NCBI GenBank assembly: GCA_018434325.1
Contig: JAHDPO010000058.1
Location: 1-64,000 of the forward strand
Source of the DNA: Clostridia bacterium
Lineage (GTDB): Bacteria; Bacillota; Peptococcia; DRI-13; UBA5745
Reading direction: 5' to 3'
Length of the DNA: 64,000 nucleotides
The notes beneath the pieces are model-generated. The model had not been told where the DNA came from, made no database searches, and saw only the letters and a program-made list of their open reading frames with translations. Numbering within the stretch: position 1 is the stretch's first letter; every line of letters starts with the position of its first letter. Of this stretch, positions 1-64,000 are shown piece after piece. A program made the translations under genes and the position numbers.

Positions 1-95
1 AAGGCCTTCCCCTTGTTTTTTGTGCCTAATTGAAGGCTAAAATGGTGATGCAGCCCTCTATTTAAGGTGTTTTCTTGCCTGAATATCTCAAACAA

Positions 96-140
96 GGGCG
101 TATCGCCCAACGTTTTTTATTAACGTTTTGCGACACGCCC
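96..140 (-). terminator. Hairpin, probable terminator of the DUF6514-like gene
   Basis: GGGCGT at 96-101 pairs with ACGCCC at 135-140, and an inner AACGTT (109-114) pairs with AACGTT (122-127). Read on the minus strand it sits just past the stop codon of the gene ending at 163 and is followed by a weak T-rich tail (TTGTTT). On the plus strand it is followed by ATTTTG, so it may work in both directions. Confidence 0.5.
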
Positions 141-162
141 ATTTTGTATGAGTGGGTGAGAT

Positions 163-420
163 TTATGGTAAATAATCATAAATCAGATCCATGAGATGGA
201 CGGGGTCGGCATTGTTGGTAACCAGCCGGTTGACCAATTCTTCCACAAAATTTGGTTTTGTGGAAATATTAGGAACTATGTGATATTTCACCTTATGACG
301 GCTTTTGTGATTATTGTCTTCCCGGCAGCAAATGCCATAAGTCATAACCTTCCCGCATTCTTCTACGCATTCTACCGTTTTGATCATTCGATACCGCACA
401 TTATTAGGTTGTTGACTCAT
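163..420 (-). CDS. DUF6514-like small protein
   Basis: A protein of about 85 residues. A Cys-rich middle part (VEECGKVMTYGICC) is followed by a C-terminal stretch about one helix pair long, ending in DPVHLMDLIYDYL, which looks like the DUF6514 family of Firmicutes: an N-terminal strand region, then a segment starting near ISTKPNFVEELV. Function of that family is not known. Two in-frame ATGs exist at 426 and 420. The GGGAGG on the minus strand is only one base from the first but seven from the second, so 420 is preferred. It stands alone, divergent from the amidase gene, with a hairpin downstream. Family assignment is from memory of the pattern. Confidence 0.6.
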   Translation of the reverse strand: MSQQPNNVRYRMIKTVECVEECGKVMTYGICCREDNNHKSRHKVKYHIVPNISTKPNFVEELVNRLVTNNADPVHLMDLIYDYLP

Positions 421-530
421 GATCATTCCTCCCTATTTTTAGTTCATCTGTAAAAAAATGCTATTTATATTGTATAGTCGATTCTGTTTTAATGCAATGG
501 TATAAATATGTAAGAGAAAAAGTGATTTTA

Positions 531-558
531 GACATTTCTGTCGAGACATTTCTGTCGA
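531..558. repeat. Perfect 14-bp tandem duplication
   Basis: GACATTTCTGTCGA occurs twice back to back (531-544 and 545-558) in the upstream region of the amidase gene. It could be a double regulator site or a slippage duplication; the sequence alone does not decide. Confidence 0.6.
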
Positions 559-713
559 GTGATTCTTGGCGAGAATAATTTTTACCGGTGATTTTCTTTA
601 TGGCGGCCTGCACCTCCGATGTTTTAACGTATCTCCCTTTCCCTTCCCGTCATAGGCCAGCCAATTCCACCATATCATATGATAAAGTTGGAACAGATGA
701 TGGGGGGAAAATC

Positions 714-1451
714 ATGTTCTTTTTCGTATCCTTCAAAGAAATCAGCAAGCGTTATTTGCCTTGGCTTACGGTTGCGTTTTGCGCCGCCCTGGGCCTTTCG
801 GCCTTTGCCGCCTGGCAGGACCGGCCGGGGCATGAGGCTTTAGCGGCAATATCCTGGGCAGTGGCCGGTCAGACGATCATTATTGATCCTGGTCATGGCG
901 GTGAAGATCCTGGCAAAGTAGGGGTTGGCGGCTCCTATGAAAAAGACATCAACCTTCAAGTCGCCATCAAATTAAGAAGCCTGCTGGCTCAAGGAGGGGC
1001 TTCCGTAATCATGACCAGGGAACAGGATTATTCCCTGTGTGAAGATAAAGAAACCCTCCGGGAAAGGAAAAGGGAGGATTTAACCCGACGCCTGGCCCTG
1101 GTAGAAGAAACAGGCGCCTCCATATATGTAACACTGCATTGTAATTCGTTTCCCAAAAGCAATTCCAGCGGCGCCCAGGTGTTTTATGCCCCCCAGGTAG
1201 AGGGTAGTTTGGAATTGGCTCAAAGCCTGCAAAATAGTTTACGAGAGACTTTGGGCAACACCAGACGCGTACCGAAAGAGGATGTCACCAGCATGATTAT
1301 GAAGCAAGCCGTCATTCCCACCGTTAATGTGGAAATGGGTTTTTTGTCGAATGCCCGGGAAGAGGAATTGCTGCAGCGGCCAGATTATCAGGATAAACTG
1401 GCTTGGGCCATATATAGCGGCATTGTCTACCATATGGCTAGCGGCGGTTGA
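714..1451 (+). CDS. cwlD: N-acetylmuramoyl-L-alanine amidase, CwlD type
   Basis: A zinc amidase that removes the stem peptide from N-acetylmuramic acid. In spore formers CwlD prepares cortex muramic-delta-lactam, the mark read by germination lytic enzymes. With the ATG at 714 (GGGGGG seven bases upstream) the protein is 245 residues, close to the usual 237. A membrane anchor lies at about residues 14-33 and an Amidase_3 domain fills the rest. Zinc and catalytic residues are in place: His61 in DPGHGG, Glu76 in YEKD, His142 in LHCNS and Glu207 in NVEMGF. The open frame extends to 588, but that part has no ribosome site and no family match. Assignment to CwlD rather than a vegetative amidase rests on size, anchor and lack of binding domains. 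Confidence 0.85.
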   Translation: MFFFVSFKEISKRYLPWLTVAFCAALGLSAFAAWQDRPGHEALAAISWAVAGQTIIIDPGHGGEDPGKVGVGGSYEKDINLQVAIKLRSLLAQGGASVIMTREQDYSLCEDKETLRERKREDLTRRLALVEETGASIYVTLHCNSFPKSNSSGAQVFYAPQVEGSLELAQSLQNSLRETLGNTRRVPKEDVTSMIMKQAVIPTVNVEMGFLSNAREEELLQRPDYQDKLAWAIYSGIVYHMASGG

Positions 1452-1634
1452 TTGTGTCCTGCTGAAATACACCTGTGCCTCATTTGTTTGCCGTGAAAAA
1501 AACAGCATATGCTGCTGTTCAAATATTATTATTAATTCCGCCAAAAAGGTATAGGCCAAATAATGGATTTATCAAGACAAGGCCTGATTATTACAATTTG
1601 GGCTTTTGGGGTAATATTAAGAACAAAAATTAGA

Positions 1635-1691
1635 GAAAAAGTTCACTTTTGTCGCAAATGGTTCAAATTTGCTAAAAAAGCGAACTTTTTC
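1635..1691. repeat. 57-base inverted repeat upstream of argJ
   Basis: GAAAAAGTTC (1635-1644) pairs perfectly with GAACTTTTTC (1682-1691); inside it GCAAAT (1654-1659) pairs with ATTTGC (1667-1672) around a 7-base loop. No T-run follows immediately, so it is not a clean intrinsic terminator. It lies 75 bases before the argJ promoter and could end cwlD transcription or bind a regulator. Confidence 0.55.
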
Positions 1692-1765
1692 CCGTTTTAG
1701 AGCTCTAAATTATTTAAGCCTTTTTAAATAGAGAAATTTTTTCAATGGATCAAGAAAGAATCTTC

Positions 1766-1794
1766 TTGCATAATATTAAAACTATGCGTATAAT
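1766..1794 (+). promoter_or_regulatory. Predicted sigma-A promoter of the arg operon
   Basis: TTGCAT (1766-1771), a 17-base spacer and a perfect TATAAT (1789-1794), about 50 bases before the argJ start. The spacer and -10 contain AT-rich TGCATAAT and ATAATTAT motifs that resemble half ARG boxes, so ArgR control here is plausible but not shown. Confidence 0.7.
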
Positions 1795-1844
1795 TATAAG
1801 TAATTAATTAGCGGCAATTTGATCAGAAGATGGAGGAAACAAAG

Positions 1845-3065
1845 ATGAAGCTTAGCATATTAAATGACGGCACCGTTACGGCGCCAAAAGGGTTTTTAGC
1901 CGGTTCGGCTAAGGTGGGGATCAAAAAGGCGGGCCGTTATGATCTGACTATTGTTCATAGCCCGACGATTGCCGCCATGGCCGGCCTATTCACGACGAAC
2001 AAAGTGAAGGCGGCGCCGGTGCTGATCAGTCAGGCTAATTTGGCGGCCAATCAGGGCTGGGGCCATGCTGCGATTTTTAACAGCGGCTGCGCCAATGCCT
2101 GCACCGGTGATCAGGGCAAGGCGGACGCCGAGGCGATGGCCCAGGCGACGGCGGCGGCCCTGAATTGTGAAATGAACCAGGTTTTTGTGTCCTCCACCGG
2201 CGTTATCGGCGCTTATCTGCCTATGGATAAGATTTTGCCGGGCATCGCCGAAGCAGCGGCGGCCATGACGGCAGAGGGCGGTAATTTGGCGGCGCGGGCC
2301 ATCATGACCACGGATACCCGGCCCAAAGAAATTGCCGTGACAGTGGAGGTAGCCGGCCAGCAGGTGACTTTAGGCGCCATGGCTAAAGGCTCCGGTATGA
2401 TACACCCCAATATGGCTACCATGCTGGCTCTGGTGACTACGGACTGCGCCATTGAGCCGGCTTTGCTGCAGGAAGCCCTGAAGGAAGCTTGCGACGCTAC
2501 TTTTAATATGGTTACCGTTGACGGCGACACCAGCACCAACGACTGCCTTTTTGCTCTGGCTAACGGCCAGGCCGGCAATGCTGCTTTGCAGAAAGATACA
2601 GATTTGGGCTATGCTGAATTTTTAGAAGGTCTGATCCATGTCTGCCGTTATTTGGCCCAAATGATCGCCAAGGACGGCGAAGGGGCTACGAAATTTATTG
2701 AGGTAAGGGTAGAAGGGGCTAAGACGAGAAACGACGCCCGGCTGGGGGCCAAAAGCATTGCCGGCTCTTCCCTGGTCAAAGCGGCGGTTTACGGCAAAGA
2801 TGCTAACTGGGGGCGCATACTTTGCGCTTTAGGCTACTCCGGCGCCGACTTTGACCCGGATATTGTGGATATGTACCTGGGGGATGTTCAGATGATGGCC
2901 AAAGGCAAGGCGCTGATCTTCGACGAAGAAAAAGCCAGCGCCTACCTGGAAGGCGACGAGATAGTGGCTTTGGTGAAGCTGCATCAGGGAGACGAAAAAG
3001 CAGTGGCCTGGGGCTGTGATTTGACCCATGATTACGTATCCATCAATGCCGATTACCGCAGTTAG
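1845..3065 (+). CDS. argJ: Bifunctional ornithine acetyltransferase / N-acetylglutamate synthase
   Basis: Transfers the acetyl group from N-acetylornithine to glutamate, giving ornithine and recycling acetylglutamate; bifunctional forms also use acetyl-CoA. The 406-residue length is normal. The autoproteolysis site is present: GSGMIHPNMA followed by Thr192 (MATML), where ArgJ precursors cleave between Ala and Thr to give alpha and beta chains and make Thr192 the nucleophile. The oxyanion-hole pair of threonines in SSTGVIG is also visible. An upstream in-frame ATG exists at 1830, but GGAGG at 1832-1836 is placed eight bases before 1845, which decides the start. First gene of the arg operon; argC, which normally precedes it, is not in the window. 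Confidence 0.95.
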   Translation: MKLSILNDGTVTAPKGFLAGSAKVGIKKAGRYDLTIVHSPTIAAMAGLFTTNKVKAAPVLISQANLAANQGWGHAAIFNSGCANACTGDQGKADAEAMAQATAAALNCEMNQVFVSSTGVIGAYLPMDKILPGIAEAAAAMTAEGGNLAARAIMTTDTRPKEIAVTVEVAGQQVTLGAMAKGSGMIHPNMATMLALVTTDCAIEPALLQEALKEACDATFNMVTVDGDTSTNDCLFALANGQAGNAALQKDTDLGYAEFLEGLIHVCRYLAQMIAKDGEGATKFIEVRVEGAKTRNDARLGAKSIAGSSLVKAAVYGKDANWGRILCALGYSGADFDPDIVDMYLGDVQMMAKGKALIFDEEKASAYLEGDEIVALVKLHQGDEKAVAWGCDLTHDYVSINADYRS

Positions 3066-3105
3066 CCGGCCCCTGTCGGAAAGCCTGAGAAAGGATAAGT
3101 GATTT

Positions 3106-3960
3106 ATGCTAAGTCCATTAGAAAAAGCCGGAATATTAACGGAAGCTCTACCCTATATACAGTCCTTTTATGGTAAAATCGTTGTAGTGAAATATGGCGG
3201 CAATGCCATGATCGATCCGCAGCTTGAGGAATCGGTGCTCAAGGATGTGATCCTGATGAAGCTCATCGGCATGAAGCTGGTTTTGGTTCACGGCGGCGGT
3301 CCTATGATCGACAGCTGGCTTAGCCGGCTGAATGTGACAACCGAGTTTGTCAACGGCCTGCGGGTCACCGGGCCGGAAGCCATGGAAGTGGTGGAGATGG
3401 TTTTGGCCGGCAAGGTCAACAAGGGCATCGTCAGCCGCATGCAGAACCTGGGCGGCAAGGCTGTGGGCCTCTGCGGCAAGGACGGCGGTATGATCAAGGG
3501 CCGGCGGATCACTCAGCCCCAGGATTTAGGGCTGGTGGGTGAAATCACCGCCATCGATCCTTCCCTGATCCTGACCCTCATCGAGCAGGATTTTATCCCG
3601 GTGGTGTCCTCGGTGGGTATGGGTGAAGCGGGCGAAAGCCTGAATATCAACGCCGATACGGTGGCCTCCGCCTTGGGCGGCGCCCTGAAGGCTCATAAGC
3701 TGGTGCTGCTGACGGATGTAGAGGGGATTTTCCTGGGAGAAGGTCAGGAGCGCAAGCTGGCTTCTCAACTTGCGGCCAGGGAGATTCCCGGCCTGATTGA
3801 AAAAGGAGCTCTCACCGGCGGCATGATCCCCAAAGCCAGGGGCTGTCTGGAAGCTGTAGAAGACGGGGTGGAAAACGTCCATATTATCGACGGCCGCAAA
3901 CCCCATGCTCTCCTGTTGGAGATTTTCACCAAAGAAGGTATCGGCACCTGGGTAAAATAA
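3106..3960 (+). CDS. argB: Acetylglutamate kinase
   Basis: Phosphorylates N-acetylglutamate, the second committed step to ornithine. At 284 residues it is of standard length and belongs to the amino acid kinase fold. Diagnostic segments are VVKYGGNAM (phosphate and lysine contact) near residue 27, VHGGGPMID near 64 and a LTDVEGIF nucleotide-site segment in the C-terminal half. In many Firmicutes this enzyme is the arginine feedback target. It is 40 bases downstream of argJ and 21 bases upstream of argD, so the three are clearly co-transcribed. Confidence 0.95.
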   Translation: MLSPLEKAGILTEALPYIQSFYGKIVVVKYGGNAMIDPQLEESVLKDVILMKLIGMKLVLVHGGGPMIDSWLSRLNVTTEFVNGLRVTGPEAMEVVEMVLAGKVNKGIVSRMQNLGGKAVGLCGKDGGMIKGRRITQPQDLGLVGEITAIDPSLILTLIEQDFIPVVSSVGMGEAGESLNINADTVASALGGALKAHKLVLLTDVEGIFLGEGQERKLASQLAAREIPGLIEKGALTGGMIPKARGCLEAVEDGVENVHIIDGRKPHALLLEIFTKEGIGTWVK

Positions 3961-3981
3961 TAAATACAAGGAAGTGAAAGC

Positions 3982-5181
3982 ATGGACAATCAGCTGATGA
4001 CCAAAATGGGTCAGGAATATGTGATGAATACCTACAACCGGTATCCCATGGGTATTCTGCGGGGCCGGGGAGCCAAGGTTTGGGACGGCGACGGTAATGT
4101 CTATCTGGATTTAGTGGCAGGTATTGCCGTCAATAATGTGGGCCATTGCCATCCGGCAGTGGTCAAGGCCATCAAGGATCAGGCGGAGACCTTGATTCAT
4201 TGCTCCAATCTGTATTGGAATGAGAATCAGGTTAAGCTGGCCAAATTGATCGTCGAAAACAGCTGCGCCGAGAAAGTCTTTTTTGGCAACAGCGGCGCCG
4301 AAGCCAACGAGGGAGCTTTGAAGCTGGCCCGGCGTTGGGCCAGCCGCCAGGGCAAACCGGAAAAAATTCAGGTGATTACCGCGCTCAATTCTTTTCACGG
4401 CCGCACCTTAGGTGCTCTGTCCGCCACAGGTCAGACGGTGTACCAGGCCGGCTTTGGGCCTTTGCTGCCCCAGCTGACCCATGTGCCGTACAATGATTTG
4501 GCGGCCCTTGAGGCTGCCGCCGGCGAGCAAACCTGCGCTGTGCTGCTGGAAACCGTTCAAGGCGAGGGCGGCGTGCTGCCTTTGTGCCCGGATTATCTGG
4601 CGGGTTTGATGAAGCTGAAGGAAAAATATGATTTTCTGCTGATGATCGACGAAGTCCAGACGGGTATGGGCCGTACCGGTAAGCTTTTTGGCTATCAGCA
4701 ATTCGGAATAGAGCCGGATGTCTTTACCCTGGCCAAGGGCTTGGGCGGCGGCGTACCTATCGGAGCCTTATGCGCCAGAGGTCAGGCGGCGGAGATTTTG
4801 CAGCCCGGCGAGCATGCTTCCACCTTCGGCGGCGGTCCGATGATTACTGCAGCGGCTTTGGCTTCCTTGTCCGTCATCCTTGATGAGAATTTAGCGGCAG
4901 CCGCTGCGGAAAAAGGCCAATACCTGATGGAGAAGATCCGGAGCTGGCAGCAGTTTGCCGGTGTGATCAAAGAAGTGAGGGGCCAGGGCCTGATGGTAGG
5001 CGTTGAGCTGGTTCCCCAAGGCCTCGGCAGCCGGATCGTTGAGGCTTGCCGGCAAAAGGGCTTGCTGATCAACTGCATCCACGGCCAGGTTTTGCGGCTG
5101 GTGCCGCCGTTAGTGATCACAAAAGAAGAGATTGATCAGGCCTTGAAGATTTTAGAAGAAGCAATGGAGGCGAATGTATGA
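3982..5181 (+). CDS. argD: Acetylornithine aminotransferase
   Basis: A PLP enzyme of class III aminotransferases that converts N-acetylglutamate semialdehyde to N-acetylornithine with glutamate as donor; many ArgD enzymes also serve the diaminopimelate pathway. 399 residues, full length. Lys252 in LAKGLGGG is the Schiff-base lysine. The [19 protein letters not shown] segment binds the cofactor phosphate, and LMIDEVQTGMGRTG carries the aspartate that pairs with the pyridine nitrogen. GGAAGTGA precedes the ATG. The stop overlaps the argF start by four bases (ATGA). Confidence 0.95.
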   Translation: MDNQLMTKMGQEYVMNTYNRYPMGILRGRGAKVWDGDGNVYLDLVAGIAVNNVGHCHPAVVKAIKDQAETLIHCSNLYWNENQVKLAKLIVENSCAEKVFFGNSGAEANEGALKLARRWASRQGKPEKIQVITALNSFHGRTLGALSATGQTVYQAGFGPLLPQLTHVPYNDLAALEAAAGEQTCAVLLETVQGEGGVLPLCPDYLAGLMKLKEKYDFLLMIDEVQTGMGRTGKLFGYQQFGIEPDVFTLAKGLGGGVPIGALCARGQAAEILQPGEHASTFGGGPMITAAALASLSVILDENLAAAAAEKGQYLMEKIRSWQQFAGVIKEVRGQGLMVGVELVPQGLGSRIVEACRQKGLLINCIHGQVLRLVPPLVITKEEIDQALKILEEAMEANV

Positions 5182-6107
5182 AAACACCCCTTTACGGCAA
5201 AGATTACGTATCCCTGGCGGATTACAGTGCCGGCGAATTCAAGTTTTTATTGGACATGGCAGTGGAGTTGAAGGATAAGCAGAAAAAGGGCATCCCCCAT
5301 ACTCTGCTGCAAGGCAAGACCCTGGCCATGATTTTTCAGAAGGCTTCTACCAGAACACGGGTATCTTTTGAAGTGGCCATGTACCATCTGGGAGGCTTAG
5401 GCATGTTTTTGTCGGCCAATGATCTGCAAATCGGCCGGGGCGAACCAATTCAGGATACGGCCAGGGTTTTGGCTTCTTATTCGGAAGGCATACTTATCCG
5501 AACCTTCAGCCACCAAGAGGTGCTGGATCTGGCCAAATATTCCAAGGTGCCTGTAATCAACGGGCTCACCGATGCTGAGCACCCCACGCAAGCTTTAGCC
5601 GATATGCTGACGATTTACGAGGAGTTTGGCACATTAAAAGGCAAAAAACTGGCCTATTTCGGCGATGGCAACAACGTAGCCGTCAGCCTGATCCATGCCT
5701 GCGCTTTGACGGGAATGGAAATCGTGCTGGCCTGCCCTTCCGGTTACCAGCCGCCGGCTGAAGCCCTGGCTGATTTTGAACGGATGAAGCAGCCCGGCGC
5801 CAGTCTTGCCGTGGTTGATGATCCCAAGGCTGCCGCCGCAGGCGCCGACGTGCTGTATACCGATGTCTGGACCAGCATGGGCCAGGAAAAAGAGGCGCAG
5901 ATCAGGATTCAGGCCTTAAAGGAATACCAGGTCAATGCCGATCTGCTGAAGCTGGCCAAGCCGGAGACCATCGTTCTTCACTGCCTGCCGGCCCACCGGG
6001 AAGAGGAAATCACCGATGAGATGATCGAGTGCGCCCAATCCCGGGTCTTTGAGGAGGCGGAAAACAGGATGCACGCTCATAAAGCGATTTTGGCGGCACT
6101 GCTTTAA
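5178..6107 (+). CDS. argF: Ornithine carbamoyltransferase
   Basis: Makes citrulline from ornithine and carbamoyl phosphate. 309 residues, normal. The carbamoyl phosphate loop STRTR is at residues 57-61, HPTQALADM marks the hinge, and HCLPAHR near residue 270 is the ornithine-side cysteine loop. Its ATG overlaps the argD stop, which predicts translational coupling. An anabolic role is assumed because it sits between argD and argG rather than with arcA/arcC. Confidence 0.95.
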   Translation: MKTPLYGKDYVSLADYSAGEFKFLLDMAVELKDKQKKGIPHTLLQGKTLAMIFQKASTRTRVSFEVAMYHLGGLGMFLSANDLQIGRGEPIQDTARVLASYSEGILIRTFSHQEVLDLAKYSKVPVINGLTDAEHPTQALADMLTIYEEFGTLKGKKLAYFGDGNNVAVSLIHACALTGMEIVLACPSGYQPPAEALADFERMKQPGASLAVVDDPKAAAAGADVLYTDVWTSMGQEKEAQIRIQALKEYQVNADLLKLAKPETIVLHCLPAHREEEITDEMIECAQSRVFEEAENRMHAHKAILAALL

Positions 6108-6168
6108 TAATAATGAGACTCATCATGATTATCGCAGGCAAAATGTAAAATGAAAGGGAGAAATTAAC

Positions 6169-7383
6169 ATGAGCAAAAAAATAGTTTTAGCTTATTCCGG
6201 CGGTTTGGATACCTCCATTATTATTCCCTGGCTGAAAGAAAACACGGAGTACGATGAAGTCATTGCCATGGCCGCCGATGTGGGCCAGGGGGAAGAACTG
6301 GAACCCCTCCACGAAAAGGCCAAAAAGACGGGAGCAAGCAAGCTCTATATCGAGGACCTGCGGGAAGAATTCATCACCGATTATGTCTATCCTACCCTGA
6401 AGGCCGGCGCTATCTATGAAAGAAAATACCTGCTGGGTACTTCCATGGCCCGGCCCATCATCGCCAAAAGGCTGGTGGAGATTGCCCGCAAGGAAGGGGC
6501 CCAGGCTATCGCCCACGGCGCCACCGGCAAAGGCAATGATCAGGTGAGGTTTGAAATGACGGTCAAAGCCCTGGCTCCCGATCTGAAGGTGGTAGCCCCC
6601 TGGCGGCTCTGGAATATCAGGTCCCGGGAGGAAGCGGTGGATTATGCTACGGCCCGGGGCATCAGCGTGCCGGTGACCAAGGAACGGCCCTACAGCATGG
6701 ACCGCAATATCTGGCATCTGAGCCATGAAGGGGCGGACCTGGAGGATCCCGGCAACGAGCCGAAAAAGGATGTGCTGATGATCTGCCGCCAGCTGGAGGA
6801 CACACCGGATACGCCGGCCTATGTGGAGCTGGAGTTTGAGCAGGGCATTCCCGTGAAGCTTAACGGCGAGAAGCTCTCTCCTTTGGCGCTGCTGACCAAG
6901 CTGAATGAAATCGGCGCTGAGCATGGCGTTGGCGTCACCGATATTCTGGAGAACCGGCTCATCGGCATGAAGTCCCGGGGTATTTATGAAAATCCCGGCG
7001 GCGCCATCATGTACTATGCCCATCAGGAGCTGGAGTACCTGACCTTAGACCGGACCACCATGCATTACAAGCACCTGATGGCCGAGAAATATGCGGAGCT
7101 GGTTTATGACGGCGTTTGGTTCCACCCCCTGCGGGAATCCCTGGATGCTTTTGTGGATAAGACTCAAGAGGTGGTCACCGGCAAGGTGCGGCTGAAGCTG
7201 TTTAAAGGCAATATCTGCTCCGCCGGCGCCTGGTCGCCTTTCTCCCTTTATAATGCGGCCTTTTCCACTTTCGGTGAGGATGACGTTTATAATCAGGCCG
7301 ACGCCGAAGGCTTTATCAATCTTTTCGGCCTTTCCACCAAGGTGCGGGCTTTGATGCTGAAAAAGAACGGTCTGCTGAAGTAA
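6169..7383 (+). CDS. argG: Argininosuccinate synthase
   Basis: Joins citrulline and aspartate with ATP cleavage to AMP. 404 residues, full length. The N-terminal PP-loop AYSGGLDTS (residues 8-16) binds ATP, and [13 protein letters not shown] near residue 120 is the citrulline/aspartate signature. An AAAGGGAG ribosome site lies about eight bases before the ATG. A 60-base gap separates it from argF, so a secondary promoter is possible, but no good one was found. Confidence 0.95.
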
Positions 7384-7485
7384 GACGGCAAAAGAAGGCC
7401 AGGGGTGGCCAAAGAGGGCCAAAGGATAGAGGCAAAAACAGCCCTGTTGAAAAAATAAAAGTTGGGAAATAAAAGGAATAGTAAA

Positions 7486-9030
7486 ATGACGAAACAGGAA
7501 AACCGGCATCTCTGGGGCGGCCGTTTCGCTAAAGAAACGGACCGCCTGGTTCTTGACTTTCACTCCTCCATCAGCTTTGACCAAAAGCTTTATGAGATGG
7601 ATATCCGGGGCAGCCAGGCCCATGCCAGGATGCTGGGCAACCAGGGGATTATCAGTCCGGCTGAGGCCCAGGTTATCATCGAGGGATTAGCGGCGGTGAA
7701 GGCTGATATTGAAGCGGGTCGGGCGGAGTTTAGCGTGGATGCGGAAGACATTCATATGAATGTGGAGACGCTGCTGATCGCCAAAATCGGCGATACGGGC
7801 AAGAAGCTGCACACGGCCAGGAGCCGCAATGATCAGGTGGCCTTGGACGCCCGGCTTTACGCCAAGGAAGCAGTTGCCCGCATTCAGCATCTTCTTCTGG
7901 ACTGGATCAGCACCTTAGTGGAGCAGGCGGAGCTGCATTACGACTGGATCATGCCCGGCTTCACCCATTTGCAGACGGCTCAGCCGATTACCTTAGGCCA
8001 CCATCTCATGGCCTATGCGGCCATGTTTCAGCGGGACTATGACCGGCTGGCCGACGCCTTGAAGCGGCTGGACGTGATGCCCTTGGGAGCCGGGGCTTTG
8101 GCCGGCACCACCTATCCCATCGACCGCCATCAGGTGGCTGCGGAGCTGGGCTTTGCCGCAGTGGGTGAAAATAGCCTGGACAATGTGGCGGACCGGGATT
8201 ACATGGTGGAGCTGGAAGCGGATTGCGCCCTGATCATGGTTCATCTCTCCCGCTTCTGCGAGGAATTGATTCTGTGGGCCAGCCAGCAGTTTGGCTTTGC
8301 GGAGCTGGACGACGCTTACAGTACCGGCTCCTCCATCATGCCCCAAAAGAAAAACCCCGACGCAGCAGAGCTGATGCGGGGCAAAAGCGGCCGGGTTTTC
8401 GGCCACCTGATGGGAACCTTGACGATGCTGAAGGGCTTGCCCTTGGCGTATAACAAGGACATGCAAGAGGATAAGGAAGCCTTTTTCGACACCATCGAAA
8501 CCGTGGAGAAGTCCCTGCTGCTGGCAGCGCCTCAGCTGGCCACCTGCCGGTTTAACCGGCAGAGGATGCGGCAGGCGGCGGCCCAGGGCTTCTCTAACGC
8601 CACGGACCTGGCCGATTATCTTGTCGGCCGAGGCCTGGCTTTCCGGGACGCCCACCATGTGGTGGGGGCCTTGGTGGGCCAGTGCATGGCCCAGGGCCGC
8701 AACCTGGAGGATCTGAGCCTGGCGGAAATGGCGGCGGCTTTGCCGTCAGCGGTAGTGGCGAAGGCGACGGCCGGCGCTGCGGTGGCGGGAGCAGCCAAAG
8801 AAGCGACGCAAGCTGGAGCAGATGCCGGAGATGCCGACGCTGTCCAGGCAGCCGATTCAGTGGCAGCCGAGGCGGAGACAGCCGGACAGGCCTTCATCGG
8901 AGAAGGCGTCTATGAGGCGTTGAAGCTGGAAACCGTGGTCAATGCCCGCCGTTCCTACGGCGGCACGGCGCCGGAACAGGTGCTGGCGGCCATCGGCCGG
9001 GCTAAGGCCTGGCTGGCGGAGCGGGCGTAG
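7486..9030 (+). CDS. argH: Argininosuccinate lyase with Ala-rich insertion
   Basis: Cleaves argininosuccinate to arginine and fumarate, the last step of the pathway. The fumarase/aspartase signature GSSIMPQKKNP is at residues 281-291 with the catalytic serine. At 514 residues it is about 50 longer than usual. The extra length is an Ala/Gly/Asp low-complexity segment (about residues 420-468) between LAEMAAALP and FIGEGVYEAL, near the C-terminus, far from the active-site signature; on either side the sequence aligns normally with the family. The start at 7486 (ATG, AAAGGA eight bases upstream) is chosen over a TTG at 7462. A terminator follows. Confidence 0.94.
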   Translation: MTKQENRHLWGGRFAKETDRLVLDFHSSISFDQKLYEMDIRGSQAHARMLGNQGIISPAEAQVIIEGLAAVKADIEAGRAEFSVDAEDIHMNVETLLIAKIGDTGKKLHTARSRNDQVALDARLYAKEAVARIQHLLLDWISTLVEQAELHYDWIMPGFTHLQTAQPITLGHHLMAYAAMFQRDYDRLADALKRLDVMPLGAGALAGTTYPIDRHQVAAELGFAAVGENSLDNVADRDYMVELEADCALIMVHLSRFCEELILWASQQFGFAELDDAYSTGSSIMPQKKNPDAAELMRGKSGRVFGHLMGTLTMLKGLPLAYNKDMQEDKEAFFDTIETVEKSLLLAAPQLATCRFNRQRMRQAAAQGFSNATDLADYLVGRGLAFRDAHHVVGALVGQCMAQGRNLEDLSLAEMAAALPSAVVAKATAGAAVAGAAKEATQAGADAGDADAVQAADSVAAEAETAGQAFIGEGVYEALKLETVVNARRSYGGTAPEQVLAAIGRAKAWLAERA

Positions 9031-9101
9031 AGCTAAAATGTCCCAGGGTATAAAAATACAGTTGAATAAAAATAACTTTTATTTTTGATGCCCAGGTAAT
9101 T

Positions 9102-9162
9102 AAAGCCTCCTTTATGAAGTTATCTATTGTAGATAGCGAATAAGGGAGGCTTAGTTATTTTT
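9102..9162 (+). terminator. Terminator of the arg operon
   Basis: AAGCCTCC pairs with GGAGGCTT across a long stem that includes an inner TATCTA/TAGATA hairpin, and the stem is followed by TAGTTATTTTTT. It begins about 75 bases after the argH stop. Confidence 0.85.
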
Positions 9163-9203
9163 TGCGTTGGAGGCAGTTTGCCGGGAAGGCCGGACTGAGG
9201 CAG

Positions 9204-9279
9204 TGGCAGTGATTCGCCTGTGACGATGGCGAGGTGCGCGCTGGCAGTTACTCGTTTGTGGCGATGGAGGAGTGTACAA
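9204..9279. repeat. Diverged 38-bp tandem repeat in intergenic DNA
   Basis: Two imperfect units start at 9204 and 9242 (TGGCAGTGATTCG and TGGCAGTTACTCG, then TGTGACGATGGCGAGG and TGTGGCGATGGAGGAG). No gene is seen here; the region between the argH terminator and the sigma factor gene holds only this repeat and the element at 9296-9479. Confidence 0.5.
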
Positions 9280-9295
9280 AATTTGAGGTAGTGTA

Positions 9296-9479
9296 GAGAC
9301 CACTGAAAAAGTGGCCAAGTCTCAGCTAAATACGCAAAATTGCAGGTTTAAAGTGTGGTCGCCTATTCAAAATACGGTCTATTCTCTTGTAGATACACTA
9401 GATATAGCCAAATGCGGTAAAATGCAGTCAAATACATTCTCCAAAACGGCGCTCTGACACTTTAAACTTGCAATTTTGC
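9296..9479. repeat. MITE-like dispersed element, copy 1
   Basis: A 184-bp non-coding unit with a second copy at 24236-24418, about 92 percent identical by eye with one single-base gap. Its right part is bounded by 23-bp near-perfect inverted repeats: 9334-9356 (starting GCAAAATTGCAGG) and 9457-9479 (ending CTTGCAATTTTGC), with one mismatch. About 38 further bases on the left, starting GAGACCACTG, are conserved but outside the inverted repeats. In this copy CCACT-GAAAA-AGTGG forms a small hairpin. It encodes nothing; a non-autonomous mobile element is the likeliest reading. Confidence 0.75.
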
Positions 9480-9640
9480 TCATTTACATTCGGGAAAGTC
9501 AACAGGAATATGTAACCCCAGAATGAAGCTGAAAAATGAAAGGAATTGGAATTGAGGTGGAAACCCTTTCGCTTTTGTATCAAAGAGTGTAAAATAGTGT
9601 AAAGAGATGAAAAAATGTGCAAATGTAAGAAGGGATGTAG

Positions 9641-10126
9641 TTGTTACTATTCCTTGCCTTTTTGGAAGAAGAGGAGAATAAAGAGCTCGAGCAATTATAT
9701 TGGCAATATAGGGGCCCCTTGTTTCGTATTGCGAAAAGTATTTTAAATGATCATCATTTGGCGGAAGATGCTCTGCAAATCATGTTTATCAAATTGGCGG
9801 CCTATTTGAAGAAGAAAAAGCTTCCCGCTGAGGAAAAACTACGGCCTTTCTTGGTGGCTATAATCAAACATACGGCCATCGACCTTTACCGCAAACAACA
9901 AAGGGCGCCGGAGCTGATGGAGATAAGTGAGGAAATTTTCCCGGCACCCGGTGGTTTATCAGTTCTTACGCCAGAGGAAATCCTTTTAAATGAGGAAGCT
10001 TATCAACGTTTGGTGGCTTATATTAAAGAGATGCCGTTGATTCATCAGGAAATTCTTCTTTTTCGCTATTATTATGAAATGACGGAGCAAGAGATTTCTG
10101 ATTTACTAGAGAAGGCTATATTTTAA
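9641..10126 (+). CDS. ECF-type sigma factor, truncated in region 4
   Basis: 161 residues. Region 2 is recognisable (ELYWQYRGPLFRIAKSILNDHHLAEDALQ pattern, then LRPFLVAIIKHTAIDLYRK), as is the start of region 4 (MPLIHQEILLFRYYYEMTEQEISDLL). The protein then stops after EKAIF, just where the recognition helix of region 4.2 should follow. No other frame restores a normal helix within the next 130 bases; one frame stays open to 10226 but does not look like a sigma factor. The start is a TTG with AAGGGATG upstream. It is therefore probably a degraded or strongly altered sigma factor. Codon use is more AT-rich than in the arg genes. Confidence 0.65.
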   Translation: MLLFLAFLEEEENKELEQLYWQYRGPLFRIAKSILNDHHLAEDALQIMFIKLAAYLKKKKLPAEEKLRPFLVAIIKHTAIDLYRKQQRAPELMEISEEIFPAPGGLSVLTPEEILLNEEAYQRLVAYIKEMPLIHQEILLFRYYYEMTEQEISDLLEKAIF

Positions 10127-10266
10127 CGCTGCGAACCTCAAAAATTAAACAAACCAAGCCGCTAAAGCTGGTTTTCAGTTCTATTGATAATGAGAATTTT
10201 TTTCGGATTATTGAAGATATAGCATAGGCTATAGCACCCGATGATTTATAAATGCAGGAGGTTATG

Positions 10267-10827
10267 ATGAATAGGAGGAATTTTCTTTATTCCCTCAAAA
10301 AGCCGGCAGGGGTTATCTTATTGAGCCTCTTCTTTTTTGTTTTGGGCTTTTTCTTGGGGCGGACAGGGAGCCCTTCCTTTACTGAGCTCCCCCTTGAGAT
10401 TCAATTTTACACAGGTGCTTTGCCCGAATACTTTTTAAGCGACCGGGAGCAAATACTTTATTTACTGCCGTCAGAAGGGGCGCCGGAATCTAGGCGGCTG
10501 CCGGCCTATACGATGGTCAATTGTTATGACCGGGTTTTGTGTGAAGGGGAGATTTGGCTCTACGTCGACACCCCGGTTTTCGATATTCCAGCTATCAATG
10601 CAAAAGGATGGGTTAAAGAATCCCAAGGTGTTCCTTATACTGATGAAGTGCGGTCTCTTTTGGTATTTCCCCTATATCTTAAGAATGAAGCCGAATATCT
10701 CGATCCCCATGCCGGGCCGTTGCTTATAGAGGAAAGGCAAGAGAATCAGGTATATCTGACCGGCGCCGGCGGCTGGGCCAACTGGGTAGCAATTGATGAT
10801 TTGCGTTATCCGGATTTACGGAATTGA
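10267..10827 (+). CDS. Membrane-anchored protein of unknown function
   Basis: 186 residues. One N-terminal transmembrane segment lies at about residues 14-34 (PAGVILLSLFFFVLGFFLG); the rest is predicted to be outside. The outer part contains short strands such as YTMVNCYDRV and GEIWLYVDTPVF that could form an SH3-like fold; I do not recognise the family. Of several ATGs, the one at 10267 is five bases after GGAGG (10257-10261). It follows the truncated sigma factor by 140 bases and may once have been its partner, for example an anti-sigma or target gene, but nothing proves it. Confidence 0.6.
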   Translation: MNRRNFLYSLKKPAGVILLSLFFFVLGFFLGRTGSPSFTELPLEIQFYTGALPEYFLSDREQILYLLPSEGAPESRRLPAYTMVNCYDRVLCEGEIWLYVDTPVFDIPAINAKGWVKESQGVPYTDEVRSLLVFPLYLKNEAEYLDPHAGPLLIEERQENQVYLTGAGGWANWVAIDDLRYPDLRN

Positions 10828-10833
10828 AAAAAG

Positions 10834-10864
10834 GCCTGTGCAATAACGCACAGGCTTTCTTGTT
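10834..10864. terminator. Bidirectional terminator between convergent genes
   Basis: GCCTGTGC (10834-10841) and GCACAGGC (10848-10855) with a 6-base loop, followed by TTTCTTGTTT on the plus strand and preceded by an A-run that serves the minus strand. It ends the gene at 10267-10827 and probably pepA. Confidence 0.85.
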
Positions 10865-10882
10865 TGCGGAGCTAAGCCTCCC

Positions 10883-12313
10883 CTATAGTCCCTTCACCAA
10901 ATAATACAAGGTCTTCACCGGCACGCCGGTTGCTCCCTTTGGCATATAGCCGTATTCGGAGGAGGTATAGCTTGTGCCCGCTATATCCAGGTGTATCCAG
11001 GGGGTGCCGTTGACAAATTCCGATAAGAAAAGCCCGGCGATAATGGCGCCGGCGCCGGCACCGTCTTTGCCAATATTGCTTAAATCGGCGAAAGTGCCTT
11101 TATAAAGCTCTTTATATTCTTCAAAGCCGGGCAGCTCCCAGACATTTTCTCCTGCCATAGAGGATGCTTCTTTTAAATCCTTCATGAAAGCTTCATTGTT
11201 GGTCACAGCGCCTGTGGTTATATTGCCAAGAGCAACGATGCAGGCTCCTGTCAAAGTAGCGATATCCACGACTTTATCGGCCTTTTCGACAGTTGTGGCA
11301 TACCATAAAGCATCGGCTAAGGTCAATCTGCCTTCGGCGTCGGTGTTGCCTACTTCAATGGTCTTGCCGGACATGGAGCCGATAATATCCCCTGTCTTGT
11401 AGGCGTCGCCGGAAATCATGTTTTCGCAGGCGGCAACAATGCCCACCACATTTTTCTTCAGCTTTGATTTAGCGATAGCTTTCAATACGCCGATGACCGA
11501 GGCGGAGCCTGCCATATCTGTGTGCATGGTTTTCATGCTGCCCGCGGGCTTCAGGCAATAGCCGCCGGAATCGTAAGTGATCCCTTTGCCTACCAGAGCT
11601 ATTTTTTCTTTAGCTTCAGGATTGCCTGCATAGGACATGACGATAAATCTGGGTTCCTTTGCCGATCCTCTTCCTACGGCCAGAAAAGCCTCCATGCCCA
11701 GCTCTGCTATTTTTTCTTTGCCGAAAACCTCGACCTTAACGCCTAAAGCGGTCAGCTCTTCTTTAGCGCTATTGGCCAATACCTCGGGATACATGTTGAT
11801 TGCCGGTTCGTTTACCAAATCCCTGGCGGTAAATATCCCTGCCGCAATGTTTTGGATTTCTCTTATACTATCTGTCACCAAATCTTCCCGGTCTTTGGCA
11901 ACGGTTAAGAAAACCTCTTCCAAGGCGGGCTTCAATTTCTTTTCCGTCAGGAATTTTTCATAGCTATACTCGGACTGCAGCAAGCCTTCGACTGCGGCGG
12001 CCACAGTCATTCCATAGCATAGATCCTCAAACTGAGGGATTTCGACAGCAATGCTTTTTACTTTATACTTTATTGCTTCTTTGCCAAGAGCATGGAATGC
12101 TTTTCTCAGTACTTCCAGGGATACCTTATTCCGATCCCCCAAGCCCAAAAAGATCACATGATCATTTTTGCCGATAGCGGAATAAACCTCGGCAGGCTTG
12201 CCTGAAATCAGCTCCCTGTCTTTGGCGTACAAATAAGCATCATTAATCAAGTCCTCGTCTTTATATACAAATATAACTTTTGTTTCGCCGCCGGCGCCGA
12301 TTTTAAACTCCAT
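10883..12313 (-). CDS. pepA: Leucyl aminopeptidase (M17)
   Basis: A cytosolic two-metal aminopeptidase that releases N-terminal amino acids from peptides. 476 residues. The family signature NTDAEGRL is present, and GKGITYDSGGYCLKP carries the metal-binding lysine and aspartate. The C-terminal catalytic domain starts at about residue 165; the N-terminal macro-like domain is less conserved. A GGGAGG site lies eight bases before the ATG at 12313. Single-gene unit, convergent with the membrane protein gene and divergent from the glycosidase gene. Confidence 0.92.
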   Translation of the reverse strand: MEFKIGAGGETKVIFVYKDEDLINDAYLYAKDRELISGKPAEVYSAIGKNDHVIFLGLGDRNKVSLEVLRKAFHALGKEAIKYKVKSIAVEIPQFEDLCYGMTVAAAVEGLLQSEYSYEKFLTEKKLKPALEEVFLTVAKDREDLVTDSIREIQNIAAGIFTARDLVNEPAINMYPEVLANSAKEELTALGVKVEVFGKEKIAELGMEAFLAVGRGSAKEPRFIVMSYAGNPEAKEKIALVGKGITYDSGGYCLKPAGSMKTMHTDMAGSASVIGVLKAIAKSKLKKNVVGIVAACENMISGDAYKTGDIIGSMSGKTIEVGNTDAEGRLTLADALWYATTVEKADKVVDIATLTGACIVALGNITTGAVTNNEAFMKDLKEASSMAGENVWELPGFEEYKELYKGTFADLSNIGKDGAGAGAIIAGLFLSEFVNGTPWIHLDIAGTSYTSSEYGYMPKGATGVPVKTLYYLVKGL

Positions 12314-12438
12314 CGTTATTACCTCCCAATGCTTTTGGTTATAGTTTACTACAAAATGTTTTTAAAGTATGCCCTCTGTTATCGATAATAAGTATTTCCG
12401 ATTAAATCATGGCCAAACCGGGGGAAGGGCAAAACCGC

Positions 12439-12467
12439 TTGACGAAACTCCTGCCCCGCTTTAAAAT
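12439..12467 (+). promoter_or_regulatory. Predicted promoter of the phosphodiester glycosidase gene
   Basis: TTGACG (12439-12444), a 17-base spacer and TAAAAT (12462-12467), about 48 bases before the start codon. Confidence 0.65.
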
Positions 12468-12514
12468 AGTAATTCAGAATAGACTTATTATAATACGAAT
12501 GCAGGAGAAAAAAG

Positions 12515-14008
12515 ATGAGATTTTCTAAAATAGTCCTTATTGCTGCCGTAATGATTTCGTTGCTGATCAATCCGGGCTCTTCCTATGGAGCCGCCGCCAC
12601 TGCCTATAAGAGCGAAACGCTAAACGGCGTCAGCCTCAGATATGTAACGGTGGATATGAGTAGTGAGGGCATTAGTCCGGTGGTATTAAATGCTCAAAAT
12701 AAAATTACGGAAACCGAGCCTCTGTCTGCCATGGCGCAGAAGATGGACGCTGTGGCTGCCGTCAATGGAACGTATTTTGAAGCGTATGAAGGCATGCCCA
12801 TTCCCTGGGGCACAATCATCAAGGAAGGCAAGGTTATCCACATCAGCCAAAGCGGTGCGGTATTTGGCATCACGGCAGCCGGCAAATTGCTGGTGGACCG
12901 GCTGACCTTTGATTTTGCCGGGTATATTAACGGCCAATACCGGGCCATTCCCTGGAGAATCAATCATCCCAGTACGGAAGATGAGGCCATTACTATATTC
13001 ACGCCGGAATATGGCGCCACCGTAACCCTGGCTCCCGGGGCCAAAGCTGCAGTGGTTGGCAAAAACGGCCTGGTGACGCAGATTGCCGCAGCAGATTTTG
13101 ATGTGCCCGGCGGTGGCTTCGCTATTGCCTATAATCCGGCCGTGGCTTATTTGGTGGGGGAGCGGTACAAAGTAGGGGATCATGTCACTTATGAGGTGAA
13201 GATTAATACCACCTTTACCAAGGCTGAGGATTGGCGGGAGGTCACTGTTGCCCTGGGGGCGGGCCCCAGCCTGATTATCAATGGGGTGATCACCGCCGAG
13301 GGCCACAAGGAAGGCTTCACGGAAGAAAAAATCAATAGCCTGAGTACAGCCAGATCCTTTATCGGAGCTAGGGCGGACGGCAAAATCATTATCGGCAATA
13401 TGGCCTCTGCCACCGTCAGCAAGGCGGCCGAGGTTTGCCAAAGCTTAGGGCTGGTAAATGCCATGTGCCTGGATGGCGGCGGCTCCACAGCCCTCTATTA
13501 TCCGGCTGATAAAATATCCTTCGCCGGCCGCAATATCAATAACGGATTAGCCTTTATTCAGTCCAACCTGACCAATCAGCTTTACGCAAAGCCTTCGGCA
13601 GCCAAAGTATATGTAGATGGAGGCAGCGTCAATTTCATTGCTTATAATATAAATGGCAATAATTATTTTAAGCTGCGGGATCTGGCCTTGGCGTTGAAGG
13701 GCAGCGGCAAGCAGTTTGACGTAGGCTGGGACCAGGCGTCAAACTCCATAATTCTCTACAGCAATCAAGCTTATAAGACAATGGGCGAAGAAGCGCCGGC
13801 CCAAGCAAGCCAAAAGGCAGTTCCGGCCCAAAAAACCAGCTCAAAAATACTGGCGGCAGATAGAATAGTTGCCTTTGACGCCTACAATATAAATGGCAAT
13901 AACTTTTTTAAGCTGCGGGATATTGCGGAATTGCTTGATTTTGAGCTGACCTGGGATGCCGGCGCCGGCGCCATTCGGGTCGATACGGCTAAGCCTTACC
14001 GGCAGTAG
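12515..14008 (+). CDS. Secreted phosphodiester glycosidase with two stalk repeats
   Basis: 497 residues with a signal peptide (about residues 1-25). The N-terminal two thirds form a NAGPA/phosphodiester glycosidase domain (MAQKMDAVAAVNGTYFE near residue 70, GARADGKIIIGNM and CLDGGGSTALYY near 290-325); such domains remove a sugar from a phosphodiester. The C-terminal third carries two copies of the motif YNINGNNYFKLRD / YNINGNNFFKLRD (near residues 377 and 457), typical of copper-amine-oxidase N-terminal-like stalk domains in Clostridia cell surface proteins. A cell-envelope role is likely; the substrate is unknown. GGAG lies seven bases before the ATG. Confidence 0.85.
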   Translation: MRFSKIVLIAAVMISLLINPGSSYGAAATAYKSETLNGVSLRYVTVDMSSEGISPVVLNAQNKITETEPLSAMAQKMDAVAAVNGTYFEAYEGMPIPWGTIIKEGKVIHISQSGAVFGITAAGKLLVDRLTFDFAGYINGQYRAIPWRINHPSTEDEAITIFTPEYGATVTLAPGAKAAVVGKNGLVTQIAAADFDVPGGGFAIAYNPAVAYLVGERYKVGDHVTYEVKINTTFTKAEDWREVTVALGAGPSLIINGVITAEGHKEGFTEEKINSLSTARSFIGARADGKIIIGNMASATVSKAAEVCQSLGLVNAMCLDGGGSTALYYPADKISFAGRNINNGLAFIQSNLTNQLYAKPSAAKVYVDGGSVNFIAYNINGNNYFKLRDLALALKGSGKQFDVGWDQASNSIILYSNQAYKTMGEEAPAQASQKAVPAQKTSSKILAADRIVAFDAYNINGNNFFKLRDIAELLDFELTWDAGAGAIRVDTAKPYRQ

Positions 14009-14024
14009 GAGCGGTTTTTTATTC

Positions 14025-14297
14025 CTATAGATTATGGATATCATGGATTGCGCACATTGCGTCGTCAAAGTCTTTTTTGTGGACGTACAAATGATATTCG
14101 TAGGTATAATCTGTTTTTTGTCCGAGGGTGGTCAGCGTTGCCCGCCGGGAAGCGCCTAAACCTGAAGCGCCGCCGTTTCTGTTGACCGTCCGGACGTAGT
14201 AATCAATATGGTTTTGCCTTAATTTGCTTCTTGCTTTTGATAAATGATCAAGATCAAAGGTTAAAAGCAACTCCTTCCGGTTAAAGATAGTGAACAT
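14025..14297 (-). CDS. Small protein of unknown function
   Basis: About 90 residues starting MFTIFNRKELLLTFD. The layout (two strands with a helix DLDHLSKARSKLRQNHI between them, and a C-terminal YEYHLYVHKKDFDDAM) looks like a small ferredoxin-fold or DUF2007-like domain, but the match is weak and no function is proposed. The first ATG in frame is at 14318; the one at 14297 has GGGAGG seven bases upstream and is preferred. It ends 17 bases past the glycosidase stop, convergently. Confidence 0.6.
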   Translation of the reverse strand: MFTIFNRKELLLTFDLDHLSKARSKLRQNHIDYYVRTVNRNGGASGLGASRRATLTTLGQKTDYTYEYHLYVHKKDFDDAMCAIHDIHNL

Positions 14298-14469
14298 GCG
14301 AGCACCTCCCTTATTCAAAACGCGGTTTCATTATTCGATTTGATTATATCATAGGTTACTCGCCCTTCTTGATGTTGTTTGCTCGGGCTAGCTACTCAAA
14401 TTTGCAGGCCTACGATTGCCTCTCTACCATCGTCTTATTAATCGTAAAAATCATGTCGGAAAACGGACA

Positions 14470-14498
14470 TTGACAGACATCTCCATATTTACGATAAT
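14470..14498 (+). promoter_or_regulatory. Promoter of the DUF4143 ATPase gene, overlapping a palindrome
   Basis: A perfect TTGACA (14470-14475), a 17-base spacer and GATAAT (14493-14498). The spacer and -10 lie within the left arm of the 23-bp inverted repeat, so a protein bound to the repeat would block the promoter. Confidence 0.65.
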
Positions 14499-14532
14499 AT
14501 AAAGAGAGGTTTATATTATCGTAAATATGGAG
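14481..14532. repeat. Perfect 23-bp inverted repeat over promoter and ribosome site
   Basis: 14481-14503 (CTCCATATTTACG...) is the exact reverse complement of 14510-14532, with a 6-base centre GAGAGG. The right arm contains the GGAG of the downstream gene's ribosome site. In DNA it may be an operator; any transcript starting upstream of it would fold into a hairpin that hides the ribosome site. Confidence 0.85.
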
Positions 14533-14541
14533 GTGTAGTTT

Positions 14542-15768
14542 ATGGACTATATCAGCAGACAGCTGGAACGCAAATTTATAAAGATGAGCGGCTTTTTTAA
14601 AGCTCTGCTTGTAACAGGTGCAAGACAGGTGGGAAAAACAACAATGCTGCGCCATCTTGCTCAAGATCAGAACAGAACCTACGTTACTCTTGATAATCTC
14701 ATGGCACGCAATCTTGCTAAGACTGATCCGGTTTTATTTTTTCAGACATATCAACCGCCTATCATTATTGACGAAGTGCAATATGCGCCAGAGTTGTTCA
14801 GTCAAATCAAGATTCTCTGTGACGAAAGTCAGGAGACGGGGCTTTTTTGGCTGACGGGTTCTCAGCAATTTGAGATGATGAAAAACTTGAGAGAAACGCT
14901 GGCTGGCAGGATTGGTATTCTGGAGCTTTACAGCTTATCAAAAAGCGAAAGAGACGGGATCATATTTGAAAATGATTTGGATTTTGCTTTAATTAGTTTA
15001 CAATCACGGCAGGCAAAGGCGCCGAAGAGCAATGTGAACGATATTTTTGAATATATTTGGAGAGGCGGAATGCCTCAGGTCGTTGGGGCTGATGGCGAAG
15101 AGCGGCAAGAATATTATAATTCTTATGTGAACACTTATCTGATGAGGGACGTTGCAGAACTTGGCGGCATAACGGATACCTTGCGTTTTGGGAAGTTTTT
15201 TACGGCCTGCGCTGCGTTGGTGGCTCAGCAGGTCAACTATAAAACCCTTGCGGAAGCAGCGGAAATTAGTCAGCCCACTGCGAAAGAATGGCTGCGGCTA
15301 TTGGAAGGAATGGGAATCGTCTATTTATTGCAGCCGTATTCCAATAATGCCCTTAAACGTCTGGCAAAAACAGCGAAGCTTTATTTTTGTGATTCGGGGT
15401 TATGCTCCCACCTGTCAATGTGGCTGACGCCGGAAACGCTGCTGCATGGTGCGGCAAGCGGTCATTTCTTTGAAAATCATGTTGTAACGGAGATATTGAA
15501 GAGCTATGCCTATTCAAAATTAAAAGTAAACATGACATATTATCGTGATACAAACGCTAAAGAAATAGACCTTTTTATAGAAAAAAATAATCTGGTCCAT
15601 CCACTGGAAATCAAAAAGTCAGCTAATCCCGACAGCCGTGAGGTGAAGAAGTTTAACGTTCTGGAAAAGGCAAGTGTGCAGATAGGGGATGGCGGTATTA
15701 TTTGTATGTGCGAAGAAGTCATGCCTATTGATTCCAAAAACTGTTTTATTCCTTGTAACCTGATTTAG
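14542..15768 (+). CDS. DUF4143-family AAA ATPase
   Basis: 408 residues. The N-terminal AAA_14 ATPase domain has Walker A TGARQVGKTT (about residues 25-34) and Walker B PIIIDEVQYAP (near 75). A winged-helix segment lies near residue 240 (AEISQPTAKEWLRLLEGMGIVYLL). The C-terminal DUF4143 part has a nuclease-like core in the order E (HFFENHVVTEIL), D (NAKEIDLFI), E-x-K (HPLEIKKS), the PD-(D/E)XK pattern. Such proteins are common, often mobile between genomes, and of unknown role. It is more AT-rich than its neighbours, in line with recent gain. Confidence 0.88.
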   Translation: MDYISRQLERKFIKMSGFFKALLVTGARQVGKTTMLRHLAQDQNRTYVTLDNLMARNLAKTDPVLFFQTYQPPIIIDEVQYAPELFSQIKILCDESQETGLFWLTGSQQFEMMKNLRETLAGRIGILELYSLSKSERDGIIFENDLDFALISLQSRQAKAPKSNVNDIFEYIWRGGMPQVVGADGEERQEYYNSYVNTYLMRDVAELGGITDTLRFGKFFTACAALVAQQVNYKTLAEAAEISQPTAKEWLRLLEGMGIVYLLQPYSNNALKRLAKTAKLYFCDSGLCSHLSMWLTPETLLHGAASGHFFENHVVTEILKSYAYSKLKVNMTYYRDTNAKEIDLFIEKNNLVHPLEIKKSANPDSREVKKFNVLEKASVQIGDGGIICMCEEVMPIDSKNCFIPCNLI

Positions 15769-15872
15769 AAGTATGCGTCCGAGGCCAAATAAAAGGAGGA
15801 CGCCCCTCCTGAACCTTTTCAGATCCATTGCGGGAAGCCCCCCCTTAACTGCAGGCAAGCGTTAAGCCTGCT

Positions 15873-15928
15873 AAACCTGTAAACTTAAACCTGTAAACTT
15901 AAACCTGTAAACTTAAACCGGCAAACTG
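15873..15928. repeat. 14-bp tandem repeat, three perfect units and one diverged
   Basis: AAACCTGTAAACTT occurs at 15873-15886, 15887-15900 and 15901-15914, then a diverged AAACCGGCAAACTG at 15915-15928. It lies between the convergent DUF4143 and methionine gamma-lyase genes. It is too short and regular for a CRISPR array and encodes nothing evident. Confidence 0.8.
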
Positions 15929-15929
15929 A

Positions 15930-17126
15930 TTATTTGAGATCTTTCAGGATTTCCCGGAAGTCGGCAATGATGTCTTCCGGATCTTCCAAGCCTACGGAGA
16001 TCCGCACCAGGCCTTCGGAAATACCGGCCTCTGCCAGCTCCTCGGCAGTATAGGTGGAATGGGTCATGGTGGCGGGATGCTCCACCAAAGTCTCGGCATC
16101 GCCCAAGCTGACGGCGATGGCAGCCAGACTCAGCCGGTTCAGGCATTTGGCGGTGGCTTCCTTGTCGGCCTTCAGCTCTATGGCTACCATGCCGCCGAAA
16201 AGGCGCATCTGTTTTTTGGCGATATCGTGGCCCTTAAAGCTTTCCAGGCCGGGATAATAGACCTTGGACACGGCCGGATGGCTTTCAAAAAAGCGGGCCA
16301 GCTTCATGGCGTTGCTGCAATGGCGTTCCATGCGGATATCCAGGGTTTTCAGGCCCCGAGCCATCAAAAAGGCATTGAAAGGGGCCATAACTGCACCGGT
16401 CACGTCCTTGAGGCCAAACATGCGGCACTCGCCCATGAAGTCGGCCTTGCCAATAATGACGCCGGCAATGACGTCGCCGTGGCCGTTGAGATATTTGGTG
16501 GCGCTGTGAACTACTACATCGGCTCCTAAGCCCAGGGGACGGGTCAGATAGGGGGTAGCGAAAGTATTGTCCACGATTACCTTGATTGCCGGATTGTATT
16601 CATGGGTAAGCTGAGCTATCCGGGCAATGTCGAGGATTTTCAGCGTAGGATTGCAAGGCGTTTCAAAATAGACTACTTTTGTATTGGCCTTAAGATGCTT
16701 TTTCAGGTTTTCTTCCTGTGTAAGATCGGTGAAGGTCACTTCAATGCCGTAGCGCTCCATGCCGTGGTTCAGCAAGGCATAAGTGCAGCCGTACAAGGTC
16801 TCGTCGGCCAGAATATGATCGCCGTTGCGCACGGTGGTCCACAGCGCCGTAGCGATGGCCCCCATGCCGGAAGCGGTGGCCAGAGCGGCTTCGCCTTCTT
16901 CCAGAGCCGCCATCTTTTCTTCCAGCATAATCAGGGAGGGGTTGGCCAAACGGGAATAAATATAGCCGTTTTCCTGGCCGGCAAAGCGGGCGCCGCCTTG
17001 CTCCACCGTGTCGAAGCTAAAGGTAGCCGTCTGATAAATCGGCATGCATAATGCGCCGCTCTCATCACGTTTGGCTCCGGCATGAATTTGTTTTGTTGCA
17101 AAACCGCTGTTGTTTAAATGACTCAT
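15930..17126 (-). CDS. megL: Methionine gamma-lyase
   Basis: A PLP enzyme of the Cys/Met metabolism family, 398 residues. It degrades methionine to methanethiol, ammonia and 2-oxobutyrate. The Schiff-base lysine lies in HSATKYLNGHGD, and YGCTYALLNHG carries the cysteine equivalent to Cys116 of Pseudomonas putida MGL, which separates these lyases from cystathionine gamma-synthases. ATG at 17126 is chosen since AAAGG is nine bases away; the ATG at 17135 touches it. Divergent from a LysR gene that probably controls it, the usual arrangement for that family. Cystathionine gamma-lyase activity cannot be excluded. Confidence 0.88.
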   Translation of the reverse strand: MSHLNNSGFATKQIHAGAKRDESGALCMPIYQTATFSFDTVEQGGARFAGQENGYIYSRLANPSLIMLEEKMAALEEGEAALATASGMGAIATALWTTVRNGDHILADETLYGCTYALLNHGMERYGIEVTFTDLTQEENLKKHLKANTKVVYFETPCNPTLKILDIARIAQLTHEYNPAIKVIVDNTFATPYLTRPLGLGADVVVHSATKYLNGHGDVIAGVIIGKADFMGECRMFGLKDVTGAVMAPFNAFLMARGLKTLDIRMERHCSNAMKLARFFESHPAVSKVYYPGLESFKGHDIAKKQMRLFGGMVAIELKADKEATAKCLNRLSLAAIAVSLGDAETLVEHPATMTHSTYTAEELAEAGISEGLVRISVGLEDPEDIIADFREILKDLK

Positions 17127-17354
17127 CTCTATCATCCTTTCTGTTTGCCCTCCCGGCTTTTGAAAGCTGGTAAGCATTGCAATTGAAAAAAGTGAGAATT
17201 CAATTTATAATAGAACCAAAGTTATGCTTAACCTCTCCTTACTCAAAGCTTATCATTTCCTGCTATAAAGTGTTACAACAGGTTTTTGGCTGCTGGTTAG
17301 CGCTTTTTTCGATAGCTGACCGGTGAATCATTTTCAGAGAAAGGAAGGATAATC

Positions 17355-18332
17355 ATGACCTTTCAGCAATTGCTTTATTTGGTGGAAATCTTTCGATGTG
17401 GTTCCATCAATAAAGCCGCCCAGAACCTTTTTATTTCCCAGTCCAGCATCTCAAGCTCCATCAAGGATCTCGAAGATGAGTTGGGCGTTTGCTTTTTTGA
17501 ACGCCATAACCGGGGCGTGGATTTTACTGAAGAAGGCAAGGAGTTTTTGAATTATGCCCAGCTGCTGCTGGAACAGAAGCAGCATGTGGAAAGCATGTAT
17601 AAGAAGAAAAATATAGCGCCGCCTTCTCACCTTAGCGTGTCTACCCAGCGTTACCCTTTTACAGAAGACGCTTTCATCCGTCTGCTCAGGAGCATTGATA
17701 AGCCGAATTTTTCCTTTGGGTTAAAGGAATCCTCCATGGATACGGTGATCAACGACGTTTATGAGCATCGGGCGGATATCGGCGTCATTTTTTTATCCAA
17801 CCTGACGGAAAAAATGCTGGATCGGATTTTAGAAACCAAAGGCATCGCTTTTCAGGAGCTGCATTGCGTTAGGCCATGTGTTTTTGTACGGCGGGGCCAT
17901 CCTTTAGCCTGTCTGGCCAGCGTCTCCGCCGAAGCCCTCGGCGACTATCCGTATCTGAGTTTTGAGCATGGTCATAGCGCTGCTCTTGATTTCTCCGAAG
18001 AAGTACAGCTTCTCACCTTCAAAAGGTCCAGCCGTATCATCAGAGTAAACAGCAGGGCGGCGGCGGTAAATATCATCGCCAGCACCGACGCCATTACTAC
18101 CGGCAGCGGGCTTTTGGTCAGCGGCCTGATGGATACCCGCATGATTTCTATTCCTCTGGAGGGCAACGACTGCATGCGGCTGGGCTGGATTCATCTGAAG
18201 AATAGCAAGCTGTCGCCGGAGGCCCTGGATTTTGTGGAGCTGTTGAAGCAGTCCATTGCCGAATCCATTGTTTATACGGAAAGGGTTAGAAATCAGTTTA
18301 TTAAAGAAGAGGTGGAATCCATCATATCTTAG
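17355..18332 (+). CDS. LysR-family transcriptional regulator
   Basis: 325 residues. The N-terminal winged HTH (MTFQQLLYLVEIFRCGSINKAA..LFISQSSISSSIKDLE) is typical, followed by a long helix and a substrate-binding domain starting near residue 95. It is divergent from the methionine gamma-lyase gene across 228 bases, so regulation of that gene by a sulfur amino acid or 2-oxobutyrate signal is the natural guess. GAAAGGAAGGAT precedes the ATG. Its last 11 bases overlap the convergent racemase-family gene. Confidence 0.9.
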   Translation: MTFQQLLYLVEIFRCGSINKAAQNLFISQSSISSSIKDLEDELGVCFFERHNRGVDFTEEGKEFLNYAQLLLEQKQHVESMYKKKNIAPPSHLSVSTQRYPFTEDAFIRLLRSIDKPNFSFGLKESSMDTVINDVYEHRADIGVIFLSNLTEKMLDRILETKGIAFQELHCVRPCVFVRRGHPLACLASVSAEALGDYPYLSFEHGHSAALDFSEEVQLLTFKRSSRIIRVNSRAAAVNIIASTDAITTGSGLLVSGLMDTRMISIPLEGNDCMRLGWIHLKNSKLSPEALDFVELLKQSIAESIVYTERVRNQFIKEEVESIIS

Positions 18333-18981
18333 CGGCCATAAGCAGCTGCAGCAGCCGGTCGGCCGGGTCTAAAACCGGTATTTTGGTTGCTTTTTCAAGC
18401 TCTTCTTTCAGATAAGGGAAGTGGGTGCAGCCTAAAAGTATGGCTTCCACATCATTGGCTTCAAAAAACCGGCAGAGAACAGCCAGGCGGAATTCTGCCA
18501 TTAAGGCGGCAGGCGTTTTTCTGCTTTCTATTCCATTTACTAAAGGCAGCAGTGCTGCACCAAATATATCTATATCCGGATTGACCGAGCCGCAGGCTTT
18601 TTCGATGCCGGCCAGGCCCTGACTGTTGGCGGCTATTACGCCCAGCCTCCTGTATTCTGTCCCCAAAACCTGATAAACATCCAGCGGGGTGAGGATTTTT
18701 ATATCCTCCTGCCGGCTCAAAAAAGGCATGTCCACTGCTGCGCTCAAGGAATTGCAATATACGATGACGGCGCTGACGCCTTCCCGCTTCATCTGCCGCA
18801 GCATTTTGCCGATCACTTTTTCTTTTTCTTCACTGGGGCCCAGCTGAAACCTGGCCTGCTCCCGGGAAGAGCAGGAAACAGGATAAGCTTTGACTTGCAG
18901 CCCCTGCCGGGCCAGATAATCCACACCCATCTGCGTGTCTACGGGGGTGCCGGCCATTACTCCGACTACTTGATTATTCAT
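18322..18981 (-). CDS. Aspartate/glutamate racemase family protein
   Basis: About 219 residues. The fold signatures are both visible: VIVYCNSLSAAVD (first catalytic cysteine in a C-N-S context) near residue 75 and LLGCTHFPYL (second cysteine, normal for MurI and related racemases) near residue 185. A true glutamate racemase, murI, is at 60547-61431, so this is probably an amino acid racemase of other specificity. The ATG at 18981 has GGAG six bases upstream; an upstream extension to 19041 lacks a ribosome site. With methionine gamma-lyase and the NhaC antiporter it may belong to an amino acid degradation set. Confidence 0.75.
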   Translation of the reverse strand: MNNQVVGVMAGTPVDTQMGVDYLARQGLQVKAYPVSCSSREQARFQLGPSEEKEKVIGKMLRQMKREGVSAVIVYCNSLSAAVDMPFLSRQEDIKILTPLDVYQVLGTEYRRLGVIAANSQGLAGIEKACGSVNPDIDIFGAALLPLVNGIESRKTPAALMAEFRLAVLCRFFEANDVEAILLGCTHFPYLKEELEKATKIPVLDPADRLLQLLMAAKI

Positions 18982-19073
18982 TGTCGGCTCCTTCGCAAGA
19001 GCCGGGCAGAACCGGCATACGGTACTGCCCGGCTTCGGCATTTATACTGCTCTATGTTTTGTCAAGGCATTGT

Positions 19074-20489
19074 CTAGCTTTCTACTGAAGCTGCCGCTGC
19101 TATCGCCGCTTTCTTGGCGGCTACGCCGGATTCGGCCACATCATATTCCCAGTTCCAGGGGTCTTTTTTTATGACGCGATGGGCAAAGGGGAAGAAGACG
19201 GAGAGGATGGCCATAACGGCCAGCAGCTGCTGGTACCAAAGGAAGGGAATGACCTCCATGGGGCTGGCGGCGCCGGCAGTCAGGCTGCCTACCACAAGCA
19301 GCTGTGCGCCGTAAGGAATGATACCCTGCCAGATGCAAGAGAAGATATCCAGCAGCGAGGCGCTTTGCCGGGGGTCGATCTTGTATTCCCGGGCAATATC
19401 CTTAGCAATGGGGCCGCTGATGATGATGGCTACCGTGTTGTTGGCAACGGCCACATCCGTCAGAGAGACCAAAGCGGAAATGCCTAACTGAGCCGATTTT
19501 TGGCCCTGCATCAGCCGCTGGACTTTTTCAATGAGCCAGTTAATGCCGCCGTAATGGGAGGTTAAGGCAGCCAAACCGCCGCAGAAGAGGGAAAGGAAGA
19601 ACACTTCGTTCATGCTGGTGAAGCCATCCCAGGTAGCTTGGGCAAAAGTCATCAGGGTCAGCTCACCGCCGATGATGCCGATAATGCCGGCGGAAAAAAT
19701 ACCGATGGTCAAAACCAGGAAAACGTTCATCCCGGCCAAAGCCAAGCCTAAAACCAGGATATAAGGCAGTACTTTGATGAGATCAAAGTGCAAATCCTCA
19801 AGGGCAACCGCGACTTCAGGAGCGCCGAAGATCAGCAGCAATATGACGGTCAGTATAGCCGCCGGCAAGGCGATCATGAAATTGACTTTGAATTTGTCTC
19901 TAAGCTCGCAGCCCTGGGTGCGGGTAGCGGCAATGGTGGTGTCGGAAATCATAGACAGATTGTCGCCAAACATGGCGCCGCCCACAACTGCGGCCGCTAC
20001 CAGCGGCAGACTGAGGCCCGCCTTCACCGACACGCCTAAAGCGATGGGAATCAAGGCGCTGATAGTTCCCATAGAGGTACCGGTGGCTACCCCCAGGAAA
20101 GAGGAAATAATAAAGATACCGGCAGTGATAAACTGGGCCGGGATTAAGTAAAGGCCCAGATTAACCGTGGCGTCTACGCCGCCCATAGCTTTGGCCACCG
20201 TAGAGAAAGCACCTGCCAAAATGTAAATCATCAGCATGATCAGGATGTTTTCCTCACCGGCTCCTTTGGCAAAGATGGCGAATTTCTCATCAATCGTTCC
20301 TTTGTTCATGATAAAAGCGAGAATTACAGCGATAAAGATTGCTACCACGGAAGGGAATTGATAAAAGGCCATTGCGACGCCCTTGGACTGCATAAGAAGT
20401 CCTGCGCCTAGATAAATAATGATAAAGACCAGAAATGGGATAAGTGCCAGACCGTTGACCTTTTGATTGGTTTCTTTTTTGCTTAACAT
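19074..20489 (-). CDS. nhaC: NhaC-family Na+/H+ antiporter
   Basis: 471 residues, about 11-12 transmembrane segments. GDNLSMISDTTIAATRTQGCELRDKF-type sequence near residue 190 is the NhaC hallmark. The family exchanges sodium for protons, and some members carry organic acids or amino acid pairs (malate/lactate). AAGGAGGGTGA lies a few bases from the ATG. It is 92 bases downstream of the racemase-family gene's start, same strand, so they may be co-transcribed. The substrate is not decided by sequence; a role in sodium balance is the default. Confidence 0.85.
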   Translation of the reverse strand: MLSKKETNQKVNGLALIPFLVFIIIYLGAGLLMQSKGVAMAFYQFPSVVAIFIAVILAFIMNKGTIDEKFAIFAKGAGEENILIMLMIYILAGAFSTVAKAMGGVDATVNLGLYLIPAQFITAGIFIISSFLGVATGTSMGTISALIPIALGVSVKAGLSLPLVAAAVVGGAMFGDNLSMISDTTIAATRTQGCELRDKFKVNFMIALPAAILTVILLLIFGAPEVAVALEDLHFDLIKVLPYILVLGLALAGMNVFLVLTIGIFSAGIIGIIGGELTLMTFAQATWDGFTSMNEVFFLSLFCGGLAALTSHYGGINWLIEKVQRLMQGQKSAQLGISALVSLTDVAVANNTVAIIISGPIAKDIAREYKIDPRQSASLLDIFSCIWQGIIPYGAQLLVVGSLTAGAASPMEVIPFLWYQQLLAVMAILSVFFPFAHRVIKKDPWNWEYDVAESGVAAKKAAIAAAASVES

Positions 20490-20635
20490 GAGTCACCCTC
20501 CTTTTTTGATAGTATAGATAATTCTGAATATAATCTATCATAAATCATGAGCAAATGGAAACGCAAATCCACAATAATCCATTATCTGTTTTTCCTATAA
20601 CGGAATGTTTTATTCGATGCAGGAGAATAGGCAGT

Positions 20636-20685
20636 ATGACAAAAGAACCGCAGGGTGTGCGGTATGGGCCGGCAGCCTGCGGTTC
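20636..20685 (-). terminator. Terminator of the alanine aminotransferase gene
   Basis: On the minus strand GAACCGCAGG pairs with CCTGCGGTTC (plus coordinates 20676-20685 and 20645-20654), with a secondary GC-rich hairpin in the loop, then TTTTGTCAT. Confidence 0.8.
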
Positions 20686-20707
20686 TTCGCCAAAAAACAG
20701 AAAGGAT

Positions 20708-21919
20708 TTATTGCTTGTAATTGCCTAGGAAATCTCCCAGCCGGTTGATCACATCCGTTAATTCTTCCACCCGGGGCAGGTAAGTCAGCCGGAAATGGTC
20801 GGGCTCCGCCCAATTATAGGCCGCACCCTCGGTGATCAGCACGTGTTTGGCTTTAAGAAAATCCAGAACCAGCTTCTTATCGTCTTTGAGATTGAATCTT
20901 TGCCGGTCCAGCTTGGGGAAGATGTATAAAGCAGCCTTCGGCTTGACGGTGCTGACGCCGGGGATGGCATTGAGCAACCGATAGGCGCATTCCCGCTGTT
21001 CATAAAGGCGGCCCCCCGGCAAAAGCAGGTGATCCGAGCAAGCCGGATCTTCCAGAGCGGATTTGATTACGGCTTGCGACAATACGTTGGAGCAAAGGCG
21101 AAGGGAAGCCATCACCGTCAGGCCCTCCCGATAGCTGGCCGTTTGGTTTCTATCGCCGCTGACCACCATCCAGCCGCAGCGGAAGCCGCAGATTTGATGG
21201 GATTTGGACAGGCCGTTGTAAGTGATCATCGGCAGATCCGGCGCTAAGGAGGCGGTGGAGGTATGCTCCAGACCGTCCATCACCAGCCGGTCATAAATTT
21301 CATCGGAAAGCACCAGCAGATTATGCTGTCTGGCCAGCTCCAGCATCTCTTCCAATAAGGCCTTGGGGTAAAGAGCGCCGGTGGGGTTGTTGGGATTGAT
21401 AATGACGAGAGCTTTGGTGCGGCTGGTAATTTTACTCTTCATATCCTGCATATCCGGCAGCCAATCCGCCTTTTCGTCGCAGAGATAATGGACAACCTTG
21501 CCGCCGGTCAGGGTGACAGCTGCCGACCATAAGGGATAATCCGGCGTCGGAATCAGGACTTCATCTCCCGGATTAAGCAAGGCCTGCATGGACATCATGA
21601 TCAACTCACTGACGCCGTTGCCGGTGTAAACATCCTCCGGCTCGAGACCCAAGATGCCTTTTTTAGCGGAGTATTTGACAATGGCCTCCCGGGCTTCCCT
21701 CAGACCTTTGGAGGTGGAGTAGGCATAGGAAAGGTTTAAGTTGGACATTAAGTCATTGACCACATAGGCCGGCGGTTCAAAGCCGAATAGACCGGGATTG
21801 CCGGTATGGAGTTTAACGATCTCTATACCCTGTTCCTCCATGCGTTCTGCCTCTTCGGAGATGGGGCCCCGGATATCGTAATGGACTTGCTCCATTTTTT
21901 TAGCTTTTTCGATTAGCAT
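20708..21919 (-). CDS. alaT: Alanine-type aminotransferase under T-box control
   Basis: 403 residues, class I/II PLP aminotransferase of the AlaA/AlaT group (glutamate-pyruvate transaminase). The lysine is in YNGLSKSHQICGFRCGW; PNNPTGALY and SDEIYDRL carry the substrate and cofactor contacts. AAAGGAG lies nine bases before the ATG. The 5' leader is a T-box whose predicted specifier is an alanine codon, which independently supports alanine synthesis. Uncharged tRNA-Ala should raise its expression. An alternative is aspartate or branched substrate use, less likely given the T-box. Confidence 0.88.
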   Translation of the reverse strand: MLIEKAKKMEQVHYDIRGPISEEAERMEEQGIEIVKLHTGNPGLFGFEPPAYVVNDLMSNLNLSYAYSTSKGLREAREAIVKYSAKKGILGLEPEDVYTGNGVSELIMMSMQALLNPGDEVLIPTPDYPLWSAAVTLTGGKVVHYLCDEKADWLPDMQDMKSKITSRTKALVIINPNNPTGALYPKALLEEMLELARQHNLLVLSDEIYDRLVMDGLEHTSTASLAPDLPMITYNGLSKSHQICGFRCGWMVVSGDRNQTASYREGLTVMASLRLCSNVLSQAVIKSALEDPACSDHLLLPGGRLYEQRECAYRLLNAIPGVSTVKPKAALYIFPKLDRQRFNLKDDKKLVLDFLKAKHVLITEGAAYNWAEPDHFRLTYLPRVEELTDVINRLGDFLGNYKQ

Positions 21920-21949
21920 ATTGATTGACTCCTTTCAAAATGAAAAACA

Positions 21950-22220
21950 ATAAAAAACGCCCTAAGTCTTTTGACTTAGGGCGAATATCTCCGCGGTACC
22001 ACCTAATTTCGGAAAGCCTAGCTTTCCGCGCTCATCAGGCACAAACATGCCTTACCGCTGTAACGTGCGGTCACGATGAAGCCTACTTGGCAGAACCTGC
22101 CTTTGGGTTCATGGCTCAGAAATGGCTTCCTTATTTCTTACTCGAAGATTCGCACCAACCATCTTCTCTCTGTGCTTTCCGAAATAAGTACTCGTTTTCC
22201 TCATAGCCGTATTTATTATG
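21950..22220 (-). ncRNA. T-box riboswitch, predicted tRNA-Ala (GCC specifier)
   Basis: On the minus strand the conserved GGTGGTACCGCGG (plus 21991-22003) is followed by a perfect terminator CGCCCTAAGTC/GACTTAGGGCG (21958-21983) with a T6 tail. Upstream, Stem I can be folded: a K-turn (GGCT-ATGA / TGA-GCC), then GGAAA/TTTCT, an internal loop with AGTA on the 5' side and GAAGCCA on the 3' side, then CTTATTTC/GAAATAAG. The specifier in that loop reads GCC (plus 22124-22126), an alanine codon followed by A. A Stem III hairpin GGAAAGC/GCTTTCC precedes the T-box sequence. TGGT in the antiterminator would pair with ACCA of tRNA-Ala. Confidence 0.92.
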
Positions 22221-22226
22221 TTTGCA

Positions 22227-22256
22227 ATTTTACACCGGGAAAAGCCCCTTTGTCAA
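22227..22256 (-). promoter_or_regulatory. Promoter of the T-box/alaT transcript
   Basis: On the minus strand TTGACA (22256-22251), an 18-base spacer and TAAAAT (22232-22227). It lies back to back with the mgtE promoter, about 50 bases apart. Confidence 0.75.
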
Positions 22257-22308
22257 TAAGTTTTTTGACCGATATAAAACTTTTCTTGCCGCGCTTGCCA
22301 GCCTTGTC

Positions 22309-22337
22309 TTGTCACCATGGTATTTTTTCGCTATAAT
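22309..22337 (+). promoter_or_regulatory. Promoter of the mgtE leader
   Basis: TTGTCA (22309-22314), a 17-base spacer and a perfect TATAAT (22332-22337). Transcription should start near 22344, giving a leader of about 470 bases ahead of mgtE. Confidence 0.75.
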
Positions 22338-22343
22338 TCTTAA

Positions 22344-22815
22344 TGGGACGACGTACTCCCGGCTATATTTTTCCATAAAATACGTAAAGGAGGGAAAAAC
22401 AGTGGACTCAAGCGACAGATGTATAAAAGCGGACGCCGATGATCACCCGTGCCGGCTGATGTTTGCGATGACCGTTGTTTTTTCTTTCCGAAGGATAACG
22501 GCATAGCTGATTTTGACCAGCACCCGGCTCAGACAAGCGATGCTTTGCTTTGACTTGGCTGATTCGTATGATCGGACCGCAATGCAGATGTTTGCTTATG
22601 CTTTGGTTTTGGCAGATTCGTTCTGCGGCAGATTTATTCTGCGCCAAAGTCCTTTGACATCTGCTTTTTGCGGTTATACTTATCTGCAATTAAAAACGGT
22701 TTTGCCTACGCAGATAAGTATTATGTCCGTTTTTATGCCCCTGATTTTTAAAATAGGGAGGCCATAAAAATGGTGCAAAAGAGAAATAATACCGAGATTA
22801 TAGGGGGGTGCCGTT
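22344..22815 (+). ncRNA. Long structured 5' leader of mgtE
   Basis: This leader does not show the M-box (ykoK) consensus. It contains a small ORF (22402-22506), then a folded part: GCAGATGT (22584-22591) pairs with ACATCTGC (22657-22664), enclosing CTTTGG (22601-22606)/CCAAAG (22644-22649). Next come two interleaved pairings, ATACTTATCTGC (22676-22687) with GCAGATAAGTAT (22710-22721), and AAAAACGG (22692-22699) with CCGTTTTT (22727-22734). The last two cross, so they are alternatives or form a pseudoknot, a layout like a switch; the second ends in five Ts. Pairings were found by eye. Confidence 0.55.
22402..22506 (+). CDS. Possible 34-residue leader peptide of mgtE
   Basis: A GTG start seven bases after GGAGGG (22389-22394), within the mgtE leader and about 58 bases past its predicted transcription start. 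The peptide has an acidic, proline-ending run KADADDHP and a hydrophobic, basic end MTVVFSFRRITA. Acidic/proline-rich leader peptides (MgtL, MgtP) that stall or destabilise ribosomes at low magnesium control Mg2+ genes in enterobacteria. Whether this one acts so is inference; that it is translated is likewise unproven. Confidence 0.4.
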   Translation: MDSSDRCIKADADDHPCRLMFAMTVVFSFRRITA

Positions 22816-22841
22816 ATGGAGATGGAAAAAGAGTTATTTGA
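22770..22841 (+). CDS. Possible 23-residue ORF overlapping the mgtE start
   Basis: ATG at 22770 is eight bases after GGGAGG (22756-22761). The frame (MVQKRNNTEIIGGCRYGDGK...) stops at 22841, 26 bases inside mgtE in another frame, so ribosomes finishing it would end next to the mgtE start at 22816. It could couple translation or be chance. Confidence 0.3.
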   Translation: MVQKRNNTEIIGGCRYGDGKRVI

Positions 22842-24168
22842 GGAATTAACGGCACTGGCGGCTAATAAAGAATACCGTAAGCTGAAGGAGGAGCTGTCGG
22901 AGCTGAATAAAGCCGATGCCGCCGAGTTTTTGGAAAGCTTGCCGCCCAAGCAGTTAACGATAGTTTTTCGGACGCTGCATAAAGAATTTGCGGCGGATTT
23001 GTTTTCCTATTTGGCGCAGGAAACCCAGGAAAAGCTGATTACAACCATTACGGACAAAGAGGCTTCGGCCATCATTGACGAGCTTTATGTGGACGACGCC
23101 GTAGACGTGCTGGAAGAGCTGCCGGCCAATGTAGTAAAAAAGCTGCTCCAGCATACCTCGCCGGAGACCAGGCGCCTGATCAACCAGTTTTTAAATTATC
23201 CCGAGTCTTCGGCCGGCAGCATTATGACGGCGGAATTCGTCCATTTAAAAAAAGAAATGACGGTAGCCCAGGCCTTTGACCGCATCCGTCAAGTCGGCCT
23301 TGACAGCGAGACGGTTTATACTTGCTATGTCACCGATGCCAATCGCTATTTGGAGGGCGTCACCACCGTCCGCCGGCTATTTCTGGCGGACTTGGACACG
23401 CTAATCGGAGAGCTGATGGATACCGACGTGATTTTTGTCCACACCTCGGATGACCGGGAAGAAGCAGCCAGGATCATCGGCAGATACGACTTTCTGTCTT
23501 TGCCGGTGGTGGATCAGGAAAACCGTCTGGTGGGCATCATTACCATCGACGACGTCATGGACGTCATCCAGGAAGAAACCACCGAGGACTTCGAAAAAAT
23601 GGCGGCCATGCTGCCTTCCCAGCGGCCCTATCTGAAAACCGGCGTCTGGGAGCTGGCAAGAAACCGTATTCTTTGGCTTTTGGTACTGATGGTTTCCGCC
23701 ATGATCACCGGCAGCGTTTTGGGCCGCTACCAGGATATTATTCAATTTATGCCGATATTAGTCACGTTTATCCCCATGCTGACGGGCACCGGCGGCAATG
23801 CCGGCTCCCAGAGCGCTACCATGGTCATCCGCGGTATGGCCCTGGATGAGATCGAAGGCAAGGATATGGGGCGGGTTTTTTGGAAGGAGCTGCGGGTCAG
23901 CTTGCTGGTGGGTACGGCTTTAGCCGCCGTCAATTGCCTCCGGCTGATGCTCACTTACCCCGGGCAGCCCATGGTCTACATCATTGTATCCATCAGCCTG
24001 GTGGTAACGGTGGCTTTAGCAAAGACTATCGGCGGCGTGCTGCCCATTATTGCCAAGCTGTGCAAGGCCGATCCGGCGATCATGGCTTCACCTCTGATTA
24101 CCACTATCGTCGATGCGGTGTCCCTGATTGTTTACTTTTCTATTTCGCTTAAAATATTGGGGGTATAA
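22816..24168 (+). CDS. mgtE: Magnesium transporter MgtE
   Basis: 450 residues, full length. Domains in order: a cytosolic N domain of helical repeats (about 1-130), a CBS pair (about 135-255, ending GIITIDDVMDVIQEE), a connecting helix with EDFEKMAAM, and five transmembrane helices (about 285-450) with the conserved P-x-L-x-G-T-G-G-N-A-G-S-Q pore segment. It is a Mg2+ gated channel that closes when the cytosolic domains bind Mg2+. GGGGGG lies seven bases before the ATG. Single gene, with a long leader that may add RNA-level control. Confidence 0.95.
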   Translation: MEMEKELFEELTALAANKEYRKLKEELSELNKADAAEFLESLPPKQLTIVFRTLHKEFAADLFSYLAQETQEKLITTITDKEASAIIDELYVDDAVDVLEELPANVVKKLLQHTSPETRRLINQFLNYPESSAGSIMTAEFVHLKKEMTVAQAFDRIRQVGLDSETVYTCYVTDANRYLEGVTTVRRLFLADLDTLIGELMDTDVIFVHTSDDREEAARIIGRYDFLSLPVVDQENRLVGIITIDDVMDVIQEETTEDFEKMAAMLPSQRPYLKTGVWELARNRILWLLVLMVSAMITGSVLGRYQDIIQFMPILVTFIPMLTGTGGNAGSQSATMVIRGMALDEIEGKDMGRVFWKELRVSLLVGTALAAVNCLRLMLTYPGQPMVYIIVSISLVVTVALAKTIGGVLPIIAKLCKADPAIMASPLITTIVDAVSLIVYFSISLKILGV

Positions 24169-24235
24169 CAGGGCTAAGCATAAGCCAGGCACGGGATGGC
24201 TGTGAAAATGAGCAAGGAGCTATACACTTTAAACT

Positions 24236-24418
24236 GAGGCCACTGAAAAAGTTGCCAAGTCTCAGCTAAATACGCAAAATTGCAGGTTTAAAGTGTGTCG
24301 CCTATTCAAAATATGGTCCGTTCTCTTGGGGATGCACTAGATATAGCTAAATGCGGTAAAATACAGTCAAATATATTCTCCAAAACGGTGTTCTGACACT
24401 TTAAACTTGCAATTTTGC
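24236..24418. repeat. MITE-like dispersed element, copy 2
   Basis: The second copy of the element at 9296-9479, same orientation. Inverted repeats are at 24274-24296 and 24396-24418. Sequence just outside is different on the right, which fixes that edge. On the left, ACACTTTAAACT at about 24224-24235 resembles the inverted-repeat end once more, possibly the trace of another unit. It lies between mgtE and the methyltransferase gene. Confidence 0.75.
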
Positions 24419-24446
24419 GCAAAAATGTGTAGATGGAAGGTGAAAT

Positions 24447-25682
24447 GTGAATTCTTATAAAATTATTGTGACTGCCCCCAGCGGCGTCGAAGGCTTGCTG
24501 CGCAAGGAGATGAACCGGCTGGGTTATACCGAGGGGCTGACGGTAGGCAAGGGCGGCGTTACCTTCAGCGGCGGCCACGTGGATTTAGTCCGCTGCAATA
24601 CCTTGATCCGTCAGGGTGAGCGGGTGCTGGTGGAGGTGGGCAGTTTTCCGGCAGTGACCTTTGAGGAGCTGTTTCAAGGGACGAAAGCCCTGCCTTGGGA
24701 AGATTGGCTGGGTGTGGAGGCTGCTTTTCCCGTGGCCGGCAAATCCCTGAAATCTCAACTTTTCAGCGTGTCCGATTGCCAGGCCATCATCAAAAAGGCA
24801 ATTGTCCAGCGCCTGCAGGAAAAGTACAAAAAGGTGACTTGGTTTGCGGAAACCGGCCCCGTCTATCAAGTGGAGTTTCGGATTACCCAGGATCAAGTGA
24901 CGATCATGCTGGATACCTCCGGCGAAGGGCTGCATAAAAGAGGCTGGCGCAAACTGTCGGCTCAGGCTCCGTTAAAGGAAACCACTGCGGCGGTGATGCT
25001 GACTCTCAGCAATTGGCGGCCTTATCAGCTATTAATCGATCCTTTTTGCGGCTCCGGCACCATCCTCATCGAAGCTGCGCTGAAGGCGCTGGGGGTAGCG
25101 CCGGGGCTTAACCGCAGTTTTGCCTGCGAAAAATGGCCTCAGATACCGGCGGCATTATGGCGGCAGGTTCGGGAAGAAGCCCGGACAAGCGCGGCTTTGC
25201 AGCAGCAGGAGCGAAGTGAAGAGCTGGCGGAAATGCAGCTGGAAGGCTATGATATTGACGCCAATGCCATATCCATGGCCCGCTACCATGCCAAGCTGGC
25301 CGGAGTGGACAAGTATATCCATTTTCAGCAGCGGGATATCCGGGATTTTCGCTCTTCTAAGAAATACGGCGCTGTCATTACCAATCCTGCTTATGGCCAA
25401 CGGCTGGGCGATGAAAAAGAAGCGGCGGAGCTGTACCGGATTATGGGGCAGGTTCTGGCGCCCCTGGATACCTGGTCTTTTTATGTTTTGACTTCTCATC
25501 CGGCTTTTGAAGAGGCTTTTGGCCGCAAGGCTACGAAAAACACGAAGCTGTACAACGGCCGCCTGGAATGCCGCCTTTATCAGTATCACGGTCCCAGGCC
25601 GCCGCGGAGAGAGCGGGCCGGCGAGGAAGCCGGCAGGGAAGGAGCTGCGGGCGAAGCAGGGCAGGAAAGCCAAGAAGGATAA
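24447..25682 (+). CDS. THUMP-domain class I rRNA methyltransferase (RlmL/YpsC type)
   Basis: 411 residues. An N-terminal THUMP domain (about 1-155) is followed by a UPF0020/RlmL methyltransferase domain. SAM motif I reads DPFCGSGTILIEAA near residue 197. The catalytic NPPY is NPAY (TNPAYGQRLGDE), a one-residue change. E. coli RlmL N-terminal-type enzymes make m2G2445 in 23S rRNA; the B. subtilis homologue is YpsC. A C-terminal tail of about 30 residues rich in Arg, Glu, Gly and Ala extends past the family end. The start is GTG with GGAAGGTGA upstream. Confidence 0.88.
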   Translation: MNSYKIIVTAPSGVEGLLRKEMNRLGYTEGLTVGKGGVTFSGGHVDLVRCNTLIRQGERVLVEVGSFPAVTFEELFQGTKALPWEDWLGVEAAFPVAGKSLKSQLFSVSDCQAIIKKAIVQRLQEKYKKVTWFAETGPVYQVEFRITQDQVTIMLDTSGEGLHKRGWRKLSAQAPLKETTAAVMLTLSNWRPYQLLIDPFCGSGTILIEAALKALGVAPGLNRSFACEKWPQIPAALWRQVREEARTSAALQQQERSEELAEMQLEGYDIDANAISMARYHAKLAGVDKYIHFQQRDIRDFRSSKKYGAVITNPAYGQRLGDEKEAAELYRIMGQVLAPLDTWSFYVLTSHPAFEEAFGRKATKNTKLYNGRLECRLYQYHGPRPPRRERAGEEAGREGAAGEAGQESQEG

Positions 25683-25699
25683 ATAAAGGGATTGCCGCA

Positions 25700-25724
25700 C
25701 TGCCGCATATTGCGGCAGTTTTTG
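25700..25724 (+). terminator. Terminator of the methyltransferase gene
   Basis: CTGCCGCA and TGCGGCAG around a TAT loop (25700-25718), followed by TTTTT. Confidence 0.9.
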
Positions 25725-25875
25725 TCTGCCGATGTAGCTGCCGCAGCCGCAATTTTGCCTATTTGCGCCAAAAAAATTACCGGAATCTGCCTTAATTTTA
25801 TCCCATAAGATTGCCGCATCTGGATACAATACCAATTGTGGCATCAGGATTAAAAAAATAATAGGAGGGATAACT

Positions 25876-27651
25876 ATGGCAGTCGCGGTTCAAGCCATCT
25901 TGCTGGTGGTGCTTTTTATGGTGCTTTTTTATGCAATAACCCGGCAGCCGTCGGGCGCCAAAACAGCGGCGGCGGTACCGAAAACATATAGGAAAGAAAC
26001 GGAAAAAATGGCAAAGCTGAGAAACATTGCCCTCAGCATTCCTTTGGCGGAAAAAACCAGGCCCGGACATTTTATGGAGGTGGTGGGCCAGGAGGACGGT
26101 ATTAAGGCTTTGCGGGCGGCTTTATGCGGCCCCAATCCTCAGCATGTGATTCTTTATGGGCCTCCGGGCATCGGCAAGACCACGGCAGCTCGGCTGGTGC
26201 TGGCGGAGGCGAAGAAAAATCCTCTGTCGCCTTTTCGCAAGGAGGCCTGTTTTATTGAGGTGGACGGTTCAACCTGCCGTTTTGACGAGCGGGGTATTGC
26301 CGATCCACTGATTGGCTCCGTCCACGATCCGATTTATCAGGGCGCCGGCTCTATGGGAGCTGCCGGCATACCCCAGCCGAAGCCGGGGGCGGTGACAAAG
26401 GCCCACGGCGGCGTGTTGTTTATTGATGAAATCGGCGAGCTTCATCCGATTCAATTAAATAAGCTGCTGAAGATTATGGAGGACCGCAAGGTGATCCTGG
26501 AAAGCGCTTATTATTCGGCAGACGACACTAATATACCCATGCACATCCATGATATCTTTCAAAACGGCTTGCCGGCAGATTTCCGGCTGATCGGCGCCAC
26601 CACCCGGCGGCCGGAGCAATTGCCGGCGGCTCTGCGCTCCCGCTGCATCGAAATCTATTTCAAAGGCCTGTCGCCGGTTCAGATCCGCCGCATCGCTCTG
26701 GAAGCCGCCGGCAAGCTGGAACTGGCTTTGGAGCCGGAAGCCTTAATGGTGGTGGGCCGTTATGCCAATAACGGCCGAGAGTCGGTGAACATGATTCAAA
26801 TGGCGGCAGGCCTTTTGGAGGCCGGTCAGGAGCGGATTCTGCGCCGTCAGGATCTGGAATGGGTATTGCGTTCCGGCCATTACGAGCCCCGGCCGGAAAA
26901 CCAGGTGCCGCCGCTGCCCCGCTTAGGCCGGAGCAATGGCCTGGCCGTTTATGGAGCTAATTTGGGCATGCTGCTGGAGATCGAAGCCGACCTCTTGCCG
27001 GCTGCTGCCGGCGGTAAAGGCAGGTTGGAGGTTACCGGCATTGTAGAGGAAGAAGAGATGGGGCAGGGCAGCGGCCATACCATGCGCCGCAAAAGCATGG
27101 CCCTCTGCTCCGTCAATACGGTGCTGGCGGTACTGCGCCGTATTTTGGACCAGGATTTCAGCCAATGGGACGTTTATATTAACTTCCCCGGCGGGTTCCC
27201 GGTGGACGGACCCTCGGCAGGGATAGCCATGGCGGCAGCCGTCTATTCGGCCGCCACCAAAACCATGCTGGACAACCGGCTGGCCATGACCGGGGAAATC
27301 TCCCTTTGGGGCGAGGTAAAACCCGTGGGCGGGGTTCGGGCCAAAATCGAGGCCGCCGCTCAGGCCGGGGCTACCAGGGTTTTGATTCCCAAAGATAATT
27401 GGCAAAAAGAATACGAAAGCATGAAAGATATCCAGGTCATTGCCGTGGATAATATCAAAGAGGTTCTGCAGTTGGCGGACCTCAGCCGGCAGGCGGCCAG
27501 ACTGACCGTAAAAGATGAGATGGATAGTCTTAACCAGGGTCTGGAGGAAAGGTCAAAGCTGCGCTCGGAGCTGGCTGCCAAGCAAAGGGAGGAGGAGCAG
27601 CGGTCTCAGGCGGTTATGAAGCAGCCCTGCAAGCAGGAGGCCACGATATAG
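25876..27651 (+). CDS. lonB: ATP-dependent protease LonB
   Basis: 591 residues. An N-terminal membrane anchor (about 5-23) precedes an AAA+ module with Walker A GPPGIGKTT at residues 95-103 and VLFIDEIGEL near 182, then the Lon protease domain with catalytic Ser447 in DGPSAG and Lys490 in GGVRAKIEAA. Unlike LonA it lacks the large N-terminal domain. In Bacillus LonB is a forespore protein under sigma-F. The C-terminus carries a charged, probably coiled-coil extension (about residues 550-591) ending in Gln/Lys-rich sequence. Placed directly before lonA, as in Bacillus and many Clostridia. Confidence 0.93.
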   Translation: MAVAVQAILLVVLFMVLFYAITRQPSGAKTAAAVPKTYRKETEKMAKLRNIALSIPLAEKTRPGHFMEVVGQEDGIKALRAALCGPNPQHVILYGPPGIGKTTAARLVLAEAKKNPLSPFRKEACFIEVDGSTCRFDERGIADPLIGSVHDPIYQGAGSMGAAGIPQPKPGAVTKAHGGVLFIDEIGELHPIQLNKLLKIMEDRKVILESAYYSADDTNIPMHIHDIFQNGLPADFRLIGATTRRPEQLPAALRSRCIEIYFKGLSPVQIRRIALEAAGKLELALEPEALMVVGRYANNGRESVNMIQMAAGLLEAGQERILRRQDLEWVLRSGHYEPRPENQVPPLPRLGRSNGLAVYGANLGMLLEIEADLLPAAAGGKGRLEVTGIVEEEEMGQGSGHTMRRKSMALCSVNTVLAVLRRILDQDFSQWDVYINFPGGFPVDGPSAGIAMAAAVYSAATKTMLDNRLAMTGEISLWGEVKPVGGVRAKIEAAAQAGATRVLIPKDNWQKEYESMKDIQVIAVDNIKEVLQLADLSRQAARLTVKDEMDSLNQGLEERSKLRSELAAKQREEEQRSQAVMKQPCKQEATI

Positions 27652-27661
27652 ATGCAAATCA

Positions 27662-27690
27662 TTGCCAGTGCCGGCGGTCTATGATATATT
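27662..27690 (+). promoter_or_regulatory. Predicted lonA promoter
   Basis: TTGCCA (27662-27667), a 17-base spacer and TATATT (27685-27690), about 35 bases before the lonA ATG. No CIRCE element was seen. Confidence 0.55.
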
Positions 27691-27723
27691 TACAATGTTA
27701 ATTTGAATGAAGGTGATAAAATT

Positions 27724-30051
27724 ATGGAAGCTTACGCTGACGAAAAGATACATGCGCTGCCTATGCTGCCTTTGCGGGGGATTATTGTTTATCCCGGTAT
27801 GATGATGCATTTGGACGTAGGCCGGGAAAAATCCATAAAAGCTTTAGAATCGGCCATGATGAACCGCAATCAGATTCTGCTTTTGGCCCAGAAGGACAGC
27901 GAGCAGGATGACCCTGCCGTCGAGGATCTCTACACCATAGGCACCGTAGCGGAGATTAAGCAGATGCTGAAGCTGCCCGGCGGCACGGTGAGGGTGCTGA
28001 CGGAAGGGGTTGCCAGAGCGGAATTACAGGAATTAACGGCGCAAACCAGCTTCATGGAAGCCATTTTTACGTTTTTGGAGGATCAGGAGGAAAGCAGTTT
28101 GGCCATGGAGGCCGCTGCCAGAACCTTGACGGAGCAATTTGAAAAATACGTCCGCCTCAGCAAAAAAGTAACGCCGGAATCGGTGGCAGCCATTGCCTCC
28201 ATCGAAGACCCCGGCCGGCTTTGCGACTTTGTGGCCTCCCATGTCAATTTAAAGCTGCCGGAGCGCCAAAAGATATTGGAAACTTTATCTATTGCTCACC
28301 GGGTGCATTTGCTTACCGGCATTTTGGGCCGGGAATTAGAGATATTGGATATCGAAAGGAAAATCAGCGCTCAAGTCAGGCAGCAGCTGGATAAAAATCA
28401 AAAAGAATATTATTTGCGGGAACAGGTCAAAGCCATCCAAAAAGAACTGGGCGATAAGGAAGAACGGCAGGCGGAAGCTGAGGAATACCGCAAGAAGCTG
28501 CAGGAAGCCGGCATGCCTGAGGAGGGGCTGGAAAAAGCCCTCAAAGAGGTGGAGCGGCTGGAAAAAATGCCGCCAATGGTGGCGGAGGCCACGGTAGTCC
28601 GCAATTACTTGGATTGGCTGCTGATGATTCCCTGGCAGCAGGAGACCGAAGATAATCTGGATATTTTGATGGCCGAAAAGATTTTGGCCGAAGATCATTA
28701 CGGCTTGGAAAAACCCAAGGAACGAATATTGGAATACCTGGCCGTCCGTAAGCTGACCAACACCATCAAGGGGCCGATCCTTTGCCTGGTGGGGCCGCCG
28801 GGGGTAGGCAAAACCTCCCTGGCCAAATCCGTAGCCCGCGCTTTGGGCCGCAAGTTTGTCCGCATGTCTTTGGGCGGCGTCCGGGATGAAGCGGAGATTC
28901 GCGGCCACCGCCGCACTTATGTGGGGGCTTTGCCGGGCCGGGTCATCCAGGGTCTGCGCACCGCCGGCACCAAAAACCCCGTCTTTTTGCTGGACGAGGT
29001 AGATAAGATGAGCATGGATTTCCGGGGAGATCCCTCCTCGGCTTTGCTGGAGGTTCTTGATCCCGAACAAAACACCACCTTCAGCGATCATTTTATTGAG
29101 ATGCCCGTGGATCTGTCCAAAGTACTGTTTATCGTTACGGCCAATGTGGCCTACAATATTCCCGCTCCTTTGCTGGACCGCATGGAGCTGATTACGCTGG
29201 CCGGCTATACGGAGGCGGAGAAGCTGGAAATTGCCAGGCGCTATCTGGTGCCGAAGCAAATGAAGGAAAACGGCTTGAAAAAAAGCCAGATGAAAATCGG
29301 CGATGAGGAGCTGAAAACCGTCATTGCCAACTATACCCGGGAAGCCGGCATCCGCAGCCTGGAGCGGGAGATAGCCCGCATTTGCCGGAAGTCGGCCCGG
29401 CAGGTTGCCGATGGCACGAAGCGCTCCGTTACGGTAAACGATAAAGTATTGCGGCAGTATTTGGGCATACCCCGCTACCGCCACCGGGATTCCCAGGAAG
29501 GCAATTTGCTGGGCGCCGCCAACGGCCTGGCCTGGACAGAAGTAGGCGGCGAGGTGCTCCACATCGAGGTCAGCCTGATGAAAGGCGCCGGCAAACTGAT
29601 TCTTACCGGCAAGCTGGGCGACGTGATGAAGGAATCAGCCCAGGCCGGCTATAGCTTTATCCGCTCCCGGGCGGCCAAGCTGGGCATCGACGAAAACTTC
29701 TATAAGGATATGGACGTCCACATTCATATACCGGAGGGCGCCATCCCCAAAGACGGTCCTTCCGCCGGTATTACCATGACCACGGCTATGGCTTCGGCTC
29801 TTTCCGAGCAGCCGGTGGACGCCGATATCGCCATGACCGGCGAGATCACCCTGCGGGGCAGGGTGCTTCCCGTAGGCGGCATTAAAGAAAAAATCCTGGC
29901 AGCCCACCGGGCCGGCTGCAAAACGATTATTTTACCGAAGGAAAATGAGAAGGATCTGGAGGACATTCCGGAGAATGTTCGCCAAGCCTTGAAATTTCAT
30001 ATGGTGGAAACGATGGATGAAGTATTGGCAAAGGCGTTGGTGAAATCATGA
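27724..30051 (+). CDS. lonA: ATP-dependent protease LonA
   Basis: 775 residues. LonN substrate-binding domain (about 1-200), a coiled-coil, AAA+ domain with Walker [10 protein letters not shown] from residue 357, and the serine-lysine protease domain with Ser680 (DGPSAG) and Lys723 ([10 protein letters not shown]), almost at the E. coli numbers 679 and 722. It degrades misfolded and regulatory proteins. The ATG at 27724 is preceded by AAGGTGAT; a TTG at 27703 is an unlikely alternative. The stop overlaps the engB start by four bases. Confidence 0.96.
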
Positions 30052-30731
30052 TTATACGGCAAGCAGACATATTTGCCACGGCGGTGGGACCTGACCAGTA
30101 CCCCGCCGGCGGCAAGCCGGAAATAGCTTTAGCCGGCAGATCCAACGTAGGCAAGTCCTCGCTGATCAATGCCTTTCTCAATCGCAAAAACCTTGCCCGC
30201 ACCAGCAGTACGCCGGGCAAAACCCAAACCCTGAATTTTTATGAAGTCAATCAGGAATGGTTTTTTGTGGATCTGCCGGGGTATGGCTATGCCAAGACCT
30301 CCAAGGAAGACCGGGCCCGCTGGGGCCGGTTCATTGAACGATATCTGACGGGCCGTCAAGAATTGGCGGGGATAATTCAGCTGGTGGATCTGCGCCATCC
30401 GCCCATGAGTACGGACCAGACCATGATGGAATGGCTGCTCCATTACGATTTTCCTCTTTTGGTGGTGGGCAATAAGGCGGACAAGCTGTCCCGGGGCCAG
30501 TGGCCCAAGCAGATCAAACAGATACGTCAGGGGCTGGCCTTGCCAGCCCGGGTGCCGGTAATCGCTTTTTCTTCGATTAACGGCCAGGGCAAAGAAGAGC
30601 TGACGGCTTGGCTTGAAGAAAGGCTTGCGGCAGCTTCGGCAGCTTCGGCAGCTTCGGCAGCTTCGGTGGCGAAGACAGAACCAAACAGCAATTCGACAGA
30701 AACCGGCGATACGGAAAAAAGCAAAGAATAG
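30048..30731 (+). CDS. engB: Ribosome biogenesis GTPase EngB with Ala-Ser tail
   Basis: 227 residues; the conserved part ends near residue 195. It is the YsxC/YihA GTPase needed for 50S subunit assembly. G1 [10 protein letters not shown]3 DLPGYG and G4 NKADK are visible. The C-terminus carries an unusual low-complexity tail of about 35 residues, starting with Ala-Ala-Ser repeats encoded by four perfect 9-bp units (GCAGCTTCG, 30630-30665) followed by a polar end. Its ATG overlaps the lonA stop, the common lon-engB pair of Firmicutes. Confidence 0.94.
30630..30665 (+). repeat. Four perfect GCAGCTTCG units inside engB
   Basis: A 9-bp unit repeated four times in frame, encoding Ala-Ala-Ser. Unit changes would lengthen or shorten the tail without shifting the frame. 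Confidence 0.9.
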
Positions 30732-30741
30732 GGGTATTTTG

Positions 30742-33444
30742 ATGACGCAAGAAGACAACAAAAACCTGTCCACAGTCTACGATCCCAAACAAGTGGAGGA
30801 TCGCTGGTACCAAAGCTGGCGGGAAAAAGGCTATTTCAAAGGGCCGAAGGTAAAAAAAGCCGCCGACGGCACTTTTCCGGATAAAAGCCCCAAGGGGCCC
30901 TTTTCCATTGTAATGCCGCCCCCTAATGTCACCGGCTCTTTGCATTTGGGCCATGCTATCGATAATACCATGCAGGATATTTTGACCCGCTTTCGCCGGA
31001 TGCAAGGCTACGATGCGCTGTGGCTGCCGGGCACCGACCATGCCGGCATCGCCACTCAGGCCAAGGTGGAAGAAGCCCTGGCCCAGGAAGGCGTAAGCAA
31101 ATACGAGCTGGGCCGGGAGAAGTTTCTGGAGCAGGTCTGGGAGTGGAAAGATAAATACCACAGCCGTATCGTTAAGCAGCTGGGGACTTTGGGCTGCAGC
31201 TGCGACTGGGACCGGGAAAGATTCACCCTGGACGAGGGCTGTTCCAAGGCCGTTCAGGAGGTTTTTGCCGCCCTATATGAAAAAGGCCTGATTTATCAGG
31301 GCAATTATTTGATCAATTGGTGCCCCAAATGCCAAACCACCATCTCCGACATCGAGGTGGAGCATGAGGATGAGGGAGGCCACCTCTGGCATATCCGCTA
31401 TCCCATAAAGGGTGAGAGCGGCCGCTATCTGGTGGTGGCTACCACCAGGCCGGAGACGATGCTGGGAGATACGGCGGTGGCCGTCCATCCCGAAGACCCC
31501 CGCTATACGGATTTGGTGGGCAAAACCGTTATCCTGCCTCTGATGGATAAGGAGATCCCCATTATCGCCGATACCATGGTGGATCTGGAATTTGGTACGG
31601 GAGCGGTGAAAATTACGCCGGCCCATGATATCAACGACTTTGAAACCGGCCTGCGCCATGACTTGGAGCAGATTGCCGTCATGGATAAAGAGGCTAAGAT
31701 GAACGGACTGGCCGGCAAGTACGAGGGCCTGGACCGCTACGAAGCCAGAAAGCGGATCGTGGCCGATCTGGAAGCGTTGGGCCTTTTAGAAAAAATCGAG
31801 GAGCACCAGCATGCCGTAGGCCATTGCTACCGTTGTGATACAACGGTGGAGCCCATGATTTCCAAGCAGTGGTTCGTCAAAATGAAGCCGCTGGCGGAGC
31901 CGGCTTTGCAGGCGGTGCAGGATGGCCGCATCCGTTTTGTGCCCGCCAGATTCAGCAAGGTTTATACGAATTGGATGGAAAACGTCCGGGATTGGTGCAT
32001 CAGCCGTCAGCTTTGGTGGGGCCACCGCATTCCCGTCTGGTACTGCCAGGATTGCGGCGAGGTGATCTGCTCCAAGGAAGGCGCGCCGGCGGCCTGTCCC
32101 AAATGCGGCAGCCAAAAGCTGGTGCAGGATCCCGACGTGCTGGATACTTGGTTCAGCTCCGGCTTATGGCCTTTTTCCACCATGGGCTGGCCGGAAAACA
32201 GCGACGATCTGAATTATTATTATCCCACCTCGGTGCTGGTGACCGGCCGGGATATCATCTTTTTCTGGGTGGCCAGGATGGCTTTCCTGGGCCTGGAATT
32301 CATGGGCAAGCAGCCCTTCCATGATGTGCTGATCCACGGCCTGATTCTTGATGCCCAAGGCCGCAAAATGAGCAAATCCCTGGGCAACGGCATTGACCCC
32401 ATTGAAATCATTGAAGCTTACGGCGCCGACACCCTGCGTTTCACCCTGGTTACCGGCAATACCCCCGGCAATGATCTGCGTTTCCAGAAAGAGCGTCTGG
32501 AAGGTACGAAAAATTTCTGCAATAAAATATGGAATGCCAGCCGTTTTGCCCTGATGCATCTGGCAGATTATGATGAGAGCGCCGGCGGAGCGGATTTGGC
32601 GGAGCCGGATTTGGCCGATCGCTGGATCATTAGCCGCTACAACCGCACGGCTCTTGAGGTGACCCAAGCCTTGGAGGAATACGATTTGGGTGTGGCGGCT
32701 CAGCGCATTTATGAATTTCTCTGGGACGAGTTTTGCGACTGGTATATCGAGTTGATCAAGCCCCGGCTCTATGGCAAAGAATCGGCGGCCAGCCGCCGCC
32801 GGGCCCAGAAGACGCTGGCGGAGACCTTAAGGGGGACTTTATCCCTGCTCCATCCCTTCATGCCCTTCATCACAGAGGAGTTATGGCAGTATTTGCCCCA
32901 TCAGGGAGAGACAATTATGCTGACGCCTTGGGCAGAGGGGGACAAAGCTCTGCTGGATGAAGCCGCCGAGGAAGCTATGGCTTTGGTGATGGAAACAGTG
33001 AAAGCCGTCCGCAATCTGAGAAGCCAGTTCAACGTAGGTCCTGGTAAAAAAGCCGATTTAATCATGCTGGCCGGCGACGACGAGACGAAGGCCCTGCTGG
33101 CAAGCTGCCGCAGCTATTTGACTAATTTGGCCTCGGCAGAAAATATTACGCTGGGGGATCTCAGCAACGAGAAGCCCGGCCAAGCGGTGACCGCTTTAGT
33201 TCGGGGCATTGAGATCTATTTGCCTTTGGCGGGCCTGGTGGATATGCAGGCGGAAAAAGCCCGGCTGCAGAAGGAAGGGGACAAGGTCAAAGGGGAGATC
33301 AAGGCTCTGGAAGGCAAGCTGGGCAATGAAGGTTTCCGGGCCAAGGCGCCGGCAGAGGTGATCGCCAAGGAAGAGGAGAAGCTGGCCGACGCCCGCTATC
33401 GCTTGCAAGCGCTGGAAGCCCGTCTGGCCATCTTCGGAAATTAG
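30742..33444 (+). CDS. valS: Valyl-tRNA synthetase
   Basis: 900 residues, full length. Class I signatures are PPPNVTGSLHLGH (HIGH motif) and GRKMSKSLGN (KMSKS). A CP1 editing domain lies between them. The C-terminus has the ValRS coiled-coil arm (from about residue 835). A zinc-type cluster CQDCGEVICSKEG..CPKCG is visible near residue 440. The open frame reaches back into engB, but the ATG at 30742, ten bases after engB, gives the normal N-terminus. No T-box precedes it, unlike many Firmicutes valS genes. Confidence 0.96.
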   Translation: MTQEDNKNLSTVYDPKQVEDRWYQSWREKGYFKGPKVKKAADGTFPDKSPKGPFSIVMPPPNVTGSLHLGHAIDNTMQDILTRFRRMQGYDALWLPGTDHAGIATQAKVEEALAQEGVSKYELGREKFLEQVWEWKDKYHSRIVKQLGTLGCSCDWDRERFTLDEGCSKAVQEVFAALYEKGLIYQGNYLINWCPKCQTTISDIEVEHEDEGGHLWHIRYPIKGESGRYLVVATTRPETMLGDTAVAVHPEDPRYTDLVGKTVILPLMDKEIPIIADTMVDLEFGTGAVKITPAHDINDFETGLRHDLEQIAVMDKEAKMNGLAGKYEGLDRYEARKRIVADLEALGLLEKIEEHQHAVGHCYRCDTTVEPMISKQWFVKMKPLAEPALQAVQDGRIRFVPARFSKVYTNWMENVRDWCISRQLWWGHRIPVWYCQDCGEVICSKEGAPAACPKCGSQKLVQDPDVLDTWFSSGLWPFSTMGWPENSDDLNYYYPTSVLVTGRDIIFFWVARMAFLGLEFMGKQPFHDVLIHGLILDAQGRKMSKSLGNGIDPIEIIEAYGADTLRFTLVTGNTPGNDLRFQKERLEGTKNFCNKIWNASRFALMHLADYDESAGGADLAEPDLADRWIISRYNRTALEVTQALEEYDLGVAAQRIYEFLWDEFCDWYIELIKPRLYGKESAASRRRAQKTLAETLRGTLSLLHPFMPFITEELWQYLPHQGETIMLTPWAEGDKALLDEAAEEAMALVMETVKAVRNLRSQFNVGPGKKADLIMLAGDDETKALLASCRSYLTNLASAENITLGDLSNEKPGQAVTALVRGIEIYLPLAGLVDMQAEKARLQKEGDKVKGEIKALEGKLGNEGFRAKAPAEVIAKEEEKLADARYRLQALEARLAIFGN

Positions 33445-33465
33445 AGAACACTGATGGAGAAAACG

Positions 33466-34857
33466 ATGAATACTACAGATGCTATAGATAAGGCTATGGA
33501 CAATGTCCCCCAGCCGACTTTTGAGGAGGCCCTGGAACGGGTCTCTTCTTTTGGTATTGAGCCGGGGCTGGCCGTTATTTCGGAGCTGCTGCGGCAGTTA
33601 GGCGATCCCCAGGCCGGCCTTAAGGTCATCCACGTAGCCGGTACCAACGGCAAAGGGTCCGTTTGTTCCATGCTGGCAAGCTGCCTGGAACAAGCCGGTT
33701 TGCGCTCCGGGCTGTATACCTCGCCCCACCTTATGGTTTACAATGAGCGCTTCCGGGTAAATGATACGATGATCAGCGATGATCAGCTTTTTGCCCTTTT
33801 AGCCGAAACGGAGGAGGCGGCAAAGCGGACGGCGGCGGTTTTCGGCCGCCGGGCAACCCAGTTTGAGATTTTGACGGCTATGGCCTTTCTCTGGTTTTAC
33901 CGGCAAAAGGTGGATGTGCTGATCCTGGAAACCGGCATGGGCGGGCGCTTCGACGCCACCAACGTGATTGCCCGGCCCCTCTTGACCGTTATCACCAATA
34001 TTTCCCTCGATCATGAAGGCTTTCTGGGCCATAGCACCGCCGAAATCGCCGCTGAGAAGGCCGGCATTATCAAAGCCGGCTCGCCTCTGGTTACGGCTTG
34101 CAGCGACCCGGCAGCTCTGGAAGTGATTTGCCGGGAATTCAGTAGCATACAGGACCGGCCGGCGCCGGGATCCGCCCCGGCTTTGGCGCAGGTTTGGCAG
34201 GAATGCAGCTGGCAGACAAACAGCCTGGGCCTTAAGGGCCAGGAAGTGACCTTGACCACGCCCTTGGGCACGTATGAGCGGCTTTATTTGCCTTTGGCCG
34301 GCGGGCATCAATGCGTCAATTTAGCCTGTGTAATCCGGGCCTGGGAGATATTGGCCGGGCAGCAGGCGGGCCTTTTGACGGAAGAAGCTTTGCGCCGGGG
34401 CCTGCAAAAAGTCAGCTGGCCTTGCCGTTTGGAGCTGGTTCAGGAGCAGCCCCAAGTGGTGCTGGACGGCTCCCATAACCCCGACGGCCTCTGCCAATTG
34501 GCTGCCTGGCTGCGGGAAAATCGCCGGGATTACGGAAAAGTCATATTGGTCATGGGTATGGTGGAAGATAAGGATCGGCTGAAAGCTGCCTCCTATTTAG
34601 ATGAGCTGGTGGATCAGGTGATCATTACCAAGCCTTTGTCGGCCAGAGCCGGCCGTTGGCAGGAATTGGCCCGGGGCTTTAGCGGCTGCGCCGGCAGGCA
34701 AGTGGAGTATATAGAAGATTGCCATCAGGCTTTGGAAGCCGCCATAGCTGCGGCGGCCGAAAAAGATCTGGTTTTATGCACCGGTTCCTTTTATTTGGTA
34801 GGCGAATTAAGAAAGAAGTGGAGCATAAAGGACATGTTTTCAGCCCCTGCCTCATAA
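33466..34857 (+). CDS. folC: Folylpolyglutamate synthase / dihydrofolate synthase
   Basis: 463 residues, Mur-ligase fold. It adds glutamates to folates and may also make dihydrofolate. AGTNGKGSVCSML near residue 55 is the P-loop, ETGMGGRFDATN near 155 and DGSHNPDGL near 335 are further family signatures. GGAG lies six bases before the ATG at 33466. The next upstream ATG (33454) includes that ribosome site and is less likely. Placed directly after valS, as in B. subtilis (valS-folC). Confidence 0.94.
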   Translation: MNTTDAIDKAMDNVPQPTFEEALERVSSFGIEPGLAVISELLRQLGDPQAGLKVIHVAGTNGKGSVCSMLASCLEQAGLRSGLYTSPHLMVYNERFRVNDTMISDDQLFALLAETEEAAKRTAAVFGRRATQFEILTAMAFLWFYRQKVDVLILETGMGGRFDATNVIARPLLTVITNISLDHEGFLGHSTAEIAAEKAGIIKAGSPLVTACSDPAALEVICREFSSIQDRPAPGSAPALAQVWQECSWQTNSLGLKGQEVTLTTPLGTYERLYLPLAGGHQCVNLACVIRAWEILAGQQAGLLTEEALRRGLQKVSWPCRLELVQEQPQVVLDGSHNPDGLCQLAAWLRENRRDYGKVILVMGMVEDKDRLKAASYLDELVDQVIITKPLSARAGRWQELARGFSGCAGRQVEYIEDCHQALEAAIAAAAEKDLVLCTGSFYLVGELRKKWSIKDMFSAPAS

Positions 34858-34899
34858 TCTGTATCAGGCGGTTTTCGCCGGTAACGGAGGCATAAAACC

Positions 34900-35688
34900 A
34901 TGAGGCGTAGAAATAAAAAAGGGCAGATGTTCCTGCTCTTATTGGTGACCGTATTATTGCTGGCAGCGCTGAGCCAATTGCTGCCGGCATCGCAGAAAGA
35001 GGAGATTCAAAAAAATCCTTTTCTGCTTTTTTCTGCCGCTGTTCAGTCAGACCCTCCGGAAGGCAGCGGCAGTGAAGACCCGGCTGCCGACGCGGACGCT
35101 GACGCCGACGCGTCTTATGAAGTGGAATTGGATCAATTAACGTATTATACGGTGGAGGTAGCAGGCCAGACGGAGGCGGAGCCGCCGTATTTTGCCGGTT
35201 TCAGCAATGGCGAAAAAGCCCTGGCACCTTGGGTTGCTGCGGCGGCAGCTGCCGGCAGAGAGGGCAAGCTGGTACAAAAAAGCTTTCCTGAAGGCCGGCT
35301 CCAGCGCCCCGGCGAGATACCCCCCTATTTATCGGAGCTGATGCTGCTGTGCAATCAGCAAATTCGCCACTTGCGGCGGGGAGCCGATTTTTTTGGCAGC
35401 TCCTGGGAGGAGATCGAAAACCAAAATACCACCTGGAAACGGCTGGATTTGCTGCTGGAAGAAGGCAGGGAATGCCGCCGCCAAATGACCGGGCTGGGCT
35501 CTTATTATCAATCTCTGGGGGAAATTCAAGCTTTTAAAAGCCTGGAGACTGCCTGGGATCAATGGATAGAGGGCCTTGAAAAGCTAAAAGAGAATAAAGA
35601 CGGCCGCTCCTTTTGGCTGGTTCAGCAGCAGGCTTTGGCCGTCGTAAATCTCTGGCGTCAGTTATTGTGGGATGTTGGTTTTGTATGA
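34900..35688 (+). CDS. Secreted or membrane-anchored protein of unknown function
   Basis: 262 residues with an N-terminal transmembrane or signal segment (about 9-27, LFLLLLVTVLLLAALSQLL type). A low-complexity acidic repeat of Asp-Ala pairs follows near residues 65-75. A helical C-terminal half is rich in Trp, Gln and Leu. I do not recognise a family. GGAGG lies nine bases before the ATG. Between folC and rex on the same strand; the rex promoter overlaps its end. Confidence 0.6.
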   Translation: MRRRNKKGQMFLLLLVTVLLLAALSQLLPASQKEEIQKNPFLLFSAAVQSDPPEGSGSEDPAADADADADASYEVELDQLTYYTVEVAGQTEAEPPYFAGFSNGEKALAPWVAAAAAAGREGKLVQKSFPEGRLQRPGEIPPYLSELMLLCNQQIRHLRRGADFFGSSWEEIENQNTTWKRLDLLLEEGRECRRQMTGLGSYYQSLGEIQAFKSLETAWDQWIEGLEKLKENKDGRSFWLVQQQALAVVNLWRQLLWDVGFV

Positions 35689-35694
35689 TATAAT
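35665..35694 (+). promoter_or_regulatory. Predicted promoter of the rex operon
   Basis: TTGTGG (35665-35670), an 18-base spacer and a perfect TATAAT with a TG-A extension (35689-35694). It overlaps the stop codon of the upstream gene. No full Rex operator was found here, so autoregulation is not evident. Confidence 0.5.
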
Positions 35695-35761
35695 CAAATA
35701 ATCAAAATGAACAATTTAACCGACAAAAATATTGATAAAATTCCGGGGAAGAGGTGTAAAC

Positions 35762-36427
35762 TTGAAAGCAGAGCGGATTCCGGAAGCGACGGTAACCCGA
35801 TTATCCGTCTACTCCAGACATCTTCAGCAGCTGGAGGACAATGGCATAGCAAGGGTATCCTCCCAAGAAATCGCCGAGATGGTTGATGGTTCTTCTGCCC
35901 AAGTGCGCAAGGACTTAGCTTATTTTGGAGAATTTGGCACCAGAGGGGTAGGATACGACGTCCGTTTGTTAAATCGTAACCTCATGAAGATATTGGGCCT
36001 GGAAAAAGGCCGTACCGCCATAATCGTAGGTGCGGGACGGCTGGGCAAGGCTCTTACGCTGTACAACGGTTTTGAACAACGGGGCTTTAATATCATGGGC
36101 ATATTCGATAAGGATATGAGCAAAGTAGGGGGACAAGTAGGCAAGCTGACCGTGTCTCCTATGTATAAGCTGGACGAGTTTGTCAAAAGCAACAATGTCC
36201 AGATCGGCGTGATCACCGTGCCGGGTTTTGCCGCCCAGGAGACGGTGGATATGCTGACACGGGCAGGTATTAAGGCTGTTTTGAATTTTGCGCCCGTATC
36301 CGTGATGGTGCCGCCGGATATCCGCTGCCGCAATGTGGATCTGGCGGTAAACATGGAAGTGCTCAGTTTTTATATGGGTCTCGAGGAAAGCAAAGAAACC
36401 AAAAAATCCGGGGCAAAGAAGAATTAA
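35762..36427 (+). CDS. rex: Redox-sensing transcriptional repressor Rex
   Basis: About 221 residues. The N-terminal winged helix (IPEATVTRLSVYSRHLQQLE..SSQEIAEMVDGSSAQVRKDLAYFG) binds operators; the Rossmann domain (GAGRLGKALTLYNGFEQRGF) senses NADH/NAD+. The best start is a TTG at 35762, five bases after GAGGTG and fitting the usual N-terminus; the longer frame starts with another TTG at 35732. It heads a block with two DRTGG proteins, a PHP protein and an ATPase. Confidence 0.94.
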   Translation: MKAERIPEATVTRLSVYSRHLQQLEDNGIARVSSQEIAEMVDGSSAQVRKDLAYFGEFGTRGVGYDVRLLNRNLMKILGLEKGRTAIIVGAGRLGKALTLYNGFEQRGFNIMGIFDKDMSKVGGQVGKLTVSPMYKLDEFVKSNNVQIGVITVPGFAAQETVDMLTRAGIKAVLNFAPVSVMVPPDIRCRNVDLAVNMEVLSFYMGLEESKETKKSGAKKN

Positions 36428-36488
36428 TCAAAAGCAAAATGCTATGGGGAAAACGGAACTTTCTTTAGGCCGAAAGGAATGGGAATGA

Positions 36489-36839
36489 ATGATGAAGCTA
36501 AGTGAAGTTCAGAGATTATTGAATGCCGACTGCCTAAACTCTTGCGCCCGGGAGGAAAAGGAAGTATCCCGGGCCTGTGCTGCCGATCTGCTCAGCGATG
36601 TGCTGGCCTTCACGGAGACAAATACGGTTTTGCTCACCGGCTTGATCCATGGCCAGGTTATCCGCACGGCGGAAATGCTGGATTTGGCGGCAGTAGTAGT
36701 GGTGCGGGGCAAAACCCCTTCTGAGGACATGGTGGCCATCGCCACCGAAAAAGGCATACCTCTTTTTAGTACCAACTATAATATGTATACGGCTGTAGGT
36801 AAGCTATATCAGGCTGGCCTTCGGGGGATGGAGGAATAG
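36489..36839 (+). CDS. DRTGG-domain protein, first copy
   Basis: 116 residues, one DRTGG-type domain (conserved TGLIHGQVIRTAEMLDLAAVVVVRGK). Such single-domain proteins sit next to hydrogenase genes in Clostridia, and their exact role is unknown. Two adjacent ATGs (36489 and 36492) follow AAAGGAATGGGA. It is one base away from the second copy. Confidence 0.8.
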   Translation: MMKLSEVQRLLNADCLNSCAREEKEVSRACAADLLSDVLAFTETNTVLLTGLIHGQVIRTAEMLDLAAVVVVRGKTPSEDMVAIATEKGIPLFSTNYNMYTAVGKLYQAGLRGMEE

Positions 36840-36840
36840 T

Positions 36841-37185
36841 ATGCTGGCTGGTGAAGCGGCCCGGCTAATGGGTATGGAGCTGATGCTGCCGGATATGGCT
36901 GATCAGCCTATAACGATCAAGGGCTGTTATATCGGCGATCTGCTGAGCAACGTTATGGGCAAGGCGTCCGGGGATCAGCTGTGGCTTACGGTTATCACAA
37001 ATATCAATGTCGTGGCAGTGGCTCAGTTATTAGGGCTTTCCGGCATTGTGCTTCTGGAAGGACACCAGCCGGCGGCAGGGGTGCTGGAGCGGGCCCGGAC
37101 GGAGGGTATTCCGATTTTTTCGTCTGCGGAGACGGCTTACGAGATGGCTAAAAAGTTTCAGCAATTGGAGCTCCTTCAGCCATGA
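36841..37185 (+). CDS. DRTGG-domain protein, second copy
   Basis: 114 residues, diverged from the neighbour upstream (VVAVAQLLGLSGIVLLEGH). Starts one base after the stop of the first copy and overlaps the PHP gene by four bases (ATGA), so the block is translated as a unit. As for the first copy, function is not known; pairing suggests a heterodimer, which is inference. Confidence 0.8.
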   Translation: MLAGEAARLMGMELMLPDMADQPITIKGCYIGDLLSNVMGKASGDQLWLTVITNINVVAVAQLLGLSGIVLLEGHQPAAGVLERARTEGIPIFSSAETAYEMAKKFQQLELLQP

Positions 37186-37925
37186 AAGAATGGGCTATTG
37201 ACTTACATATGCATACGCCCCTGTCCCCCTGCGGCCAGGACAGTATGCTGCCGGGGCCGGTGATCCAGCGCTGCCTGGATTTTGGTCTGGATGTTATTGC
37301 TATTACCGACCATAATTCTATTGCTAATGTCAGACCCTTTTGGGAAGAAGGCAAAGAAAAAGGCTTGATCGTCGTTCCGGGGATGGAGCTGCAGACCCAG
37401 GAGGACATTCATGTGGTCTGCCTGTTCGATAGTCTTGAGGCGTTGGAAGCCTTCGAGGCGTCCCTCCGGCCCTTTATGACCGATAAACAAAACGATAGCC
37501 GTTTTTTAGGCCACCAGTGGCAGCTTTCCCGTCAAGGGGAAAGAGTGGGGGAAGAAACAAGGATGCTCCTTGCTTCTATGGCCGTCAGCGTAGATGATGC
37601 CATTGCTTTCACTCACCGCTTCGGTGGTCTTTGCATTGCCGCCCATGTAGACAGGCCGGCTTTCAGCGTTACCGCCGCCCTGGGCATCATTCCCGATTAC
37701 TTGCCCTTTGACGGCATCGAGCTCACCCGCCATTTGCCCCGGGACGAAAAACTGCTGGAGCGCATCGAGCACCTGGGTTACCGCTATGTGACGGCCTGCG
37801 ACGGCCACGACCTGGAGCAGATCGGGCAGATTCACTGCATCGCTTATCTGGAGCAGTGGTCATTGGCGGAATTGGCCTTGGCCATGAAAGGCCGGGACGG
37901 CAGAGATATCATAGTATCCAGATAA
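37182..37925 (+). CDS. PHP-domain metal-dependent phosphoesterase
   Basis: 247 residues. The PHP motifs are plain: DLHMHTPLSPCGQ (motif 1, residues 6-18), AITDHNS (motif 2), PGMELQTQEDIHV (motif 3), CIAAHVDRP and CDGHDLEQI near the end. Enzymes of this type hydrolyse nucleotides, sugar phosphates or other phosphoesters; the substrate is unknown. A PHP gene in this place is typical of the Rex/DRTGG block before FeFe-hydrogenase genes. Confidence 0.85.
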   Translation: MKEWAIDLHMHTPLSPCGQDSMLPGPVIQRCLDFGLDVIAITDHNSIANVRPFWEEGKEKGLIVVPGMELQTQEDIHVVCLFDSLEALEAFEASLRPFMTDKQNDSRFLGHQWQLSRQGERVGEETRMLLASMAVSVDDAIAFTHRFGGLCIAAHVDRPAFSVTAALGIIPDYLPFDGIELTRHLPRDEKLLERIEHLGYRYVTACDGHDLEQIGQIHCIAYLEQWSLAELALAMKGRDGRDIIVSR

Positions 37926-37943
37926 CGAGAGGAAACACGGAAG

Positions 37944-38492
37944 ATGCGGGAATTAGCCCTTCATATTTTGGATATCGTACAAAACTCCATAGTCGCCGGC
38001 GCCGGCGTCATCACGATCACTATTGAAGAAGACACGGCAAAAGACCGCCTGGCCTTTTCCATAATCGATGACGGCAGAGGCATGGATCAGGAAACCGTAG
38101 CTAAAGTAACGGACCCTTTTTATACCACCCGTACCACCCGCAAGGTGGGCCTGGGGCTGCCGATGCTCAAGGAGACCTCTCTTGCCTGCGGCGGCAGCTT
38201 CGCTATCGACTCCCGGCCCGGTGAGGGTACGGTGGTCAGCACTTCTTATCAAAGGAGTCATATTGACCGCCCGCCGTTGGGGGATATGGCTTCTACCATG
38301 CTGGCCATTTTGCTGGGCAATGAAGAAATCAATATCCGCTATTCCCACAGGCGGGATGAGCAAGTTTTCGCTTTTGAGTCCGGGGAGATGAAGGAAGTAC
38401 TGGACGGCCTTTCCTTTCAGAATCCGGAGGTTTATCTATGGCTGAAGGAGTTTTTGACGGAAGGGGAAAAGAGTGTAGATGGCACGGTATAA
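37944..38492 (+). CDS. Histidine-kinase-like ATP-binding protein
   Basis: 182 residues, an HATPase_c domain without a histidine phosphoacceptor domain. N box ILDIVQNSIVAGA, G1 DDGRGMD and G2 TRKVGLGLPMLKE are intact. The family occurs with Rex, DRTGG and PHP genes, usually followed by a NuoE-like hydrogenase subunit; here DUF4321 follows. ATPase or anti-sigma-like function is possible. It overlaps the next gene by 14 bases. Confidence 0.8.
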   Translation: MRELALHILDIVQNSIVAGAGVITITIEEDTAKDRLAFSIIDDGRGMDQETVAKVTDPFYTTRTTRKVGLGLPMLKETSLACGGSFAIDSRPGEGTVVSTSYQRSHIDRPPLGDMASTMLAILLGNEEINIRYSHRRDEQVFAFESGEMKEVLDGLSFQNPEVYLWLKEFLTEGEKSVDGTV

Positions 38493-38736
38493 CGGAGGCA
38501 GAAATCCTTGGCTTTTGGTGGTTCTGTTGCTTGCCTGCGGCGTTATCGGCGGTTTTATCGGTATCCTGCTGGCGCCTGTTGCCCCTTGGGCCGGCAAGAC
38601 CTTAATTTCTTTGGGATCCTCTTCTTTTACTTTGGATTTGATGGTGTTGTCTGTTACCTTGGGCGCGGCTTTGCATCTGAATTTATGCTCGATTCTTGGC
38701 TTTATTATAGCGATTATGATTTTTTTCAGGGTTTGA
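38479..38736 (+). CDS. DUF4321 small membrane protein
   Basis: 85 residues with two or three hydrophobic segments (WLLVVLLLACGVIGGFIGILL and the C-terminal GFIIAIMIFF). The family is found directly before maf/radC/mreB in Clostridia and has no known function. Overlaps the ATPase gene by 14 bases. Confidence 0.8.
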   Translation: MARYNGGRNPWLLVVLLLACGVIGGFIGILLAPVAPWAGKTLISLGSSSFTLDLMVLSVTLGAALHLNLCSILGFIIAIMIFFRV

Positions 38737-38745
38737 CGAGGCGAC

Positions 38746-38775
38746 TGGACAGAAACCATCGAATCATGGTAGAAT
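38746..38775 (+). promoter_or_regulatory. Predicted promoter of the maf-rodA operon
   Basis: TGGACA (38746-38751), an 18-base spacer and TAGAAT (38770-38775), about 35 bases before the maf start. Confidence 0.45.
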
Positions 38776-38809
38776 ATACATAAATTACCAATCATTCGAG
38801 GGTTAAAGC

Positions 38810-39400
38810 ATGATAAACTTAATTTTAGCTTCAGCATCCCCCCGGCGGCAGCAGCTGCTGGCCTTATTGGGGGTGGACTTCACCGTGAAGCCAAGCCCCA
38901 TCGACGAGAAAGCTCTCGTTCTTTCCGGCAGCCCTGCCAGGCAGGTTATGGATTCGGCCAGAGCCAAAGCCGAGGCCGTAGCTTTGACCGAGCAAGACAG
39001 CTGGATATTGGCGGCAGATACTATAGTATGCGTTGATGAGCAGATCCTGGGTAAGCCGGAGGACCGGGAAGAAGGCCGCCGGATGCTGGGCCTGCTTGCC
39101 GGCAGAAGCCATCAGGTATTTACCGGCATCTGCCTTTTTCATCAGGGCAGATCCTGCCCGCCGCCGATTTATGAGGAAACCAGAGTTTGGATGGCTCCTC
39201 TTTCCCGGGAGCAGATCGAGGCCTATCTTGATAGCGGCGAGCCGATGGATAAGGCGGGGGCTTATGGGATACAGGGCTTTGGCGGTTCCCTGATCCCGAG
39301 GATCGAGGGCTGCTACTTTAATGTAATGGGGCTGCCGCTATACCGCACCGCCCAGTTGCTGGGCCAGGCGGGCATTAAGACGGGAGGGGCCAATGGATAA
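38810..39400 (+). CDS. maf: Maf nucleotide pyrophosphatase
   Basis: 196 residues. Maf proteins are house-cleaning pyrophosphatases that hydrolyse dTTP, UTP and modified nucleotides. LASASPRRQQLLALLG is the N-terminal phosphate-binding signature; DTIVCVD, DKAGAYGIQGFGG and VMGLPLY are conserved. No good ribosome site except a weak GAGGGTTAAAGC. Overlaps radC by eight bases. Confidence 0.94.
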   Translation: MINLILASASPRRQQLLALLGVDFTVKPSPIDEKALVLSGSPARQVMDSARAKAEAVALTEQDSWILAADTIVCVDEQILGKPEDREEGRRMLGLLAGRSHQVFTGICLFHQGRSCPPPIYEETRVWMAPLSREQIEAYLDSGEPMDKAGAYGIQGFGGSLIPRIEGCYFNVMGLPLYRTAQLLGQAGIKTGGANG

Positions 39401-40145
39401 GGCTGCTGCCGCAAGCAATGGCCTTAGCCTAAAAGAAATGCCTGTCTATCAGCGGCCCCGGGAGCGTCTGCTGGCTTTTGGTCCCGACCGCTTGACGAAT
39501 CAGGAGCTTTTGGCCATATTGATCGGCTCCGGCAGCTGTGAGGAATCGGCCCTGGTTTTAGCTCAGCGTTTATTGCAGGCTGAAGGAGGACGGTTCATCC
39601 TGGAGGCGGAGGCCGGAGAGCTTAAAGAGATTAAAGGCATCGGGGAGGCCAAGGCTTGCCGGATTAAGGCGGCCATGGAGCTGTCCCGCCGGCTGCTTTA
39701 TTTTTCTGCCGAGAGCCGACCGTCTATTGCCGGGCCTAAGGATGCCGCCGATCTGCTGCAGAGCGAGATCGGTTTTTTAGACAGGGAGGCTGTCCGGGTC
39801 ATCAACCTTAATTCGGCCAATCAGGTAATTGCCGTAGACAGCGTTTCTCTTGGGGGCCTCAATTCGGCGCCGGCCCATCCCCGGGAGGTATTTAAGGCGC
39901 CGCTGAAGCGCAGCGCCGCCGGCATCATTCTGTTGCATAATCATCCCAGCGGCGATTTAAGACCCAGCCAGCGGGATTTGGAGGAAACCAGGCGGCTGGC
40001 GGCAGCCGGTGAGCTTTTGGGGATCCGCCTTTATGACCATATTATTTTGTCCCACGGACAATACCACAGCATGCTGGAATCCGGCAAAATGGCGGCTATT
40101 ACCGCCGAAATTCAAAATCCTACGCGAAAAGGAAAGAAAAAATGA
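39393..40145 (+). CDS. radC: RadC (JAB/MPN-domain) protein
   Basis: 250 residues. An N-terminal HhH-like region (KEIKGIGEAKACRIKAAMELSRR) is followed by a JAMM domain with the metal motif HNHPSGDLRPSQRD. Metalloprotease chemistry is predicted; the old DNA repair role is doubtful. Overlaps maf and mreC. In most Firmicutes mreB comes next, but here mreC starts within its last codons. Confidence 0.93.
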   Translation: MDKAAAASNGLSLKEMPVYQRPRERLLAFGPDRLTNQELLAILIGSGSCEESALVLAQRLLQAEGGRFILEAEAGELKEIKGIGEAKACRIKAAMELSRRLLYFSAESRPSIAGPKDAADLLQSEIGFLDREAVRVINLNSANQVIAVDSVSLGGLNSAPAHPREVFKAPLKRSAAGIILLHNHPSGDLRPSQRDLEETRRLAAAGELLGIRLYDHIILSHGQYHSMLESGKMAAITAEIQNPTRKGKKK

Positions 40146-41032
40146 AGCGCAAAGGAGCCCTCTGGGCTATTGCGGTCACTTTGGCGGTGATCCTTCTGCT
40201 TTACCTGATGCAAAGCACAGGCTGGCAGCAGTCAGATATGGTGGGAGCGGGCAAGCCGCTGCGGGAGCTGGCCTGGCCGGTGCAAAAAGCCGTCAGCGTC
40301 ATCGGCGACGGTCTGGGCGGATTCTTTGGTTATTTTAAAGATAACCGCTTACTGCGCCAGGAAAATCAGGCGTTAAAGGAATCCCTGGCAGCGGCGGAGT
40401 ATTGGATCCAGCAGATGCAGGAGCTGCAGGAAGAAAATCGCCGACTGGGTGCTTTGCTGGACTATAAAACCACCCACAGCCGGACCTTTGCTTTAGTGAC
40501 GGCTCAAGTGATCGGCCGGGATACGGACAACTGGAATCAAACGGTGATTCTGGATAAAGGTTCCGCTTCAGGACTGGCCTGCGAAATGGCGGTGATTGCT
40601 CCTGCCGGCATGGTGGGACGTATCGTAGCGGTAACTCCGCATACGGCGGAGGTTCTGCTTTTAATAGACCGGGAAAGCGCCATCGGAGCCAGAGTATCAG
40701 AAACCCGTTTTTCTCCCGGCATGGTATCCGGCACCGGTCAGGATGACTTGCTGGAAATGCTGCGGCTGGATCATGAGGCCGAGATACTGCCGGGGCAGAA
40801 AGTGATTACCTCAGGCTACGGCAGCATATTCCCCAAGGGCCTGATGGTAGGTGTGGTAGAGGAAGTGGTGCCGGATTCCAACGGCTTGACCAAACGGGCC
40901 ACTGTACGCCCGGCAGTGGATTTCCGGCGGCTGGAGGAAGTGATGATCATCCGGTCGATCAATGCAGACGAGGAGCCGGTATTGCCGGAAGGGCAGGAAT
41001 TCAGCATGCAGCCGGAAGGCAGCCAGAAATAA
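40142..41032 (+). CDS. mreC: Rod-shape determining protein MreC
   Basis: 296 residues. A short cytosolic end and one transmembrane helix (about 7-24) precede a coiled coil (about 70-110, LLRQENQALKESLAAAEYWIQQMQELQ type) and two beta barrels. MreC organises the lateral wall elongasome outside the membrane. It overlaps radC by four bases (ATGA), leaving no room for mreB. Confidence 0.92.
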   Translation: MKRKGALWAIAVTLAVILLLYLMQSTGWQQSDMVGAGKPLRELAWPVQKAVSVIGDGLGGFFGYFKDNRLLRQENQALKESLAAAEYWIQQMQELQEENRRLGALLDYKTTHSRTFALVTAQVIGRDTDNWNQTVILDKGSASGLACEMAVIAPAGMVGRIVAVTPHTAEVLLLIDRESAIGARVSETRFSPGMVSGTGQDDLLEMLRLDHEAEILPGQKVITSGYGSIFPKGLMVGVVEEVVPDSNGLTKRATVRPAVDFRRLEEVMIIRSINADEEPVLPEGQEFSMQPEGSQK

Positions 41033-41092
41033 ATTCCAAATATTAGCGGGACAGTACGCAAGAGCGGCAGCTTTTAGGGAGATGTGATAGAC

Positions 41093-41590
41093 ATGTATAA
41101 TTTGGTTCTGGCAGCCATCACCTTTGCCGGGCTGATTCTCAGGAGTATTTTCCCCCGGGCTTTGGGGCTTGCCTGGGCCACGCCGGATTTCCCTTTGCTG
41201 CTGGTGGTGTTTAACGCCATGTTCCGGGGGCCGGTTTATGGCGCCGTCACCGGCTTTTTCATCGGTTTGACCGAAGACCTGTTTTTTGGCCGCTTTATCG
41301 GCCTCAACGCCCTGGCAAAATGCGTGGTGGGCTTTTTAGCCGGTTCTTTGGCCAAAAGTATATTTAAAGAAAATATCTGGGTGCCGATCATTAACGTTTT
41401 TGCAGGTTCAGTGCTCAGCCTGATCCTGGTATTTATTATCGGTCATTTGGCCGGGGCCCGCTGGTATTTGGCCAATGTTTTTTATCAAGGCTTGTTCGAG
41501 GTGTTATTTAATGTGTGTCTGGTCCCCTTTTTATACGGACCCTTTTTTCACTTCGCCGACAGCCGTCTGCATTTTCAGGAGGAAAGCTAG
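41093..41590 (+). CDS. mreD: Rod-shape determining protein MreD
   Basis: 165 residues with about five transmembrane helices; FPLLLVVFNAMFRGPVYGAVTGFFIGLTEDL is the conserved core. It is a membrane partner of MreC. The ATG at 41093 has GGGAG at a rather long 11 bases; the alternative GTG at 41084 is too close to the ribosome site. Confidence 0.88.
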   Translation: MYNLVLAAITFAGLILRSIFPRALGLAWATPDFPLLLVVFNAMFRGPVYGAVTGFFIGLTEDLFFGRFIGLNALAKCVVGFLAGSLAKSIFKENIWVPIINVFAGSVLSLILVFIIGHLAGARWYLANVFYQGLFEVLFNVCLVPFLYGPFFHFADSRLHFQEES

Positions 41591-41593
41591 CTC

Positions 41594-43693
41594 ATGTCTA
41601 TAGGATCTCCCCTTTGGGAAGAAAGCAAAGAAAGGAAGCAGACGCGAAAACGGCTGATCTTATACGGGTTCCTGGTTACCGCTGTTTTTCTTGTGCTGGT
41701 AAGCCGGCTTTTTTGGCTGCAAGTGATGCAGGAAGAGATCTTTCTCAACAAAGCCATCAGCCAATCCACCCGCTGGATCAGTGAAAAGGCCTCCCGGGGA
41801 GAGATCATGGATCGCCGGGGTAATGTGCTGGTTACCAACCGGCCGGTATACAACCTGACTTTAAACTACCTGGGCTTGAAAGACCAGGATATTAGCCAGG
41901 TAGTGGCAGGGCTGGTAGAGGTTTTAGGCGACCCCGACATTACGGTGGAAGCCGTACAGGACAGCATAGCAGCTCAGGCCAGCCGTCTATACGAGCCCAT
42001 CGTCATCAAGCGGGATATTCCCCTGGAGACGGTGATCCGTTTGGAGGAGCGGCGCTGGCAGCTGCCGGGCATATTAATTGAAACCAGCCCCCAGCGTTAC
42101 TACCCTTATGGCGGCCTTATGGGTCATGTTTTAGGTTATGTCCATCCGATTAAGGAAGAGATCGATCAGGCAGGCTACGAAAATCACGGGCTGGGAGACC
42201 TGGTGGGAAAAACAGGTGTGGAGAAATCCTATGAGTTTGACCTTAAAGGCACCAATGGCTACCGGGAAGTGACGGTCAACGCCAGGAATCACCCCCTGCA
42301 GGAGGTGTCGAATCTCCCTTCCGTATCCGGCAACAGCCTGTGGCTGACTATGGATTTGGAGCTGCAAAAGGTTTTGGAAGAGAACTTTGACAGCGTGCTG
42401 GCTGCCGTAGCCGAAAACTATCCCAAAGCCCAAGCGGGAGCGGCGGTGGTTTTGGACGTCAATACCGGTGGCCTCTTAGCTTCCGTCAGCCGGCCCATCA
42501 TGTATCCCGATGATTTCAACGGCAATCCCTTAACCCAGGAGCAGGCGGATTACTATTTTAATCAGCAGCCGGCGGCCTTGTACAACCGGGCTATCCAAGG
42601 CAGCTATGTGCCCGGCTCTACCTTTAAGCCCATTACGGGTATGGCAGCCCTGGCCTCCGGCAATCTTACGCCGGAAACCCGCATCACCTGCGCCGGTGCT
42701 TACTGGTTCAAGCCCTATATTAAATGCACGGGCGTCCATGGCTCACTGAATTATTATCAGGCTATGGCCAAAAGCTGCAACGTCTATTTTCAGGAGGCTG
42801 CCCGCCGGGCCGGCATCGGCATGATCGGCAAGATTGGCCATGAATTCAATTTAGACGCCAAAACCGGCGTGGATCTGCCTTTTGAAGGAGCCGGGCTTTT
42901 GCCCAGCTTGAATTGGCAAACCATTGAATTCGGCCGCCGCTCGGATGTCATCAACAAGGATATCGACAAGCAGCTGGCAGATTTGCAAACCACCTACCAG
43001 TCTTTGATCAGCCAGGCGGAAACGGACTCGGATAAAAAGCGCCTGGAAAAAGAGCTGCGCAGCAAAGTCAATGTTTTGGAAGCCCGCCGCCGGGAAAGGC
43101 TGAATTCCGATACGATCTGGCGGGAAGCCGATACCTTTAATACCGGCATCGGCCAAGGGTATAACCAGTATACGATTATTGAGCTGGCTGCTTATACGGC
43201 AGCCATAGCCAGCGGCGGCGTCTATCATACGCCTTATGTGGTGGACAGAATATATAACCCCGACGGCAGCCTCAAGTATCAGCATCAGACTGAGTCCCGC
43301 AAAGTAGAGGTGGAGCAGTGGATACTGGACGCCACGAAGGAAGCCATGACTACGGTGACAAGGCCGGGAGGCACTGCCTACAGTGCGTTTGCCGGTCTGG
43401 CGCCGGGGATCGGCGGCGGCGCCAAGACAGGCACGGCTCAGCCCGGCCGGGTGGGATACAGCAAAAACAAAGACTTTGACGGCTTGTTTATTTGCTTTGC
43501 TCCGGCAGAAAATCCCCAGATCGCTTTTGCCTGCGTCATCGAACACGGCCACAGCGGTTCCGGCTCCGCCGGCAAGGTGGCCAAGGCCGTATTGGAATAC
43601 TATTTCAGACAAGAACCGGACGAAAAGCCGGCGGCGGAGCAAAGAGGGGAACTGGCGACAGAACTGGGAGAAGGTCGGAGTAATGCAGAGTAA
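41594..43693 (+). CDS. mrdA: Penicillin-binding protein 2 (elongation transpeptidase)
   Basis: 699 residues. One N-terminal transmembrane helix (about 21-40), a pedestal domain, and a class B transpeptidase domain with Ser342 in STFK, SCN in AKSCN near 396 and Lys611 in KTGTAQ. It cross-links side-wall peptidoglycan with RodA. Between the SCN and KTG motifs lies a charged, probably coiled-coil insertion of roughly 60 residues (about 455-515), longer than in the best-known PBP2 proteins. Ends 11 bases inside rodA. Confidence 0.92.
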   Translation: MSIGSPLWEESKERKQTRKRLILYGFLVTAVFLVLVSRLFWLQVMQEEIFLNKAISQSTRWISEKASRGEIMDRRGNVLVTNRPVYNLTLNYLGLKDQDISQVVAGLVEVLGDPDITVEAVQDSIAAQASRLYEPIVIKRDIPLETVIRLEERRWQLPGILIETSPQRYYPYGGLMGHVLGYVHPIKEEIDQAGYENHGLGDLVGKTGVEKSYEFDLKGTNGYREVTVNARNHPLQEVSNLPSVSGNSLWLTMDLELQKVLEENFDSVLAAVAENYPKAQAGAAVVLDVNTGGLLASVSRPIMYPDDFNGNPLTQEQADYYFNQQPAALYNRAIQGSYVPGSTFKPITGMAALASGNLTPETRITCAGAYWFKPYIKCTGVHGSLNYYQAMAKSCNVYFQEAARRAGIGMIGKIGHEFNLDAKTGVDLPFEGAGLLPSLNWQTIEFGRRSDVINKDIDKQLADLQTTYQSLISQAETDSDKKRLEKELRSKVNVLEARRRERLNSDTIWREADTFNTGIGQGYNQYTIIELAAYTAAIASGGVYHTPYVVDRIYNPDGSLKYQHQTESRKVEVEQWILDATKEAMTTVTRPGGTAYSAFAGLAPGIGGGAKTGTAQPGRVGYSKNKDFDGLFICFAPAENPQIAFACVIEHGHSGSGSAGKVAKAVLEYYFRQEPDEKPAAEQRGELATELGEGRSNAE

Positions 43694-44819
43694 AATTAAA
43701 ACAATTATCAAAAATATCGATTATACGCTGCTGATTTTCCTGCTGCTGATTCTCTGCGCCGGTTTTATTGTTTTGGACAGCGCCAGCGTTGCCGCCGCCG
43801 TCAGATATGGCATCAATTATGTGCTGCTGCAGGCCGCCGCCGGCGCTATGGGCTTTTTACTGATTTTTTGTATGCAGGCCATTGACTTAAGCCGCTTGTT
43901 AAATATGGAGCGAACCTTATATATTCTGATGAACCTGATGCTTTTGTCGGTTTTGTTCTTTGGCGTCTCCGCCAAAGGCACCCAGGGCTGGATCGAGCTG
44001 GGGCCCCTGCGTTTTCAGCCGGCGGAACCGGCAAAAATCATGCTGATTTTCTGCATGGCCAAGTTTTTGGCCGCTAAGAAAGGCCGGCTCAAAACCTGGG
44101 GACAGCTGCTGCCGGCTTTCATCTACGGCGGCATCCCCTTAGCCCTGGTGCTGGCCCAGCCGGACTTGGGTACGGCTCTGGTTTTTGTGGCTATTCTATT
44201 TGGCATGCTGCTGGCGGCAGGGGGCTCCCTCTGGAAGCTGGGGCTGCTTTTTGGCGGCGGCCTGGGAGCCGTCATCTTCTGGATCTATGGCCATCTCAAT
44301 TGGGGCTGGTGGCTGCCTTTACAGGAGTATCAGCTGATGCGCCTGGTGGTTTTCATCAATCCGGAATACGATCCTCGCAATTGGGGCTGGAATGTGATTC
44401 AGGCCCAGATAACCGTGGGTTCCGGCGGCCTGTGGGGCCAAGGCTGGGGTCAGGGAGCGCAGACGGCCAGCGGCTACCTGCCGGAGCAATGGACGGACTT
44501 CATTTTTTGCGTATTGGGTGAAGAATTTGGTTTTGTGGGTTGTTTCGTAGTGCTGGTTCTGTTTTTTGCGCTGCTGCTGCGCTGCCTGACCATTGCCGGC
44601 CGCTCCAAAGACCTCTTTGGCGCCCTTCTGATATCCGGGGTGGTTTCCCTATTGGTATTCCATATTCTGCAAAATGTCGGCATGGCTGTGGGTATTATGC
44701 CCATTACCGGTATTCCCTTGCCTTTTATCAGCTACGGCCGCAGCGCTCTTTTAGCGAATATGATTGCTATGGGCATGGTGGTTAATGTGGGCGTCTATAA
44801 AGATCCTCTGGTATTCTGA
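43683..44819 (+). CDS. rodA: RodA peptidoglycan glycosyltransferase
   Basis: 378 residues, SEDS family, about ten transmembrane helices. Polymerises lipid II for the side wall with PBP2. Diagnostic segments: AKGTQGWIELGPLRFQPAEPAK, LAQPDLGTALVF (catalytic-site aspartate region) and GIPLPFISYGRSALLANM at the end. The open frame extends further upstream, but the ATG at 43683 gives the normal N-terminus and overlaps mrdA by 11 bases. Confidence 0.94.
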   Translation: MQSKIKTIIKNIDYTLLIFLLLILCAGFIVLDSASVAAAVRYGINYVLLQAAAGAMGFLLIFCMQAIDLSRLLNMERTLYILMNLMLLSVLFFGVSAKGTQGWIELGPLRFQPAEPAKIMLIFCMAKFLAAKKGRLKTWGQLLPAFIYGGIPLALVLAQPDLGTALVFVAILFGMLLAAGGSLWKLGLLFGGGLGAVIFWIYGHLNWGWWLPLQEYQLMRLVVFINPEYDPRNWGWNVIQAQITVGSGGLWGQGWGQGAQTASGYLPEQWTDFIFCVLGEEFGFVGCFVVLVLFFALLLRCLTIAGRSKDLFGALLISGVVSLLVFHILQNVGMAVGIMPITGIPLPFISYGRSALLANMIAMGMVVNVGVYKDPLVF

Positions 44820-44823
44820 TTAG

Positions 44824-44842
44824 CTATAACAAACTGTTATAG
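44824..44842. promoter_or_regulatory. CTATAACA-AAC-TGTTATAG palindrome
   Basis: A perfect inverted repeat with 8-base arms and a 3-base centre, five bases after the rodA stop and 154 bases before the regulator gene. A related TTGTAACAA lies at about 44934, and ATAACAAAAC near 45749 upstream of the aminomutase genes. They may be operator sites of the regulator; no T-run follows, so a terminator is less likely. Confidence 0.4.
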
Positions 44843-44995
44843 GAAAGCTTTGCAATAAAGGTGTTTTAAGACTACTCCTCAGGGTATAAAAAAAATATAA
44901 AAAAGAAAAATATTTTATTTTTGGGGTGGTATCTTGTAACAAAAAGGGTTAGAATATGTACATAAAGAAAAAATGAAGAATCAGGAGCATACAGG

Positions 44996-45727
44996 ATGTT
45001 GCCAGAACGTGACCAGCAGGAGTATGCAGCACTGCAGATCATCGGCCAAAGCATTTCCCCTGTGGGCTCCGGCTATCTGAGCAGGGAGATGGCCCGGTTC
45101 GGTGTTGCTGTCAGCGAAGCCACAGCAGGCAGGATTTTGAATCGTTTTGATCAGTCCGGTCTAACCACGAAAGTAGGCTTTCAAGGCCGCACACTTACTG
45201 AAGAGGGACATAGCAGGTTAAAGGATCTGGAGAGCAGGGCTGCCAGAAATCAGCAAGGCGAAGAATTTTTCAGTGTGCTCGGCAGTCAGTCCAAAGAAAG
45301 GCTCATCGATATCCTCATTGCCCGCAAGGCAATCGAGCGGGAGTTGGCCAGGCTGGCAGCTGTCCATGCCACTAATAGCGAGATTCAGGAAATGTGGACC
45401 GTTCAAAAAGTCCAGTACGAAACTTTTTCCCGGGATATGGAGGCCGCTGAGCAGGACGTGCAGTTCCACCGCTTGATTGCCAAGGCTGCCCGGAACCCCG
45501 TTCTTTATTCGGCCATAGAGATGATCCGCCAGGATGGTCAGCTGACCCCGGTGCTGGAGTATATCAGAAAGACAGTGCACAGCATCATTTCTTATGATCA
45601 TGCCCAGATTATCCGGGCTATTGAGAACCGCGATCCCCAATTGGCTGAGGAGGCTATGGTCAAGCATCTTGAAAGCTTGATTCAGGACGTTAAGAAATAC
45701 TGGCATCACGTGGAGGACAACTCTTAA
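44996..45727 (+). CDS. Hybrid regulator: NrpR-like winged helix plus FCD domain
   Basis: 243 residues. The N-terminus is not a GntR HTH. Its pattern (ALQIIGQSISPVGSGYLSREM..LNRFDQSGLTTKVGFQGRTLTEEG) resembles the HTH_12 / ribonuclease-R-like winged helix of NrpR-type repressors. From about residue 100 it is an FCD ligand domain (LIARKAIERELARLAA, DVQFHRLIAKAARNPVL, DHAQIIRAIENRDPQLAEEAMVKHL), whose His and Asp residues usually bind a metal and a carboxylate ligand. AGGAG lies eight bases before the ATG. Immediately upstream of the aminomutase genes, same strand, so its likely target and ligand are that pathway. Residue-level family naming is from memory. Confidence 0.75.
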   Translation: MLPERDQQEYAALQIIGQSISPVGSGYLSREMARFGVAVSEATAGRILNRFDQSGLTTKVGFQGRTLTEEGHSRLKDLESRAARNQQGEEFFSVLGSQSKERLIDILIARKAIERELARLAAVHATNSEIQEMWTVQKVQYETFSRDMEAAEQDVQFHRLIAKAARNPVLYSAIEMIRQDGQLTPVLEYIRKTVHSIISYDHAQIIRAIENRDPQLAEEAMVKHLESLIQDVKKYWHHVEDNS

Positions 45728-45788
45728 GACGTCTAATAGATAGCGGAAAATAACAAAACTTTTTTAGCTAATTTTTTTATACAACACT

Positions 45789-45805
45789 GCTCATCAATGA
45801 TGAGC
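45789..45805 (+). promoter_or_regulatory. GCTCATC-AAT-GATGAGC palindrome
   Basis: Perfect 7-base arms around AAT, 20 bases before the small aminomutase component. It could be an operator or a leader hairpin. It sits just upstream of GAGGAAGGA, the ribosome site. Confidence 0.45.
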
Positions 45806-45825
45806 GATGAGGAAGGAAGATGATC

Positions 45826-46056
45826 ATGGAGACCTGTTTAAAAAAGGTTATGGACGCAGTGGATATCGAAACCTTCTTTGTCTGCAAAGATGAGGAAGAA
45901 GGACGGGAATTAGCCTTGGCTTTATTAGAAAAGTTTGGTCTGAAAGATACGGATATCGTCTTCATTGAGCATTCCGGTCCCGGAGCCAGAGTCAGAGCCA
46001 GAGGCTATTTGTACCGGGCCGGTGATCAATATGCTTGGCTGGAAGGAGAAAACTAA
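45826..46056 (+). CDS. Free-standing OAM-dimerisation-like subunit of an aminomutase
   Basis: 76 residues. The segment RELALALLEKFGLKDTDIV..GARVRARGYLY matches the pattern of the dimerisation domain found at the N-terminus of KamE (D-lysine 5,6-aminomutase beta) and inside OraE: helix, GL, strand, then strands ending in V-x-G. Here the domain is its own gene. OraS, the small subunit of ornithine aminomutase, is longer and does not look similar. ATG at 45826 is preferred over 45820 because AAGGA is eight bases upstream. The stop is two bases before the start of the next gene, so they are a unit. The match is weak at residue level. Confidence 0.6.
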   Translation: METCLKKVMDAVDIETFFVCKDEEEGRELALALLEKFGLKDTDIVFIEHSGPGARVRARGYLYRAGDQYAWLEGEN

Positions 46057-46058
46057 TT

Positions 46059-47873
46059 ATGAATAAAGACAAAAAAGTTTTATTAGCTCCTCTTGACCCT
46101 GTCCATGATATCGGTCTGAAGATAATGAACAGGGCCCTTAAAGAAAACGGCTATGAAACTATTCTTTTACCGCCGGACTATCAGCCGGAGGAAATTTTGA
46201 AATCAGCCCTGGATAATGAAGTGGGCGCGGTTCTGATCAGCCGGACCCTGGGTTATGGCGTAGCTGAGCTGTTGTCGAAATTTATCGACCAGGCCGAAGC
46301 CGTAGGCTTGCGGGAAAAAGTGAAAATCGCCATCGGCGGCATGGGTATCCGGGTGGAGCTGGCTCAGGAGCTGGGCTATGACGCCGGTTTTGGCCCTGGC
46401 ACCGTACCGGAGCAGGTCATTGCTTTTATTGAAGACCGGGAGCCGGTTCTGGATCTGTCCGGCGCCATCAAGTCCAAGAAAGATATTACCCAGGGCTTTG
46501 ATTATAAATACGCCAATAAGCGAATCGAAGAGCTTTTGGATCAGATTGCCGAAAAAACCCTGGCTTGGGCTGCCGATAAGACTACTTCCGCCATTCAGCG
46601 GGCGGAGCTGCGCCGCCAGATGCTGGATTTGCCTGAGGGCGCAGAAAAAGAAGAAGCCCGTAAGCAGTATGTGCAGCTTTCCGATGAAAAAATCCGCAAT
46701 TTCTATGAGAACGGCACCATGCCTCCTTATACCCGGCCTTTAGCGCCCCAGGAGATGGCCGATCTGGAAAAATACGTCGAAACCACCAAAGCTCAGATGC
46801 GGATGAAAAAACTCCAGAAAACCGATAAGAATCCCACGGTATTCATCCAATACGGCACCGGCTGTCCTTTCATGGATATTGCTCATGCCAAGGTAGGCGA
46901 ATCCTGGGGCGCCGACGGCGTCGTCCATTTCGATCCCTCCTGGAACGCCAGAGCCGAAGGCTTTTTGGAAGGCGTTTTGACCCACGAACAGGATGGTACC
47001 ATCATTACCTGGGAAAACTTAAAGAAGATTAAAGAATCCCTGGAGCCCTCCACCCTTTGGCAGGTCCGGGCTCACCGTGGCTTAAATACCCCCGAAACCG
47101 TGCTCATGGCCGGTAAAGCCGGCGCCGACATGACGAAGATCAATGTGGCTTACGGTTCTCTGGGCGGCGGCACCGATCCTGCCCGGCTGACGGTGGATGC
47201 TATTCAGTGCATGAAATATGCCAAAGAATTCGATATGCCTTTCGATGTCGTCACCAACGAAGAGCTCTGCGGCGTACCGGCGGCCAAAGCCTTTGCCGGC
47301 ATGTTGACCACGGCCCACATTGCCATTAAGATGGGATGCCGTCCCGTATTGCAGCCTCTCTTTGTCTACTCTCCCGAGGTTATGATCACTGGCGAGATGG
47401 AAGACAACTACGTGGATTTCAATGCCGGCAAGATCATGGCTCTGCGGAGCATCATCAATGCCCCCATCTGGCCCGGCGCTCCCATCGGCTTTTTGACTCA
47501 GACTGAGGATAGGGTGCAATCCTCCCTGTCCACAGCTATGCACGGCGCCCTCGCTTCCTCATTAGGCGTTGAGGCCATTTCCATCGCTTCTTCCGACGAA
47601 GCTTATTCCGGCGGCCCCATTGCCGGGCCTTCCAGAATCGATACCCTTACGGCTTTGAAAGAAAGCTTCCGCTTCTTCGGCAGCGCCTCCATCAAGCCTA
47701 CTGAGCAAGCCGACGTCATTGCGGAAAAGATTGTCAACGGTATTATCGACACTCTTGAGAAGGCTTTGGAATACGAGACCTTCCCCGTGGCTTTGTACGC
47801 CGGCGTATACGGCAGCACCGCAGAAGGCGCCTATCCCGGCCGCGGCGGCAAAGGCAGCGTCGTAACAAAATAA
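46059..47873 (+). CDS. Cobalamin-dependent aminomutase, KamE-type Rossmann fused to KamD-type TIM barrel
   Basis: 604 residues. Residues 1-130 are a B12-binding Rossmann domain: DPVHDIG with His16 as cobalt ligand, LISRTLG as the SxL region and IAIGGMG. The segment ELAQELGYDAGFGPG is nearly identical to KamE. Residues from about 260 resemble the KamD/OraE TIM barrel (YGTGCPFMDIAHAKVGESWGADGVV, APIGFLTQTEDRVQSSLSTAMHGAL, and the glycine-rich C-terminus). KamDE is barrel and B12 domain on two chains; OraE is barrel first, B12 last; here the B12 domain comes first. The DxH aspartate is one residue out of register, and the KamE PLP-lysine (His+11) would be Lys28 (His+12). A PLP- and adenosylcobalamin-dependent 1,2-amino shift is predicted; substrate unknown. 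Confidence 0.8.
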   Translation: MNKDKKVLLAPLDPVHDIGLKIMNRALKENGYETILLPPDYQPEEILKSALDNEVGAVLISRTLGYGVAELLSKFIDQAEAVGLREKVKIAIGGMGIRVELAQELGYDAGFGPGTVPEQVIAFIEDREPVLDLSGAIKSKKDITQGFDYKYANKRIEELLDQIAEKTLAWAADKTTSAIQRAELRRQMLDLPEGAEKEEARKQYVQLSDEKIRNFYENGTMPPYTRPLAPQEMADLEKYVETTKAQMRMKKLQKTDKNPTVFIQYGTGCPFMDIAHAKVGESWGADGVVHFDPSWNARAEGFLEGVLTHEQDGTIITWENLKKIKESLEPSTLWQVRAHRGLNTPETVLMAGKAGADMTKINVAYGSLGGGTDPARLTVDAIQCMKYAKEFDMPFDVVTNEELCGVPAAKAFAGMLTTAHIAIKMGCRPVLQPLFVYSPEVMITGEMEDNYVDFNAGKIMALRSIINAPIWPGAPIGFLTQTEDRVQSSLSTAMHGALASSLGVEAISIASSDEAYSGGPIAGPSRIDTLTALKESFRFFGSASIKPTEQADVIAEKIVNGIIDTLEKALEYETFPVALYAGVYGSTAEGAYPGRGGKGSVVTK

Positions 47874-48084
47874 AAAAAACCTTTAATGTAAAGACTATAA
47901 AAGATAGTTAAAAAGTGACTAGTCAGGTCTTACAGACTCAATCCTACGGATACAATCTGCTATCCGTAGATACTAAGAACGCAGATGTTCCGCTATCCTT
48001 AGATACTAAGGGCGCGTATGTTGGTTGTCGTCCGGCTATAGCCGGTGGAACAATAAATATTTTAATTAAAAGGAGTGGATTCCA
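47874..48084 (+). repeat. Intergenic region with 33-bp direct repeats and palindromes
   Basis: GCTATCCGTAGATACTAAG (47959) recurs as GCTATCCTTAGATACTAAG (47992) within 31-bp units, period 33. TACGGATA (from 47945) pairs with TATCCGTA (47960-47967) over an 8-base loop, and CCGGCTATAGCCGG (48032-48045) is a perfect palindrome. AAGGAG of the next gene follows. A short frame is open through both repeats, but it has no ribosome site. It may be mRNA processing or control between mutase and PLP enzyme. Confidence 0.6.
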
Positions 48085-49575
48085 ATGGCAAAGTTTCAGT
48101 ACAAGACTCAGATGTACCAACACCTGTACGCCAACATCAAAAACATTTATGCTGAATGTGCAGAGGAAGCTAAAAAGATCGGTATTGCTGACAAATTGGC
48201 TCAGTTAAAAGCAGAAGGTCGCGGCACCTTCGGTTTGACCGGTGGCGTTTCCGGCTGCCCCGCCCCCCTGCGTGATGACGTTCTCGAATACACCCACAAG
48301 GAAGCTAAATCTGTTAAAGGCTTAGCCGGTTATGTTGAAGAAATCCGCTACATGGTAAAAGATTTCTATGGCTCCGACTATGATGCTTGCCCTACCGCTA
48401 CTTGCGAAGCCGGCATCAACGTTTGCTACACCAGCATGTTCATGCCTCCTGTTCTGGGCGCCGGCGACACCTATCGTGCCCGTTACATTGCTCCTTACGA
48501 GAAGCATTTCCATCATCAAGGTGGCTATGGCCGTCCCTTCCCCCCCAAGTACAAAGACATCATTGCTAACAGAGGATGTACTGCCGGCGAACTGGGCATG
48601 CAAGGTAAGAGACAGCCTAACCTGGACGTTCTCGTAACCAAGCTGAAAGGCGCTGACTACAGCAATCACGGTATCCAGTACTATCCCGCAGTTCAGCTGA
48701 TGGATGTTAAGGGTGAAGAGAACAGACCTGTATTTGAAGAGATGGCTGCCCGTCATGCCAATATGCTGAGCGGTATCACTTCAATCGGTTATGACACCCC
48801 TGGCTACGGCTACGGTGACAAGGACGCAGAAGGCACTCCCATTCTGCAGAAGGTCCTGGCTGATGTAGCTCATCAGTACGATGTTCCTTACGTTGTTGAT
48901 GCTGCATGGTGCCTGCCTTTCGTTGGCCATGATATCCGCAAGACCGGTGCTGACGCCATTGTTTACTCTTTGGACAAGGCTTCCGCTTCCTCCATCTGCG
49001 GCATGATCATCGGTAAAGAAGAGATCATGGTTAATGCTCGTCGCGCCATGGGCTTTGCCGGCAACCGTTATGGTTCCTTGAGCTCCTATGGTAAGGCTGT
49101 CAGCGTTGCTTTCGATCCCGGTAAAGAAGGCCTCTGCGGCGCTATTGCTGCCATGCGGGTCCTGAAAGACAAACCCGAAATCATGACCAAGCCTGTTGAC
49201 GCCATGTATGATGTCATCGTTGACGAATTCAAGAAAGGCATGGATCCCGAATTGCTGAAGGGCATCTCCTTCACCAAGACCTATGGTTCCTGCGCTTGCG
49301 AAATCAACTACGAAGGCACCTGGAAAGATGGCAAGATGGGTATTCCCATCTTCTCCATCGAGGATATGTACGGCGGCACCAATATCTTCCAGGAAGGTAT
49401 CGGCGCTATGGGCATGATCCCCACCATTGCTTATGACGGCAACATCTATGTTTCCACCGGCCTGAACACCCTGGATGACAACGGCGCTCTGATCGAAGAA
49501 AACATGAGACTTGCTATCAGAGGCTTGATCGCTCTGATCAACATCACTGTGAAATACGCCGGTATCTTAGACTAA
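48085..49575 (+). CDS. Uncharacterised fold-type-I PLP-dependent enzyme
   Basis: 496 residues. The core is a fold-type-I PLP site: TATCEAGIN in the phosphate region, YVVDAAWCLPF with the pyridine-N aspartate, and YSLDKASASSICG with the probable Schiff-base lysine. The nearest look is SelA/DgaE or class V aminotransferase relatives, but the long N-terminal part (about 1-190, Cys- and Tyr-rich, GGVSGCPAPLRDD, PFPPKYKDIIANRGCTAGELGMQGKRQP) matches nothing I know. Codons are strongly biased toward GTT, GCT, GAA, AAG, ATC, unlike neighbours, which suggests very high expression. AAGGAG lies nine bases before the ATG. It likely supplies the mutase substrate or processes its product; reaction unknown. 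Confidence 0.7.
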   Translation: MAKFQYKTQMYQHLYANIKNIYAECAEEAKKIGIADKLAQLKAEGRGTFGLTGGVSGCPAPLRDDVLEYTHKEAKSVKGLAGYVEEIRYMVKDFYGSDYDACPTATCEAGINVCYTSMFMPPVLGAGDTYRARYIAPYEKHFHHQGGYGRPFPPKYKDIIANRGCTAGELGMQGKRQPNLDVLVTKLKGADYSNHGIQYYPAVQLMDVKGEENRPVFEEMAARHANMLSGITSIGYDTPGYGYGDKDAEGTPILQKVLADVAHQYDVPYVVDAAWCLPFVGHDIRKTGADAIVYSLDKASASSICGMIIGKEEIMVNARRAMGFAGNRYGSLSSYGKAVSVAFDPGKEGLCGAIAAMRVLKDKPEIMTKPVDAMYDVIVDEFKKGMDPELLKGISFTKTYGSCACEINYEGTWKDGKMGIPIFSIEDMYGGTNIFQEGIGAMGMIPTIAYDGNIYVSTGLNTLDDNGALIEENMRLAIRGLIALINITVKYAGILD

Positions 49576-49585
49576 GACTTAGTCT
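49569..49585 (+). repeat. AGACTAAG-A-CTTAGTCT palindrome at the gene end
   Basis: A perfect palindrome overlapping the stop codon of the PLP enzyme gene, 25 bases before the terminator; possibly part of a composite 3' end that protects the transcript. Confidence 0.4.
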
Positions 49586-49610
49586 TGCAAAAAAGTACGG
49601 CATAAGTGAA

Positions 49611-49646
49611 AAAACCGGAACTCAGCTCTTAATGAGCTGGGCTCCG
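49611..49646 (+). terminator. Strong terminator of the aminomutase operon
   Basis: AAAACCGGA (49611-49619) pairs with TCCGGTTTT, with an inner AGCTC/GAGCT hairpin, followed by TTCTTTTTG. Convergent with lgt, whose stop is about 95 bases further. Confidence 0.92.
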
Positions 49647-49741
49647 GTTTTTCTTTTTGTCATGCTGTGTCTTCCTTTTTAAAGCATACGGAAAATGGAA
49701 CGCCCTTTGCTGTGCGGATTCATCAATATGCAAACAAAAAG

Positions 49742-50512
49742 TCAACGGACGTTGGTAATACGGCCTCCTTGATTATTCCGCCGATGTCTGAGCCACATGA
49801 TCAGAAGGGAAAGGAGGATGGCGGCAGCGCTGACCAGTTGAGCTACCCGCCAATTGCCCAGCATCAGGCTGTCGGTACGGAAGCCTTCGATAACCAGACG
49901 GCCGGCAGAATACAGAGCGACATACAGCAGAGCCACATCGCCGGTGACCAGTCCCCGGCGGCGGCGGTACCAGAGCAGGAAGATAAAAATCAGCAAATTC
50001 CAGACGGACTCATAAAGAAAAGTCGGATGGCGGTAAGCGCCGTCAATAAACATGGCCCAGGGGATTTGCTCCGGGTTGACTTCATAGCCGTAAGCCTCCT
50101 GGTTAAAGAAATTACCCCAGCGGCCGATAGCCTGACCGATGACCAGGGAAGGGGCGGCGATGTCCAGGGTTTTCCAAATGCCAAAGCGGTAATAGGCGCC
50201 CATGATGATAAAAACCAGAGCTCCGGCAATGATACCGCCATGGATGGCCAGGCCCCCTTCCCAGGTAGCGATAATCTCGGTTGGATGCGCGCTGTAATAC
50301 GACCAGTTAAAGGCCACATAGTAGAGCCTGGCTCCAATGATAGCCGCCGGCAGCGCAGCTAAAGACATGTTGAAGAAATGGTCCGGATTGAGATCTTGGC
50401 GCTTCGTTTCCATACAGGCCAAGAATATACCCAGAGCCATTCCGATAACAATCATTATCCCATACCATCTTATTGTAAATGGTCCCCAGGAAAAAAGGAT
50501 CGGATCCGGCAT
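49742..50512 (-). CDS. lgt: Prolipoprotein diacylglyceryl transferase
   Basis: 256 residues, seven transmembrane helices expected. Transfers diacylglycerol to the lipobox cysteine, the first lipoprotein maturation step. Signature motifs HGGIIAGAL and GRWGNFFNQEAYG, plus RHPTFLYES. Start overlaps the stop of the ACT gene by one base, so it is translationally coupled. It serves, among others, the GerMN lipoprotein. Confidence 0.95.
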   Translation of the reverse strand: MPDPILFSWGPFTIRWYGIMIVIGMALGIFLACMETKRQDLNPDHFFNMSLAALPAAIIGARLYYVAFNWSYYSAHPTEIIATWEGGLAIHGGIIAGALVFIIMGAYYRFGIWKTLDIAAPSLVIGQAIGRWGNFFNQEAYGYEVNPEQIPWAMFIDGAYRHPTFLYESVWNLLIFIFLLWYRRRRGLVTGDVALLYVALYSAGRLVIEGFRTDSLMLGNWRVAQLVSAAAILLSLLIMWLRHRRNNQGGRITNVR

Positions 50513-50940
50513 CAGATTTGGTAAACCTCCTCAGGCGTCATAAATTCCATATTGCATTTCTTGATGACCTCAATTCCCTTGGCGTTATCATTGAGGCGCA
50601 GGATGACCATGGCCTGATCGCCGCATTTGCCGAGGAAAGCATACATATATTCTACGGAAATTCCTTCTTTCTCCAGCTGGTCGAGAGCATCGGCCAGGCC
50701 GCCGGGACGGTCCGCCACCTTGATGCCTACTACATCGGTGATGCTGACCAGGAAACCCCGGGCTTTTAGTCTTTCTTCAGCCAGTTCGGGATTATCCACA
50801 ATCAGGCGCAGCACGCCAAAATCTGTGGTATCGGCGATAGACAAAGCCCGGATATTGATGTCTTCCTCAGCCATGACCCGGCAGACGTGAGCCAGACGGC
50901 CAGGCTTATTTTCCAAAAATAACGATACTTGCTTAAGCAT
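50512..50940 (-). CDS. Tandem ACT-domain protein
   Basis: 142 residues with two ACT domains (QVSLFLENKPGRLAHVCRVMAEEDINIRALS and the second from about residue 70, GIKVADRPGGLADALDQLEKEGISVEYMY). ACT pairs bind amino acids. Genes of this type follow phenylacetate-CoA ligase genes in anaerobes and archaea. GGAGGG lies about seven bases before the ATG. Role inferred: amino acid sensing or regulation of the ligase. Confidence 0.88.
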   Translation of the reverse strand: MLKQVSLFLENKPGRLAHVCRVMAEEDINIRALSIADTTDFGVLRLIVDNPELAEERLKARGFLVSITDVVGIKVADRPGGLADALDQLEKEGISVEYMYAFLGKCGDQAMVILRLNDNAKGIEVIKKCNMEFMTPEEVYQI

Positions 50941-50991
50941 AGTTTTCCCTCCTTATATTATGCTTGGGTTTTAACAGTGCTATGCGAAAAT

Positions 50992-52290
50992 TTATATTTC
51001 CCGTTTGTCGATGACCCGCTTGCTTTTGCCTTCAAAACGGGGAACCCGGCCAGGCTCTACCAGCCGGATATCGGCGCTGATGCCCAAAACGGAATCGATA
51101 CGGCGGCGGACCCGGGACTCCAGTTTGGATAAGCCGGTGACCGTATCGGAGAACAGCGACGAAGACAGCTCGACCTCGATGGTCAGCTTATCCAAAGTGC
51201 CTTCCCGCTCCACAATCAGCTGGTAATGGGGAGCCGTTTCGCCAAACTCAAGCAGCACGGATTCCACCTGAGTAGGGAAGACGTTGACGCCGCGGATAAT
51301 CAGCATATCGTCGGAACGGCCGGTGATTTTGTCCATGCGCACCAGGGTACGGCCGCAATCGCAGGGCTCCCGGTGCAGCGTAGTGATGTCACGGGTGCGG
51401 TAGCGCAGAAGCGGGAAAGCTTCTTTCGTAAAGGTGGTGAAAACCAGCTCACCTTTTTCGCCCTCCGGCAAAACTTCTTCCGTAGAAGGGTCAATAATCT
51501 CCGGATAGAAATGATCCTCATGAATATGGAGGCCTTTTCTGGCGTCGCAATCGTTGGCCACGCCGGGGCCCATGATTTCCGACAGGCCATAAATGTCGTA
51601 AGCCTTGATCTGCCAATGATCCTCGATTTGCTTGCGCATTCTTTCGGACCAGGGCTCGGCGCCGAAAACGCCGTATTTGATTTTGAAGCGGCTGCGGTCC
51701 ATGCCGGATTGCTCCAGCACTTCCGCCATATGCATGGCATAAGAGGGCGTGCAGCCCAATAAAGTGGTGCCGAAGTCTTCCATCAGCATCAACTGCTTTT
51801 CGGTGTTGCCGCCGCTCATGGGAATGACGGAAGCGCCAATGCGCTCAGCGCCGCCGTGAATGCCGAGGCCGCCGGTAAAAAGACCGTAGCCGTAAGCTAC
51901 CTGCACCACGCCCTGGCGGTCGGTATTGGCCATATAGAGGCAGCGGGCCGTGACTTCAGCCCAATTATCCAGGTCTTTGCGGCTGTAGCCAACGACGGTG
52001 GGTTTGCCGGTGGTGCCGGAAGAGGCGTGGACCCTGACCACTTCGGACATAGGGACGGCAAAAATACCAAAGGGATAGTTATCACGCAGATCCTGCTTTG
52101 TGGTAAAAGGCAGCTTGCCCAGGTCTGATAAATGGCGGACGTCGCCGGGCATAAAGCCAACTTCCTGTAATTTTCTCCGGTAAAAGGGTACATTGTAATA
52201 GATTCTGTCTACCATTTCCTGAAGCCGCCGCAATTGCAGGGCTTCCATCTCTTCTCTGCTCATGCATTCAATATGCTGGTTCCAGATCAT
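50992..52290 (-). CDS. paaK: Phenylacetate-CoA ligase
   Basis: 432 residues, AMP-forming acyl-CoA synthetase family. [16 protein letters not shown] is the ATP loop, [16 protein letters not shown] and YRTRDIT are adenylate-site motifs. In amino acid fermenting anaerobes it activates arylacetates from aromatic 2-oxoacids, often next to indolepyruvate ferredoxin oxidoreductase (iorAB), which is not in this window. ATG at 52290 follows GGAGG by eight bases; a longer frame to 52407 has no ribosome site. Confidence 0.92.
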
Positions 52291-52385
52291 TGCTTCAACC
52301 TCCTGAGTTGCCTCATAATTCATTAAATTATTATACCATACAAGGATTGATCTTGATATGGCCTTGGCAGAAAAAATCCCCAGGC

Positions 52386-53534
52386 CTACCGCCAGCCGGT
52401 AAACCAACGGTCAAGATCGTCGAAAGAGGCCATGCGGAGCAAGACCTGACGGGCGCAGTCCAATAAGGGGAACATGAGAACGGCGCCGGTGCCTTCACCC
52501 AGGCGCATACCCATATGGAGGGGGGGCAGGGCGAGATCCTCTGCCTGACAGCCGTCCGGATTTAATTCCAATGCCTTGGCGGCCAGGCCGGCGCCTTTTT
52601 CTGCCGAGTGATGGGAAAGGATCATGAATTCCTTGACTGCCGGCTGCAGGCGGGCGGCACATAAGGCGGCCACCAGGGAAATGAAGCCGTCCAGCACTAC
52701 CGGTATCCGGCGGCTGCCGCAAGCCAGATACAGACCGGTCATGGCGGCAATATCCAGGCCGCCCACCTTGGCCAGCACCCCGATAACGTCCTCAGGGTCC
52801 GGCTGATTGACGGCCAGAGCTTTTGCTACGGAGGCAACTTTACGGTCCAGGGCTTGTCCTAAAGAGCCGCTGCCGATGCCGGTAACCTCATTTGCCGAAG
52901 CGCCGGTGAGGGCGGCTAAAATAGCGGCGCTGGTAGTCGTATTGCCTAAACCGATCTCCCCGGCGGATAAGACGCCGATGCCTTCGTCAATTAAGCTTTC
53001 CGCCTCTTCAATGCCGATGCTTACAGCCCGGCAGACCTGCTCTCTGGTGAGAGCGGGACCTTTCGTCATATTGCTGGTGCCTTCGGGGCAAATGATCCGG
53101 TCGATTACCCGAATAGCCTCCTGCCGGCCGCCGGCCAAATCCTTTGCCGGAATACTGCGCCCTTGCAGGTATTCCCCTTTCAGCCCCAGGTTGATAATCT
53201 TGACCTGAGCCCCCAGGGCGGTTGCCAGAAGGGAGCCGCCGCCTTTGCCCACGGCCATGATCTCCGCCACCAGACGGCTGATCTGTTGAGGATATTTATT
53301 GAAGCCCTCATCAAAAACACCATTGTCGGCGCAGAAGATGACGTCGGCCTTTTTCTCGATTTGATAATCCAGGCTGCCAAATATGCCGGCCATTACGGCG
53401 GCCAGATCTTCCAGCACCCCCAGGGAGCCTAAAGGCTTTACTTTGTTTTCCAATACTTCTCTGGCCCGGGTTTCCGCCTCTTGGCTGCGGGGCCGGATCC
53501 TGGCCGCATAATTAAGGATATCTTGTTCGTTCAT
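52386..53534 (-). CDS. cobT: Nicotinate-nucleotide:dimethylbenzimidazole phosphoribosyltransferase
   Basis: 382 residues. It activates the lower ligand of cobamides by making the alpha-ribotide. Conserved: [56 protein letters not shown] and the catalytic-glutamate-bearing LGEGTGA near the end. CobT homologues accept varied benzimidazoles or phenolics. The rest of the pathway is not here. It makes sense near a B12-dependent mutase. ATG at 53534 follows AAAGGA. No cobalamin riboswitch was seen. Confidence 0.95.
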
Positions 53535-53731
53535 CAATGTTCCTTTCCGCTGCTGATAACAGTTGTCTCGAATTTTGCCGTATATTCGGTTTCTTTGCAT
53601 TATAACGCATAAGAGGAAAGTTTAAAAGAATAAACTTTGTCCACATTTTCACCTTCGCCGGCGCCGTGGTTCTTTCCGGAGCAAAAGTTGAATATACATG
53701 CTTTAGAAAAGCGAGGAAAGGGGATAGGCAA

Positions 53732-54418
53732 ATGAAAAAAATCCTGGCCATCATATTGGTATGTTTGCTGGGAATGCAGCTGTTAGGCGGCTGTGGCATA
53801 ACGGAAAAAGTAGGGCAGTTAAGGGCAGCCTTCCGGGATAAGGAGGATGCCGCCGACAATGGGGCCGATACCGGCGAGGAACAGGCAAACAATGGCGAAA
53901 ATGCCGGTTTGCCGGAAGTGGTGATTCTGCCTGACGGCAGCTCGGCAGCCGCCGGCAGCGAGGCAGCCGGCAGCGCCCAGACCACCGCTGCCCTGGGAGG
54001 AGAAGCAAAATCAGTGATCCTCTATTTTACGGATCAGGATGGGGAGAACTTAATTGCGGAAGAACGCCGGATTGCCAAAGTGGAGGGCATCGCCCGGGCT
54101 TCCATTGAAGCCCTATTGGCGGGGCCTGTCAACGCCGACCTGCAATCGGCTTTGCCGGAAGGAACCCGGCTCCTGGACATCAATATTACAAAAGACGGCT
54201 TAGCTATCGTGGACTTTAGCGGCGACCTGTCGGAGAATTTAAAAGACAGCAATAAGAAAGAGAAAACTGCCATATATGCCATCGTCAATACGCTGACGGA
54301 ATTTCCTACGGTAAAAAAAGTGGAGATCCGTATCGACGGCAAAAAGATCAATACCCTGTCGGGCAAAGTCAAGCTGGATCAGGACCTGTTCAGAGATGAG
54401 AGCCTGGTTAAGAAATAG
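53732..54418 (+). CDS. GerMN-domain lipoprotein
   Basis: 228 residues. A signal peptide ends in lipobox LLGGC (Cys at about residue 22). An Ala/Gly/Glu low-complexity linker (about 32-90) leads to a single GerMN domain (VILYFTDQDGENLIAEERRI..LLAGPVNADLQSALPEGTRLLDI..GLAIVDFSGDL). GerM proteins take part in sporulation and germination; single-domain relatives are of unknown role. GGAAAGGGG precedes the ATG. The last 11 bases overlap the convergent glycosyltransferase gene. Confidence 0.88.
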   Translation: MKKILAIILVCLLGMQLLGGCGITEKVGQLRAAFRDKEDAADNGADTGEEQANNGENAGLPEVVILPDGSSAAAGSEAAGSAQTTAALGGEAKSVILYFTDQDGENLIAEERRIAKVEGIARASIEALLAGPVNADLQSALPEGTRLLDINITKDGLAIVDFSGDLSENLKDSNKKEKTAIYAIVNTLTEFPTVKKVEIRIDGKKINTLSGKVKLDQDLFRDESLVKK

Positions 54419-55487
54419 TTGACAGACCGGCAAAGTAAGCCCTGTTGTACAAATAGCTGGGGTCCTGGGGTTTAAACTCGCCCGCTTTCTCATTATGGAA
54501 GCGGGCCTTTTCATTGTTGCCCAGCTTATCATAGCAGAGGCAGAGCTGTATATGAGGCAAATAACCGTAAGCGTCGGGGGAAACGAAAGCGCCGGACTGA
54601 TCCTGACGGCGGCAGTCAAGAGCTTGCTCGTACCAGAAAATGGCCTTGTCATAGCTTTGCCGGTTTAAGAAATGCTTGCCAATCTCGCAGCAAACCTCGG
54701 CCCGGGGCAGGTCGAAGGAGAAAGACTGCCAAAGGGCCCGCAAAGCCAGATTCGGTTTGTCCAGGGAATAATAGCAATAAGCCAGGAAACGGCAGCTTTC
54801 AATCAGGTTTTCCCGCCAGCCCAGCCCATTATCGGCATATTCCTGAAGCAGAGCGGCGCCTTGCTCATAACGGCCGTGATAATAAAGCTCCCGGCCATAA
54901 TAAAAGGTTTCTCGGGGATTCAGCTTTTCACCGGCAGCAATTTGTTTTTCAAAAATCTGCAGGTTGCGCTGCGGGTCTGAGGGGTGGAGTTTTTTATGGA
55001 CAACCTTTAGCTCCGAATAAATTATTTTGCCGAAACCTTCGATAGCTTCATGGACGGCGCCTTTCCACTGAGCCAGGGGACAGTTGCGCAAAATCCGCTC
55101 CCGAAAAAAGGCGAAAGAGGGATTGCCCTGCTGATCAAAAGCCGTAACGTATTTCAGCATGACCACATCGATATCTGCCGGCATATTCAGTTTAAAAGCC
55201 AAAAGTCCCGCCCGGTCTTCCGGCAGCAGGATATCATCGGCGTCCAGCCACATGCAGTACTGCATGGTGGCTTTCGCGAAAGAAAAATTTCTGGCGGCGG
55301 CGAAATTGTCGATCCAGGGAAAATCAAAAACTTTATCCGTATACCGGCCGGCTATCTCCTTGGTTTTATCGTCGCTGCCGGTATCCACAATAATGATTTC
55401 ATCAAAAAGTCCGTCTACACTATCCAGGCAGCGGCCCAGTACATCCTCCTCGTTTTTTACGATCATGCATAAGCTGAAGGTAGTCAT
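54408..55487 (-). CDS. Family 2 glycosyltransferase with TPR repeats
   Basis: 359 residues. An N-terminal GT2 domain (SLCMIVKNEEDVLGRCLDS, IIIVDTGSDDKT, WLDADDILLPED with the metal-binding DxD) is followed by TPR-like helices from about residue 200 (ALLQEYADNGLGWRENLIESCRFLAYCYYS; YDKAIFWYEQAL). Such proteins glycosylate proteins or surface polymers; acceptor unknown. GGAGGG lies seven bases before the ATG at 55487. Convergent with the GerMN gene. Confidence 0.88.
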   Translation of the reverse strand: MTTFSLCMIVKNEEDVLGRCLDSVDGLFDEIIIVDTGSDDKTKEIAGRYTDKVFDFPWIDNFAAARNFSFAKATMQYCMWLDADDILLPEDRAGLLAFKLNMPADIDVVMLKYVTAFDQQGNPSFAFFRERILRNCPLAQWKGAVHEAIEGFGKIIYSELKVVHKKLHPSDPQRNLQIFEKQIAAGEKLNPRETFYYGRELYYHGRYEQGAALLQEYADNGLGWRENLIESCRFLAYCYYSLDKPNLALRALWQSFSFDLPRAEVCCEIGKHFLNRQSYDKAIFWYEQALDCRRQDQSGAFVSPDAYGYLPHIQLCLCYDKLGNNEKARFHNEKAGEFKPQDPSYLYNRAYFAGLSTIS

Positions 55488-55591
55488 GGCTTTCCCTCCT
55501 TGTTTTATCACCATCAGCATATGCGGCGGCGGAGGAAAAGTAACCATTTAAGGAGATTTCATTTTGAGGAGACTTCATTTCCCGGGGAATA

Positions 55592-55620
55592 TGGCAAAAA
55601 CTCCAAAAACCTGTTATAAT
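55592..55620 (+). promoter_or_regulatory. Possible promoter of the PTS-EIIC/EAL gene
   Basis: A perfect TATAAT (55615-55620) 17 bases after a poor -35 (TGGCAA). About 45 bases before the start codon. Confidence 0.4.
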
Positions 55621-55665
55621 TGGTTGACTATTGCGGAAAATACCGAATAGAGAGGGGCAGACCTT

Positions 55666-56814
55666 TTGTTTGGCAAATTGGCGGCATGGATTTATGCCAT
55701 TGATAACAGCCCGGTTCTATCCTCGATCAGAAAAGGCTTTATCCTCACTATTCCTGCGGTAATGGCGGGCTGTATCGCTCTGCTGGTCTTGAACCTGCCG
55801 CTGCCGGGCTTTAATCAGATGCTGATGAGTTTTGGAGGCGGCATCCTGAACCGGCTACTGCTGTTCGTCTATAACTCCACCATAGAATTCATGTCGGTTT
55901 ACCTGGTTTTAAGCATCAGCTTTTATTATTCGGCGACCCTGGCTCCCAACAACGGCATTACTCAGATCCTGGCCACGATCAACGGCCTGATTTGCTTTAT
56001 TGCCTCCTTCGGCGGCAGCGGCGGTTCCCTTACTTTATCCAGTTTTGGTACCATCGGCGTTTTTACGGCTATGGTCTGCGCTATTTTTGCCACCCGCCTG
56101 TTTCTGGCTATCGGTTCCTGGTCTTTTAAGAAATTTCACTCTTATGCTCCGGGCGCCGACTTTCACTATCGCAGCGCCGTATCGGCTATCGGGCCCATAT
56201 TGGCCTGTACCTTGGTTTTTTCTCTGACCAATGTCCTTTTGAATGAACTCTTTCATGCGGGCAATTTTAATGAGCTGATCGCCGGGATTTTAGAGGAGCT
56301 TTTTGGCTACATGCAAAGCAGGCTGGCTAACGGTTTGCTTTACACGGTAATGGTAAGCCTGCTCTGGATCTTCGGCATTCATGCCGGCAATGCGCTGGAG
56401 ACGGTGGCCAAAACGGTTTTTGCGGAAGGGGTTTCGGACCAGGCGGCAATGATCACCAAAAGCTTCCTGGATAATTTTACGGTGCCGGGAGGCAGCGGCG
56501 CTACCCTATGTCTGGTGCTGGCTTTGATTATCGCCGGCCGCTCTAAGGATAACAAACAGCTGGCCTATTCCGTCGCACCCATGACTTTGTTTAACATCAA
56601 CGAAATGCTGGTTTTTGGGCTGCCCATCGTTCTTAACCCCGTTATGCTGCTGCCTTTTGTTTTGGTGCCGGCAATATCTTTGCTGATCGCCTACGGGACA
56701 GCCTCTTTGGGCTTTATGACGGTGCTGGACATCAGTGTGGTCTGGACTACGCCGACGGTATTCAGCGGTTACCGCTTACCGGCTCCTGGCGGGGCAGCCT
56801 GGTTCAGCTGCTGA
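55666..56814 (+). pseudogene. PTS EIIC-like membrane part of an EIIC-EAL fusion (frameshifted)
   Basis: 382 residues before the frameshift. It resembles EIIC of the lactose/cellobiose PTS family (about ten transmembrane helices; FTVPGGSGATLCLVLALIIA and FNINEMLVFGLPIVLNPVMLLPF are the EIIC signature region). Reading runs normally to WTTPTVFSGYRL and then goes out of frame at about 56778. Lacking one base in TTACCGG restores the frame (TTA, ACC, GGC) and continues as a transmembrane helix into the EAL domain. The whole would span 55666-57746, about 690 residues. Such EIIC-EAL fusions are probably sugar-sensing c-di-GMP phosphodiesterases rather than transporters. Real mutation or sequencing error cannot be told apart. 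Starts with TTG after GAGGGG. Confidence 0.75.
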
Positions 56815-57746
56815 TTTTAGCGACAGGCACGGCCATTTATCTGCCCTTTGTCCGTTTTAGCGATAATTTACAGCAGCGTCAGGTCACTTATTTGCTACGG
56901 GAGCTGACGGAGCAGTTCAAAAAAGAGGAAAAAGCCGGTTACAGTGTGCCATATCTGGACCGCAGCGATAATTTTGGCGCTATCGCCAAAAACATGGTCA
57001 GCCAGCTGCGGCAGGATATACGGGAGCAGAATATTACCGTCATGTATCAGCCTTTGGCCGGTATGGACAACCAGGTGGTGGGTGCCGAGGCCCTTCTGCG
57101 CTGGTCTTTTGCCGGTGAGAGAGTCTATCCGCCTTTGGTCATTGCTTTGGCTAAGGAAGACAACTGCTATTCCCTTTTGACTAAGCTGATCATGGAAGAG
57201 GCCGCCGCCGCCGCCGGCCGGCTGGCTGAAGAATTGGACCCGTCTTTCCGGATTTCCGTTAATATTTCGGCGGAGCAGCTCAATGATCCTGATTTTATTA
57301 AAGAAAGCATCGAACTGGTTGAACGCCGGGGGGTGAGGGGCAATATCACTCTTGAGATGACGGAAGAGACGGGATTAGGTGAATTCTCTTTGATTTCCCG
57401 GCATATCGAAATGCTGCGGGATAAGGGCGTCACCATTTCCATCGATGATTTCAGCATGGGACAAACCTCCCTGGACTATTTGCGCAATAACCTTTTTAGC
57501 TTGGTCAAGCTGGACGGCGGCTTGGTTAATCAAGCGAAGGATAACAGCCGCTGCCGGGGGATCATCAGCTCCATCACTGCCTTAGGCAGAAGCCTGGATT
57601 TTCAGGTGCTGGCGGAATGCGTGGAGACGGAGGAGCTTAAAGAAATAATGGCAGAACTGGGCTGCCGCTATTTTCAGGGGTTTTTGATCAGCCCGGCAGT
57701 GCCCTTGGAAGAATTTAAACCTATTTATGAAAAAAGCAAAAAATAA
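56778..57746 (+). pseudogene. EAL (c-di-GMP phosphodiesterase) part of the EIIC-EAL fusion
   Basis: Second half of the frameshifted fusion; a shorter frame could start at TTG 56892. One transmembrane helix precedes the EAL domain. Catalytic residues are all there: EALLRW (EAL motif), SVNIS (Asn), LEMTEE (Glu), IDDF (Asp-Asp), LVKLDG (Lys), AECVET (Glu) and FQGF (Gln). The domain should therefore hydrolyse c-di-GMP to pGpG if made. It pairs in the window with the GGDEF protein at the right edge. Confidence 0.8.
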
Positions 57747-57759
57747 GGAGCGGCATAAG

Positions 57760-58518
57760 ATGAGACTTGTATCGTGGAACGTCAATGGATTCAGAGCAGT
57801 GATGAATAAGGATTTTATGAAAATATTTGAGGAGCTGGATGCGGATATCTTCTGCCTGCAGGAAACGAAGCTGCAGGCCGGCCAGCATGAGGTGGATCTG
57901 GAGGGTTATCAGGAGTATTGGAATTATGCCGAGAAAAAAGGCTATTCCGGCACGGCGATTTTTACGAAAGAGGCCCCTTTGGGTATGGCTTTCGGGATCG
58001 GCCATGAGGCCCACGACAACGAAGGCCGTGTGATCACCCTGGAATATCCCCAGTTTTTTATGGTGACCTGCTATACGCCCAATTCCCAGGACGGCCTGGC
58101 CCGGCTGGATTACCGTCTGGAATGGGATGACGCCTTCCGGGAATATCTTGCCGGCTTAAAAGCAAAGAAGCCGGTAATCGTCTGCGGTGATTTGAATGTG
58201 GCCCATCAGGAGATCGATCTAAAAAACCCCAAGCAAAATCGGCAGAATGCCGGCTTTACCGACGAAGAAAGGGCTCAATTCGGCCGCCTTTTGGAAGCCG
58301 GTTTTGCCGATACCTTCCGCCGGCTTTATCCCGAGGCTACAGACGCCTACAGTTGGTGGTCCTACCGCTTCCAGGCCAGACAGCGCAATGCCGGGTGGCG
58401 TATCGACTATTTTTTGGTGTCGGAAGAGCTGATGCCTCAGGTCAAAGACAGCCGGATTTTGTCGGAGATCATGGGCAGCGATCATTGTCCGGTTTTGTTG
58501 GAATTGGATACAAAATAG
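57760..58518 (+). CDS. exoA: Exodeoxyribonuclease III
   Basis: 252 residues, AP endonuclease/3'-5' exonuclease. Catalytic segments: SWNVNGFRA, LQETKL (metal Glu), CGDLNVAHQEID (Asp-Asn pair) and GSDHCPV (Asp-His) at the end. Repairs abasic sites. AAGGAG lies nine bases before the ATG at 57760; the upstream ATG at 57727 overlaps the EAL gene and is less likely. Confidence 0.95.
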   Translation: MRLVSWNVNGFRAVMNKDFMKIFEELDADIFCLQETKLQAGQHEVDLEGYQEYWNYAEKKGYSGTAIFTKEAPLGMAFGIGHEAHDNEGRVITLEYPQFFMVTCYTPNSQDGLARLDYRLEWDDAFREYLAGLKAKKPVIVCGDLNVAHQEIDLKNPKQNRQNAGFTDEERAQFGRLLEAGFADTFRRLYPEATDAYSWWSYRFQARQRNAGWRIDYFLVSEELMPQVKDSRILSEIMGSDHCPVLLELDTK

Positions 58519-58637
58519 AAACATCGATCTGTAAAATGTAGTTAAAACCAGGAATGATTTCATAAAACTACCAGGCCGGTTTACAATCTGTTCAGGCTTT
58601 TTGCCTTGTTTTGTCCAATTATCGCGATATATAATAG

Positions 58638-58666
58638 GTGACGTACCAAAATGGTACAAATATAAT
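58638..58666 (+). promoter_or_regulatory. Promoter with palindromic operator in the spacer
   Basis: GTGACG (58638-58643), a 17-base spacer and a perfect TATAAT (58661-58666). GTACCA-AAA-TGGTAC (58643-58657) is a perfect palindrome within the spacer, a place where a repressor would exclude RNA polymerase. Confidence 0.55.
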
Positions 58667-58683
58667 CGCTTATGGAGCCGGAA

Positions 58684-59880
58684 ATGAGGGAAAAAAGCGA
58701 GAACCTTATGAAAAAGAGTAAAATGAAATTCAGTATTCTTACCGTGCTTTGCCTGGCGCTTTCCTTGTCCTCCGCCGCCCCTTTGTGGGCCCGGGTAGTC
58801 ACCGTCGAAAAAGACCAGGTCAACGTACGGCAATCAGCCAGTACGAAATCAGAAATTATCGGCAGAGTTGACAAAAGCATGATCTTTGGCTGGTACGGCG
58901 CGGAAGAGAATTGGACGCAGATTAAACTGGCTAACGGCAATTTAGGTTATATTCGCAATGACTTGCTGCAAGGCTATGATGAGGTCACCGTTACCGGTTC
59001 TACTGTCCGGATCCGCAAAAGCCCTTCTTTGGAAGGCGAGATCATGGGACAGGCCCAAAGAGGGGAGCGCCTGACAGTCTTGGATTGCCAGCAGGGTTGG
59101 TTCAAGATTCAGTACGGACAAAATGCAGGCTGGATCTCCGGCGACTATGTGGAGCTGGGAACCCCGGTGGTATTGACTTCTTCCCAGGAGGCCGAAGCAG
59201 CCGAGACGGCGGCGGCAGCGGCCGGAGAGACTCCGGTCCACAATATGGATTCGGTCACTGTAGGCACCGGTAATCCGGGAGGTATACTCAGCGGTAAAAT
59301 CATTACCCTGGATCCCGGTCACGGTGTGCGTTCCGACGGCGGTCCCGTCGATCCCGGCGCTAAGGGCACCAAGCTGGGTATCTGGGAGAAAGACGTCAAT
59401 CTCGATGTGGCATTAAAGCTGAAAGCGATTTTGGAAGAGCAGGGTGCTACCGTCTGGATGACTCATACCGGCGCCACCAGCCTGAACCTCTATGGCCGGG
59501 CGGCGGTGGCCAACGACAACGGTTCTCATATCTTTGTCAGCATTCATGCCAACGCTTCGGAATCTCCCCAATATAGCGGCCATTCGGTGTATTATTATGC
59601 ACCGGCAAGCAATCCGCGCTTCAGCGGCCGGCGGGAGCTAACCAAGGCTTTGGCCCAATTTGTACAAGACAGTCTGGTCAATACCTGCGGCCGGGCAGAC
59701 TTGGGAATCAAGGAAAGCAATTTTGTGGTGGTTCGGGAAACCAATTGCCCTTCTATATTGGTGGAGACTGCCTTTTTGACCAATGCGGAAGAGGAGCAGC
59801 TGCTGGCTCAGGGCGCTTTCCGCCAGAAGCTGGCCGAGTCGGTGGCCCAGGGCATCAGGAAGTATTTCGGCGTTGAATAA
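58684..59880 (+). CDS. Secreted SH3-domain N-acetylmuramoyl-L-alanine amidase
   Basis: About 398 residues. A signal peptide (about 10-38), two bacterial SH3 domains (VNVRQSASTKSEIIG and VRIRKSPSLEGEIMG), an Ala/Glu-rich linker (near 175-185) and a C-terminal Amidase_3 domain (DPGHGVRSDGGPVDPG, WEKDVNLDVALKL, SIHANASE, ILVETAFLTNAEE). It cuts the amide link of peptidoglycan. ATG at 58684 has GGAG six bases upstream; another at 58672 is possible. Distinct from cwlD in the binding domains; probably vegetative or stage-specific autolysin. Confidence 0.92.
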   Translation: MREKSENLMKKSKMKFSILTVLCLALSLSSAAPLWARVVTVEKDQVNVRQSASTKSEIIGRVDKSMIFGWYGAEENWTQIKLANGNLGYIRNDLLQGYDEVTVTGSTVRIRKSPSLEGEIMGQAQRGERLTVLDCQQGWFKIQYGQNAGWISGDYVELGTPVVLTSSQEAEAAETAAAAAGETPVHNMDSVTVGTGNPGGILSGKIITLDPGHGVRSDGGPVDPGAKGTKLGIWEKDVNLDVALKLKAILEEQGATVWMTHTGATSLNLYGRAAVANDNGSHIFVSIHANASESPQYSGHSVYYYAPASNPRFSGRRELTKALAQFVQDSLVNTCGRADLGIKESNFVVVRETNCPSILVETAFLTNAEEEQLLAQGAFRQKLAESVAQGIRKYFGVE

Positions 59881-59884
59881 ACAT

Positions 59885-59914
59885 TTGACAAGGCAAGAGA
59901 ATAAGTAGTAAGAT
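59885..59914 (+). promoter_or_regulatory. Predicted promoter of the DUF2179-murI-rph-rdgB operon
   Basis: A perfect TTGACA (59885-59890), an 18-base spacer and TAAGAT (59909-59914), beginning just after the amidase stop. Confidence 0.6.
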
Positions 59915-59919
59915 TTGGT

Positions 59920-59946
59920 AAGGGGCTGCTGGGGCCCCTTAGCTTT
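59920..59946 (+). terminator. Hairpin after the amidase gene
   Basis: AAGGGGC and GCCCCTT (59920-59940) with a 7-base loop, then AGCTTTTC. It would end amidase transcripts; it also lies at the predicted 5' end of the next transcript. Confidence 0.6.
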
Positions 59947-59977
59947 TCATTTATAAGGAAGAATTGGGAAAGGAAGG

Positions 59978-60550
59978 ATGAAAATGCCTGGGATTTTTAT
60001 GGAATATGCCGTGCTGGGTTATATTTTTATATTTTTGGCCAGGATTTGCGACGTATCCTTACAAACTTGCCGGATGATACTGGTGGTGCGGGGGGAAAGA
60101 CTAAAGGCTGCTTGTATCGGTTTCTTCGAGGTAATTATTTATGTAGTGGCGTTAAATGTGATTTTTGATAATCTTGATAATATCGGCAACTTGCTGGCTT
60201 ACGCCTGCGGCTTTGCCGCCGGCAATTATATTGGCGGCATTGTGGAAGAAAAATTGGCTATCGGCATACAGTTCATTCAGCTGATCACCATGAAGGAGCC
60301 CCTGAAGCTGGCGGAGCTATTGCGGGAGCAGGGTTATGGCGTTACCGTATTGGAAGGCTCCGGCCGTTCCGGCCCTCAGTTTGTGCTGCAGGTACTGTTG
60401 GAAAGAAAGCAGGTCAAAGAATTTTCCAAAGCGGTATCCGCCTGGGATGAAGATGTGTTCATGATTGTGACCGACGCCAAGAAATATTACGGTGGCATCA
60501 TGTTCAAGAGTAAAAAGCCTGCGGCGGCTCTGGACAGGAAAGGAAAGTGA
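59978..60550 (+). CDS. UPF0316 / DUF2179-domain membrane protein
   Basis: 190 residues. Three transmembrane helices in the first half (YIFIFLARICDVSLQTCRMILVVRG is the family signature) and a C-terminal DUF2179 domain (GYGVTVLEGSGRSG..VLLERKQ..DEDVFMIVTDAKKYYGG). Family members include B. subtilis YebE/YitT-type relatives; function unknown, possibly ligand sensing. Start ATG at 59978 or 59984. The stop overlaps the GTG of murI. Confidence 0.85.
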   Translation: MKMPGIFMEYAVLGYIFIFLARICDVSLQTCRMILVVRGERLKAACIGFFEVIIYVVALNVIFDNLDNIGNLLAYACGFAAGNYIGGIVEEKLAIGIQFIQLITMKEPLKLAELLREQGYGVTVLEGSGRSGPQFVLQVLLERKQVKEFSKAVSAWDEDVFMIVTDAKKYYGGIMFKSKKPAAALDRKGK

Positions 60551-61431
60551 TAGCTATGGCCGCACAGGTAAGGGAACCGGTTGCGGCTTCGGCTGCATCC
60601 ATCGTTGCAGAAAAGAGCCGGCCCATCGGAGTTTTTGATTCCGGTGTGGGCGGCTTGTCGGTGTTACGGGTTTTGGAGCAGCGGCTGCCGGCAGAAAACT
60701 ATATTTATTTCGGAGATACGGCCAGAGTGCCTTACGGTGATCGCACGCCTCAGGAAGTCAGGGACTTTACCGTGGAAATCGGCAGCTGGCTGCAGGAGCA
60801 GGGCTGCAAAATGATCCTGATCGCCTGCAATACGGCTACGGTGCTGGGTATGAAGGCTTTGGCGGCCGTAGCTCAGGTGCCGGTTTACGGTATGGTGGAG
60901 GCTGCTATGGCCGGAGCCATGGCGGGAGTTGCAGGAGCGGCAGCGGGTGAGGCCGGCGGCCTTTGGCCTTTGGGGCTGATTGCCACGAAGGGCACGGTCG
61001 AAAGCGGCGGCTATCAGGCAGCCGTAGCGGCTAAGGCCCCCGGGAAACCGTTTTATGCCCAGGCCTGTCCCGGTTTCGTGCCGTTGATCGAAAAAGGTAT
61101 TCTCACGGGACCTCAGGTGGAGCAGGCGGTGGAAAAATATCTAAAGCCGTTGAAGGAAAAGGGCGTCGGTACCTTAATCCTGGGCTGCACCCATTATCCG
61201 TTTCTTGCCCCGGCCATTGCCGCGTATATGGGGGAGACTGTCAGACTGGTGGATCCCGCCCGGCAATTGGCTTTAATGGTAGAAGCATATTTAAAAGACC
61301 GGGATTTGCTGAATGAGGGTTCCATGGGGACCAGGGAATTTTATTGCAGCGGCGACGGCGAGGCCTTTAAGGCCCAGGGCAGCAATCTCTTGGGCCGGCC
61401 TTTAATAGAAATAAGGAAGCAGGTGTTCTGA
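60547..61431 (+). CDS. murI: Glutamate racemase
   Basis: About 291-294 residues. Makes D-glutamate for peptidoglycan. Catalytic Cys pair in IACNTATV and LGCTHYPF; substrate site FDSGVGG and [10 protein letters not shown]. Two Ala-rich stretches are unusual: an N-terminal extension of about 20 residues and an internal [15 protein letters not shown] run near residue 125. Start at GTG 60547 (GTGA overlap with the gene before) or ATG 60556. The stop shares a base with the rph ATG. Confidence 0.94.
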
Positions 61432-62159
61432 TGCGGGTGGATGGCAGAGAAAACCGGCAGCTGCGGCCGGTAAAAATGACGAAGGGCTATATCCAATGGC
61501 CGGAAGGTTCCGTCCTGATCGAAATGGGAGATACCCGGGTATTGTGCAATGCTACTGTGGAGGACAGAGTTCCTTCGTTTTTGAAAGGCAGCGGCAAGGG
61601 CTGGGTTACGGCCGAATACTCTATGCTGCCCCGGGCTACCCAGACCCGTACCGGCAGGGAGGTCAACGCCGGCAAGCCTTCAGGGCGGACCAGCGAAATT
61701 CAGCGCCTCATCGGCCGCTCTTTACGCTCCGTGGTGGACATGGATAAGCTGGGAGAGCGCACCATCATGCTAGACTGCGACGTTCTCCAGGCCGACGGCG
61801 GCACCAGAACAGCCGCCATTACCGGCGCCTTCGTGGCTCTTGGCCTGGCTCTGCGCAAGATGCAGCGGGAGGGCCTGCTGGATTCGCTGCCTTTAAAGGA
61901 TTGGCTGGCGGCGGTGAGCGTAGGCAAGGTGGCGGCTATCGGCCCTTGCCTGGATTTGGCTTACGATGAAGACAGTACTGCTTTAGTGGATATGAATGTG
62001 GTGATGACCGGCAGCGGCGGACTGGTGGAGATTCAAGGCACTGCCGAGGGTATGGCCTTCAGCAGAGAGGAGCTGGACAGCTTTCTGGATTTGGCCAAGG
62101 AAGGGATTGATCAATTGATCCTTTGCCAAAAAGAGCAGTTGGGAGAGGATTTTATTTGA
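61431..62159 (+). CDS. rph: Ribonuclease PH
   Basis: 242 residues. A phosphorolytic 3'-5' exonuclease that trims tRNA ends. [13 protein letters not shown] at the start, [10 protein letters not shown]-type sequence ([13 protein letters not shown]), the [14 protein letters not shown] phosphate site, and [23 protein letters not shown] overlap with murI; TTGA overlap with rdgB. Confidence 0.96.
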
Positions 62160-62875
62160 GCGGGCCTGCTAAGCGTTTGCTGGTTGCCACAGGCAATGCC
62201 GGCAAGGTGGGGGAGCTGAAACGGCTTTTGGCAGATGCGGATTGGCAGATCATCTGCCTGAAGGATCTGGCTTTATTGTGGCAGCGGGAGGAGTTGGGCG
62301 GCCTGCCGCCTTTGACAGGCTCCCGGCAATTCATAGAGGCGGAGATCAGCCGGCGATACGCTCAATTAGAAGAAAAAATGGCGGAGACAGGCGCCACTTT
62401 TGAAGAGAACGCTATAATCAAGGCAAAAGGCGCGGCGGAGTTCACCGGTTTCCTTACCTTGGCCGATGATTCCGGCCTGGAAGTAGACTATCTGGGTGGA
62501 GCTCCCGGCGTCTATTCCGCCCGTTATGCCGGCCCCGGCAAAGATGAGGGAGCCTGTAATGAGCTATTGCTGCAAAACATGAAGGCAGCGGCGCCAGACC
62601 GGCGGCAGGCCCGATTTAAAGCGGCGGTGGCTCTGGCTTCGCCTCAGGGAGAGCTCTATATTACCGAAGGCGTTTGCCAGGGCAGTATAGGCTTCGCTCC
62701 CCAAGGCGAGGGCGGTTTTGGCTACGATCCTTTGTTTGTATTGCCTGAAGGCACAAAGACCATGGCCCAATTGACGATGGCCGAAAAAAACGAAATCAGC
62801 CATCGGGGAGAGGCGTTAAAGAAAATTCTTCCTATTCTAAAAAACTATTCACAAAATAACGCTTTGGATTTATAA
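62156..62875 (+). CDS. rdgB: XTP/dITP pyrophosphatase with an insertion
   Basis: 239 residues. House-cleaning enzyme that hydrolyses XTP, ITP and d[63 protein letters not shown] and [13 protein letters not shown] are family motifs. A segment of about 25-30 extra residues (near 40-65, [22 protein letters not shown] type) stands between the first motif and TFEENA, where the family is normally short. TTG start at 62156 overlaps the rph stop with GAGG seven bases upstream; the ATG-like frame further up lies within rph. Confidence 0.93.
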
Positions 62876-62941
62876 TAAATAATCAATAGCTAATGATAAT
62901 CAATAGGAATTAACCAATATTACATAAAGGGTAAAAACGTT

Positions 62942-64000
62942 ATGTTTTTCTCAAAACAAAAAGATCAACTGGATGAAGCTGTTCTTAGCGATATTCTGGA
63001 TTCACAGGATATCGATATTGTGATCACCAGCGCTAAGGATTGCAAGGTTCTCTTAATGAATTCCGCTGCCAAGAGCCATCTGGATGAAGGCATGCTGACC
63101 AGCAATTGCAAAAACGGCTATTCTTTTATTTTCCCTGACCTCTGCAGGAATTGCCCTAACGAAGATGAGGATATGGAAGGGCCTGTTGACTATGAGGTAA
63201 AGGACGAAGAAGGCCGTTATTTTTCTGTTCGCTATAATTCGATTAAATGGCTGGATGGCAGGCCGGCTACAATTATGTTTGTGCGGGACATTAACGAAGA
63301 GCGGACGGCTAAGGAAAAGCTCTTTAATTTAGCTTATATTGACCAACTCACCGACGTACCCAACCGGCAAAAATTGAAAGAAGATTTTGAAGTCCTTGTG
63401 AAAAAAATTGCCAATACGGAATTGGTGGGTATTCTGGCTATTTTCGATCTGGATAATTTTAAAGCCATCAACGATAATTACGGCCATGGCACCGGCGATA
63501 TTATGCTGAAGCGTCTGACGGACCATTTGGAAGGCGACGCTGCTTTTAAGGGTCATTTATACCGTCTGGGCGGCGATGAGTTTGTCTTATTTTATGCCGA
63601 GCCCTCGGAGAAATTTGCCAGCCGCGAGGACTGCTTTAATTATTACGAAAACCTGCTGCAGGGCGCGCTGCTGTCCTATACTATGCCTAATATTGAAGCT
63701 TCCTGCACCATCAGTATGGGAGTAGCTTTCTTCCCCTGGCACGGTGAGACTTTTTCGGAGCTTTTGCGGAAAGCGGATATTGCTCTTTATAAAGCCAAGG
63801 GAAGCGGCCGCAATCAGATCGCCTACTTCGAAGATCATTATGATACAGCCAAAAAGTTTAAGGATTTGTATATCAATATTCAGCCTATTCTGCTGGATGA
63901 CGGCCGCACCTACGGTTACGAGCTGGTGGATCAAGGCAACGATGGCAAAGAAGATGATGATTCCCTCAATCTCAATGAATTTGACCGCACCATGGAGGCC
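62942..64000 (+). CDS. PAS-GGDEF diguanylate cyclase, partial at window edge
   Basis: At least 353 residues, open at the right edge. Domains: a PAS-like sensor (about 10-120) with a cysteine group CKNGYSFIFPDLCRNCP, then GGDEF (about 130-290) with NLAYIDQLTDVPNRQKL at its start, FDLDNFKAINDNYGHGTGDIML and the intact active site RLGGDEF. The usual RxxD inhibitory site before it is missing, so product inhibition is not expected. After it, YINIQPILLDDGRTYGYELVDQG looks like the first part of an EAL/YuxH-type domain. It would make c-di-GMP. AAAGGG lies ten bases before the ATG. Confidence 0.85.
   Translation, partial: MFFSKQKDQLDEAVLSDILDSQDIDIVITSAKDCKVLLMNSAAKSHLDEGMLTSNCKNGYSFIFPDLCRNCPNEDEDMEGPVDYEVKDEEGRYFSVRYNSIKWLDGRPATIMFVRDINEERTAKEKLFNLAYIDQLTDVPNRQKLKEDFEVLVKKIANTELVGILAIFDLDNFKAINDNYGHGTGDIMLKRLTDHLEGDAAFKGHLYRLGGDEFVLFYAEPSEKFASREDCFNYYENLLQGALLSYTMPNIEASCTISMGVAFFPWHGETFSELLRKADIALYKAKGSGRNQIAYFEDHYDTAKKFKDLYINIQPILLDDGRTYGYELVDQGNDGKEDDDSLNLNEFDRTMEA

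Follow-up and report, generated by a model that had tools for sequence, protein, structure and literature searches.

B12-dependent radical enzymes form a small number of known families. Two of them, the B12/PLP aminomutases lysine 5,6-aminomutase (KamDE) and ornithine 4,5-aminomutase (OraSE), serve as the model of radical rearrangements controlled by PLP. A 64,000-nucleotide stretch of a Clostridia bacterium genome (GCA_018434325.1, contig JAHDPO010000058.1), here called the window, contains a locus that an earlier note, made from the sequence alone, described as a likely third kind of 1,2-aminomutase with re-ordered domains, its own regulator and a partner PLP enzyme. This raises the question of whether the locus encodes a further B12/PLP aminomutase or an enzyme that shares the aminomutase scaffold and uses it differently.

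The layout described in that note was recovered in full. A regulator, a small protein (SML), a fusion of a B12-binding domain with a TIM barrel (FUS), a PLP enzyme and a terminator follow one another on the plus strand (Table 1). SML can start at an ATG at 45820, giving 78 aa, or at the inner ATG at 45826, giving 76 aa, the latter being better placed behind the sequence AGGAAGG. The regulator combines an HTH_12 winged helix with a FadR C-terminal ligand domain, and tblastn found an FCD regulator in most of 44 related loci. The stretch between FUS and the PLP gene differs in sequence among close relatives, except in the vicinity of the ribosome binding site (RBS), and no Rfam families were found at the locus. 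PBP2/rodA-like genes lie upstream, while lgt, an unnamed 142 aa ORF, PaaK and CobT lie downstream. Inspection of these flanking genes bore out that no racemase or thiolase gene adjoins the locus. A glutamate racemase gene is located 11 kb downstream, and linkage of the loci to dacF/rluB, mre/rod, and lgt was also observed, which was not read as function. The grouping of the window genes is not due to chance, as the same genes are clustered in almost all of the 44 related loci.

Table 1. Features of the locus at 44996-49575 and its terminator, in window positions
Feature	Positions	Strand	Evidence
FCD-type transcriptional regulator	44996..45727	+	Pfam FCD E 6.6e-20; HTH_12 E 5e-8
SML, 76 aa	45826..46056	+	hhalign to KamE/OraE dimerisation domains
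FUS, 604 aa	46059..47873	+	AF2 model, Foldseek, hhalign
FUS B12-binding domain, aa 5-126	46071..46436	+	hhalign, Foldseek
FUS shifted cobalamin motif D13-P-V-H16-D-I-G19	46095..46115	+	member alignment
FUS TIM-barrel domain, aa 154-604	46518..47870	+	DSSP of model, Foldseek, hhalign
FUS HFDPSWNARAE, aa 290-300, aligned to KamD PLP-phosphate loop RTTGQS	46926..46958	+	hhalign
FUS invariant Lys360	47136..47138	+	alignment of 45 members; model strand E358-360
Intergenic stretch: 33-nt direct repeat, two copies, then PLP-gene RBS	47874..48084	+	
Fold-type-I PLP enzyme, 496 aa	48085..49575	+	model, Foldseek, profile matches
Intrinsic terminator 3' of PLP gene, then T run	~49610..49652	+	-28.3 kcal/mol, z -6.69

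FUS is distantly related to lysine 5,6-aminomutase. The only Pfam cut-off it passes is that of the B12-binding domain (aa 13-118, E 2.3e-11), with Lys-AminoMut_A (PF09043) remaining sub-threshold at E 0.076. An AF2 model built on the family alignment of 45 members, which also underlies the invariance counts given below, reached a pLDDT of 88.2 and a pTM of 0.85. Its best Foldseek match is KamD (1xrs_A, E 2.7e-16), followed by 8t0v_A and 9q1a_C, so that the top three of 350,542 targets are KamD chains. Ornithine 4,5-aminomutase, IcmF, and glutamate mutase rank below these, the match to the OraE barrel fold having an E of 7.5e-10. Structure prediction therefore agrees with the proposal of an aminomutase-type barrel, as does profile comparison, in which the FUS barrel aligned to KamD with an hhalign probability of 93 over 399 columns, versus 0.3 for reversed KamD, 0.4 for the PLP enzyme, and 0.2 for GlmE of the same genome. 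The match to the OraE barrel profile was weak (14.5). For the B12 domain the probabilities were 99.7 against KamE and 98.9 against OraE, with 35% identity to 8t0v_D, identifying it as a Rossmann domain of the KamE/OraE type. This domain lies ahead of the barrel. The possibility that FUS is the glutamate mutase of the organism was rejected, and the genome has a separate GlmS-MutL-GlmE-methylaspartate-ammonia-lyase-like set.

The third module of the known aminomutases, the dimerisation domain, appears to be supplied by SML. Its profile matched the N-terminal (dimerisation) domain of KamE with a probability of 92.9, over about 35 columns only, and the OraE dimerisation domain with 73.1, while controls gave 1.5 or less. 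The Pfam OAM_dimer match was below cut-off (E 0.049), and a PDB search with the SML profile returned only chance CheY-like matches. SML adjoins FUS in nearly all of the 44 loci. As judged by profile comparison, SML resembles the dimerisation domain of KamE and OraE in the form of a separate protein, in line with the separate dimerisation-like domain that had been proposed. The KamD-KamE pair is divided into barrel and dimerisation-B12, whereas SML-FUS is divided into dimerisation and B12-barrel. The modules are thus permuted, and the order barrel, dimerisation, B12 is not found in SML/FUS.

The cobalamin motif of FUS is altered as well. DPVHD[IV]G is found in 43 of 45 members and the canonical base-off motif DxHxxG in none; FUS instead carries DxxHxxG, with D13, P14, V15, H16, D17, and G19 invariant. 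As the motif Asp is shifted by one, cobalamin binding may differ. In a tree of B12 domains, KamE and OraE form one clade (98/94) and FUS another (100/98). The union of FUS with KamE and OraE is favoured but weakly supported, at 88/81 with all rows and 52/31 once bad rows were removed. Domains of the methylmalonyl-CoA mutase (MCM) type and of the corrinoid-carrier type (99/95) form separate clades. The latter bears on the reading that the B12 domain is a methyl-corrinoid carrier or sensor and the barrel a methyltransferase. DPVHDIG does resemble the VHDIG of corrinoid methyl carriers, and there are weak matches to MtgC and MtbC, but the separate carrier clade, the KamD-like barrel, and the KamB-type reactivase found in every FUS genome make this reading highly improbable, and FUS as a corrinoid methyl carrier was rejected. 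The matches of fold and profile, together with the position of FUS outside the KamE and OraE clade, support a third branch with re-ordered domains beside KamDE and OraSE.

Whether this branch retained the PLP chemistry of the other two depends on its active site. In lysine 5,6-aminomutase, PLP is contacted by Lys144b, Ser238a, Tyr263a, Asn299a, Arg184a, Arg268a, and Ser189a, and these contacts are highly conserved in ornithine 4,5-aminomutase (PMC3958899). In FUS, the Schiff-base lysine of the Rossmann domain (KamE Lys144, OraE Lys629) is an alignment gap against both families. The Lys144 loop has ~8 residues fewer than its KamE counterpart and 4 fewer than that of OraE, and the invariant K21 of FUS sits at His+5 rather than His+11. 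In the barrel, KamD R184 corresponds to D292, S189 to A297, S238 to R340, R268 to G370, and N299 to a gap, a mapping which rests on ~20% identity and was the same in every alignment setting that covered a site. The ligands of the PLP phosphate, the pyridine nitrogen, and O3' are therefore missing, and the sole retained ligand is the stacking tyrosine, Tyr263 of KamD, which corresponds to Y365. D292, R340, Y365, and K360 are invariant in all 45 members, and the lost ligands appear from the alignment to be partly replaced by such new family-invariant residues.

These losses weaken the aminomutase label. The earlier note had called the system a B12/PLP aminomutase, yet FUS lacks the Schiff-base lysine and almost every other PLP ligand common to KamDE and OraSE; of its third kind of 1,2-aminomutase, the third lineage is supported while the name B12/PLP aminomutase is not. 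The losses also bear on the reading of FUS as no more than a divergent form of lysine 5,6- or ornithine 4,5-aminomutase that acts on the known substrate. Homology of all three domains would suit this reading, but it is scarcely plausible given the lost PLP-site residues and the separate clade, and FUS as a plain paralogue of KamDE/OraSE was rejected. Matches of the NCBIfam KamE and OraE models to FUS are confined to the B12 domain and fall far below the cut-offs of these models (53 vs. 280 and 28 vs. 800 bits). In addition, many genomes have FUS alongside KamDE and/or OraE, while others have FUS and neither of these, and the lysine-pathway gene KCE had no match in the genome of the window organism, where the positive control was likewise silent.

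A different way to keep the aminomutase function would be a re-sited PLP, bound by Lys360, stacked on Tyr365, and with its phosphate on the glycine-rich loop that follows the K360 region (YGSLGGGTDP in the window). In the model Lys360 ends barrel strand 4 and Tyr365 follows five positions later, a proximity that would suit such a site. Both residues are invariant in 45/45 members, Y365 aligns with a PLP-stacking tyrosine, the nearest structures are PLP-dependent aminomutases, and a KamB-type reactivase accompanies FUS in every genome. Against this, the Schiff-base lysine, phosphate ligands, pyridine-N serine, and O3' asparagine of KamDE/OraSE are all gone, and K360 could equally bind a carboxylate. 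To our knowledge, no B12/PLP aminomutase binds PLP via a barrel lysine. A true B12/PLP 1,2-aminomutase with a re-sited cofactor is thus considered unlikely.

The conserved gene set is larger than the locus in the window and includes FUS, the PLP enzyme, DUF6917, and the KamB-type reactivase. Of 398 sampled genomes from the phylum of the window organism, 38 (about one in ten) carry a complete or almost complete FUS. The PLP enzyme is present in all 38 vs. 2 of the 360 others, one of these being a 77 aa fragment, and DUF6917 in all 38 vs. 1 of 360, with a Fisher p of ~1e-51 for co-occurrence when genomes are counted without phylogeny correction. The KamB-type reactivase likewise occurs in 38/38 FUS genomes, but is absent from both genomes that have the PLP enzyme or DUF6917 without FUS. 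A dedicated KamB-type reactivase, as in the AdoCbl/PLP aminomutases, is therefore part of the set. Its gene is found in 37 of the 44 related loci, and that of one of them scored 253.8 bits against NCBIfam NF052386 (cut-off 210).

The usual operon order is DUF6917, RidA, PLP enzyme, GidA-like flavoprotein, sometimes a transporter, regulator, SML, FUS, and KamB-type reactivase. RidA and the flavoprotein are usual neighbours of the set, RidA being present in 22 of 44 loci and adjoining the PLP gene in numerous operons. The KamDE loci that were fetched have KamB alone in common with the set, and the PLP, DUF6917, RidA, and flavoprotein genes are absent from the fetched KamDE/OraE loci. Neighbouring genes in the FUS loci gave no pointer to the substrate, and none of DUF6917, the KamB-like protein, and the transporter had a match in a PDB sequence search. 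No characterised homologue was found, and a search of open-licence papers on KamB/KamC, DUF6917, B12 aminomutase clusters, and reactivases brought up nothing on this family.

The genome of the window organism is 98% complete, and its nearest named relatives in a scan with a single protein are four Peptococcaceae/Clostridia MAGs at 83-97% identity. It encodes no detectable KamD, PF09043 matching only FUS and below cut-off, and OraE was not found, with weak matches only. The KamB-type gene lies on contig C3 (14149-15201) beside a Fur-type gene, an adjacency also seen in the operons of four related loci (L051, L054, L056, and L059). Contig C55 carries RidA (43610-44077), the flavoprotein (44308-45600), and DUF6917 (45651-46109). 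With its members on three contigs, the set is complete in this organism but dispersed.

The PLP enzyme constantly found with FUS adopts fold type I in its model (pLDDT 88.1, pTM 0.90). Foldseek matched it best to SepCysS, then Cap15 and SelA, at 11-14% identity. Profile matches to Aminotran_5 (E 4.6e-4) and selA_rel (E 7.9e-6, 25 bits vs. a cut-off of 385) were weak, and the curated cut-offs of SelA, SepCysS, and DgaE were not reached. It shares with SepCysS/SelA/DgaE-like enzymes the fold, a candidate Schiff-base lysine (Lys298, 48976-48978), and a candidate pyridine-N aspartate (Asp272), both invariant in 41 members, but is longer and below every family cut-off. The expectation of a novel PLP enzyme linked to FUS was thus upheld.

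Taken together, FUS and SML are read as a member of the KamDE/OraSE lineage that acts as an adenosylcobalamin (AdoCbl)-dependent radical isomerase or eliminase and does without a PLP site of the KamDE type. This reading is given a probability of about 0.55. SML would take the role of the KamE dimerisation domain and probably form a complex with FUS, whose N-terminal B12 domain would bring AdoCbl to the barrel mouth. Co-C homolysis would then yield the 5'-deoxyadenosyl radical. The substrate, probably amino-acid-like, would be held by D292, R337, H339, R340, K360, Y365, and E402 among others, rather than by PLP. The KamB-type reactivase would repair the inactivated enzyme, and the PLP enzyme may catalyse a step that precedes or follows the radical reaction. 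Their common pathway would also use DUF6917 and usually the GidA-like flavoprotein and RidA. A pathway metabolite may be sensed by the FCD regulator. That FUS/SML is specifically a PLP-free AdoCbl radical isomerase, which branched off before the aminomutase PLP site or lost it, and forms the core of an undescribed pathway, is put at slightly less than even odds.

The presence of RidA points to enamine or imine intermediates, and FUS could accordingly be not a mutase but an eliminase, akin to an ammonia-lyase or a dehydratase, passing such a product to RidA and the flavoprotein. PLP-free AdoCbl eliminases exist, such as ethanolamine ammonia-lyase, and RidA is encoded beside the PLP enzyme in numerous operons and beside the flavoprotein in the window organism. 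However, the fold is nearest to aminomutases, RidA is not universal, and either the PLP enzyme or the flavoprotein could equally be the source of an enamine. The eliminase reading is considered rather improbable. It is a sub-case of the PLP-site-free isomerase or eliminase reading and not exclusive of it.

Because this third lineage keeps the scaffold of KamDE and OraSE but not their PLP site, it offers a natural experiment that can show what PLP is required for. If FUS/SML is indeed a PLP-free isomerase, it would link the PLP-free mutases to the PLP-dependent aminomutases. As the gene set co-occurs tightly, is widespread, and is uncharacterised, the pathway is directly testable. Annotation of FUS genes as aminomutases should be avoided, and a KamB-type gene should not be taken as evidence for lysine fermentation.

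Among known systems, KamD/KamE (1xrs, 8t0v, 9q1a) with KamB is the closest, sharing the TIM barrel, B12 domain, dimerisation-like domain, and reactivase. The FUS set differs in lacking the PLP lysine, in its replaced phosphate ligands, in its DxxHxxG motif, and in its other pathway genes. OraS/OraE (3kow-3kp1) shares the B12 domain and barrel fold, and both systems have a small partner protein, although the FUS gene set showed no gene resembling OraS and OraE, unlike FUS/SML, is a single barrel-dimerisation-B12 chain with Lys629. GlmES is a PLP-free AdoCbl mutase with a barrel and a B12 domain, but its GlmE barrel profile did not match that of FUS by hhalign, as given above. IcmF, of the methylmalonyl-CoA mutase family, resembles the proposed FUS enzyme in being PLP-free and in having the B12 domain near the N-terminus before the mutase barrel, while FUS lacks its GTPase domain and IcmF ranks lower in structural similarity. 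Hence a leading B12 domain is a novelty among aminomutases, whereas B12 mutases in general already offer an example in IcmF.

In many relatives the operon has a dacF/ScpB...RluB neighbourhood around it, as in loci L035-L043, L046, L047, L050, L052, L062, and L066, and mre/rod genes adjoining it in the window and in L063-L065. These neighbours may reflect chance or a tie to the cell wall or sporulation. Some operons, namely those of L037-L039, L041-L043, L046, and L050, are extended by an electron-transfer protein resembling sulfide/dihydroorotate dehydrogenase, together with another GidA-like flavoprotein, their second. Three genomes harbour two copies of FUS, the B12-domain/TIM-barrel fusion: G038 (L040/L054), G080 (L045/L059), and G303 (L061/L065). 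The copies within each perhaps differ in substrate.

Features in the window, the window organism's genome (G000), and genome G050
Feature	Position	Strand	Remark
T-box leader	window 21974-22213	-	128.4 bits
33-nt tandem direct repeat	window 47956-48021		FUS/PLP-gene intergenic
CobT, lower-ligand cobamide assembly gene	window 52386-53600	-
DUF6917 + GidA-like flavoprotein + RidA trio	G000:C55:43610-46109 (= L107:7611-10110)
Second GidA-like flavoprotein paralogue	G000:C38:5909-7180		56% identity vs operon type
PLP-enzyme homologue	G050:C4:133104-134552		56%

In L031, a close relative, units like the 33-nt repeat appear to be multiplied (9816-10274), and in L032-L034 they appear to be missing; the element is perhaps an interspersed repeat. 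A few kb separate CobT from the B12 enzyme FUS. The trio on contig C55 lies outside the window, yet belongs to the same conserved set. The G050 genome, in which no match to FUS, DUF6917, or KamB was found, encodes a PLP-enzyme homologue that could show the stand-alone reaction of the PLP enzyme.
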